A stretch of DNA of 35,029 bases from an uncultured Bacteroidales bacterium (GTDB taxonomy: Bacteria > Bacteroidota > Bacteroidia > Bacteroidales > Muribaculaceae). Position numbers and translations under genes: made by a program. The stretch spans positions 1-35,029 of the forward strand of contig CAMWNG010000015.1 in the NCBI GenBank assembly GCA_947175575.1, in the 5' to 3' direction. The notes under the pieces are model-generated. The model was not told where the DNA came from. It saw nothing but the letters and a program-made list of their open reading frames with translations, and searched no databases. Of the stretch, positions 1 through 35,029 are shown one piece after another (position 1 is the stretch's first letter; the number at the start of each line of letters is the position of its first letter).

Positions 1-4
1 TGCA

Positions 5-28
5 TAACGCTTGACCGCCTCAGCGTTA
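5..28. repeat. Small inverted repeat at window start
   Basis: Perfect 7-base arms (5-11 TAACGCT and 22-28 AGCGTTA) are separated by 10 bases. There is no adjacent T-run, so this is at best a weak hairpin or the tail of a terminator for a gene outside the window. Apart from this and the promoter-like element at 145-152, I see nothing in bases 1-227; no upstream gene end is recognisable. Confidence 0.25.
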
Positions 29-144
29 ACAAATATTGGGGAACCGGGTCTAATAAAATATTAAAAAATCAAAACAAGGCTTTTTGAGGTAGAAAACGGC
101 CAATTTATAGGCCTAATTTTCCATAATTGTTGGAGTTAAATTCG

Positions 145-152
145 TACCTTTG
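145..152 (+). promoter_or_regulatory. Bacteroidetes-type -7 element for the efflux operon
   Basis: TACCTTTG matches the Bacteroidetes -7 consensus TAnnTTTG exactly and lies about 75 bases before the adaptor gene start at 228. No good -33 TTTG is present at the expected spacing; only the weaker T-rich bases around 116-120 are there. The roughly 70-base untranslated leader has no obvious riboswitch. No regulator gene lies next to the operon in this window. Confidence 0.5.
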
Positions 153-227
153 CACTTGATTTGCCGGGCGCATACCGTCCGGACGTCTGCTATGATAGAA
201 ACAACAAGATATATACAGTAATAATTT

Positions 228-1361
228 ATGAAGCGTAATGTTCTTTCACTGAGCTGCATGGCATCCTCGTTGGTGCTCGCAGGCCTCCTCGGTTCCTGCT
301 CCAAGGAACAGGCCGCCCCGCAGGCTCAGATTCCGTCGCTGAAAGTGGTCACTGTCGAGACCGCAGACGCCCAGCTGTTCAATTCCTATCCCGCCATTCT
401 AAAAGGCAAGACAGACATCGACATCCGTCCGCAGGTAAGCGGATTCATCACAAAAGTATGCGTTGACGAAGGCCAGCATGTGGTCAAGGGACAACCGCTG
501 TTCATCATTGACCAGGTGCAGTTCCAGGCTGCTGTCGATCAGGCGCAGGCCTCTGTAAATGCCGCACGCACTGCCGTAGCCAACGCCAAAATCACAGCAG
601 ACAACAACCGTCAGCTCTACGACCGCAACATCATTAGCGAAAATGCCTGGCAGATCAGCGACAACCAGCTCCGTCAGGCGCAGGCTTCACTCGCTCAGGC
701 CGAAGCCGCACTCACCTCAGCCAAGAAAAACCTCAGCTACACCACCGTCACCGCTCCGAGCGACGGCGTGGTAGGTTCTATCCCCTCGCGCGAAGGTTCG
801 CTCGCTTCGCCATCGTCCGCACAGCCTCTCACCACCATCAGCGACAACTCGCAGATGTACGCCTATTTCTCTCTCACCGAGAAAAATCTGCTTGAGATGA
901 CTGATAACGGCACCAAGGCCATCACCAAGGTACTGGAACAGATGCCTCCGGTTCGCCTCGTGCTCGCCGACGGCACAGAATATCCCATGGAAGGTAAAGT
1001 CGCCACCATCTCAGGCGTGATCGACAACTCAACCGGTTCGGCTTCGGCGCGTGCCCTGTTCCCCAACCCCTCGGGAATGCTCCGCAGCGGCAACACAGGT
1101 CGCGTTCTGATTCCTGTGACTGCTCCCGACGCCATATCCATCCCGCAGAAGGCTACGTTCGAGGTTCAGGATCTCCGTTATGTCTATGTGCTTAACGACA
1201 GCAACATGACCGTCACCACCCCCATTCAGGTGCTGAGCCTCAACGACGGCAAGAACTTTGTGGTGACCGACGGTCTCAAACCCGGCGACCGTGTGGTTGT
1301 CGAAGGCATCGGCACGTCCGTTCGCCCCGGTATGCCCGTCAACCCTGTAGAGGCTGAATAA
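228..1361 (+). CDS. RND efflux periplasmic adaptor subunit (membrane fusion lipoprotein)
   Basis: This 377-residue protein is an adaptor of the AcrA/MexA family, which bridges the inner-membrane pump and the outer-membrane channel. The N-terminus has a lipoprotein signal with lipobox LLGSC, so it is probably lipid-anchored. A biotinyl-lipoyl-like half follows (about residues 60-100, with QVSGFITKV and GQPLFIID). Next comes an alpha-helical hairpin rich in Ala and Gln (about 100-170), the second lipoyl half (VTAPSDGVVG), and beta-barrel and membrane-proximal domains to the end. The length is normal for the family. It is first in an operon with the pump (32-base gap) and the channel. The substrate cannot be read from sequence; hydrophobic drugs, bile acids or detergents are typical for the family. 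Confidence 0.93.
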   Translation: MKRNVLSLSCMASSLVLAGLLGSCSKEQAAPQAQIPSLKVVTVETADAQLFNSYPAILKGKTDIDIRPQVSGFITKVCVDEGQHVVKGQPLFIIDQVQFQAAVDQAQASVNAARTAVANAKITADNNRQLYDRNIISENAWQISDNQLRQAQASLAQAEAALTSAKKNLSYTTVTAPSDGVVGSIPSREGSLASPSSAQPLTTISDNSQMYAYFSLTEKNLLEMTDNGTKAITKVLEQMPPVRLVLADGTEYPMEGKVATISGVIDNSTGSASARALFPNPSGMLRSGNTGRVLIPVTAPDAISIPQKATFEVQDLRYVYVLNDSNMTVTTPIQVLSLNDGKNFVVTDGLKPGDRVVVEGIGTSVRPGMPVNPVEAE

Positions 1362-1393
1362 ACCGAAACAATCCCTTTCAGTAGAACTTAGCA

Positions 1394-4300
1394 ATGAAAC
1401 TCGATACATTCATCAACAGACCGGTGCTCAGTACGGTGATCTCCATCTTCATCGTACTGCTGGGTATTCTGGGCCTGGCTTCGCTGCCCATCACCCAATA
1501 CCCCGACATCGCACCCCCTACGGTCCAGGTGTCCACCACCTACAGTGGTGCGAACGCTCAGGCCGTGCTTAACTCGGTGATACAGCCCCTCGAAGAGTCA
1601 ATCAACGGTGTGGAAGGCATGGATTACATCACCTCCACCGCCACGAACAACGGTTCAGCCACCATCACGGTGACCTTCAAGCAGGGCTATAACGCGGACA
1701 TGGCTGCCGTGAACGTGCAGAACCGCGTTTCGGCCGCCACCAACCTCCTCCCCTCGGAGGTGAACCAGGTGGGCGTTACGACCACAAAACGCCAGACCTC
1801 GATGCTCGTGGGTGTCGCTCTTGTAGACACCACCGACGCCTACACCGAGGAGTTCCTCGACAACTATATGAAGATCAACATCATCCCTGTGCTCCAGCGC
1901 GTCTCGGGCGTAGGTGACGTGATGTGCTTCGGTGCCGACTACTCCATGCGCGTATGGCTCAAACCCGAAGTAATGGCTCAGTATAACCTGATGCCCGCTG
2001 ACGTGGCTGCGGCTCTGGCAGAACAGAACCTCGAGGCCGCTCCCGGTGCGTTCGGCGAACAGGGCGACCAATCGTTCCAGTACATCATGCGCTACCGCGG
2101 CCGTCTCACCACTCCGGAAGAATTCGGCGACATCGTCATCCGCGCATATCCCAACGGTGAGGTTCTTCGCCTGCGCGATGTGGCGGAGACTGAACTCGGC
2201 CGTGTGACCTACGGTTTCCACAACACCACGAACGGCCACCCCGCAAGTATGGCCATGGTGTTCCAGACCGCAGGCTCCAACGCTACTCAGATCATCAAGG
2301 ACGTGCTCAAGCAGGTGGACAATCTCAAAAAGGATCTGCCTTCGGGTCTTGAGTTCGTGATTCCGATGAACAACAACGAATTCCTCTATGCCTCGATCGG
2401 CAACGTGCTCCGCACCCTCATCGAGGCATTCGTGCTGGTGTTCCTCGTGGTGTTCGTGTTCCTTCAGGACCTCCGCTCCACCCTCATTCCCGCCATCGCT
2501 ATCCCTGTGGCTCTTATCGGCACGTTCTTCATGCTGAAGATCATCGGCTTCTCCATCAACCTCATCACTCTTTCGGCTCTGGTGCTTGCCATCGCCATCG
2601 TGGTCGATGACGCCATCGTGGTGGTCGAAGCCGTGCACGCCAAACTCGACCAGGGCTACCGTTCGGCCCGTAAGGCTTCGATCGACGCCATGAGCGAGAT
2701 CGCCACGGCGCTTGTGTCCATCACGCTCGTCATGATGCTGGTGTTCATTCCGGTATCGTTCATGCCCGGCACAGCAGGCGTGTTCTACCAGCAGTTCGGC
2801 CTCACGATGGCCATAGCCATCGGTTTCTCGGCCATCAACGCGCTGACACTCTCGCCCGCGCTGTGTGCGCTGTTCCTCAAGCCGAAAGACTCGGAGGAGT
2901 CGCTGCGCGAACGTCTGGGCAAGGCATACTCCGCCACAGGCGAGGTAATCAAAGAGAAATACAAACGCTCCTTCGGCCTTAATTTCCCGCCGGTAATCAC
3001 CCTTATACTTCTCCTTGCGACGGTCGTGTTCCTCGTACTCGACTGGTACACGTTCGAGAACGTAGTCGAGAGTTCAATCGCATGCGCCGTAGCTCTGCTT
3101 GCTGTGTTAGGACTGTTCGGCAAACGGTTCCAGAACGCCTTTGAACATGGTTATGAAAAGCTGCTCGGCGTTTACCGCCGCATGGTGTCGTTCATGGGTC
3201 GTCACCGTCTGGCTTCGTTCGCCACAGTAATCGTGGCTGTTGTCGTTCTTGTATGGCTGATGATGCGCACGCCTTCGGCTATGGTGCCTGACGAGGACAC
3301 CGGCTTCATGTTCGGCATGGTGGACATGCCCGCCGGAACATCGCAGGAGCGTACAACCGAAGTGCTCAAACAGCTTGAACAGATCGTGCTCACCGAACCT
3401 GCCGTCAACATCGTGCAGGTCATCAACGGCTATTCGTTCCTCGCCGGCCAGGGCGCTACATACGGCACCCTGCTCATCAAGCTCAAACCCTGGAGCGAAC
3501 GCAGCAAGGATGAAAGTGTCACAAACGTGATCCAGCGTCTGTTCGCGAAAACCTCGGCGGTAAAAGACGGACGTGTGTTCTTCGTGGCTCCGCCAATGAT
3601 CACCGGTTACTCCGTGACCAACGGTTTCGAGCTCAAGATGCAGGACAAGACGGGCGGCGACATCAACAAGTTCTTCGCCGTGACGCAGGCGTTCCTCGGA
3701 GCCCTCAACCAGCAGCCGGAAATCAGCATGGCGTATACGACCTTCAATCCGTCGTTCCCGCAATACCTCATCGACATTGACGCAGCCAAGGCCAAACAGG
3801 CCGGACTGAGCCCGCAGACCATCCTCTCCACCCTGCAAGGCTACTACGGCGGCATGTACGTCTCGAACTTCAACCGTTTCGGCAAGATATACCGAGTGAT
3901 GATGCAGGCTAATCCCGAAGCTCGCGTAAGCCCGGAGACTCTGAAGAACATCAAGGTGCGCAACGGCTCCGAGATGGCTCCCATCGAGAACTTCGTGAAA
4001 CTCACACGCGTCTATGGTCCTGACCTGCTCAACCGCTTCAACCTGTTCAACTCGATCAGCGTGACCGGTTCACCCGCTCCGGGCTACTCGACCGGCGACG
4101 CCATCGAGGCCGTGAACCGCGTGGCCAACGAGACTCTGCCTTCGGGCTATGGTTTCGAGTATGCCGGTATGACCCGCGAGGAGGCCGGTTCGGATTCGAG
4201 CAGCTCGACAGCCACCATCTTCGGCCTCTGTCTGCTCTTTGTCTATCTGCTCCTCTCGGCGCAGTACGAATCTTATCTGCTGCCCTGGGCTGTTATCCTT

Positions 4301-4768
4301 TCGATTCCCTTCGGTCTGATGGGTGCGTTCATCGGCGCGGATATCTTCAGCATCACCAATAACATCTACCTGCAGATCGCGCTGATCATGCTCATAGGCC
4401 TGTTGGCCAAGAACGCCATCCTCATTGTGGAATTCGCACTCGAACGCCGCATGACCGGCATGAGCATCTTCAACGCGGCCGTGGCCGGCGCTGCCGCCCG
4501 TCTCCGTCCTATCCTTATGACCTCGCTGGCCATGGTGATCGGTCTTCTCCCGATGATGCTCTCGTCCGGTGTCGGTGCCAACGGCAACCGCGCCCTGGGC
4601 ACAGGCTCTGTCTTCGGCATGCTCATCGGCATGGTGCTTCAGGTGCTGGTGGTTCCGGCTCTCTTCTGCATCTTCCAGGCTATTCAGGAGAAGTTCCGTC
4701 CCATCCGTTGGAAGAATGAAGAGGAAGGCGGTAACATCCAGAACGAAATCGAACAGTACGCACGTTAA
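1394..4768 (+). CDS. RND efflux transporter permease, HAE1/AcrB family
   Basis: This is the inner-membrane proton-drug antiporter of the tripartite pump, 1124 residues long. It opens with the family signature at the first membrane helix (FINRPVLSTVISIFIVLLGILG, split here as FINRPVLS then VISIFIVLLG). The proton-relay Asp pair is present in TM4 (IVVDDAIVVVE), and the matching Lys is in TM10 (LLAKNAILIVEF). The two large periplasmic porter regions lie at about residues 35-335 and 625-930. It is about 70-80 residues longer than E. coli AcrB. The surplus lies between about residues 505 and 595, where two additional hydrophobic stretches (about 535-552 and 561-577) precede the usual TM7. It sits between its adaptor and channel genes and is surely co-transcribed with them. 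Confidence 0.95.
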   Translation: MKLDTFINRPVLSTVISIFIVLLGILGLASLPITQYPDIAPPTVQVSTTYSGANAQAVLNSVIQPLEESINGVEGMDYITSTATNNGSATITVTFKQGYNADMAAVNVQNRVSAATNLLPSEVNQVGVTTTKRQTSMLVGVALVDTTDAYTEEFLDNYMKINIIPVLQRVSGVGDVMCFGADYSMRVWLKPEVMAQYNLMPADVAAALAEQNLEAAPGAFGEQGDQSFQYIMRYRGRLTTPEEFGDIVIRAYPNGEVLRLRDVAETELGRVTYGFHNTTNGHPASMAMVFQTAGSNATQIIKDVLKQVDNLKKDLPSGLEFVIPMNNNEFLYASIGNVLRTLIEAFVLVFLVVFVFLQDLRSTLIPAIAIPVALIGTFFMLKIIGFSINLITLSALVLAIAIVVDDAIVVVEAVHAKLDQGYRSARKASIDAMSEIATALVSITLVMMLVFIPVSFMPGTAGVFYQQFGLTMAIAIGFSAINALTLSPALCALFLKPKDSEESLRERLGKAYSATGEVIKEKYKRSFGLNFPPVITLILLLATVVFLVLDWYTFENVVESSIACAVALLAVLGLFGKRFQNAFEHGYEKLLGVYRRMVSFMGRHRLASFATVIVAVVVLVWLMMRTPSAMVPDEDTGFMFGMVDMPAGTSQERTTEVLKQLEQIVLTEPAVNIVQVINGYSFLAGQGATYGTLLIKLKPWSERSKDESVTNVIQRLFAKTSAVKDGRVFFVAPPMITGYSVTNGFELKMQDKTGGDINKFFAVTQAFLGALNQQPEISMAYTTFNPSFPQYLIDIDAAKAKQAGLSPQTILSTLQGYYGGMYVSNFNRFGKIYRVMMQANPEARVSPETLKNIKVRNGSEMAPIENFVKLTRVYGPDLLNRFNLFNSISVTGSPAPGYSTGDAIEAVNRVANETLPSGYGFEYAGMTREEAGSDSSSSTATIFGLCLLFVYLLLSAQYESYLLPWAVILSIPFGLMGAFIGADIFSITNNIYLQIALIMLIGLLAKNAILIVEFALERRMTGMSIFNAAVAGAAARLRPILMTSLAMVIGLLPMMLSSGVGANGNRALGTGSVFGMLIGMVLQVLVVPALFCIFQAIQEKFRPIRWKNEEEGGNIQNEIEQYAR

Positions 4769-4775
4769 ACAAATC

Positions 4776-4805
4776 CCGCACGCAGGCTCACGGGTCTGCG
4801 TGCGG
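4776..4805 (+). other. Perfect hairpin between pump and channel genes
   Basis: A 10-base-pair perfect stem (4776-4785 CCGCACGCAG with 4796-4805 CTGCGTGCGG) and a 10-base loop occupy most of the 51-base gap between the pump stop and the channel start. No T-run follows, so it is not a classic terminator. A role in mRNA stability or in setting the relative expression of the two genes is inference. Confidence 0.6.
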
Positions 4806-4819
4806 ACATCATAAATCTT

Positions 4820-6199
4820 ATGAAATTCATAGCTAAAGCAGCCCTCGGCGTTGTGCTCGCCGCCTCGATGACAGGCTGCCACATTTATAAGAAATACGAG
4901 ACTCCGACCTCTACCGAACTCACGCGACAGTATGCCGAGGCCCTCAGTCAGCAACCCGACTCCACTGCGTTCGGCAATCTTGACTGGCGCCGGGTGTTCA
5001 CAGATCCCGTGTTGGTGAGTCTCATCGACCGCGCGCTCATCTCCAACACCAATCTGCGCAATGCACAGTTGAACGTGGAAGCGGCGCAGGCGCAGCTCCT
5101 CGGTGCCAAACTGGCCTACCTGCCTTCGGTGGCTCTCGCGCCCAACGGAGCCGGAGCTAAATACGCACAGGCTCCCTTCAACTGGACCTACACGATACCC
5201 GCACAGGTGTCTTGGGAAATTGACATCTTCGGCAAGCTGCTCAACGGCAAACGAAGCGCGCAGGCGCAGCTTATGCAGACCGAAGCCTACGCGCAGGCCG
5301 TACGCTCGCAGATAATATCGGCAGTGGCCACCACCTACTATTCGCTGCTTGCTGTCAATGAGCAGCTCGAGATCAGCCGCCACACCTCGCAGCTGTGGGC
5401 CGAGACCGTACGATCCATGCAGGACCTCTTTGAAGCCGGACGCACCAATCAGCCCGCCGTCACCCAGGCCCGCGCCAACTATTACAGCATCCTCGCATCC
5501 ATCACCGACCTCGAGACGTCCGTAGTTCAGCTCAACAACACCATGTCGCTGCTGCTCAATGAGATGCCGCAGACATGGACTCTCGGACGCGAAGTGGCAC
5601 TCGAAGTGCCCGAGTTCGCGTCGAAGGGAGTGCCTATGTCTGTGCTCGCCGCACGTCCTGATGTGGCTGCCGCCGAACAGTCGCTTGCCGTGGCCTACTA
5701 TGCCACAAACTCGGCTCGCGCCGCCTTCTATCCCGGGCTTAACATCACAGCCAACGGCGGTTTCACCAACCTCCTCGGCTCGATGATAAAGAATCCCGGC
5801 GACTGGTTCATCCAGCTCGCAGGCTCGCTCACGGCACCCTTGTTCTCGCGCGGACGCAACATCGCCGGTCTCAAGGCGGCTAAAGCTCAACAACAGGCCG
5901 CTCTCAATTCGTTCGAGTACACTCTGCTCAGCGCTGCATCGGAAGTGTCCAACGCCCTCACTGCCTATGAAAAATGTAAGGCTAAGGTGGCTCTGCTGGA
6001 CAAACAGGTGGAAAATCTCGAATCAACCGTGCGCGACACTGAAGATCTCTTCAAATATTCAACAGGCGCAGTTGACTATCTCAACGTACTCACCGCTCAG
6101 CAAGGACTCCTGCAGGCACAGATTTCGCGCATCTCCACAGCCCACAACGCCAATCTGGCCGTCATCAACCTCTACCAGTCGATGGGCGGAGGCCGCTGA
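4820..6199 (+). CDS. TolC/OprM-like outer-membrane efflux lipoprotein (NodT family)
   Basis: This is the outer-membrane channel of the tripartite pump, 459 residues. The lipobox ASMTGC shows a lipid-anchored member, as in OprM rather than TolC. The body has two structural repeats of long amphipathic helices and beta-hairpins. Family landmarks include the early TALISNTNLRNA-type segment (here DRALISNTNLRNAQL), VSWEIDIFGK, RPDVAAAEQSLA, and GLKAAKAQQQAAL near the second helical repeat. It is third in the efflux operon. Its TGA stop shares a base with the ATG of folK (TGATG), so the two genes are translationally coupled. Length and domain order are normal. Confidence 0.93.
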   Translation: MKFIAKAALGVVLAASMTGCHIYKKYETPTSTELTRQYAEALSQQPDSTAFGNLDWRRVFTDPVLVSLIDRALISNTNLRNAQLNVEAAQAQLLGAKLAYLPSVALAPNGAGAKYAQAPFNWTYTIPAQVSWEIDIFGKLLNGKRSAQAQLMQTEAYAQAVRSQIISAVATTYYSLLAVNEQLEISRHTSQLWAETVRSMQDLFEAGRTNQPAVTQARANYYSILASITDLETSVVQLNNTMSLLLNEMPQTWTLGREVALEVPEFASKGVPMSVLAARPDVAAAEQSLAVAYYATNSARAAFYPGLNITANGGFTNLLGSMIKNPGDWFIQLAGSLTAPLFSRGRNIAGLKAAKAQQQAALNSFEYTLLSAASEVSNALTAYEKCKAKVALLDKQVENLESTVRDTEDLFKYSTGAVDYLNVLTAQQGLLQAQISRISTAHNANLAVINLYQSMGGGR

Positions 6200-6654
6200 T
6201 GTCAATAATTCATCTAAATATAGGCTCGAACATCGCTCCGCGGCATCAGCACCTATCTGCCGCCATCGATGCGCTCAAATCTGAATTCAAAAGCTCCACG
6301 GTGAAGGTTTCGACCACTGTCGAATCCGAGCCGTGGGGCTTTGATTCTACAAACCGGTTCCTCAATTGCGGAGTCATGATAGAGACTCCCGAACCGGTCG
6401 ACCCGTTCACACTCCTCCCGATAACACAAGCATTGGAAAAAAGGTTGGGACTCGGCATAGCCCACCGCAATCCCGACGGTTCATACGCCGACCGCGCATT
6501 GGATATAGACATAATCGCCGTAGACCGGCTCCTCGTCACCACACCGCACCTCTCCCTCCCCCACCCCCGAGCGTCAATCCGACCCTTCGTCATGGGTCCA
6601 CTCACCGAACTCGACCCTGCCACCGCCGCCTGGCTGTCAGAGCTCAAGGATTAG
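6199..6654 (+). CDS. folK: 2-amino-4-hydroxy-6-hydroxymethyldihydropteridine diphosphokinase (HPPK)
   Basis: FolK transfers pyrophosphate from ATP to 6-hydroxymethyl-dihydropterin, the step before dihydropteroate synthase in folate synthesis, and acts in the cytosol. At 151 residues it has family length. Visible motifs are the start HLNIGSNIAPR, the substrate and metal region YADRALDIDIIAVD with its conserved Asp pair, and the C-terminal LPHPRASIRPFVMGPLTEL. The start overlaps the stop of the efflux channel gene by one base. This couples a housekeeping folate gene to a drug-efflux operon. Whether this has functional meaning or is just gene order cannot be told from the sequence. Confidence 0.93.
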   Translation: MSIIHLNIGSNIAPRHQHLSAAIDALKSEFKSSTVKVSTTVESEPWGFDSTNRFLNCGVMIETPEPVDPFTLLPITQALEKRLGLGIAHRNPDGSYADRALDIDIIAVDRLLVTTPHLSLPHPRASIRPFVMGPLTELDPATAAWLSELKD

Positions 6655-6685
6655 AGCAATCAACGACTCTCAACTAATGTAACAA

Positions 6686-6717
6686 AAACGCCGGCGCGTG
6701 AACGTCGGCGTTTGGTT
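6686..6717. terminator. Bidirectional hairpin terminator, copy 1 of a 32-base repeat
   Basis: An 11-base-pair stem (6686-6696 with 6703-6713, one G-T wobble) has a 6-base loop. On the minus strand it is followed by TTTTTGTT, so it can terminate the protease gene that ends at 6750. On the plus strand it lies 31 bases after the folK stop and is followed by a weaker T-rich tail. The same 32 bases recur exactly at 14787-14818. Confidence 0.8.
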
Positions 6718-6749
6718 ATTACAGTCGGGAGTTCCCGTTTGTTATAATG

Positions 6750-9700
6750 CTAAGTCAGATTGTAGCGTACGGTATTTATGATACATATCGAAAACGGGTC
6801 CCGGGTGGAGACGGGCATGGGTGCTTGTGTGAAATAAGGTAGGATTTGCCGCATATCGTTGTATGTGATATCCTTGACAAGTATGAATTTTTCAATAGGG
6901 GTATCGCCCTGAAGATTATATGGGCAGAAGGGGATGGCTCGAGAGTCAAGATCGGGAATCACATCGGACATTTTTGCTGTCTCGGGCAAGAATCTCCATT
7001 TATCGGGATGTTGTCGGCACACGTATTCCTTCATGCTGAAATTTCGCAGTCCCCGAATCACGGAATCATTCAGCGATGTATTGGTGCTGATAATCTCAGG
7101 CAAATCGTGTTTTTTTGTGAAATCTTCATATATAGCCTTGATGTTGACGGAGTCGAGCATTTTGTTACGCCAGTCAGAATAGTATAAGTCCAGACGTTCG
7201 TTCGACAAGACGGACAGAAAGGGATAAGGTACCTGTGGAGAAAGACGGCTTTGTTCGTCTAACGCGGAGTGATAAAGGGCTATCCAGGCTTCGTTGAACT
7301 CCTTGAGATGCATATGTCTGCTCAGGAGCGTAAGACGAAAATCCTCGACATCGCGGATAATGGATCCGTGAATGTGAGCTTTGATGCTCAGGCTGGCCTT
7401 ATATTGTTGCAGAGAGGTTATTTTATTGGCATGAGATTGTATTTCGTCGCGCAATTGCTGACGGTATCTGCGCCAATTGTAACCGAACGCGCTTAACAGT
7501 CCGATAAAAAACGCCGATAAAATTCCGGCTATAACCCAGGGCATAGTGAATTTCGGCATAAGATACACACCTAACCAGGCTAACAAGCAAAATATCCCGG
7601 AATAAAGCAGAATCTTTATATAACTGTGTTTGAATTCGGACAGCTTCTGATTCTTAGAGTCTTGCAGTTCATTGATAACGCAATTCGCGTTAAAAATTTC
7701 TTCATCAAGGCGAGATTTTGCCTTGTCAATGATTTGTCTTTGGTTGTTTACATTCACCAATGTGGCTACGTTCTGAGACCAGTGTGTCTTCAACCTGGCA
7801 GACTCTTCCGCCAGGGTATCGAGTTCGTAATTGTCCTCTTGAATGAGATTTTGGAGAACAGCAGCCTCAATATTAGTGTCGCTCAAGTTGAAATCAAGTG
7901 TTTTCTTATCACTCACGACCTCATTTACCTCAGCAGAGGATGTTAGCTGTGTAATGATGCATGCTTGGTTGATGTATTTCCGGGCATAGGAATATGGCAT
8001 ATAACAATAGCCGTTGTCGCCAAACTCACTACCCCATGAATTTCTTACGACCAGGATTTTTTCTTTATCCGAGTAACCGCATATCACCATTGCGTGGCTT
8101 CCTTGATCTTCACCTGCATTTAATTCCTTGCGTGACGGCTGTCGGATAAAGCCCTTTCGTGTATCCGAGAACGAGTCGAAGATTTGCACGCCAATTATTA
8201 CCGGGAAGCCGTCGTTCAGGGCGGATTTGATGTCTTTAAGGTTGGGTTCGACTGTCTTGGCTTCAAGAACCTTACAGTCGGCCGCTTCACCGAAGGCAGC
8301 CTCCGAGGGCGCAAGTGTAATAATATCTTCGTTGTAGGGCATACTGACCTCGCGGCATATACCCCGTGTGGTTGCAGCGTTGATGACATCATATAAGGAG
8401 GCTCCGATGTCCGCTGCCGCCGTACCGTTGTTCTCCCTTGCGATCCAATACAGGAATGCAGGGCTGTACCGATTATGGCCGGAGCGCATAATTTCTATAA
8501 CCGACGAAATGGCGAACGCAGCACAGCTTCCTTGTTTACCTTGGTTGCGAACAGGTGCGAACAAGTCTCGCAGATCTATACTCTCCTCCTGAACATCGTG
8601 AGGCTCATATGTCAGAGCAAGCGGCTGACTGTCGATCGGAAGGTCAACTTTATATTCTTTGCCGCCAAAATGATACCCTTTGCCATCCAGATGCTTAGCT
8701 GTAGAATCTGATGCCTGAATCTGAGTATAGAGAGTATCCAAGCGGCTTTGACGTTTTCGATTTGCAACCGCTATGTTACGCATATAATTGCGAAGCGTTT
8801 TTATACGAGACTGCGAAACCGGTCTAAGTTTCTTTTTGTCAGCATCAAGTTGGATAAAGAATTTTACTGATTCGTCAATAATGTCATCGATTGTGGTTTC
8901 ATCTGCGTTTACCGCACTACTTTCGAACATGGAGCAATCGTCGGCTAATATAAGCGCAAGCAATGCCTCGCTCTCGAAGATGGATAGCTGCCCCTGCGTA
9001 AACAGGGCATTGATCTTTTTTTGCAGATTATTTACGATGCCTTTCAGATCCCGGTCTATCTCACCGACAATATCTGACGGAATCACACCACCTGAAAGAG
9101 CCAGAACTGCCTTGGCGTGCGCAGCGCGACTATCGTAAAACTCATGAATCTCCTTTAAAATGTCTTTGAGAACAGGATTTGTGCTTTGAGCCAGCGCGTT
9201 GATATTATAGACTCTTTTGTCGATTTCCTGTTGGCGCGACTTATCGATGACAATCTTGTTCAGGATGTATTTTTTATAATACTCTACGTCGAACAGAATT
9301 GAGGATATTCCGAATGACTCAAACGGATATTCGTTGTAATCGACCACCGCAGGATGCAGGACGAGATAATGTTCACACATCCGGGCGGAATATTCCGCAC
9401 AAATTCGCGCCATGGCCTCCGGATTCAAGTCCAGGGATACATTCTGCATATTGCGGTCAGCAATGAGCCTCAGGGCCGCCAGTTTCCCGCGTATTTTGAC
9501 AAGCTCGGCGATATTATCCACGAAGTGCTTTTTATAAACGCCGGGGGCTTGTCTTTCAGCAGGATCAGTGATAAAACACGATACCGCATCATGAGTGAAG
9601 CCGGCGACTTCAATTTTGAAATTGGCATCGCTTGAGTCTACAGCCGAAACAATTTCCTTTATGCAGCCGATTACATTATCGAGGTATAATTTAGCCCAAA

Positions 9701-9998
9701 CCACAACCACGATCGACCGATTGCCGGGATGAGCGACGGTAACTTTCCGACGATACAGATCATCGAAATAATTGAGAAGACCGGTTCGGCGGTCATTATT
9801 GTCAATTATACAGGCATCACTTTTATCGCCGTCGCAGTCGGGAGACAATATATAATTCCCAGTGGGATCGACGGTCATTGAGACAGCGGTGAAAAAGGAC
9901 GGTTCAATGCTCTCATGAAGTCGCCTGTAAATATCGGCAAAAGCGTCTTTGAAAGTTACCAGTTCGTCTCCTGCAAATATGTGGACGATGTGTTGCAT
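6750..9998 (-). CDS. Large papain-family (C1) cysteine protease with membrane hairpin; third gene of the VWA/tubulin-like cassette
   Basis: This 1082-residue protein has no signal peptide. Residues 1-470 form an unrecognised N-terminal region, the second half of it helical. Residues about 476-670 are a papain-like peptidase domain with an intact catalytic set: the oxyanion Gln in NQGKQGSC, Cys492, His635 (GSHAMVICGY) and Asn653 (RNSWGSEFGDNGY). After it come a charged coiled-coil-like stretch, two hydrophobic helices (about 794-813 and 820-840) separated by a short turn, another coiled-coil stretch, and a C-terminal region of about 200 residues that I do not recognise. With no signal peptide and one membrane hairpin, the protease domain should face the cytosol (inference). 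It is the last gene of a three-gene unit, 92 bases after the tubulin-like gene. GC is visibly lower than in the flanking operons. The natural substrate is unknown. Confidence 0.8.
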   Translation of the reverse strand: MQHIVHIFAGDELVTFKDAFADIYRRLHESIEPSFFTAVSMTVDPTGNYILSPDCDGDKSDACIIDNNDRRTGLLNYFDDLYRRKVTVAHPGNRSIVVVVWAKLYLDNVIGCIKEIVSAVDSSDANFKIEVAGFTHDAVSCFITDPAERQAPGVYKKHFVDNIAELVKIRGKLAALRLIADRNMQNVSLDLNPEAMARICAEYSARMCEHYLVLHPAVVDYNEYPFESFGISSILFDVEYYKKYILNKIVIDKSRQQEIDKRVYNINALAQSTNPVLKDILKEIHEFYDSRAAHAKAVLALSGGVIPSDIVGEIDRDLKGIVNNLQKKINALFTQGQLSIFESEALLALILADDCSMFESSAVNADETTIDDIIDESVKFFIQLDADKKKLRPVSQSRIKTLRNYMRNIAVANRKRQSRLDTLYTQIQASDSTAKHLDGKGYHFGGKEYKVDLPIDSQPLALTYEPHDVQEESIDLRDLFAPVRNQGKQGSCAAFAISSVIEIMRSGHNRYSPAFLYWIARENNGTAAADIGASLYDVINAATTRGICREVSMPYNEDIITLAPSEAAFGEAADCKVLEAKTVEPNLKDIKSALNDGFPVIIGVQIFDSFSDTRKGFIRQPSRKELNAGEDQGSHAMVICGYSDKEKILVVRNSWGSEFGDNGYCYMPYSYARKYINQACIITQLTSSAEVNEVVSDKKTLDFNLSDTNIEAAVLQNLIQEDNYELDTLAEESARLKTHWSQNVATLVNVNNQRQIIDKAKSRLDEEIFNANCVINELQDSKNQKLSEFKHSYIKILLYSGIFCLLAWLGVYLMPKFTMPWVIAGILSAFFIGLLSAFGYNWRRYRQQLRDEIQSHANKITSLQQYKASLSIKAHIHGSIIRDVEDFRLTLLSRHMHLKEFNEAWIALYHSALDEQSRLSPQVPYPFLSVLSNERLDLYYSDWRNKMLDSVNIKAIYEDFTKKHDLPEIISTNTSLNDSVIRGLRNFSMKEYVCRQHPDKWRFLPETAKMSDVIPDLDSRAIPFCPYNLQGDTPIEKFILVKDITYNDMRQILPYFTQAPMPVSTRDPFSICIINTVRYNLT

Positions 9999-10017
9999 AA
10001 GGTAAGGGATGGTATAT

Positions 10018-10056
10018 GGTATGAACCCAACCCGTCAGACGAGGCAGGTTCATACC
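10018..10056 (-). other. Inverted repeat between tubulin-like and protease genes
   Basis: A perfect 10-base inverted repeat (10018-10027 GGTATGAACC, 10047-10056 GGTTCATACC) with a 19-base spacer lies in the 92-base gap. It begins 19 bases upstream of the protease start codon. No T-run follows on the minus strand, so it is not a simple terminator. It could be an mRNA processing or stability hairpin that lowers protease output, or a protein-binding site. Confidence 0.55.
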
Positions 10057-10090
10057 CGATGATTGTGATGGAGACTCAATTTAGCGAGAC

Positions 10091-12874
10091 TTACATCTCT
10101 TTATTGACATATTTCAGTTCAGCAGTGAGCTGATCCTTGATACCCTTGTACAAAGGATTGATGAGTTCGGATTGAGATAAGTCATTCAGGGAATATTTCC
10201 CGAGGTAGTTGAGCTTGGCATCTGCGAGAATTGCATCGATGGCATCCTGCCCTTCCGATTTCGCACGATTGTGCATGTGTTCTTCATACTGCGACTGCAA
10301 TCTGTCGGCCTCACGTTTGAAGGCCTTGAACGCTTCGTCGCGATAGGTTGTACCGAGAGAGGTCCAGTAGCCGAACAATGCCGCGTCGTCGTTGGATTCG
10401 TCCTTAAACTGATATGTGCCGTTAGAATCGCGTACGATGAGTCCGAAAATCAATCCCTTGACCCAAAGCTCGAGGCTGTTGTCGGTTCTTTCTTTCGGAA
10501 TAACCGAAAAACCTTCACGTTCCATGGCTATGCGGAGGTCTTCATCAATGAAGCATGAATATGCCGTCTCGCGCGACATGTATTTGTCGTGCGAGTGACG
10601 GTAACTGTCCGTACCTGCAATGGCGAAAGTGGGGAACACACCGTACTGATGATAGAATACAATCCTGTCGCGTGAACCAATTGAAGCGAATGACACTTCA
10701 TGCTGCTCGCCTGCCGGGATGCATGCTTTCAGGTCAATTATACCACCTTTGAGGCCTGTGGATGATTGTTCCTGGACGCCCACATAGTAATAATTGTTTA
10801 ATGTAGGATTGATATGCCCGCGGTAGTTCAGCGGACACATCGGGCTTGACAGGGAGATGGCACGGTTGATGATTTTCCGAACCTCATCTTTAGGCAGTTT
10901 TGCCAATGCATCTTCAACAGTCATGGATTCCCACACATCACCGGAATTGAGAGTGGATGTATGTTTGAGGATATAGCCGGCCACTTCGTCAGGCGTAAGT
11001 TTATCGAAGCCGTATATTTCAATTCCCGCGGGAAGAGACTGGACGAACTGGTTTACGTTGACATCGGTGGGTTGCACATCAACCTGATTCACATACGGCT
11101 GAGTCAGATCGATTTCAAACATGCCGCGAGGCGACATAAGGTTGCTGGTAAGGGTCGCTATGTTATTACGTATGATCTGGCAAGCGCCACGTATAGCAGA
11201 CTCAATGTCATCGAGTTTACGGTCAGCTTCCGTCAATTCCTGCATAAACCAGGTATAGAAGGAAATAGCCCCATTGCGGCGATGTATCTCACGGTCGTTA
11301 ATCACGGCATTATTTACCACCATACACAGTGTTTCGACGGCTTCCTGCACTGCTTTCGCTTTGCCGAAGAATTTTCCGTTTGCAGCTTTGTATTCCTCGA
11401 TGGCGGTGTTAACGGCACTGTTGCGGGCGTTTACCGCGTTCTGACATGCTTCGCGTTCCTCACGCATTTCCTTGAGGCAAATCTCAATCTGCGAACGCAC
11501 CTGGCTGATGAATTCCGTAGCATAAACAGGGCCTTTGGTATTCACAAGATTCTTTATCTTAGACTCGAAAGAGCCGCGGACTTTCTTCTTGAGCTCATCA
11601 ACTTTAGCGGAGAGGTCGGCCGGGAGTACGGCTACACCTGCGAGACCTCGATAATTGTTGATGTCAGCCATGGGATTGGCTTTGTCGTAAATGTCCTGAA
11701 GAACCGACTGCGGATTCTTCGGTAACAGGTAATCAATAACCTGATCCTGACCGTTGTTCTCACGGATTTGTTCTGTATCAATCCAGGCATTGGCTTCATT
11801 GTCAGCATTGCTTCCGGGATTGAGCAAGGCGGAAGCAAGTTCGCGGGCAGCCTTTTCGCTGTAAAGGGCCGAAAGCTCGGATGCGCGGAAAGTAATCTCA
11901 CTCATGCCGAGGGTGCCAATCACGGCGCGCTTGTTTGCTATGTCGTAGTCACCGGAATTCATGTCACGCTCAAGGTTATTGGCCGTGCTGCTTACCCCGC
12001 TTGAGAGCTCACCAGCCGTGACGACCATTGCCATGCTCATCATCTGGGAGAGATGGTCGCTGTGGTTTACAACATCACCATTGAGGTTTCGGTTGCTGAT
12101 AGCGATCACGCTATTGAACGGAGAACCAATAAGCGTACGTTGCTCGGTAAGATAATTTACAGGTGTGCGCTTGTCAAACGGGAAGTGCATCATGTAGTCG
12201 AGGTCGATGAGCGATCCGCATGCGTTCGGGAACAGTCGTTCCTTGCCAAAGGTAAGCTGGGCGTCATAGACGTCGGGAAGAACCATATAACCTACAATCT
12301 TTGAAGTTTCCGGCAGAGCCTGCTCTCTGAAAATATCCTTTACTATGTATGCCATATCAAGGAAATTACCGGAGCCGGTACCACCGGCGATAGAAAACAC
12401 AATATTTACCTCGACATCGTTGGAGATCAACTCATATTTGTCGTTGTGTACTGTGGTGAGGTTTCGTATTTGATTGAGTGCGTTCTGAATGTTAGAGCGC
12501 GATTTCCTATAGTTGAATGAAAATGCGATACGGCCATTGGTCCGCACCATACCGCACCCGTTTTCCAAATCAGCAACCGCCTGCAGATTGCGGTCAGGGA
12601 GCCAGCTCAAAGCACTGCGATTGCGGCTAACTTTGTCCTTAGACTGTGTAACCATTATATCCGAGGATTCGGCCGGGTCAAATTTAACATCGCCGTGAAT
12701 CGAGCTTAACGAATAGTTTTTATACTGGTTCTTATCCGAATCAAAAGCGAGGAACTTGATCATCGGTGGAACTTCGCCGTAGGTTTCGATGAAGGCACGT
12801 TTCGTGTGGAGCAGGGTTTTGAACCCGGTGCCACCCAGCCCTATATAAAGAGTACGTTTGAGTTTGGGAACCAT
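10091..12874 (-). CDS. Tubulin-like GTPase-domain protein (Tubulin_2 type)
   Basis: This 927-residue cytosolic protein has the nucleotide-binding features of the tubulin/FtsZ superfamily. There is an N-terminal beta-strand and glycine loop, LYIGLGGTGFK (GLGGTG at residues 12-17), and the signature loop AGGTGSG at residues 163-169. A conserved-looking segment, NACGSLIDLDYM, follows. It is far longer than FtsZ (about 380 residues). The extra length includes a charged helical region (about residues 420-560) and a long C-terminal part that I do not recognise. It matches the broad family of bacterial tubulin-like proteins (Pfam Tubulin_2), for which I know no settled function. It lies 9 bases downstream of the VWA gene, implying co-translation and a likely physical partnership. 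GTP binding is well supported; polymerisation is only inferred. Confidence 0.85.
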   Translation of the reverse strand: MVPKLKRTLYIGLGGTGFKTLLHTKRAFIETYGEVPPMIKFLAFDSDKNQYKNYSLSSIHGDVKFDPAESSDIMVTQSKDKVSRNRSALSWLPDRNLQAVADLENGCGMVRTNGRIAFSFNYRKSRSNIQNALNQIRNLTTVHNDKYELISNDVEVNIVFSIAGGTGSGNFLDMAYIVKDIFREQALPETSKIVGYMVLPDVYDAQLTFGKERLFPNACGSLIDLDYMMHFPFDKRTPVNYLTEQRTLIGSPFNSVIAISNRNLNGDVVNHSDHLSQMMSMAMVVTAGELSSGVSSTANNLERDMNSGDYDIANKRAVIGTLGMSEITFRASELSALYSEKAARELASALLNPGSNADNEANAWIDTEQIRENNGQDQVIDYLLPKNPQSVLQDIYDKANPMADINNYRGLAGVAVLPADLSAKVDELKKKVRGSFESKIKNLVNTKGPVYATEFISQVRSQIEICLKEMREEREACQNAVNARNSAVNTAIEEYKAANGKFFGKAKAVQEAVETLCMVVNNAVINDREIHRRNGAISFYTWFMQELTEADRKLDDIESAIRGACQIIRNNIATLTSNLMSPRGMFEIDLTQPYVNQVDVQPTDVNVNQFVQSLPAGIEIYGFDKLTPDEVAGYILKHTSTLNSGDVWESMTVEDALAKLPKDEVRKIINRAISLSSPMCPLNYRGHINPTLNNYYYVGVQEQSSTGLKGGIIDLKACIPAGEQHEVSFASIGSRDRIVFYHQYGVFPTFAIAGTDSYRHSHDKYMSRETAYSCFIDEDLRIAMEREGFSVIPKERTDNSLELWVKGLIFGLIVRDSNGTYQFKDESNDDAALFGYWTSLGTTYRDEAFKAFKREADRLQSQYEEHMHNRAKSEGQDAIDAILADAKLNYLGKYSLNDLSQSELINPLYKGIKDQLTAELKYVNKEM

Positions 12875-12883
12875 GATATATAA

Positions 12884-14662
12884 TTAGTTTAGATTTAAGT
12901 CAATTTTGAAAGAAGGATTGTTAACGTCGAGAATCTTAAAGGTCATCCCGCGTGTCAGCACCGGTGACGGATCGCACACCAGCGCGCCGCTCGGACAACG
13001 GAATCGCATGCTCGTCCCAGCCGGAGTAAGTTGCGCCTCGCAAGGCCATGCCCCATTCGTGTGGTACAGTATCTTGCCCCGCCATAATCTGTCAAAAAGG
13101 CTTTGTGTGCGGTTTTGCGCACTGAAAACCACACTTCTGTAACCCTTCACCCGGATTGTGGCGAAATAAGGGTTCTGAACTGTTACTATACCCTTCTTAA
13201 ACTTTGGATAGAGCCGATTGCGTAAGACGCCGAACCAAACCAGGAGGAACAGGACGATGAGACCTAAAACTGACCAGCATAGGACTTCCAAAAGGCTCAT
13301 CCGGGTTGTCACTACGCCTGAGAGGGTAACAATTTTATGCTCGGGGCGTTGTCCGTTAATCCGATCAAGATTTACAGAGTGGATCTCAGCAAGTGTAAGG
13401 TCGAAACTTCCATCGCCTGCCGATTGAGGCACAACAATTTCCAAAACAGCCGGCGCTTCAGTCTGCACGCTAACAGTGCTGTCCGAGCCTACGGGAGATC
13501 CATTGAACAGTATTTCTTTTCCTGCCAACTCATTCGGAGCTCCGACCTTGAACATTGCCGAGCTTCTGTCTAAAACAGCCTCATGGCTAAAGACCGGTGC
13601 GAGATCCCAACGCAAGGTGTCAGCCGGATTGCCTTTAATCCAAAGGAAAGGTCGAACTCTGCTGACTTCGGAGAGATTGCCGTCTGTTGCAAGATCAAGC
13701 GACCGGAGAGGTTTGTTATGAAGCACTATGTCAATGTCGGGATTGGTAATGATGACGTCTTCGCCGGTTATTGTGGCAGGAATTTCAACCGCGGGAGCAT
13801 TGATGGCCTTGTTGAGGGTCTCGATATTGTCGCCGAGTTTCGACCGGAATTGCAGCACAACCTTTCCACCGGCAATTCTGTTGTCTTTGACAGTGACCTC
13901 CACGAATGGATTCTCAGCACCGACAATATCCGCAGCAAAAGTGCCTGAATTTGAAAAGCCGAGCGTGATATCGACGGGCAGGTCCCGCGTATTCAAATGG
14001 ATTACATCATCCGAATTACAGCCAAACGAAGGAATTCCGGCTGATGCATCAAGTTTGTAAAGGTCATTGCATACATCTATGGCATTCTGTATGCCCGCCG
14101 GCAGCGAGGCCGCGGCTGTAAGTTCAATATAGAAACCTTTTGTGTTGCGATATTTTCCACAGAAGCTTCTCAGGATCTGCGCCAGAAGTTCAGATCTGTT
14201 CGACTCGTTTACCGATCCACCGATGTTATCGTGACCGTCAGTGAGCAATATGATATAGTTTTCTTGTGCCTGGTCAATATACCGTTCCGCTTCAAGCCAA
14301 GAATCGCAGATATTGGTCGCGGTGATATTTTTCAGATAACCGTCCAGCTCTTTCTCGAGAGTCGGCCATGAGATATTTTCCAAATCAACATATATCGGGT
14401 GGAGTACCTTCTGTTGAAACGGCAGAATCGTGATTTGCGAAGATGGATTCTCCTTCGCTTCTTTTTCAAGTTCGGCCTTAAGGAAAGCTTTCGTGGGCAT
14501 CCAGATATCAGGAGCACCGTTGTACCCGCCCATCGAACCTGTGCAGTCAAGCACATAGATTGTGTTGCGCAGGCGGCTTTGACCCTGAGCAAAGGCACAA
14601 ACCGGGATTATCAGAGCTAAAAGAATCCAACATATTCTGCTGATCGGGCCGTTTTTATACAT
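12884..14662 (-). CDS. Membrane-anchored VWA-domain protein; first gene of the cassette
   Basis: This 592-residue protein starts with a hydrophobic signal sequence (about residues 10-25, ending CAFAQ). A von Willebrand factor A domain follows (about 33-200) with a MIDAS metal site: Asp39-x-Thr41-x-Ser43 in DCTGSM, a candidate Thr at 114 or 116, and Asp142 in LLTDGHDN. Residues about 220-460 look like beta-rich, Ig-type extracytoplasmic modules. A single strong membrane helix (about 464-487, LIVLFLLVWFGVL) precedes a basic tail of about 100 residues containing a compact domain (VTVQNPYFATIRVKGY onward). The predicted topology is VWA domain outside the inner membrane and tail in the cytosol. 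It is the first gene after the predicted promoter. The ligand is unknown. Tail contact with the tubulin-like protein is inference. Confidence 0.85.
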   Translation of the reverse strand: MYKNGPISRICWILLALIIPVCAFAQGQSRLRNTIYVLDCTGSMGGYNGAPDIWMPTKAFLKAELEKEAKENPSSQITILPFQQKVLHPIYVDLENISWPTLEKELDGYLKNITATNICDSWLEAERYIDQAQENYIILLTDGHDNIGGSVNESNRSELLAQILRSFCGKYRNTKGFYIELTAAASLPAGIQNAIDVCNDLYKLDASAGIPSFGCNSDDVIHLNTRDLPVDITLGFSNSGTFAADIVGAENPFVEVTVKDNRIAGGKVVLQFRSKLGDNIETLNKAINAPAVEIPATITGEDVIITNPDIDIVLHNKPLRSLDLATDGNLSEVSRVRPFLWIKGNPADTLRWDLAPVFSHEAVLDRSSAMFKVGAPNELAGKEILFNGSPVGSDSTVSVQTEAPAVLEIVVPQSAGDGSFDLTLAEIHSVNLDRINGQRPEHKIVTLSGVVTTRMSLLEVLCWSVLGLIVLFLLVWFGVLRNRLYPKFKKGIVTVQNPYFATIRVKGYRSVVFSAQNRTQSLFDRLWRGKILYHTNGAWPCEAQLTPAGTSMRFRCPSGALVCDPSPVLTRGMTFKILDVNNPSFKIDLNLN

Positions 14663-14703
14663 TGATTTTTTAGTATCGAAATTAAGATAATGATTAATGA
14701 TAC

Positions 14704-14731
14704 AGTGAGAATCTCACTATATGCAAAGTTA
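14704..14731 (-). promoter_or_regulatory. Promoter -7 element and overlapping dyad operator for the VWA cassette
   Basis: On the minus strand TAACTTTG (14731-14724) matches the Bacteroidetes -7 consensus. No clear -33 is visible upstream. Directly downstream, at the expected start of transcription, lies a perfect dyad AGTGAGA-A-TCTCACT (14704-14718). Such a site at +1 is a typical position for a repressor operator. No regulator gene is encoded beside it. The untranslated leader to the ATG at 14662 is about 55 bases and AT-rich. Confidence 0.6.
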
Positions 14732-14786
14732 AATATAAAATATCACATATCCACTATTGTAAGACGACTTTTTATATTTAAAACTC

Positions 14787-14818
14787 AAACGCCGGCGCGT
14801 GAACGTCGGCGTTTGGTT
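14787..14818. terminator. Hairpin terminator, copy 2 of the 32-base repeat
   Basis: It is identical over 32 bases to 6686-6717, with the same 11-base-pair stem and 6-base loop. It lies 38 bases after the stop of the lipoprotein gene ending at 14853, just as copy 1 lies 36 bases after the protease stop. Its minus-strand tail is less T-rich than that of copy 1. The two copies bracket the VWA/tubulin-like/protease cassette. Confidence 0.7.
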
Positions 14819-14852
14819 GTTATATGGCGTTAAATGCTTTTACGCGCATGAA

Positions 14853-17600
14853 TTATTGGGCGTATGTGACTTCGACGGCTGTGAGACCCACTGTACCTGC
14901 ATCGGTGTCGGTGATGGTGAGTGTGGTGGTGGAGTTGCCGGAGGCTGTCCATACGTTGTCGGAGAATGTGCCGCTCGAGAAGGTGCATGCGGCGAGGGCT
15001 GTCTTGTGCGCGGCGGTCTGAGTGGTGAACTTGACGCTGACGATATGATAGCCTTCGGCGACAGAGATGGTGGTAGCCGTCTTCTTATAGAAGCGGAAAG
15101 ACCATGCACCGCTTGACTGATGGTAGAGACGGGCACCTGTACCGTCGCCAGAGTTGACTAACGCAGCCTGACCGGAGTAGAATGTAACGTCTTTCACCTC
15201 GATCTTGGTATTGCCGGTGGTGCCGTCAGCCACTTCGTCAGAGAGGCTGAACGCGCCCTGAAGGGTGGAGGGATCGGCGAAGTTGAACGTACCGTCGCCC
15301 TCGGTTCCGACAGGAGGAGTCGGAGGAGTCGGGGGTGTGGGAGGATTGACGGGGTCGTCGTTGCCGGAGTTACCGCCGCCTTCGACTGTGATGGCGCCGT
15401 CGGATGTGAGTACGAGGTCACGGATTTCCCATGTGTCGGCACCGGCCGATGTGGAGCCATATTTGAAGCCTACCTGAACTTTCTTGCCTGCGAAAGCACT
15501 GAGGTCAATTGAGCCGGAAGAAGCGAATGTCCAGGCGCCTGCCTCAGGCCATGTGGGGATGTTGAGTTTGACCCAGGTGGTGGTGCCTGCCTCGCGGGCA
15601 TAGAAACCGCAGAGGTCGCGCAGGGTGGTCTGGAACTTGGCGGCATGGCTGAATTCAACGCTCGCCGTAGTAGAAGCGGAGAGGTCGATCACGGGAGAGA
15701 CAGCATAGCTTTCGGCAGCCTGAGCAGCGTTGTTGGCATATGCCGAGCCGTTGAGGTAGTAGGCTGAGTTATATTCTTTCCACGCCCATACGGCGGTGAG
15801 ACCTGAAGGAAGGGTGACATTGTCGAATGTCCAACCGGCACCACCGTCAGCATCTTTCTGGCCGAGGAGAGTCACGGTGTTATCGCCTACGGGAGGTGTG
15901 GGAGGCGTCGGGGGATTCGGAGTCACAGAACTGTCGAGCTTATACTCCGAAGTGTTCTTGATGCCGGGGAGGGTGTTGTATTTCATCACATCGCCCTTGA
16001 CGGCAGCGACTGCTCCGAGGACACCGGGATTGTCAACGAGGTTGAGAGCCGCGCGGACATCAGTCTTGGCAACAAGCTGAACGCAGATGCATTGAGCGGT
16101 ATTGTTCGCCTCGGGGTTATCGCTCATGAGGATGTTCGCTGCCTGAGTGCCTGTGGCATCAAAATGACCTGCATATTCAAAATAGTAGCCGACGATGTAG
16201 CCTTTGACCCAGATGCCGGATTCAACGGCCACATCCGTAGCCGTGGGATTCATATTGATCACCTGAGCGCAATTGTAGGGTTTTTCTTCGGAGCCGTCGC
16301 CTTCGGTAGAGGGAGCTTCGAAGTCTTCGATCTCGAAGTTGGCGGAAGAACCGTTGTTGCCGGTTAGGCCGTATGTGCCCATCACTTTGGCGAATGTGCC
16401 GCGGATGTTGATCCACTTGCCGTAATTTCCAGGATTCTCACGGAGCGCGCCGTACTGACGGAGATCCGATCCCTGAGGCAGAGCCACGACGAGACATTCG
16501 CTGATGGAGCGTGTATCGGCACTCTGACCTATCACGAGAGTATTGCCAAGTGTAGGAGTGGCGGTCCACTCGATATCTTCATCGGAAGAAACTGTCTCGA
16601 TTTCAGGGGCGACAGTACCCACGATGTAACCTTTGACCCAGCCGGACTGGTTCTCGGAATTTTCCTCGAACGCGATGGCCTGCTGTACCGAATAGGGATT
16701 TCCCTGATTGCCCTGAGGCACGGTGGGATTACCGAAGTTCATGAGCGAATTGGCGTCAAGAAGGGTAAGCTGCCAGCCGCCGGTTCCGGCGAGGTTGACA
16801 TAGTAGCCGAGGATGGCCACAACGTCGCCACGGCCTTCGGGAAGTTCCATATTCCAGAAGTTAGCATAGCCGGATGTGCGGATGTCCATGGTGTTTCCCT
16901 CGGCATCCTTAATCTGCTGTGTCTCGCCGCTGGAATGGTAGGTGGAGAGAGTGGGCAGGGTTTCGTTAGGCACAAATTCCACATTGTTGAACTTCACGAG
17001 CTGACTTTGCCAGCGGCGGAGTTCGGCAGGCGAAGTGCCGAGTTCGGAGAATCGGTCGATCTGAATGGTATCGACAGCCGCGAGATTGGGACGGCCGTTG
17101 AGCTGCGCATGCGAGCTGAAAAGCTCCGGAGCCATGAATGAGGTCTCATCGCCGTTGATCGACGAATTGAAGCTGGGGAAACCGACCTGCTCAAGACCGC
17201 GGTATTTACCGGCATAGAGTTCCGTGAGGTCGACCACGATTTCCTGACCGCGACGATAAGTCAGATAGAGATTGTAGGAGTTGATGGAGAAGTTGAGGGC
17301 TCCGGTCTCGTCCTGGAGTACGATGTATTTGAAGCAGTTGCCGGCATAGTCGCTTGACACGACGCGACCGCTTATTATGATGTGCGTGCCCTCTTCGTCC
17401 TTGACGGGAACGGCGTCGCAATAGTTGTTCGACTCACTCCACATCATCTCCTTGAACTCGGCGATGGTGGTGTTCGGAGTCATCGTGGCGACAGGCACCT
17501 GCTCGAGGTCAGGCGTGTCGAAATGATCCTGACATGCCGGGAGAACGCTCACAGCCGCCAAAGCCACCACGCTGTAAAAATATTTTATCAGAGATTTCAT
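14853..17600 (-). CDS. Large surface lipoprotein: DUF5689, DUF6359-like repeats and choice-of-anchor J domain
   Basis: I place the start at 17600 (MKSLIKYFYS), because it gives a clean lipoprotein signal with lipobox VLPAC; the open frame extends 30 codons further upstream without signal character. The mature protein of about 890 residues has an N-terminal DUF5689-type domain (about 45-280, with SGRVVSSDYAGN and IVLQDETGAL). Two modules carrying WVKGYIVG follow (DUF6359-like). Then comes a jelly-roll choice-of-anchor J domain (VEFSHAAKF to WEIRDLVL) and a beta-rich C-terminal domain. Pro-Thr-rich linkers (PPTPPTPPVG) join the modules. It is the third gene after a TonB-dependent receptor, so a role as an exposed ligand-binding partner is likely. 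The substrate is unknown. A promoter-like repeat lies directly upstream. Confidence 0.8.
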   Translation of the reverse strand: MKSLIKYFYSVVALAAVSVLPACQDHFDTPDLEQVPVATMTPNTTIAEFKEMMWSESNNYCDAVPVKDEEGTHIIISGRVVSSDYAGNCFKYIVLQDETGALNFSINSYNLYLTYRRGQEIVVDLTELYAGKYRGLEQVGFPSFNSSINGDETSFMAPELFSSHAQLNGRPNLAAVDTIQIDRFSELGTSPAELRRWQSQLVKFNNVEFVPNETLPTLSTYHSSGETQQIKDAEGNTMDIRTSGYANFWNMELPEGRGDVVAILGYYVNLAGTGGWQLTLLDANSLMNFGNPTVPQGNQGNPYSVQQAIAFEENSENQSGWVKGYIVGTVAPEIETVSSDEDIEWTATPTLGNTLVIGQSADTRSISECLVVALPQGSDLRQYGALRENPGNYGKWINIRGTFAKVMGTYGLTGNNGSSANFEIEDFEAPSTEGDGSEEKPYNCAQVINMNPTATDVAVESGIWVKGYIVGYYFEYAGHFDATGTQAANILMSDNPEANNTAQCICVQLVAKTDVRAALNLVDNPGVLGAVAAVKGDVMKYNTLPGIKNTSEYKLDSSVTPNPPTPPTPPVGDNTVTLLGQKDADGGAGWTFDNVTLPSGLTAVWAWKEYNSAYYLNGSAYANNAAQAAESYAVSPVIDLSASTTASVEFSHAAKFQTTLRDLCGFYAREAGTTTWVKLNIPTWPEAGAWTFASSGSIDLSAFAGKKVQVGFKYGSTSAGADTWEIRDLVLTSDGAITVEGGGNSGNDDPVNPPTPPTPPTPPVGTEGDGTFNFADPSTLQGAFSLSDEVADGTTGNTKIEVKDVTFYSGQAALVNSGDGTGARLYHQSSGAWSFRFYKKTATTISVAEGYHIVSVKFTTQTAAHKTALAACTFSSGTFSDNVWTASGNSTTTLTITDTDAGTVGLTAVEVTYAQ

Positions 17601-17625
17601 TGTCTGAGAGAATGTTTTAAGTAAA

Positions 17626-17642
17626 TAACTCTTCAAAATTAG
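17626..17642 (-). promoter_or_regulatory. Promoter-like 17-base repeat, copy A
   Basis: TAACTCTTCAAAATTAG reads on the minus strand with TAATTTTG, a match to the -7 consensus, about 30 bases before the lipoprotein start at 17600. The same 17 bases occur at 23654-23670, upstream of the DUF3943 gene. It may be an internal promoter of the TonB-receptor operon. Confidence 0.45.
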
Positions 17643-17656
17643 GTTATAGCCGGGGC

Positions 17657-19699
17657 TTATTTGGAGAATGTGAGATTGTTGACTTCCCACTTGTCGGTAC
17701 AGCCGGCGCCGTAGACAAACGCCACCTGTATCTTCTTGCCGGCGAAGGCGCTGATGCTGATTTCGCCTGAGTTCACGAAAGTCCAGGAGTCAGTGCCGGG
17801 ATAACCGGTGAAGGGAAGTACAGTCCAGTTTTCAGAACCTTCTTCGCGGACAGCGATATGGCATTTTTCCTTGAAACCGCCGTTCTGGAACTTGGCGGCA
17901 TGGCTGAAGGCCATGGAGGTGTAGCCTGCGGCCGCGAGGTCAATCACAGGCGAGATGGCATAGAGGTCATCTGTCTGGGGATCGTTCTGGCAGGAGATGT
18001 TCAGATAGTAATCATTCTTGTAATTCTGCCAAGCCCATTTGTCGTTGCCGGTGAAAGTCCAGCCATCGGCACCGTTTGCGCTTGAACCGTCGAGCATCGT
18101 AGCGGCCACTACGGGTGTGGGAACGGGGTCGTCGCCCTGACCGTCGTATTTCACGATTTCGCTGCCCTGTGCTATCTGAGGTTTGCCGTTATAAGTGGTG
18201 AGCTTACCCTTGACAAGCACTTTCTTGCCGACCTGGAGCTGATCGGCCGAAGTGAACTTCTGTCCTCCGAGGCCGTAGCCGCGGTAAATGTACAGACGTG
18301 TATCGCTGTCGGGATCCGATATATAATATGTGGCGTTGCCGTATGTGCCGGTGTCTATCTCGGTGATTTCGCTGATGGTACCTTCCACATAAACCTCCGC
18401 GGTAGAACCGCCTTCGGCTGCCGCGTTGGCCGCTGCTGCGTTAAAGGGGTCGTCAAATGTGCCCTGCCCTTTGGGGTCAGAAGGATTCTGAGGACCGCCT
18501 TCACCGTCATAGACAACGATCTGACTGCCCTGGGCAATCTGCGGGTTGCCATTATAGGTGGTGAGTTTACCCTTGATTATCACTTCCTTGCCAATCTCAA
18601 GCTGGTCATCGGATGTGAACTTCTTGCCGTCGAGGCCGTAGCCGCGGTAGATGTAGAGTCGGGTGTAGCTGTTGGGGTCTGAGATATAATATGTGGCGTT
18701 GCCGTATGTGCCGGTATCAATTTCGGATATTTCGCTGATTATACCTTTGACATAAACTTCGGCCGTAGAGCCCGATTCAGCGGCTGCATTAGCTGCGGCA
18801 GCGTTGAAGGGATTGGCGAACGTGCCTTCGCCTTCCGGAGTCGAGGGAGTCAGCGGAGTGTCGGGCTGTCCTTCGCCGTCGAAGTCAATCAGACCGGCGG
18901 CATCGTTGAGAAGCAGCTGCCAGCTGTTGCGGTAGCACGACAGGATGGCCACCACGTCGCCTTTGCCATAGGGCATGGTCTCGTAAGCGAAATCTGCATA
19001 GGAAGAATTGTAGAGGATGATGCGGTTGCCCTCTTCATCGACCAGATAACGTGAAGTGGTGTTGCCGTTAGTGAAGGGCTGTCCGGCCTCGACGATCTGC
19101 ACACCGTTGATGCGGATGAGCCGCGACTGCCACTGAATCTTGCCTTCGGTGGTGCGTGCAGCCTGGTTGAGTTCGGCGATGGTGGTGAGTGTGGTGTCCA
19201 TCCGTCCACCCTTGAAGCCCATCTTCACATGTGGACGCAATTCAGGCATCGAAATGCGGTTGACACCGGAGCCTTGGAGGACGCCGAGCTGCACCAGACC
19301 GTTGTATCGGCCGAAGCACATGCCTGTGACGTTGACGGCCAGACGCGCACCCTGAGGATAAGCGGCCGAAACAGCCGCGGTGTCGACACCGATTGTAATG
19401 GCTGCAGATTCGTCCTGAATAACGAGAGTCTTGTAAATGTTGCCGGCCGAGGCGTTCGACACGACAGTGCCGATGACTATGAGCGAGTCACCGTCGTCGT
19501 TGCATCCGATGATTGTGCCGTAAGAGTCATTGTCCTGCCAATAGTCGGCTTTGAGTTGCGCCAGTGTGATGTTGGCCTCAAGCCCCTCGGGTAATTCGGG
19601 CAGATTCATGACCGGCTGTTCCCAGTTGTCGCTGCAGGCCGTGAGGGCTGCGGCGGCTCCCAGCAGGATGCCGGGTATTATAGATGAGAAGTTTTTCAT
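17657..19699 (-). CDS. DUF5689 surface lipoprotein with tandem duplicated OB-like domains
   Basis: This 680-residue lipoprotein has lipobox ALTAC at Cys22. The N-terminal DUF5689-type domain (about 45-275) contains VIGTVVSNASAGNIYKTLV. Two nearly identical modules of about 113 residues follow (about 290-520), each with FNAAAANAAAE, a STAEVYV strand, GTYGNATYYISDP and LTTYNG(N/K)PQIAQGS. They resemble bacterial OB-fold modules. A C-terminal choice-of-anchor J domain (MAFSHAAKF to WEVNNLTF) ends the protein. The near-identity of the two modules points to a recent duplication inside the gene. It lies 21 bases after the TonB-dependent receptor gene and is probably its partner at the outer membrane. 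Exact binding function unknown. Confidence 0.82.
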   Translation of the reverse strand: MKNFSSIIPGILLGAAAALTACSDNWEQPVMNLPELPEGLEANITLAQLKADYWQDNDSYGTIIGCNDDGDSLIVIGTVVSNASAGNIYKTLVIQDESAAITIGVDTAAVSAAYPQGARLAVNVTGMCFGRYNGLVQLGVLQGSGVNRISMPELRPHVKMGFKGGRMDTTLTTIAELNQAARTTEGKIQWQSRLIRINGVQIVEAGQPFTNGNTTSRYLVDEEGNRIILYNSSYADFAYETMPYGKGDVVAILSCYRNSWQLLLNDAAGLIDFDGEGQPDTPLTPSTPEGEGTFANPFNAAAANAAAESGSTAEVYVKGIISEISEIDTGTYGNATYYISDPNSYTRLYIYRGYGLDGKKFTSDDQLEIGKEVIIKGKLTTYNGNPQIAQGSQIVVYDGEGGPQNPSDPKGQGTFDDPFNAAAANAAAEGGSTAEVYVEGTISEITEIDTGTYGNATYYISDPDSDTRLYIYRGYGLGGQKFTSADQLQVGKKVLVKGKLTTYNGKPQIAQGSEIVKYDGQGDDPVPTPVVAATMLDGSSANGADGWTFTGNDKWAWQNYKNDYYLNISCQNDPQTDDLYAISPVIDLAAAGYTSMAFSHAAKFQNGGFKEKCHIAVREEGSENWTVLPFTGYPGTDSWTFVNSGEISISAFAGKKIQVAFVYGAGCTDKWEVNNLTFSK
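18425..18830 (-). repeat. Intragenic tandem duplication encoding two near-identical domains
   Basis: The codons for the two OB-like modules repeat with a period of about 340 bases. Long stretches match, for example the segment encoding GTYGNATYYISDP at about 18310-18350 and again at 18670-18710. The boundaries given are approximate and cover the core shared region. Confidence 0.6.
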
Positions 19700-19720
19700 A
19701 TTCAGTCAGTTGAGGGAGGA

Positions 19721-22492
19721 TTAGAAACGAACGCCGACATTGAAGAACACGCGGATACCCTGAGCGTACTGATAACGGTTGGGATAAGCGCCGCGATCGT
19801 AGTTCTTGGTGTCGATACGTCCCTGCTGATAGGCATAGGTGCAGACATCGCGGTTGTTGAGGATGTTGTTCACGCTGAGGTTGAAGTTGAGGCTCACCTT
19901 GCGGTTTACGTACACCACCTTACCGATAGAAGCGTTGAGGGTGAATGCGTTCTTGAGTTTGTCCTGGGTAGTGAGATACTCGATTTTGGCGGCGAGTTCG
20001 GCTTCGGAAGGAACCATGCCGTTCCAGATGGTCGAGTATGGCAGCTGTGTGAATGCCTCGTGATAAGCGGGCGAAAGGTTCACATAAGCGTCGCCCTGAT
20101 AGGTGCCGTTGACATTGAAGAACCACATGCCGGGAGCGGCCCAGTCGATGCCGAGATTGGCGTTGAACTGGGGCACAGAACCTACATAATAGTTTTTGAG
20201 GTAGACAGTCTCGGTCTTGTCGGGGTGGAGGCCGTTCTCGTAGGTATGCGTTCCGCTGGGATTATTCTTGTACTGGAAGCGGGAGTAGTTTCCGGCGAAA
20301 GTAGCGGTGAGCGAGGGTGTGATCTTGTAGGCCATACCGAGCTCGACTCCTTTGTAGACCTTCTTAACGCCTGAGAGTACGAAGTAGGTGTAAGTCTGAA
20401 CCTGCTCGTCGTAGAAACCGTTACGTTCGATGCCGTTGTCGGTCATGGTGCCGAAGATGCTCAGGGCGCCGCGGAAGCGACGATAGTTCCAGCGATAGGT
20501 GAGGTCGGCCGAGTATACGGCTTCGGATACGTTGTCGGTGACCACATCGTTCTTGACGCGCGGCATGAGGAATACATTGTCGGCGAGCGGAGCGCGGGTT
20601 TCGAGATTAGAGTTGAAAGTGAAGTAGTTGTGACCGTCGGCCTTGAAAGTCGCACCGAGTTTGAAGCCTACGTTTTCATAGGTGAGCCATTTGCTCTTTC
20701 CGTAGGAGTTGAGCGGGGCACGGCCGTTACGCATGTGACCGTCGCGCTGATACTGCGTGTGGCTCATCTTGAGGGCGTAGTTGATGTCCCAGCGAGGCAG
20801 GGTGATCATGTTCTGGAGCCACGCGTTGGCGTTGATGGCGTAGAGATTGTAGTTGTAGCCGAATTTATCGCCCTTGTAGACGCGGTGGTTGAAGGGATCG
20901 GGATAGTTGTAGTCGTTTACAAGATTCTCGGGCGCGAGTGTTATGTCGCGGTCGGAGAACGGATCGATATCCACCCAGAATTCACCGCCGAGGAGGTCAC
21001 GGACAGTCTTGTAGTTGGCCGAGTTGGCGTAGCTCGCGGCAAGGCCGGCCTGCATGGTGATGAACTTGTTCAGGCGGGCATTGACGTAAGAGTTGAGCTT
21101 GACGTTGAGGGTGGTGTTGATGCGGTTTTCGAGAATGTAGCTGGCGCCCATTTTCTGATCCTCGGGGAGGGTGAGGTTGGAGTAGTTGTTGAGGGCGTTG
21201 GTGGCATAGAGGTTATCCCAGTTGATCTGCGAGAAGCTCTGGTCGTTCTGCCACAGCCAGGTGTAATACTCGCTCTGGAGAGTGGGTTCGCCGTTGTCGC
21301 CGTCGTAGTATGAGGGGAGGTAGCGATAGTAGGTGGGATTGGGGTCGTTGGCCTTATAGTACTGAAGAGCCGAACGGTTGTAATAGTTGTATGAAACGGC
21401 TGCGGCAGTGTTGACAGTTGTGCTTCCCTTGGAGTAGAGCCAGTTGAGCATGGCGGTGGGGTCGTAAGTCTCGGTGATGCGGGAAGCGCGTTTCTTACCC
21501 TGATACCAGCCCCAGTTGGGGTTGTAGAGGTTGTTGTCAACCAGGTCGTAGACTTCCTGATATGTGGCAACACCGGTGGCGCGCTGTGTGGGACCGCCCC
21601 ACGCCGAAAGCACCAGCTGGTTGTTAGCATTGAAATATTTCTCGAGCGAGAAGAAAAGGCCGCCCGAATTGTAGAAAGTGCCTTCGACAACACCTTCCTT
21701 GGCATAGCGACCGATAGCGCTGACGGTGAACGCCCAGCCCTTGTTGCTCAGGCCTGTTGAGTAAGTCACCATGGCGCGGGTCATATAGTTGGAGTTGGTG
21801 AAGCTGAGGGCACCGTTGAATCCGGGAGCGTAGCGGTCGGTGACCGTATTGTAGTTGACGGCGCCGCCGATGTCGCCGAAACCGAAGTCGGCTCCGGCAT
21901 TACCCACGGTAGTGGTCTTGTTGCGGAAAGCGCGCGATGTCATGCCCAGGAGCGACGAGAAGTTGAAGCGACCGCGGATGAGGTCGTTCATCTGCACACC
22001 GTTGATGTAGACTGCCTGATAGGCGCTGTCGTAGCCGCGGAACCGGAAATACATGGGTCCGAAGTTGTAGGAGGCGGTGTTGTAGTAGATGTCATCGTTG
22101 GCACCTGTGAGAGCGGCGATGCCCTGAGTGTTGTCATCCTCATCTTCGAGTAGGGCTTCGTCGGAAATCAGGTCCTGTGAATCACCGTAGTAATCATACT
22201 GGGTGTCGGTGAGCGGAAGGAGACGGACAGCCATGTTGTCTTCCACTTCCATCTGCCGTGTCTCATACTCGGGCAGAGAGAAAACAAGGGCAGAGACCGT
22301 AGTCGGAACGGTAATGGAAAAGGCACCGTCGATATCAGATGTAACACCGGACACACCTTGAGCGGAGATGTACACACCCGGCAGGGGGCTGTCGTTGTTA
22401 GCATTGACCACTATGCCTTTCACCGTACGCATTTGAGCCACTGCGGGCAGTACGGCCGCAAGAAGCACTAACAGAAACAGTTTAAGTCGCAT
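19721..22492 (-). CDS. TonB-dependent outer-membrane receptor with carboxypeptidase-regulatory-like N-terminal domain
   Basis: This 923-residue receptor has a cleavable signal peptide (residues 1-19, ending AVAQ). A carboxypeptidase-regulatory-like beta-sandwich follows (about 22-95, with VKGIVVNANNDSPLPGVYIS). Then come a plug domain (about 120-230, including FRFRGYDSAYQAVYINGVQMND and GNAGADFGFGDIGGAVNY) and a long beta-barrel ending in the aromatic-rich tail RVFFNVGVRF. It is energised by TonB in the inner membrane and imports a ligand through the outer membrane. There is no SusD partner. Instead two DUF5689 lipoproteins follow, so this is not a classical polysaccharide-utilisation pair. 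It is first in the operon. Substrate unknown. Confidence 0.9.
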   Translation of the reverse strand: MRLKLFLLVLLAAVLPAVAQMRTVKGIVVNANNDSPLPGVYISAQGVSGVTSDIDGAFSITVPTTVSALVFSLPEYETRQMEVEDNMAVRLLPLTDTQYDYYGDSQDLISDEALLEDEDDNTQGIAALTGANDDIYYNTASYNFGPMYFRFRGYDSAYQAVYINGVQMNDLIRGRFNFSSLLGMTSRAFRNKTTTVGNAGADFGFGDIGGAVNYNTVTDRYAPGFNGALSFTNSNYMTRAMVTYSTGLSNKGWAFTVSAIGRYAKEGVVEGTFYNSGGLFFSLEKYFNANNQLVLSAWGGPTQRATGVATYQEVYDLVDNNLYNPNWGWYQGKKRASRITETYDPTAMLNWLYSKGSTTVNTAAAVSYNYYNRSALQYYKANDPNPTYYRYLPSYYDGDNGEPTLQSEYYTWLWQNDQSFSQINWDNLYATNALNNYSNLTLPEDQKMGASYILENRINTTLNVKLNSYVNARLNKFITMQAGLAASYANSANYKTVRDLLGGEFWVDIDPFSDRDITLAPENLVNDYNYPDPFNHRVYKGDKFGYNYNLYAINANAWLQNMITLPRWDINYALKMSHTQYQRDGHMRNGRAPLNSYGKSKWLTYENVGFKLGATFKADGHNYFTFNSNLETRAPLADNVFLMPRVKNDVVTDNVSEAVYSADLTYRWNYRRFRGALSIFGTMTDNGIERNGFYDEQVQTYTYFVLSGVKKVYKGVELGMAYKITPSLTATFAGNYSRFQYKNNPSGTHTYENGLHPDKTETVYLKNYYVGSVPQFNANLGIDWAAPGMWFFNVNGTYQGDAYVNLSPAYHEAFTQLPYSTIWNGMVPSEAELAAKIEYLTTQDKLKNAFTLNASIGKVVYVNRKVSLNFNLSVNNILNNRDVCTYAYQQGRIDTKNYDRGAYPNRYQYAQGIRVFFNVGVRF

Positions 22493-22575
22493 GAATTGGT
22501 TTAGTTAGGTTATTTTATGTGTTTAAGTTTCATGTGAGACAGCACTCCGCAGAGACACGGAGCGCAAATAGCACA

Positions 22576-22583
22576 CAAAAATA
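22576..22583 (-). promoter_or_regulatory. Bacteroidetes -7 element for the TonB-receptor operon
   Basis: TATTTTTG on the minus strand matches TAnnTTTG and lies about 85 bases before the receptor start at 22492. The leader holds a short stem formed by CTCCG and CGGAG around 22543-22562. No convincing -33 is seen. Confidence 0.5.
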
Positions 22584-22687
22584 CATATTTTCAACCTTAT
22601 TATAAAACCAACTCGCCAGAAACCTGATTTTTTAACACATTTTCACGGTGGGAACCAGAATTGCGTGCGTCTGCACGGAGGAGAGGG

Positions 22688-23635
22688 TCAGAATGTGAGC
22701 GTCATGGCAAAACCATTAGGTGTGGGTATAAACGAACCTGTGACACGCGATGCGTGGCTATGTGTGCGCTCATATTCGTAAACCTTGGCGGCATCGCGGG
22801 CCGGATTTCCGCGGAAGAGGTCGATAACCTCGTTGACCGGGTCGAGCAGGAAGCAGGCTATGCGTCCCAGAACCGGACTGCCGAGGAGCGTGTAACCGCG
22901 TTCGACAATGGCACGTTTGCCGCGGTAGAATCCTTCACCGATAAGGCTGCCTACGACAGGAGTGATCACGATGTCCTGATAGGAGGGCCGCTCCATGAAA
23001 GCTTCTATTCCGAATTCCCAGCCGACGGTGGAGATAGCCGCAGAATAGAGCATCGAGCCCCAGAAACTGAAACCGTTGGAACGCGCAGACATAAAATAGG
23101 CGGCTCCGGCATAGGGATGGAGAAGATAGTTGAAGTAGAATTTATCGTGGTCCCACTCGGGATTGTGTACGAAGATATTACGGTACCAACGGGTGAACAT
23201 AGGTACCCGGGAAATGGCGGCACGATTCCATGAGGTGGCGTCTTCGGGGAGGAGTTCGAGGGTGAACAGCGTGCCGATGAACGCGCCGGAAAGAACGGCG
23301 GTGTTGATCCACATGCGGTGCCAGTTCTGACCGCCCGTGCAGTGAGTTGAATACGGCAGCGCATAGGGGCTGACCCATGAATGACGGCGGCGCGGGAGCA
23401 AATCGTCGTCGATGTCGAGCGGCCTCATGGCTTCCGCCACACTCTCGGCGAGCGATAGTTCTGATGCAGATTCTGTGGAATAAGGCCGTCCGGTAAGCAA
23501 GGAAGCTGAATATTCAGCAGAAACACTTCCGACAGAGTCCCTCCTTAAAACAGAGGCTGTTATGGAATCCGTTGAAGATGCAAATGCCGTAAATGACGAC
23601 AATAATAAAACGACTGAGAGAATCGAGGCTTTCAT
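22688..23635 (-). CDS. DUF3943 domain-containing protein
   Basis: This 315-residue protein has a signal peptide (about 1-19, ending AFASS). A low-complexity mature N-terminus is followed by a conserved region rich in Trp, Tyr, Phe and Gly (about 110-280: GGQNWHRMWINTAVLSG, HDKFYFNYLLHPYAGAAYF, WGSMLYSAAISTVGWEFGIEAF, QDIVITPVVGSLIGE). This matches what I know as DUF3943, a Bacteroidetes and proteobacterial family of presumed outer-membrane or periplasmic proteins without known function. It is a single gene with its own promoter. The 3' region carries only a small stem at 22664-22677 without a T-run. Confidence 0.75.
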   Translation of the reverse strand: MKASILSVVLLLSSFTAFASSTDSITASVLRRDSVGSVSAEYSASLLTGRPYSTESASELSLAESVAEAMRPLDIDDDLLPRRRHSWVSPYALPYSTHCTGGQNWHRMWINTAVLSGAFIGTLFTLELLPEDATSWNRAAISRVPMFTRWYRNIFVHNPEWDHDKFYFNYLLHPYAGAAYFMSARSNGFSFWGSMLYSAAISTVGWEFGIEAFMERPSYQDIVITPVVGSLIGEGFYRGKRAIVERGYTLLGSPVLGRIACFLLDPVNEVIDLFRGNPARDAAKVYEYERTHSHASRVTGSFIPTPNGFAMTLTF

Positions 23636-23652
23636 AGGTCAGAATATTATAA

Positions 23653-23841
23653 GTAACTCTTCAAAATTAGTTTATATTATGGCTTTTTTTGCAACCCTTC
23701 GGGCTGATATGCCTTTGATTGTCTTGATGGAGCCTTTCTTCCTTTCGTTCAGTCGTGTAGCTCGCTACACTCCTTCTCTCAACGAAGAAATTCCCGCATC
23801 AATCCTGCTCAAATTCATATCAGCTAATTTTTAAGAGTTAC
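23653..23841. mobile_element. MITE-like palindromic element bounded by inverted repeats
   Basis: The element ends in 18-base inverted repeats with one mismatch (left 23653-23670, right 23824-23841). The core is an imperfect palindrome: GCTGATATG (23703-23711) pairs with CATATCAGC (23816-23824), TTGATG with CATCAA, TTTCTTC with GAAGAAA, and the centre is TGTAGC-TC-GCTACA (23756-23769). On the minus strand, bases 23818-23672 hold a 49-codon frame starting at ATG with one in-frame TAG (23767-23765) and ending TAA just inside the left repeat. The left repeat supplies TAATTTTG, a promoter -7 match, for the DUF3943 gene. No transposase is inside. It could equally be a dispersed regulatory repeat of the genome. 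Confidence 0.6.
23654..23670 (-). promoter_or_regulatory. Promoter-like 17-base repeat, copy B, for DUF3943 gene
   Basis: It is identical to 17626-17642. On the minus strand TAATTTTG is preceded by TTG 22 bases upstream (in GGGTTGC). It lies about 20 bases before the start codon at 23635, giving a very short leader. It coincides with the left end of the palindromic element. Confidence 0.45.
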
Positions 23842-23939
23842 ATAAGTTGAATCAATAGGTTAGATACTTTTAGAACAACGCGTCCGGCGGAGACGGCGAC
23901 TATTCTGCATTAAAAAATCTTAAAATAGGCCGTGGAAAC

Positions 23940-23970
23940 TTGGCGGAACGCATTTTTGTGCGTAACTTTG
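23940..23970 (+). promoter_or_regulatory. Promoter for SRP RNA
   Basis: TTG at 23940-23942, a 20-base spacer, then TAACTTTG at 23963-23970 form a textbook Bacteroidetes promoter. The first base of the RNA stem (23976) is six bases downstream. Between the palindromic element and this promoter (23842-23939) I see no gene. Confidence 0.75.
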
Positions 23971-23975
23971 CAGCG

Positions 23976-24069
23976 GGTAAGTCCTACACGACCAGCTCCC
24001 TGAGAATCCCCCAGGTCTTGACCGAAGCAAGGGTATCAGGTCGTAGCGGTGCGATGTAGTAAGCTTACC
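23976..24069 (+). ncRNA. ffs: Signal recognition particle RNA, small bacterial (4.5S) type
   Basis: The sequence folds as one long hairpin: GGTAAG (23976-23981) pairs with CTTACC (24064-24069), CTACA with TGTAG, CGACC with GGTCG, and CCC with GGG. The apical part has CAGGTC (24012-24017), six loop bases, then GAAGCA (24024-24029). This is the conserved Ffh-binding core, the same pattern as in E. coli 4.5S RNA. A T-run (24070-24076) follows the closing stem and ends the transcript. The RNA pairs with Ffh to target membrane proteins to the translocon. It lies directly upstream of queF. Confidence 0.88.
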
Positions 24070-24076
24070 TTTTTTT
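24064..24076 (+). terminator. T-run terminator of SRP RNA
   Basis: The closing stem of the SRP RNA followed by seven T residues can act as an intrinsic terminator. The queF start lies only 33 bases further on, with no separate promoter visible, so queF may depend on read-through. Confidence 0.6.
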
Positions 24077-24109
24077 GTACCCTCTTCCGAAAAAGACGCA
24101 TTCAAACAT

Positions 24110-24577
24110 ATGAGATCATCCGAAGAAACAGCATCCTGCACCCTTCTGGGCAATCAGGGCGTCAAATATCCCACCCAATACTGTCCTGAAATTCTGGAGA
24201 CATTCAAGAACAAGCATCCCGAGAACGAATATCTGGTGACTTTCAACTGTCCGGAATTCACATCGCTCTGTCCCAAGACCGGTCAGCCGGACTTCGCCAA
24301 AATCATCATCAATTATATTCCTCGCGAAGACATGGTGGAGAGCAAGAGTCTCAAGCTGTATCTTTTCAGTTTCCGCAACCACGGCGACTTTCATGAGGAC
24401 TGCGTGAACATAATCATGAAAGATCTCGTAAAACTTATGAATCCGCGCTATCTGGAAGTACGGGGCATTTTCACCCCACGCGGAGGCATCTCGATCTATC
24501 CGTTCGCCAATTACGGCGACGCGGAACATCAGGACCTGGTGCGTGAACGACTGATGGCAGCTTTCCCCAATTCATAA
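24110..24577 (+). CDS. queF: NADPH-dependent 7-cyano-7-deazaguanine reductase (preQ0 to preQ1)
   Basis: QueF reduces the nitrile of preQ0 to the aminomethyl group of preQ1, which is then inserted into tRNA as a queuosine precursor. At 155 residues it is the short, single-module type. The catalytic Cys54 and Asp61 sit in [13 protein letters not shown]. Further family motifs are [24 protein letters not shown] and [20 protein letters not shown]. It is followed after five bases by queC, whose product makes preQ0, so the two consecutive steps are encoded in tandem. The queD and queE genes are not in the window. Confidence 0.95.
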
Positions 24578-24582
24578 GTGAT

Positions 24583-25245
24583 ATGACAGGAAAGAAAGAC
24601 TCACTGATGGTGGTGAGCGGCGGAATGGATTCCACCACCATGCTTCACGAATACGCCGACCGTATTGCCTTGGCTGTCACGTTCAACTACGGCTCGAACC
24701 ACAACGCACGCGAAATCGAATGTGCACGCTATAACTGCCGACTGCTCGATATTCCTCTTGTGGTGATTGACCTGCCGTTCATGGGCGTATTGTTTGCAAG
24801 CTCGCTGTTAAGCGGAGCGGACGCCATACCCGACGGAGATTATAATGAGGAGAACATGCGGAGCACGGTGGTGCCTTTCCGCAACGGAATCATGCTCTCG
24901 GTGGCGGCCGGACTTGCCGAAAACCATTCGCTCAAGCATGTGATGATGGCCAACCATAGCGGCGACCACGCCATCTATCCCGACTGCCGTCCGGGATTCG
25001 CCGAAGCCATGAGCCGCGCCATAAGCGAGGGAACGTATGACCACATAACCCTCGAAACGCCATATACACATCTGTCCAAAACAGATATTGCCAGACGGGG
25101 TGCCACCCTGGGGGTGGATTACGCCCACACATACTCATGTTACAAAGGCGGCGAGAAGCACTGCGGCACGTGCGGCACCTGCACGGAGCGCCGTCAGGCT
25201 TTCGCTGACGCCGGACTTACAGACCCAACCGACTATATCTCCTGA
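24583..25245 (+). CDS. queC: 7-cyano-7-deazaguanine synthase (preQ0 synthase)
   Basis: QueC converts 7-carboxy-7-deazaguanine to preQ0 using ATP and ammonia. This 220-residue protein has the N-terminal PP-loop SGGMDST (residues 12-18), the middle motifs VPFRNGIMLSVAAGLAE and ANHSGDHAIYPDCRPGF, and the C-terminal zinc-binding cluster CYKGGEKHCGTCGTC. It lies between queF and a HAD phosphatase gene, with gaps of five and three bases, so it is certainly co-transcribed. Confidence 0.95.
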   Translation: MTGKKDSLMVVSGGMDSTTMLHEYADRIALAVTFNYGSNHNAREIECARYNCRLLDIPLVVIDLPFMGVLFASSLLSGADAIPDGDYNEENMRSTVVPFRNGIMLSVAAGLAENHSLKHVMMANHSGDHAIYPDCRPGFAEAMSRAISEGTYDHITLETPYTHLSKTDIARRGATLGVDYAHTYSCYKGGEKHCGTCGTCTERRQAFADAGLTDPTDYIS

Positions 25246-25248
25246 CCA

Positions 25249-25872
25249 ATGAACCTGCTTTTCGACCTCGGGGGTGTCATCATGGACATCCGTAAAGAAA
25301 ACTGCGTGGCCGCGTTCGAACGGCTCGGACTTAAAAACGCCGACAAATATTTCGGAGAATTCTCGCAGCAGGGCCCGTTCATGTTCCTTGAACGCGGCGA
25401 CATAACCATAGATCAATTCCACGAAGCGCTCCGGAAAGAACTTCCGGCCGGAACCACCGATGACCGGATCGATGATGCTTTCTGTCAATTCCTGATCGGG
25501 ATTCCGGTCCACAGGCTTCACTCGCTCGAACAGCTGCGTCGCCGCTATCCGGTGTATCTGCTCAGCAACACCAACCCGATAATGTGGGATTCAAAGATCA
25601 AGACCGAATTCCAGAAGGACGGCCGGGAGCGCGAGGACTATTTCGACGGAATGATCACCTCATTCGAGGCAAAGAGCCTCAAGCCGGACCGTCAGATTTT
25701 CCAATATGCAGCCGAAAAACTCGGCATACAGCCCTCGGAGACCCTGTTCCTCGATGACTCGCAGACAAATCTCGAAGCAGCCGAAGAACTTGGATTCAAG
25801 ACCGCGCTGGTTGAACCGGGCACCGAATTTCCCGAGATTCTCGCCGAAGTGCTTCCACGGCTCAATTCCTGA
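25249..25872 (+). CDS. HAD-superfamily hydrolase (HAD-IA, YihX-like phosphatase)
   Basis: This 207-residue cytosolic protein has HAD motif I FDLGGVIMD with the nucleophile Asp6, motif II LLSNTNP, the motif III Lys in SLKPDRQIFQ, and motif IV FLDDSQTNLEAA. A helical cap (about 15-85) fits subfamily IA. The second Asp of motif I is replaced by Gly (DLGG), as in YihX-like phosphatases, so the protonation step may use another residue. It probably removes phosphate from a sugar or nucleotide phosphate. It sits between queC and ribF. An FMN- or nucleotide-related substrate is possible but not supported directly. Confidence 0.85.
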   Translation: MNLLFDLGGVIMDIRKENCVAAFERLGLKNADKYFGEFSQQGPFMFLERGDITIDQFHEALRKELPAGTTDDRIDDAFCQFLIGIPVHRLHSLEQLRRRYPVYLLSNTNPIMWDSKIKTEFQKDGREREDYFDGMITSFEAKSLKPDRQIFQYAAEKLGIQPSETLFLDDSQTNLEAAEELGFKTALVEPGTEFPEILAEVLPRLNS

Positions 25873-25877
25873 AAGAC

Positions 25878-26774
25878 ATGGCACGAAGCTCCGACTCCAA
25901 AGGCTGTGTGGCAGCCGTGGGCACATTCGACGGATTCCACCGCGGACATCGTGCAATAATCGGACGTGTGCTTGACGAATGCCACGAAAGGGGGCAGAGC
26001 GGATGTGTGATTACATTCGACAATCATCCGCTGAGCGTAATCGCACCGGCGCGTGCTCCGCAGTGGGCTTATCCCAGGACAGAGTCGGAGCGTCTTATCC
26101 GTGAAGCGGGAATCGAACAGGTAATCAAAATTCCCTTCACTGCGGAGCTGAAAGGCCTCACAGCAGAAGAGTTTATGCGTCATATAAGGAATGAATACGG
26201 CGTTGAGACGCTCGTGATGGGTTACGACAACACCTTCGGGAGCGACCGACTCACCTCACCGCAACAATATGATGCCGCAGGAGAGGCTGCAGGCGTAAGG
26301 GTCATAAATGTCCCACCGGTAGAACTCGCTGACGGAAGCCGGCCGTCGTCGTCGGCCCTTCGCCATGCCCTTGTCCAGGGCGATATCGACCGCTACATAC
26401 AGCTCAGCGACCACTACCCCATGCTATCGGGGCCTGTGATGCACGGAAAGCAGAACGGCCGCAAGATTGGGATCCCTACGATGAACGTGGATACCGGCGA
26501 CCTTTGTCTTCCTGAAGCCGGAGTTTATGCGGCGAAATTCAAGGGGGCGGACGGTTCACGGCCGGCAGTGCTGAATGTAGGCAAAAATCCGACTGTCGGA
26601 CCGGGGAATCCGGTGACAGTGGAGCTTCATGTGCCGGATATGGAACTCGGTGACATGTACGGAAAGGATATCCGCTTTGAAATCACGCGCAGGATAAGGC
26701 CCGAACGCCGGTTCTCCTCTCTTGACGAACTCCGCCGGGCCATAGCGGCAGACATAGCCGCCAGCCGCGAATAA
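25878..26774 (+). CDS. ribF: Bifunctional riboflavin kinase / FAD synthetase
   Basis: RibF phosphorylates riboflavin to FMN and adenylates FMN to FAD. The N-terminal nucleotidyltransferase domain shows GTFDGFHRGH (residues 15-24) and a PSSSALRHAL motif matching the SSTxIR region. The C-terminal riboflavin kinase domain shows GPVMHGKQNGRKIGIPTMNV, with the PTxN motif, and LHVPDMELGDMYGK. At 298 residues it has family length. It is the last gene of the queF-queC-HAD-ribF unit and is followed by a strong terminator. Confidence 0.93.
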   Translation: MARSSDSKGCVAAVGTFDGFHRGHRAIIGRVLDECHERGQSGCVITFDNHPLSVIAPARAPQWAYPRTESERLIREAGIEQVIKIPFTAELKGLTAEEFMRHIRNEYGVETLVMGYDNTFGSDRLTSPQQYDAAGEAAGVRVINVPPVELADGSRPSSSALRHALVQGDIDRYIQLSDHYPMLSGPVMHGKQNGRKIGIPTMNVDTGDLCLPEAGVYAAKFKGADGSRPAVLNVGKNPTVGPGNPVTVELHVPDMELGDMYGKDIRFEITRRIRPERRFSSLDELRRAIAADIAASRE

Positions 26775-26803
26775 TCACCGCGATATATACATAACATAAC
26801 CTC

Positions 26804-26843
26804 TCCGGATGAGCGACAAAGCATGCTCCTCCGGATTTTTTTT
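26804..26843 (+). terminator. Rho-independent terminator after ribF
   Basis: The stem CCGGATGAGC (26805-26814) pairs with GCTCCTCCGG (26825-26834) with one mismatch, followed by eight T residues (26836-26843). It ends the que/rib transcript. Confidence 0.85.
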
Positions 26844-26877
26844 GCCTCAAAATGATGTGAGTTTGAGAAAAAGTTTG

Positions 26878-26885
26878 TAATTTTG
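26878..26885 (+). promoter_or_regulatory. Bacteroidetes -7 element for the FadL-like gene
   Basis: TAATTTTG matches TAnnTTTG, 30 bases before the start codon at 26916. No -33 at proper spacing is seen. Confidence 0.5.
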
Positions 26886-26915
26886 TCGCATTGTTTGAAT
26901 TTTTGTCCAATAAAC

Positions 26916-28280
26916 ATGAAAAAAGGATTCTTTTTAGGTGTGCTCACACTTTGCTCCATCACCGCATGGGGCGAGGGCTATCAGGTGAACACCTACAGCG
27001 CCCGCCAGCAAGGCATGGGCATGACCGGTGTGGCGACTCCGTTAGGCTCGGAAAGCGTGATCTTCAATCCCGGCGCACTGGCACAGATGTCTGACCGATT
27101 CCAGATAAGCGGATCAGTCAGCGCGACATCGGCACACGCTTCCGCCACTTACGACGGTGTGAAATATCAGTCAGACAACGGTATTTCCACTCCGATGAAC
27201 ATCTCGGCGGCTTTCCGCATCTACGACAACTTCTACGGCGGCATAAGTTTCTTCACTCCGGCCGGATCCGGCATCAACTGGGGCGAGAACTGGCCCGGGG
27301 CAGTGCTCAATCAGTCGGTGACCATTAAGGCGTTCGCCGTCCAGCCTACCCTGTCATGGGAAATCATAAAAGGGCTGAGCGTAGGCGCAGGTGTTTCAGT
27401 GAACTGGGGCAATGTGGACCTGAACAAGGCTCTCATGACCGGATCGTCGCTCAACAGACTCCTGGCGGCGCAAGGTGTGCCTCAGGAGGCGATGTACGCC
27501 CCCGAAGTGGCACCGGCATCGGTCAACCTCAACGGTAAGTCCGGCCTGGCAGTGGGATGGACCGCCGGCGCACTGTGGCAGATCAACAAGCGATGGAGTA
27601 TCGGCGCCATGTTCCGCAGCAAGACCACGCTGAAAGTGGCAAAGGGCGCCGCCGCGGTGAGCTACAACGGAATAGCAGAACAGATGTTGGCGCCCGTACT
27701 GGACAATCTCAACCACACGAATTTCAGCGCGTCGCTTCCTGAACCCTACGTTTTCACGGCCGGCGTGGCATTCCGCCCGGATTCACGATGGCTGATCGAA
27801 GCAGACGTGCAACTCAACGGCTGGGGCGCATACAAGACTCTCGACATCGAATTCGCGGAACTCGAATCGTTCAATCAGCATCTCACCAAAAATTATCATA
27901 ACGCGATGACATACAAAGCGGGAGCGCAATTCTCCGTCACCCGCCGGCTTGACGTGCGCGCGGGACTGATGGTGGACTGCAGCCCTTGTGACATCAACCA
28001 TTACAACCCCGAGACGCCCGCACAGACACGCGTGGAACCGGCCGTAGGCTTCTCGTTCAAGCCTCTGAAGGGACTTTCGATCGACTTCTCGTTCATGTAT
28101 GTACACGGTTGCGGAGTGAAGAACGGCACCGGCCAGTATGACGATATGGTGTACAAGATAGCGGAAGGAATAAATCCGGGCCTTGCGCAGGTTCTCGGAC
28201 TCAGTCCGCAGGGGACATTCAAGGCCGACTATAAGGTGCATGCCTTCATTCCGGCACTCGGTCTCTCATACAGTTTCTGA
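26916..28280 (+). CDS. OmpP1/FadL/TodX-family outer-membrane transport protein
   Basis: I choose the start at 26916 (MKKGFFLGVLTLC), because it gives a clean signal peptide; an in-frame upstream ATG at 26883 lies inside the -7 promoter element. The mature protein begins EGYQVNTYSARQQGMGMTGVATP, typical for FadL-type barrels, whose N-terminus plugs the pore. A family landmark follows (ESVIFNPGALAQM, the asparagine-proline NPA-like motif), and the rest is alternating barrel strands ending in ALGLSYSF with a terminal aromatic residue. At 454 residues it has family length. It likely imports long-chain fatty acids or other hydrophobic compounds. It is a single gene with its own promoter and terminator. 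Confidence 0.9.
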   Translation: MKKGFFLGVLTLCSITAWGEGYQVNTYSARQQGMGMTGVATPLGSESVIFNPGALAQMSDRFQISGSVSATSAHASATYDGVKYQSDNGISTPMNISAAFRIYDNFYGGISFFTPAGSGINWGENWPGAVLNQSVTIKAFAVQPTLSWEIIKGLSVGAGVSVNWGNVDLNKALMTGSSLNRLLAAQGVPQEAMYAPEVAPASVNLNGKSGLAVGWTAGALWQINKRWSIGAMFRSKTTLKVAKGAAAVSYNGIAEQMLAPVLDNLNHTNFSASLPEPYVFTAGVAFRPDSRWLIEADVQLNGWGAYKTLDIEFAELESFNQHLTKNYHNAMTYKAGAQFSVTRRLDVRAGLMVDCSPCDINHYNPETPAQTRVEPAVGFSFKPLKGLSIDFSFMYVHGCGVKNGTGQYDDMVYKIAEGINPGLAQVLGLSPQGTFKADYKVHAFIPALGLSYSF

Positions 28281-28302
28281 TATCAGGTAGTTTCAATTTC
28301 CC

Positions 28303-28345
28303 CCGTCCCGAAGCGGCATGTCGCCGGCTTCGGGACGGAATTTTT
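28303..28345 (+). terminator. Rho-independent terminator after the FadL-like gene
   Basis: A 12-base-pair perfect stem (28303-28314 with 28327-28338) and a T5 run at 28341-28345 lie between two converging genes. The minus-strand side lacks a T-run, so it serves mainly the plus strand. Confidence 0.88.
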
Positions 28346-28366
28346 ATGAGCAGGCGTCCGAACCGC

Positions 28367-28843
28367 TCAGAACCGTACCTCGAAAATTTGGGAAGGCAGA
28401 TGCTGGAGGGCGACAAAGAGCGCGCGGCGGGGATTGCGGTAGAGATGACCGAAAGGAGTGGTCGCCACATGCCGCTCAAGGGCCGGAGCCGCGGGAGCAT
28501 CGGTCAGCACTGACGCCCCTGCGGGAATCGATGGCTCGGCATCGAAACCGTCAATGACCACGAGAGGTGCGCCGGCACCTCCGCGCGGCAAGGCTTCAAG
28601 GACCACGGCACGCAGGATTTTCTCACGTTCCGACGGGGCATAGATAATGACCTCGCACGGGTGCAGTTCGACAAGAATACGGTAGAGTCGTCTTAGATCC
28701 CGACGGTCAAGGGCTGACTCGGCGTAATAGGCGCAACCGCGGGGTGCGGCGAGCACCTCGCGCACCATCCGGTAGGCGAACGGTGAGTGAACCCCGAAGC
28801 CGCGGGAGTGCCGCAAGCGTTTGTACCACTCCCCTATTCCCAT
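28367..28843 (-). CDS. Short protein resembling the N-terminus of a Bacteroidetes SAM-methyltransferase family
   Basis: This is a 158-residue protein. Its start, RHSRGFGVHSPFAYRMVREV, resembles the opening (GIHSPF motif) of a Bacteroidetes class I SAM-dependent methyltransferase family. The usual glycine-rich SAM loop (a GxGxG-type motif) is not visible, and the length is well below a full methyltransferase of that family, so catalytic activity is doubtful. It is Ala- and Arg-rich with no membrane segment. It starts 2 bases after the YfhO stop and is the last gene of the operon. It may be a reduced non-catalytic paralogue or a degraded gene. The open frame is intact. Confidence 0.6.
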   Translation of the reverse strand: MGIGEWYKRLRHSRGFGVHSPFAYRMVREVLAAPRGCAYYAESALDRRDLRRLYRILVELHPCEVIIYAPSEREKILRAVVLEALPRGGAGAPLVVIDGFDAEPSIPAGASVLTDAPAAPALERHVATTPFGHLYRNPRRALFVALQHLPSQIFEVRF

Positions 28844-28845
28844 CG

Positions 28846-31485
28846 TCAGAAGTCGTGTCGGCGGAGATTAACGAACATCGCCAGAAGCACAAGCATATAG
28901 ATTATTGAAACAGCCGCATAAGCCACCCCGCCTGTGATGTGCAGGGAATCGGGATCGAAGGTCATCACGACTTCATGGCGACCGGCAGGAACTCGCAGGG
29001 CGCGGAGCAGATAATTGACGCGACCGAGTTCGGCGGGGCGGCCGTCAATCGTGGCTTTCCATCCCCAGGGGAACCACACTTCCGAGAACACGGCGACTGC
29101 TGAGGTGCGGGTGTCGGTGAGATACTCCACGCGGTTGGGGGTATAGCTCACAAGCGATACTGTATCGCCGGGAGCGAGCGAACCTGTCTCGCGGCCAAGA
29201 GCCTGCGCGAAGCGTTCATCGGCCACAGCCTCGCGGCGCGGATCGAGAGAGGCAAGCGCCTCCATTTCGGCATCGGCATCCTTGACATACTCCACGCCGG
29301 GGACGAGCCATGCGGGGCCGGAGGCATTGGTGTTCAGGAGTACCGGGGCCTGCTTGTCGCCCGTGATGATATAGCGGGCGTTGAGCATGTCGAGCATGCG
29401 ATAGGAGGCGGCGAGCGACTCGGCCACAGGCTGTTGTTCGTCGGGAAGGGAGACCCGGATACTGTCATCGCGGAATTCGGGATGATAACCGTAGCTGAGC
29501 ACGGGCTGGAGACGTCGCTGTATGAGGTCTTCGTAGCGGTTGAGCTTGGCGGCGTGATAGCCTCCGACGGTATGGTGATAATACGAGCGGTTCGGACGCC
29601 AGAATCCGGGAATATCCATCACGCGATAATGAGTTGTATCCTGCATGATGAGCTGATCGATGGCATCGGGTGAAAATTCGGGTCCGGCATCGCTCACAGC
29701 GACAAAGGAGGCGTGGTCGACATAGCGTTTGTCCACGCCGTAGAGGTCGGACAGCACGAGGACACCCAAGGCTCCGACGGCCACACGACGGTCAAGGCGG
29801 CCTCCCAACGCAAGCCACAGCAACAGCGCGCCGGCAGCAAGGAATCCGAACGAACGCCAGCCGTCGGCACGCACCATGCCGTAGCGGAGATCTTCAATGG
29901 CGGCACGCATTTCGGGGTTATTGATCGAATATTCGTAAGCCATCTGCTGCACTTCGGCCTGCGAGTATCCATATTGCGCTCCGAGTTGGGCGACCTGATT
30001 GCTCATCTGAGCCGACACAGCGGTGTCGGAAGTGGTGATGGCACGGCCGAACAGCGAGGGCGCGAGGGCGGCTGCGAGGGCAACTACGGCGCAGGCTCCG
30101 AAACACCATGCGACGGTGCGCCGCGCAGCGGGGTTCCCGGCTTCCTCCATCAGACGCGACAGGCCGAGGATGGCAAGCAGCGGAATGGTGAATTCGGCTA
30201 TCACGAGTATGCTCTCGACTGCCCTGAATTTGTTATAGAGCGGAACATTGTAGATGAACAGATCGGTGAGCGCGGGGAAGTTTGAACCCCATGCGAGCAC
30301 GATGCTGAACACGGTGAGCACGAGGAGCGCCCATTTCTCGGGACCGCGGACCAGCACGCATCCCACGAGGAACAGAGCGAGGATAACTGCACCGACGTAA
30401 ACGGGGCCGTTCGTGCCCTCTGAATCGTTGAAATACTGCGGCAGATAAGGCAGGAGGTCGGCGGCGGGGCGGCCGGCATAGTCGGCTGCACCGTCGAGGC
30501 GGTCAAGACCCATGTGCACCATGCCCCCACCTTCGGGCTTGGCGGTGGCACCGCCTTTGATATTCGGGACAAGAAGGGTGAATGTCTCGGATGTGCCGTA
30601 GCTCCAGCCTACGATCTCGCCGTAGGGCATGCCTCCTGTGGGGCGGGGAGCGTCGGGGTCAGCCTCGGATGACGGAAGCGGAGTGAGTTCGCTCTGCGAG
30701 CGCTTTGTCTCCTTGGAGTATTCATAGGTGTTGTAAAGGCTGGGGAGGTTGGCACCGATGGCAAGCGCACCGCACACCACACTGACGGCCGTGGCGGCAC
30801 ACCAGCGGCGCAGGCGTCCTTCGCGCACGGCACTCACGAGCCAGGCCACAACCAGTCCGAACATCACGAATCCGAAATAATATGTCATCTGCGGATGATT
30901 GGCGTTGAGCTGCATCATGGCGAAGAGGGCGAGGAGCGATCCGCCGGTGATGTAACGTCCGCGATAGACCATCACCAGACCGGCTATCGTGGGCGGGACG
31001 TAAGCGAGTGTAACGAATTTCCAGATATGTCCGGCACCGATGATGATGACGAAATAGCTCGACAGACCCCAGGCGACGGCTCCGATCAGGGCGTACCACC
31101 ACCGCTGACGCATGGCCATGAGCAGGATGAAGAATCCGGCCATCATCATGAAAAGGAGGTTGGACGGGGCGGGCAGTCCGAGACCGTAAACGGTGTCGAT
31201 CCAGCTGAACAGTGAGTTTGAGGGATAGGAGGGCGAAATCTGGAATGTTGGCATACCGCCGAAGAGCGCATCGGTCCACAGAGCCTGTTCGCCGGTCTGC
31301 TCGCGGTACACCTGAGCTTCGTGGCCGTTGGCGGCGCCCTGCATCATGTCATACTGTCGCAGGGTGTTGCCCTCCACATTGTCGGGATAGAAGAAAAAGA
31401 ACGCCACCAGGGCCATCACGACCACCGATATCGCCGACCCCCACACCTGCGGGCGGAGGCACCACTGTTTTATCTTGTCAATCAT
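28846..31485 (-). CDS. YfhO-family multi-pass membrane protein
   Basis: This 879-residue protein has an N-terminal membrane helix (about 16-32), then many hydrophobic segments up to about residue 560. A large extracytoplasmic C-terminal part contains DTTHYRVMDIPGFWRPNRS and AVFSEVWFPWGWKATIDGRPAELGRVNYLLRALRVPAGRHEV. It ends with a final membrane helix (VAYAAVSIIYMLVLLAMF). This is the pattern of the YfhO family, which is related to polyprenyl-dependent glycosyltransferases. In this operon it lies downstream of a polyprenyl-phosphate mannose synthase, so it may use the lipid-linked sugar to glycosylate a cell-envelope acceptor (inference). The gap to dihydroorotase is 13 bases. Confidence 0.87.
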   Translation of the reverse strand: MIDKIKQWCLRPQVWGSAISVVVMALVAFFFFYPDNVEGNTLRQYDMMQGAANGHEAQVYREQTGEQALWTDALFGGMPTFQISPSYPSNSLFSWIDTVYGLGLPAPSNLLFMMMAGFFILLMAMRQRWWYALIGAVAWGLSSYFVIIIGAGHIWKFVTLAYVPPTIAGLVMVYRGRYITGGSLLALFAMMQLNANHPQMTYYFGFVMFGLVVAWLVSAVREGRLRRWCAATAVSVVCGALAIGANLPSLYNTYEYSKETKRSQSELTPLPSSEADPDAPRPTGGMPYGEIVGWSYGTSETFTLLVPNIKGGATAKPEGGGMVHMGLDRLDGAADYAGRPAADLLPYLPQYFNDSEGTNGPVYVGAVILALFLVGCVLVRGPEKWALLVLTVFSIVLAWGSNFPALTDLFIYNVPLYNKFRAVESILVIAEFTIPLLAILGLSRLMEEAGNPAARRTVAWCFGACAVVALAAALAPSLFGRAITTSDTAVSAQMSNQVAQLGAQYGYSQAEVQQMAYEYSINNPEMRAAIEDLRYGMVRADGWRSFGFLAAGALLLWLALGGRLDRRVAVGALGVLVLSDLYGVDKRYVDHASFVAVSDAGPEFSPDAIDQLIMQDTTHYRVMDIPGFWRPNRSYYHHTVGGYHAAKLNRYEDLIQRRLQPVLSYGYHPEFRDDSIRVSLPDEQQPVAESLAASYRMLDMLNARYIITGDKQAPVLLNTNASGPAWLVPGVEYVKDADAEMEALASLDPRREAVADERFAQALGRETGSLAPGDTVSLVSYTPNRVEYLTDTRTSAVAVFSEVWFPWGWKATIDGRPAELGRVNYLLRALRVPAGRHEVVMTFDPDSLHITGGVAYAAVSIIYMLVLLAMFVNLRRHDF

Positions 31486-31498
31486 CTTTTTAGAGTGT

Positions 31499-32803
31499 CT
31501 AAATTCTGAATCTGAGTGCTTCGGGACCTGTGCCGCCGTTGACCCATGCGCGCACCACGCGGTGGTGGAGCTGCCGGCCGGTCATCGGAGTCCAGCCGCA
31601 GGGGCTGAGCACGTCGGCGTCGGTCACGGTATAGGGTTCGTCAAGGTGCTCGACCAGCACCATGTCGGCGCGGTAGCCGGGCGCGAGCACTCCGCGGCTT
31701 TCGATGCCGAAAAGCCGGGCGGGAGCCTTGCACATGCGGCTGACGGCCATCTCGGGGCCGAACATGTCGAGCATGGCAGGTAGGGAGAATTGAACCATCG
31801 GGGCGCCGGACATGGCTGTGAACACATCGCCTTGCTTCTCGGCGAGAGTGTGCGGGGCATGGTCGGTGGCTATGACGGAGAGGCGTCCGTCAGCGAGAGC
31901 CCGGCGCAGTGCGTCGCGGTCGGCGGCGGATTTCACGGAGGGGTTCATCTTGATTCGACTGCCGAGACGGGCGTAGTCGTCAGAGCAGTGAATGAGATGG
32001 TGAGGGGAGACCTCGGCGGTGATTCGGCGCGAGGCCGGGTCGCCTCCGTCGGGGTCGAAGAGGGCACATTCGGCGGCCGTGGTCACATGAGCCACATGGA
32101 GGCGTGTGCCGTAGCGCTCGGCAAGCTCCATGGCATGCTCGGTGGCACGCACGCAGGCCTCGGCGGGGCGGAGGCGGGTGTGCCAGATCATGTTTTCGGG
32201 GTCGGGAATCGGGCTGTAGCGGGCCGTGAGGCGGTCAATCACGCCCTGATCTTCGGCGTGGACTACAACGCGGCCGGGCTGTTCGGCAAACACGGCGCGC
32301 AGGGGATCGTCTCCGTCGAGCAACATGTTGCCGGTGCTCGAACCCATGAACACCTTTACGGCCGCCACGCGGGAGTAGTCGGTGAGCTGCAGTTCGCGGA
32401 GGTTGTCGGCTGTGGCGCCTATCATGAAGGCGTAGTTGCCGGCGGCGGTGCGGGCGGCTATCTCTTCTTTCGCTTCGAGAAGGTCACGGGAGACGGTTGC
32501 GGGACGTGTGTTGGGCATCTCGATCCAGGAGGTTACGCCACCGGCGAGAGCGGCGCGGCTTTCGGAGGCTATCGAGGCCTTGTGGGTGAGGCCGGGTTCG
32601 CGGAAATGGACGTGGACGTCAATGGCACCGGGCAGCAGGAGGCGTCCGGCTGCGTCGACCGTCTCGGTGGCCTCGGCAAGCACCTCGGGGGGCACGGACC
32701 CGCGGCCCATGCGGTCGATGTCGGCTCCGGATGTGAGCAGCCAGCCGGTGTGTTCGGGTTCGAGCCCGGACACTATCCGCGCATTATGTATCAGCACTTT
32801 CAT
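31499..32803 (-). CDS. pyrC: Dihydroorotase
   Basis: The enzyme cyclises carbamoyl-aspartate to dihydroorotate in pyrimidine synthesis. This 434-residue protein has the metal-binding HxH in DVHVHFREPG (His64 and His66), IEMPNT, the Lys in AAVKVFMGSSTGNML, HAEDQ, LHVAHVTT, EVSPHHL, and the catalytic Asp in ATDHAPHT. These place it in the larger, class I dihydroorotase group with an amidohydrolase barrel. The start overlaps the mannosyltransferase stop by four bases (ATGA), indicating translational coupling. The symbol is functional; some annotators use pyrC only for the class II enzyme. Confidence 0.92.
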   Translation of the reverse strand: MKVLIHNARIVSGLEPEHTGWLLTSGADIDRMGRGSVPPEVLAEATETVDAAGRLLLPGAIDVHVHFREPGLTHKASIASESRAALAGGVTSWIEMPNTRPATVSRDLLEAKEEIAARTAAGNYAFMIGATADNLRELQLTDYSRVAAVKVFMGSSTGNMLLDGDDPLRAVFAEQPGRVVVHAEDQGVIDRLTARYSPIPDPENMIWHTRLRPAEACVRATEHAMELAERYGTRLHVAHVTTAAECALFDPDGGDPASRRITAEVSPHHLIHCSDDYARLGSRIKMNPSVKSAADRDALRRALADGRLSVIATDHAPHTLAEKQGDVFTAMSGAPMVQFSLPAMLDMFGPEMAVSRMCKAPARLFGIESRGVLAPGYRADMVLVEHLDEPYTVTDADVLSPCGWTPMTGRQLHHRVVRAWVNGGTGPEALRFRI

Positions 32804-33540
32804 GCCTTTTCATACTTTTTGAAGAGCGAGTTCCATTTCAGTCGGATGACGCCGAAGACGGCCTCGCCGAATATTCCCGAATTCATCTTCGACTCGCCGA
32901 GCACACGGTTGACGAAGATAATGGGAATCTCCACCACCTTGAAGCCGTACATCACGGCGGTGAATTTCATTTCGATCTGGAAGGCGTAGCCCTTGAACTT
33001 CACCTCGTCGAGGGGAATGGTCTCGAGGACTTTGCGACGGTAGCATACGAAGCCGGCGGTGGTGTCGTAGACGGGGATACGGGTGATCAGACGCACGTAT
33101 TTCGAGGCGTAGTAGGACATGAGGACGCGTCCCATGGGCCAGTTGACCACGTTTACGCCGGTGACGTACCGTGAACCGACTGCCACATCGCCTTCGCCGG
33201 AGGCCACCGCGGCCTGAAGTTTCACGAGGTCGAGGGGGTTGTGGGAGAAGTCGGCGTCCATCTCGCAGATGTATTCGTAGCCTTGTTCGAGGCACCATTT
33301 GAAGCCTGTGATGTAGGCTGTGCCGAGGCCGAGCTTACCCTCGCGCTCGATGATGAACACTCGCCCGGGATGCTCCTGGGCCTTGGCCTTTACGATGTCG
33401 GCTGTGCCGTCGGGTGAGTTGTCGTCGATGACGAGCACATCGAATTCGGTTGGCAGGGCCAATACGGCATCAATGATAGCGGCGGCGTTCTCGCTCTCAT
33501 TGTACATAGGGATGATCACAGCGGACTTCTCTTTGGTCAT
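32800..33540 (-). CDS. Polyprenol-phosphate mannosyltransferase (DPM1-like, GT2)
   Basis: This 246-residue GT-A glycosyltransferase transfers a sugar, mannose in the characterised relatives, from a nucleotide sugar to polyprenyl phosphate at the inner membrane. Visible features are IIPMYNESENAAAII, VIDDNSPDGTADI, the metal-binding DxD at Asp95-x-Asp97 (EMDADFSHNP), GSRYVTGVNVVNWP, and DTTAGFVCYRR. No membrane helices are seen, so it is the soluble, peripheral type. It is the first gene of the operon with dihydroorotase and YfhO. Confidence 0.92.
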   Translation of the reverse strand: MTKEKSAVIIPMYNESENAAAIIDAVLALPTEFDVLVIDDNSPDGTADIVKAKAQEHPGRVFIIEREGKLGLGTAYITGFKWCLEQGYEYICEMDADFSHNPLDLVKLQAAVASGEGDVAVGSRYVTGVNVVNWPMGRVLMSYYASKYVRLITRIPVYDTTAGFVCYRRKVLETIPLDEVKFKGYAFQIEMKFTAVMYGFKVVEIPIIFVNRVLGESKMNSGIFGEAVFGVIRLKWNSLFKKYEKA

Positions 33541-33561
33541 ATCTCCGGGGTCGAAATTTGA

Positions 33562-33610
33562 GGTTAATCAATTAACCCACAAAAATACGAACTTTTTCTC
33601 AAATGGCCAA
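33562..33610 (-). promoter_or_regulatory. Promoter with palindromic operator upstream of the mannosyltransferase operon
   Basis: On the minus strand, TTG (33610-33608), a 20-base spacer and TATTTTTG (33587-33580) form a good Bacteroidetes promoter. A perfect palindrome GGTTAAT-CA-ATTAACC (33562-33577) covers the expected start of transcription, a likely repressor site. Confidence 0.65.
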
Positions 33611-33650
33611 CGATTGTGAAAAATTCCTAAAAAGAGAGGGGATAGACGCG

Positions 33651-33886
33651 GAAGTGGCGGGTTGGGTTAGTCGGGTTGGCGGCGCGCACAGGCGCGTTGT
33701 TTTTGACGGATTGGTTTTGGCGGATTGGCGGCGACGCCGGAGACCGTCGTGGTCCGTGGGGGCTGGCGCGGAACTGGCGGGTTGGGTTGGTCGGGTTGGC
33801 AGCGCGCCCGAGACGTGCGCGGGTCCCTTTTTGGTCGGGTTGGCAGCCACGCCGGAGACCGTCGTGATCCGTGGGATGGCGACAAC
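33651..33886. repeat. G-rich tandem duplication, about 118 bases twice
   Basis: Two units (about 33651-33768 and 33769-33886) share blocks: TGGCGGGTTGGGTT followed by GTCGGGTTGGC at 33655 and again 120 bases later, and ACGCCGGAGACCGTCGTG at 33734 and again at 33849. The plus strand is G-rich, with GGGTTGGGTTGG runs that could form quadruplexes. Bases 33541-33890, the gap between the mannosyltransferase and NYN genes, hold only the promoter described and this repeat. Short open frames across it are not credible genes. Confidence 0.75.
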
Positions 33887-33890
33887 TGCC

Positions 33891-34592
33891 TCAAGGATGC
33901 GGATTCTTGTTTTTGGATGTTTTCTCCTTAAATGGAGTTACACTTTTTAAACCGTCTATATGCTCGAACAATTGAGGTTCAACATTTGCCAGCATTGGAT
34001 CAAGAATAAAATCTATGCCTTCTCTGCGCGCTAATTTGGCGGCCGGCACGAAGTCGGAATCACCGGAAAACAGCACTATTTGATCAACAAATTTCTTTAG
34101 TGCAAGCGAAGCGATGTCTACGCCTATCTTCATATCGACTCCTTTTTGCTTTACGGATAATGCCACATCATCTTCAGTCAAATCTGATAATGATTTAGTT
34201 CCTTTAAGCAGTTCTTTGGTCGCGGCAGGGCGGATTTCCCAATGCCCGTTATCTTTCAAAGTCCCTACCCTTAAGGCCACTTTACGCTTTTGCTTCAGGG
34301 CCTCCATAAGCTCTATACGAAATTTGAATTCCGGAGTCTTGCTAAAATCAACCGCTTTTTTACTGATGGGATTATGAGCTTTTTTACCTAAAGGGAGGCA
34401 GTCGTAGTAAAATATTCGATATAAGATATTTCTCTTACCGACATGCTTATGAGCCATCGTGTACATCAGTTCCGCGACTTGGGCTCCATCATAGCGTTTG
34501 TCTTTGTTATATAGCGCATTAAACCGCTTGATAAAGAAACCGCCATCTATTAGAATTGCAATTTTGATTGGAGGAAGTTGATCGTTTGCCAT
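33891..34592 (-). CDS. NYN-domain (PIN-like, LabA/DUF88) putative nuclease
   Basis: This 233-residue soluble protein belongs to the NYN branch of PIN-like metal-dependent ribonucleases. The acidic residues expected for the metal site are visible: Asp16 in AILIDGGFF, Asp153 and Asp159 in KGVDMKIGVDI, and Asp178 and Asp180 in LFSGDSDFVPAAKLARREG. The C-terminal tail is short and basic and ends a few bases from the tandem repeat. It has its own promoter. An RNA-processing, toxin or defence role is possible. No antitoxin-like partner gene lies beside it, and it is close to an insertion sequence. Confidence 0.87.
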   Translation of the reverse strand: MANDQLPPIKIAILIDGGFFIKRFNALYNKDKRYDGAQVAELMYTMAHKHVGKRNILYRIFYYDCLPLGKKAHNPISKKAVDFSKTPEFKFRIELMEALKQKRKVALRVGTLKDNGHWEIRPAATKELLKGTKSLSDLTEDDVALSVKQKGVDMKIGVDIASLALKKFVDQIVLFSGDSDFVPAAKLARREGIDFILDPMLANVEPQLFEHIDGLKSVTPFKEKTSKNKNPHP

Positions 34593-34616
34593 AGCATAAA
34601 AAAAGCTCAGGGGTAG

Positions 34617-34660
34617 GCGTGTCCATTATCAAGAATTAGCAGAGCCGCTATCGGACACGC
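34617..34660 (-). other. Leader hairpin of the NYN gene
   Basis: Perfect 8-base arms GCGTGTCC (34617-34624) and GGACACGC (34653-34660) lie inside the roughly 88-base untranslated leader, 25 bases before the start codon. It may be a structured RNA element affecting translation or a protein-binding dyad. Confidence 0.5.
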
Positions 34661-34685
34661 GTAGCCGTGAGCGTAATCATGATTG

Positions 34686-34716
34686 CAAATTTACAAATTT
34701 GTTTTTAAATAACAAA
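34686..34716 (-). promoter_or_regulatory. Promoter of the NYN gene
   Basis: On the minus strand, TTTG (34716-34713), a 19-base spacer and TAAATTTG (34693-34686) match both Bacteroidetes promoter elements well. Confidence 0.75.
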
Positions 34717-34785
34717 ATGCTTTTGAGAAAGTTGTAAAAATTTTTATTGCTGTCCGATAAAAATTTTTGAGCGAATAAAAAAATT

Positions 34786-34820
34786 AGGGTCGATTCCATT
34801 TGCAGGATTCGACCCTTTTA
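34786..34820. terminator. Hairpin in the insertion-sequence leader
   Basis: A 12-base-pair stem with one mismatch (34786-34797 with 34805-34816), a 7-base loop, a T-run downstream on the plus strand and a longer T-run on the minus strand. Insertion sequences often carry such a hairpin before the transposase to block outside transcription. Confidence 0.65.
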
Positions 34821-34854
34821 GTTTAGTTTGTGTTCGCCAAAACATATCTAAACT

Positions 34855-35029
34855 ATGCGCAAAAATAGTCATTTTAGCGGACAGCCGCTCTATGGTCAGG
34901 TGATAAAATTACTTAACAAGTCAAAAATTCTTGCTTCCAGCCGAGAAAAAGGAGGAGAGAGATACACCAAACGCTTCAACTGCTGGATTCATCTGGTGGT
35001 GATGCTCTATGCCGTGATAATGCGTTTCG
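34855..35029 (+). CDS. IS4-type transposase, N-terminal part (cut by window end)
   Basis: The frame from ATG at 34855 is open to the window edge (58 complete codons). It encodes MRKNSHFSGQPLYGQVIKLL, then REKGGERYTKRFNCWIHLVVMLYAVIMRF. This matches the DUF4372-like N-terminal region of Bacteroidetes IS4-family transposases, in which a YxKRFxxxxHLVxMLYA pattern is characteristic. The catalytic DDE residues lie beyond the window. The left end of the element is probably near 34749, where CTGTCCGAT begins an AT-rich stretch, but the terminal repeat cannot be set without the right end. Confidence 0.8.
   Translation, partial: MRKNSHFSGQPLYGQVIKLLNKSKILASSREKGGERYTKRFNCWIHLVVMLYAVIMRF

Follow-up and report, generated by a model that had tools for sequence, protein, structure and literature searches.

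Three genes lie on one strand (-) of the window, i.e. the whole stretch of 35,029 nucleotides analysed here (positions 1-35,029 of contig CAMWNG010000015.1, assembly GCA_947175575.1), which is derived from an uncultured Bacteroidales bacterium (Muribaculaceae). ORF calling gave, in this order, a VWA protein (592 aa), a Tubulin_2 protein (927 aa) and a papain-bearing third protein (1082 aa), with intergenic gaps of 9 bp between the VWA and tubulin genes and 92 bp between the tubulin gene and the third gene. The features are listed in Table 1. An operon for a VWA protein with an intact MIDAS, a tubulin-like protein with GLGGTG and GGTGSG loops and a C1 protease with an intact Cys-His-Asn set had been described in the original prediction, and all of these elements were recovered. 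The lower GC content described there was also found at the window (0.473 for the cassette, compared to 0.556 for the remaining sequence), but low GC was ruled out as a hallmark of the system, because only 8 of 17 cassettes were below their flanks and the mean difference was about zero.

Table 1. Features of the three-gene locus and its borders (window coordinates).
Feature	Position	Strand	Evidence
Copy 1 of the 41-nt direct repeat, immediately beyond the third gene and with a hairpin structure of its own	6681..6721	.	
Third protein (1082 aa), comprising an N-terminal pseudo-tubulin part, a helical region, the papain domain, a TM hairpin and a C-terminal part resembling tubulin	6750..9998	-	
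C-terminal tubulin-like part, third protein residues 842-1077	6768..7475	-	profile-profile
Predicted TM hairpin, third protein residues 793-841	7476..7622	-	hydropathy
Papain (C1) domain, third protein residues 472-685	7944..8585	-	PF00112, alignment
Papain active-site codons Cys492, His635, Asn653	8523-8525, 8094-8096, 8040-8042	-	
N-terminal pseudo-tubulin part without GTP loops, third protein residues 1-256	9231..9998	-	profile match, VIA-align
Tubulin_2 (FtsZl1-type) GTPase, 927 aa	10091..12874	-	PF13809 match
Tubulin C-terminal region 507-744, matching the third protein's C-terminal region	10643..11356	-	profile-profile
Tubulin signature loop GGTGSG, residues 164-169	12368..12385	-	sequence
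Glycine loop GLGGTG, tubulin residues 12-17	12824..12841	-	sequence
VWA protein, 592 aa	12884..14662	-	ORF, Pfam, alignment, hydropathy
Predicted single TM helix, VWA protein residues 453-484	13211..13306	-	hydropathy
MIDAS D39-x-T41-x-S43	14534..14548	-	alignment of 11 VWA proteins
Copy 2 of the 41-nt direct repeat, located upstream of the VWA gene and forming a terminator-like hairpin	14782..14822	.	

The VWA protein matched VWA_2 with 20.8 bits, below the Pfam cut-off of 27. Its MIDAS is composed of D39-x-T41-x-S43 together with T116 and D142. D39, S43, T116 and D142 were invariant and T41 nearly invariant in an alignment of 11 VWA proteins, which omits L083 (interrupted by a stop) and L090 (split into two genes). 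Two hydrophobic segments were observed, residues 4-29 and 453-484, and the same two-segment pattern was present in all 15 VWA proteins scanned. The predicted topology is an N-terminal hydrophobic export signal, a periplasmic VWA domain and further region, one TM helix and a cytosolic tail of about 108 aa.

The second protein is a member of Tubulin_2, matching PF13809 with an E value of 3.9e-51 and 174.8 bits (curated cut-off 27). GGTG was found at both GTP loops in every row of the clade alignment that covers them. No hydrophobic segment above the threshold was observed, and the protein is predicted to be cytosolic. When PDB sequences were searched with a profile of the tubulin, matches were obtained only at E 0.18 to 1.

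Membership of the third protein in Peptidase_C1 was supported by a PF00112 match of 56.8 bits (E 4.3e-15, cut-off 20.7), and its papain set consists of Q486, C492, H635 and N653. Gln, His and Asn were present in all 16 third-protein copies and Cys in 15, leaving a complete set in 15 of the 16, the window's copy included. A class-wide search with the third protein gave a match in 84 of 395 genomes; among the matches listed, all but the window's own fall within residues 423-785, nearly all of them on the papain domain. Judged from its sequence, the third protein is probably a papain-type protease, predicted to be anchored at the inner membrane with its papain domain in the cytosol. A Deinococcus C1 peptidase with 38.7% identity was rejected as a relative of the system, since no tubulin or vWA is annotated within 9 kb.

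Both ends of the third protein resemble the adjacent tubulin. This likeness could be due to chance, or to a generic alpha/beta fold with a coiled coil, the third protein then belonging to a separate membrane protease family that travels with vWA/FtsZl1. Such an explanation is consistent with the absence of a match between the PF13809 Pfam model and the third protein, with the weak detection of the N-terminal match by narrow profiles, with the confinement of the C-terminal match to the same clade and with the low pLDDT of the third-protein model. It is nevertheless regarded as decidedly unlikely in view of the profile-profile comparisons, which point to homology with Tubulin_2 at both the N- and C-terminal parts. 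The C-terminal part matched tubulin residues 507-744 with a score of 58.7, compared to a maximum of 21.0 in 60 block shuffles, and residues 173-256 matched tubulin residues 253-349. The two matches are colinear, and each exceeded all 60 shuffles as well as 20 other control families, one of which (L042) itself has a weak Tubulin_2 match. In a random sample of 40 "negative" proteins, the six top scorers comprised two tubulins plus four third proteins, and this sample was therefore not clean. VIA-align, with the same low-confidence model, aligned residues 1-189 to FtsZ, CetZ and PhuZ and scored FtsZ and CetZ over Ras, Rag and other alpha/beta folds, which also argues against a generic fold. Also among the VIA-align rows were coiled-coil proteins, aligned to residues 700-905, and a single chain from a microtubule doublet; neither was relied on.

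GGTG was absent at both expected places in all 16 third-protein copies. Since the GTP loops are lacking, the third protein is a pseudo-tubulin at most. Most likely it is a diverged paralogue of the adjacent tubulin which has lost both GTP loops and has acquired, by insertion, a papain domain together with a predicted membrane hairpin; the original prediction had overlooked this probable embedding of the protease in a degenerate tubulin. Such a derivation, with the insert at positions corresponding to the stretch from tubulin residue 349 to residue 507, is strongly supported. Homology of the third genes of L035, L037, L094/L095 and L114 to the papain-bearing third gene was not supported by hhalign, most scores being near noise.

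All three genes were present in the same order in 17 of 19 Bacteroidales loci with this tubulin clade. A near-full-length tubulin was found in 10 of 149 genomes of the family, and it was in exactly these ten genomes that the third protein was near-full-length and VWA was strongly matched, so the association of the three genes is beyond chance. The co-occurrence that the original prediction named as a check holds within one family; at the two clade loci found in other families of the order, the third gene is without a papain domain. A conserved and co-inherited unit is supported, in which a VWA protein facing the envelope is combined with a tubulin-like GTPase and a papain-type protease with a predicted membrane anchor. 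The presence of the unit is patchy, also within the genus (8 of 49 genomes). The tubulin was 84% identical to that of another genus and 30-33% identical to those of three congeners, compared to 68-73% throughout for IleS; on such identities the three-gene unit seems to be transferred between genera. Divergence is faster in the VWA and third proteins, with 54-58% identity where the tubulin has 79-84%. Two copies of a 41-nt direct repeat, 93% identical and with 32 nt exact, bracket the window's unit, and repeats of 18 nt and 19 nt were noted at L085 and L117, respectively. The two flanks of the window were not found side by side, as in an empty site, among the genus matches listed, and a scan of viral contigs gave no carriage of the system. 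Phage or plasmid carriage was likewise rejected; five plasmid records and one phage record gave partial tubulin matches.

These observations bear on a role in membrane remodelling or surface organisation, in which a membrane-bound tubulin polymer would shape the envelope or position surface machines and the protease would merely trim or turn over parts. Remodelling was proposed for vWA/FtsZl1 operons in 2010 (PMC2875224). In a cyanobacterium, phototaxis was impaired when the Tubulin_2 gene sll0445 was disrupted, and an interaction of the gene product with proteins of pilus assembly has been reported (PMC9880817). The hydrophobic segments in two of the three proteins, VWA and third, also fit. 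The patchiness, the apparent transfer between genera and the quicker sequence change in the VWA and third proteins oppose a basic cell function, however, and within the third protein conservation is highest in the papain part. Remodelling is considered unlikely.

The signs of mobility could also be explained by a dedicated anti-phage system, in which the VWA protein or the tubulin detects infection and the cell is then killed or arrested through the action of the protease. Tubulin/vWA sets have been predicted as conflict systems (PMC7159879), and three Thermales plasmids (pTHEOS01, pMESIL01 and pMtWR-220) carry, within a defence island, a related vWA-tubulin pair whose third gene is different. 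There brxL follows the third gene on two plasmids and comes after an IS copy on the remaining one, and the surroundings include Hma and further defence-type genes. Homology of the Thermales tubulin to the window's extends across the GTPase part and covers pieces of the C-terminal half (E 6.4e-91 to 8.6e-89 and 4.5e-91); the vWA protein is homologous as well (E 1.2e-8 to 3.1e-12), and the third gene lies directly downstream. In contrast, the third gene's product of 677-686 aa had no HMM match to the papain-bearing third protein, and distant homology was not supported, the hhalign pieces being reached or passed by 1, 9, 10 and 11 of 40 shuffles. Nor did PADLOC 2.0.0 favour defence at the family's own loci. 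None of the three proteins matched any model at E up to 1, and matches beside the family's cassettes were not clearly enriched, with about 6 of 89 flank ORFs compared to about 3 of 70 control ORFs (Fisher p 0.73, approximate because the counts are grouped by family name; true numbers may be as high as 10 and 5). The raw output was 15 families with one member each for the 89 ORFs and four families with five memberships for the 70; within the grouping, PDC-S01 was confirmed as one protein. A defence island in the family was thus unsupported, and phage defence, raised as a possibility in the original prediction, is somewhat doubtful as a dedicated role.

The reading preferred here, held tentatively and with slightly less than even confidence, is that the operon, apparently mobile between genomes, encodes one machine composed of a periplasmic sensor, a GTP-dependent scaffold and a membrane-anchored cytosolic protease. 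The VWA protein would bind a ligand or sense an envelope disturbance, and the signal would be relayed through its TM helix and cytosolic tail. GTP-bound tubulin might then co-assemble with the pseudo-tubulin at the membrane, and clustering or the GTP cycle of the tubulin would turn on, or release, the papain domain, which could cleave cytosolic or membrane targets. The purpose would most likely be a conflict or stress response, perhaps anti-phage, whose cost would lead to frequent gain and loss of the unit. A more specific proposal, which is doubtful and argued by analogy, is a tubulin heteropolymer with a protease-bearing subunit devoid of GTP loops, in which GTP-driven co-assembly would bring the papain domains together at the membrane and activate them by this proximity, under the control of the periplasmic VWA sensor. 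Apoptosome-type scaffolds activate caspases, and a tubulin/pseudo-tubulin scaffold may be likened to these. To our knowledge, no earlier tubulin-based protease-activating scaffold is known, and this one would, if true, be the first. If the tubulin does switch the protease, tubulins would be seen to serve in signalling, as activating scaffolds rather than as cytoskeleton, and the mobile systems for defence or stress would have one more member. For the role of FtsZl1/Tubulin_2, a question standing since 2010, the operon is a compact and testable version, with three genes, one enzyme of known mechanism and a natural GTPase/pseudo-GTPase pair.

The window's papain domain shares Gln-Cys-His-Asn with other C1 peptidases, e.g. 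xylellain from Xylella (3ois), but sits within a tubulin-like protein that lacks an export signal and is predicted to be cytosolic and anchored to the membrane. Ten neighbouring genes in the window included no MoxR AAA+ ATPase of the kind found in the MoxR-vWA ternary system. Kaur et al. (2020, PMC7159879) described tubulin/vWA conflict systems, some with two tubulins. These GAP1-N2 systems are similar in their coiled-coil tubulins (two in Firmicutes), extracellular vWA and predicted conflict role, but are centred on a GAP1 GTPase and FNIII proteins, neither of which was found among the ten neighbours, and no papain-tubulin fusion is named in the portion of that paper covered here. The closest class is the vWA/FtsZl1 (Tubulin_2) operons of Makarova and Koonin (2010, PMC2875224), with Bacteroides caccae among the species aligned. 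As there, a vWA gene lies in the operon of the tubulin; some of those vWA proteins are exported or membrane-bound and their MIDAS is mostly intact. Their frequent but non-defining partners, kinases, P-loop GTPases and OmpA proteins, were not found at E 1e-5 among the ten neighbours, and the portion of the paper covered, which excludes its gene-family tables, names no papain protease or second, degenerate tubulin among the partners. The combination of VWA, tubulin and pseudo-tubulin-protease was absent from the open-licence literature searched (bioRxiv and supplementary gene tables being outside its scope). The system had originally been thought undescribed, which appears to stand for the third protein but not for the VWA-tubulin pair: the pair has been known since 2010, and what is most likely new is a pseudo-tubulin with a built-in papain protease as the third gene.

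The three genes of the cassette were found on the same strand (see table); an RND efflux set and HPPK adjoin the cassette at one end, DUF5689 proteins at the opposite end. The ORF coordinates bore out the original observation of an operon of VWA, tubulin and protease genes separated by 9 and 92 bp. None of the PADLOC models fitted the three window proteins.

Features of the cassette and of one further locus in the window
Feature	Position	Strand	Remark
VWA protein gene	12884-14662	-	first in gene order; VWA_2 match under cut-off (Pfam)
Tubulin_2 protein gene	10091-12874	-	second in gene order; Tubulin_2 E 3.9e-51 (Pfam)
Third-protein gene, 1082 aa	6750-9998	-	third in gene order; Peptidase_C1 E 4.3e-15 (Pfam)
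Bacteroidales small SRP RNA	23968-24074	+	

Among the loci read (L numbers), all three genes were observed in the same order in 17: the window, L003, L082-L090 and L117-L122. The third gene of L121 and L084 runs into a contig end, the VWA is split into two genes in L090 and has one stop in L083; in five of the 17, the tubulin gene shares 4 or 8 bases with the third gene. L035 and L037, from other families of the order, carry a VWA gene and a tubulin like the window's, with a different third gene without Pfam match. Both tubulins score above 950 bits against the clade profile, of which they are themselves members. Two of 19 clade-tubulin loci thus have another third gene, and the full set is present in 17 of 19. 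In 149 sampled genomes of the window's family, matches to the tubulin query were found in 15 (10 across most of its length), to the third-protein profile in 51 (10 nearly full length, the remainder mostly short papain stretches) and to the VWA profile in 14 (10 of them strong, including one broken into two pieces and one carrying a stop). The same ten genomes carried tubulin, third protein and strong VWA match, and the proposed check of co-occurrence was positive within this family. The third protein is cut by a contig end in genome G914 and short in G864; among the matches listed, neither genome had a tubulin or VWA match. Near-full tubulin was found in 8 of 49 genomes of the genus sample, with weak matches in three others, and Tubulin_2 in 20 of 393 genomes of the order sample. 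The clade profile matched 9 of 395 phylum-sample genomes, full length only in the window's own match. The window cassette is a true, conserved operon.

The papain Gln, His and Asn were kept in 16/16 aligned third-protein copies and the Cys in 15/16; in L082 (L082:13995-17252) Ser occupies the catalytic Cys position, and the residue before it is a Cys. Conservation is highest in the papain part, with a median pairwise identity of 41% compared to 15-23% elsewhere. The best 60 of 135 PDB sequence matches were all papain-type proteases, and the top match, Xylella protease 3ois, lay along the papain part. The N- and C-terminal parts of the third protein resemble a diverged tubulin without GTP loops (pseudo-tubulin), and the protease of this vWA/FtsZl1-kind operon is probably derived from tubulin. 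A shorter homologue lacking both the papain domain and the TM hairpin was observed in G864 (contig C15, L106:5143-6900), 165 bp from the contig end; by reading, we take its neighbours to resemble ftsY and rimO.

In 15/15 VWA proteins, hydropathy placed one hydrophobic segment at the N terminus and a single helix near residue 430-535. At residues 790-870 of the third protein, two hydrophobic segments were observed in 9/16 copies, the window's included, and one in 6/16; L118 had none over threshold, and the L106 homologue had no hydrophobic segment. Because of these segments, the VWA is predicted to be outside, and its tail, the tubulin and the papain domain inside.

The cassette appears, from sequence comparison, to be mobile between genomes. 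The window tubulin was 84% identical to that of G905, of another genus, 79% to that of G1291, a MAG labelled Muribaculum, and 30-33% to those of three congeners; IleS was 68-73% identical in all eight comparisons and ValS 66-78% in seven. The main groups of the tubulin and third-protein trees were concordant, the placement of L090 and L122 was discordant, and the window's genus was spread over several groups in both. Old duplicates followed by losses, instead of transfer, could have left the same identities and trees. Of 138 flank ORFs compared, genes were common only to L083/L084/L090 and to L086/L089. A single tRNA was detected, in L085, roughly 1 kb from the cassette.

Mobility between genomes may also have left scars. 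The window cassette is bracketed at both edges by a direct repeat of 41 nt (32 nt exact) that is itself a hairpin; no further copy was found in the window at up to 3 mismatches, or at up to 6 mismatches in about 412 kb of the 2.36-Mb window genome. Exact flanking repeats of 18 nt (L085) and 19 nt (L117) were unlike the window's in sequence. Flanking repeats thus occurred in 3 of 15 loci (leaving out L084 and L121, and with only 104 bp on one side of L003) compared to 6 of 2000 pairs of stretches taken at random. They may be insertion scars. Alternatively, since the window's copy resembles a terminator, they could stem from recombination at terminators.

The suggested check for defence islands gave a divided result. 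Among 89 ORFs beside family cassettes, each of 15 PADLOC families had a single member, which makes about 6 proteins when grouped by name, compared to about 3 by name among 70 ORFs from eight arbitrary stretches, and no clear enrichment was seen on these approximate counts (~6/89 vs ~3/70, Fisher p 0.73). A PDC-S01 candidate defence gene lies at L087:14737-16032, 4.6 kb from that cassette. Support came from a related pair on the Thermales plasmids pTHEOS01, pMESIL01 and pMtWR-220 (L168, L169, L179), where vWA and tubulin genes are followed by a 677-686-aa hypothetical gene and brxL, with an IS copy before brxL in pMESIL01. These tubulins matched the clade profile at E ~1e-90; homology of the hypothetical gene to the pseudo-tubulin third protein was looked for, without support. 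Helicases and exonucleases surround the loci, with Hma genes on one plasmid and methyltransferases on two. The Thermales gene set may be an undescribed defence add-on. The loci sit among Hma-, DISARM- and Druantia-like genes, and another PDC-S01 candidate (L179:14606-15772) is directly upstream of the Meiothermus vWA gene.

Other Tubulin_2 layouts were also observed. In Bacteroidales loci L027-L032, L036, L038 and L091-L093 the rough order is a ~200-aa TM protein, a ~750-1070-aa tubulin and a ~200-340-aa TM protein, followed by a row of proteins whose starts resemble export signals. L094, L095 and L114 encode a 538-558-aa protein (with a weak VWA-profile match in L094), a tubulin of 1077-1140 aa and a third protein of 768-952 aa. 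On Azospirillum plasmid p2 (L180) a Tubulin_2 gene has OmpA, DUF4384 and three genes of the caspase family around it, a further neighbourhood pairing tubulin with protease. An unannotated faecal phage contig (L183, MT836542.1) holds a Tubulin_2-like match at 6943-7608 (28.6% identity, E 5e-10).

The VWA protein could act as sensor, tubulin and pseudo-tubulin would co-assemble into a GTP-driven scaffold, and the papain domain would be the effector that is switched. Where tubulins were 79-84% identical, the third protein was 54-55% and the VWA protein 55-58% identical; this faster divergence is consistent with partners exposed to changing pressure.

In Synechocystis, phototaxis is influenced by a Tubulin_2 gene (PMC9880817), and a 2023 survey separates the Tubulin_2 proteins from both FtsZ and tubulin proper (PMC9871819). 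The main text of a 2026 BREX survey does not contain the word tubulin (PMC12839542). The available text of two further papers describes vWA with FtsZl1 as a predicted membrane-remodelling system (PMC2875224) and vWA/tubulin as conflict systems with GAP1 (PMC7159879). The claim of an undescribed system therefore falls for the vWA/FtsZl1 pair and holds for its partner, as no papain or pseudo-tubulin partner was found in the searchable literature. As far as the vWA/FtsZl1 operons are set out in the available text of PMC2875224, vWA and FtsZl1 are common to both, whereas the new element, a probable tubulin-derived protease, belongs to the window cassette.
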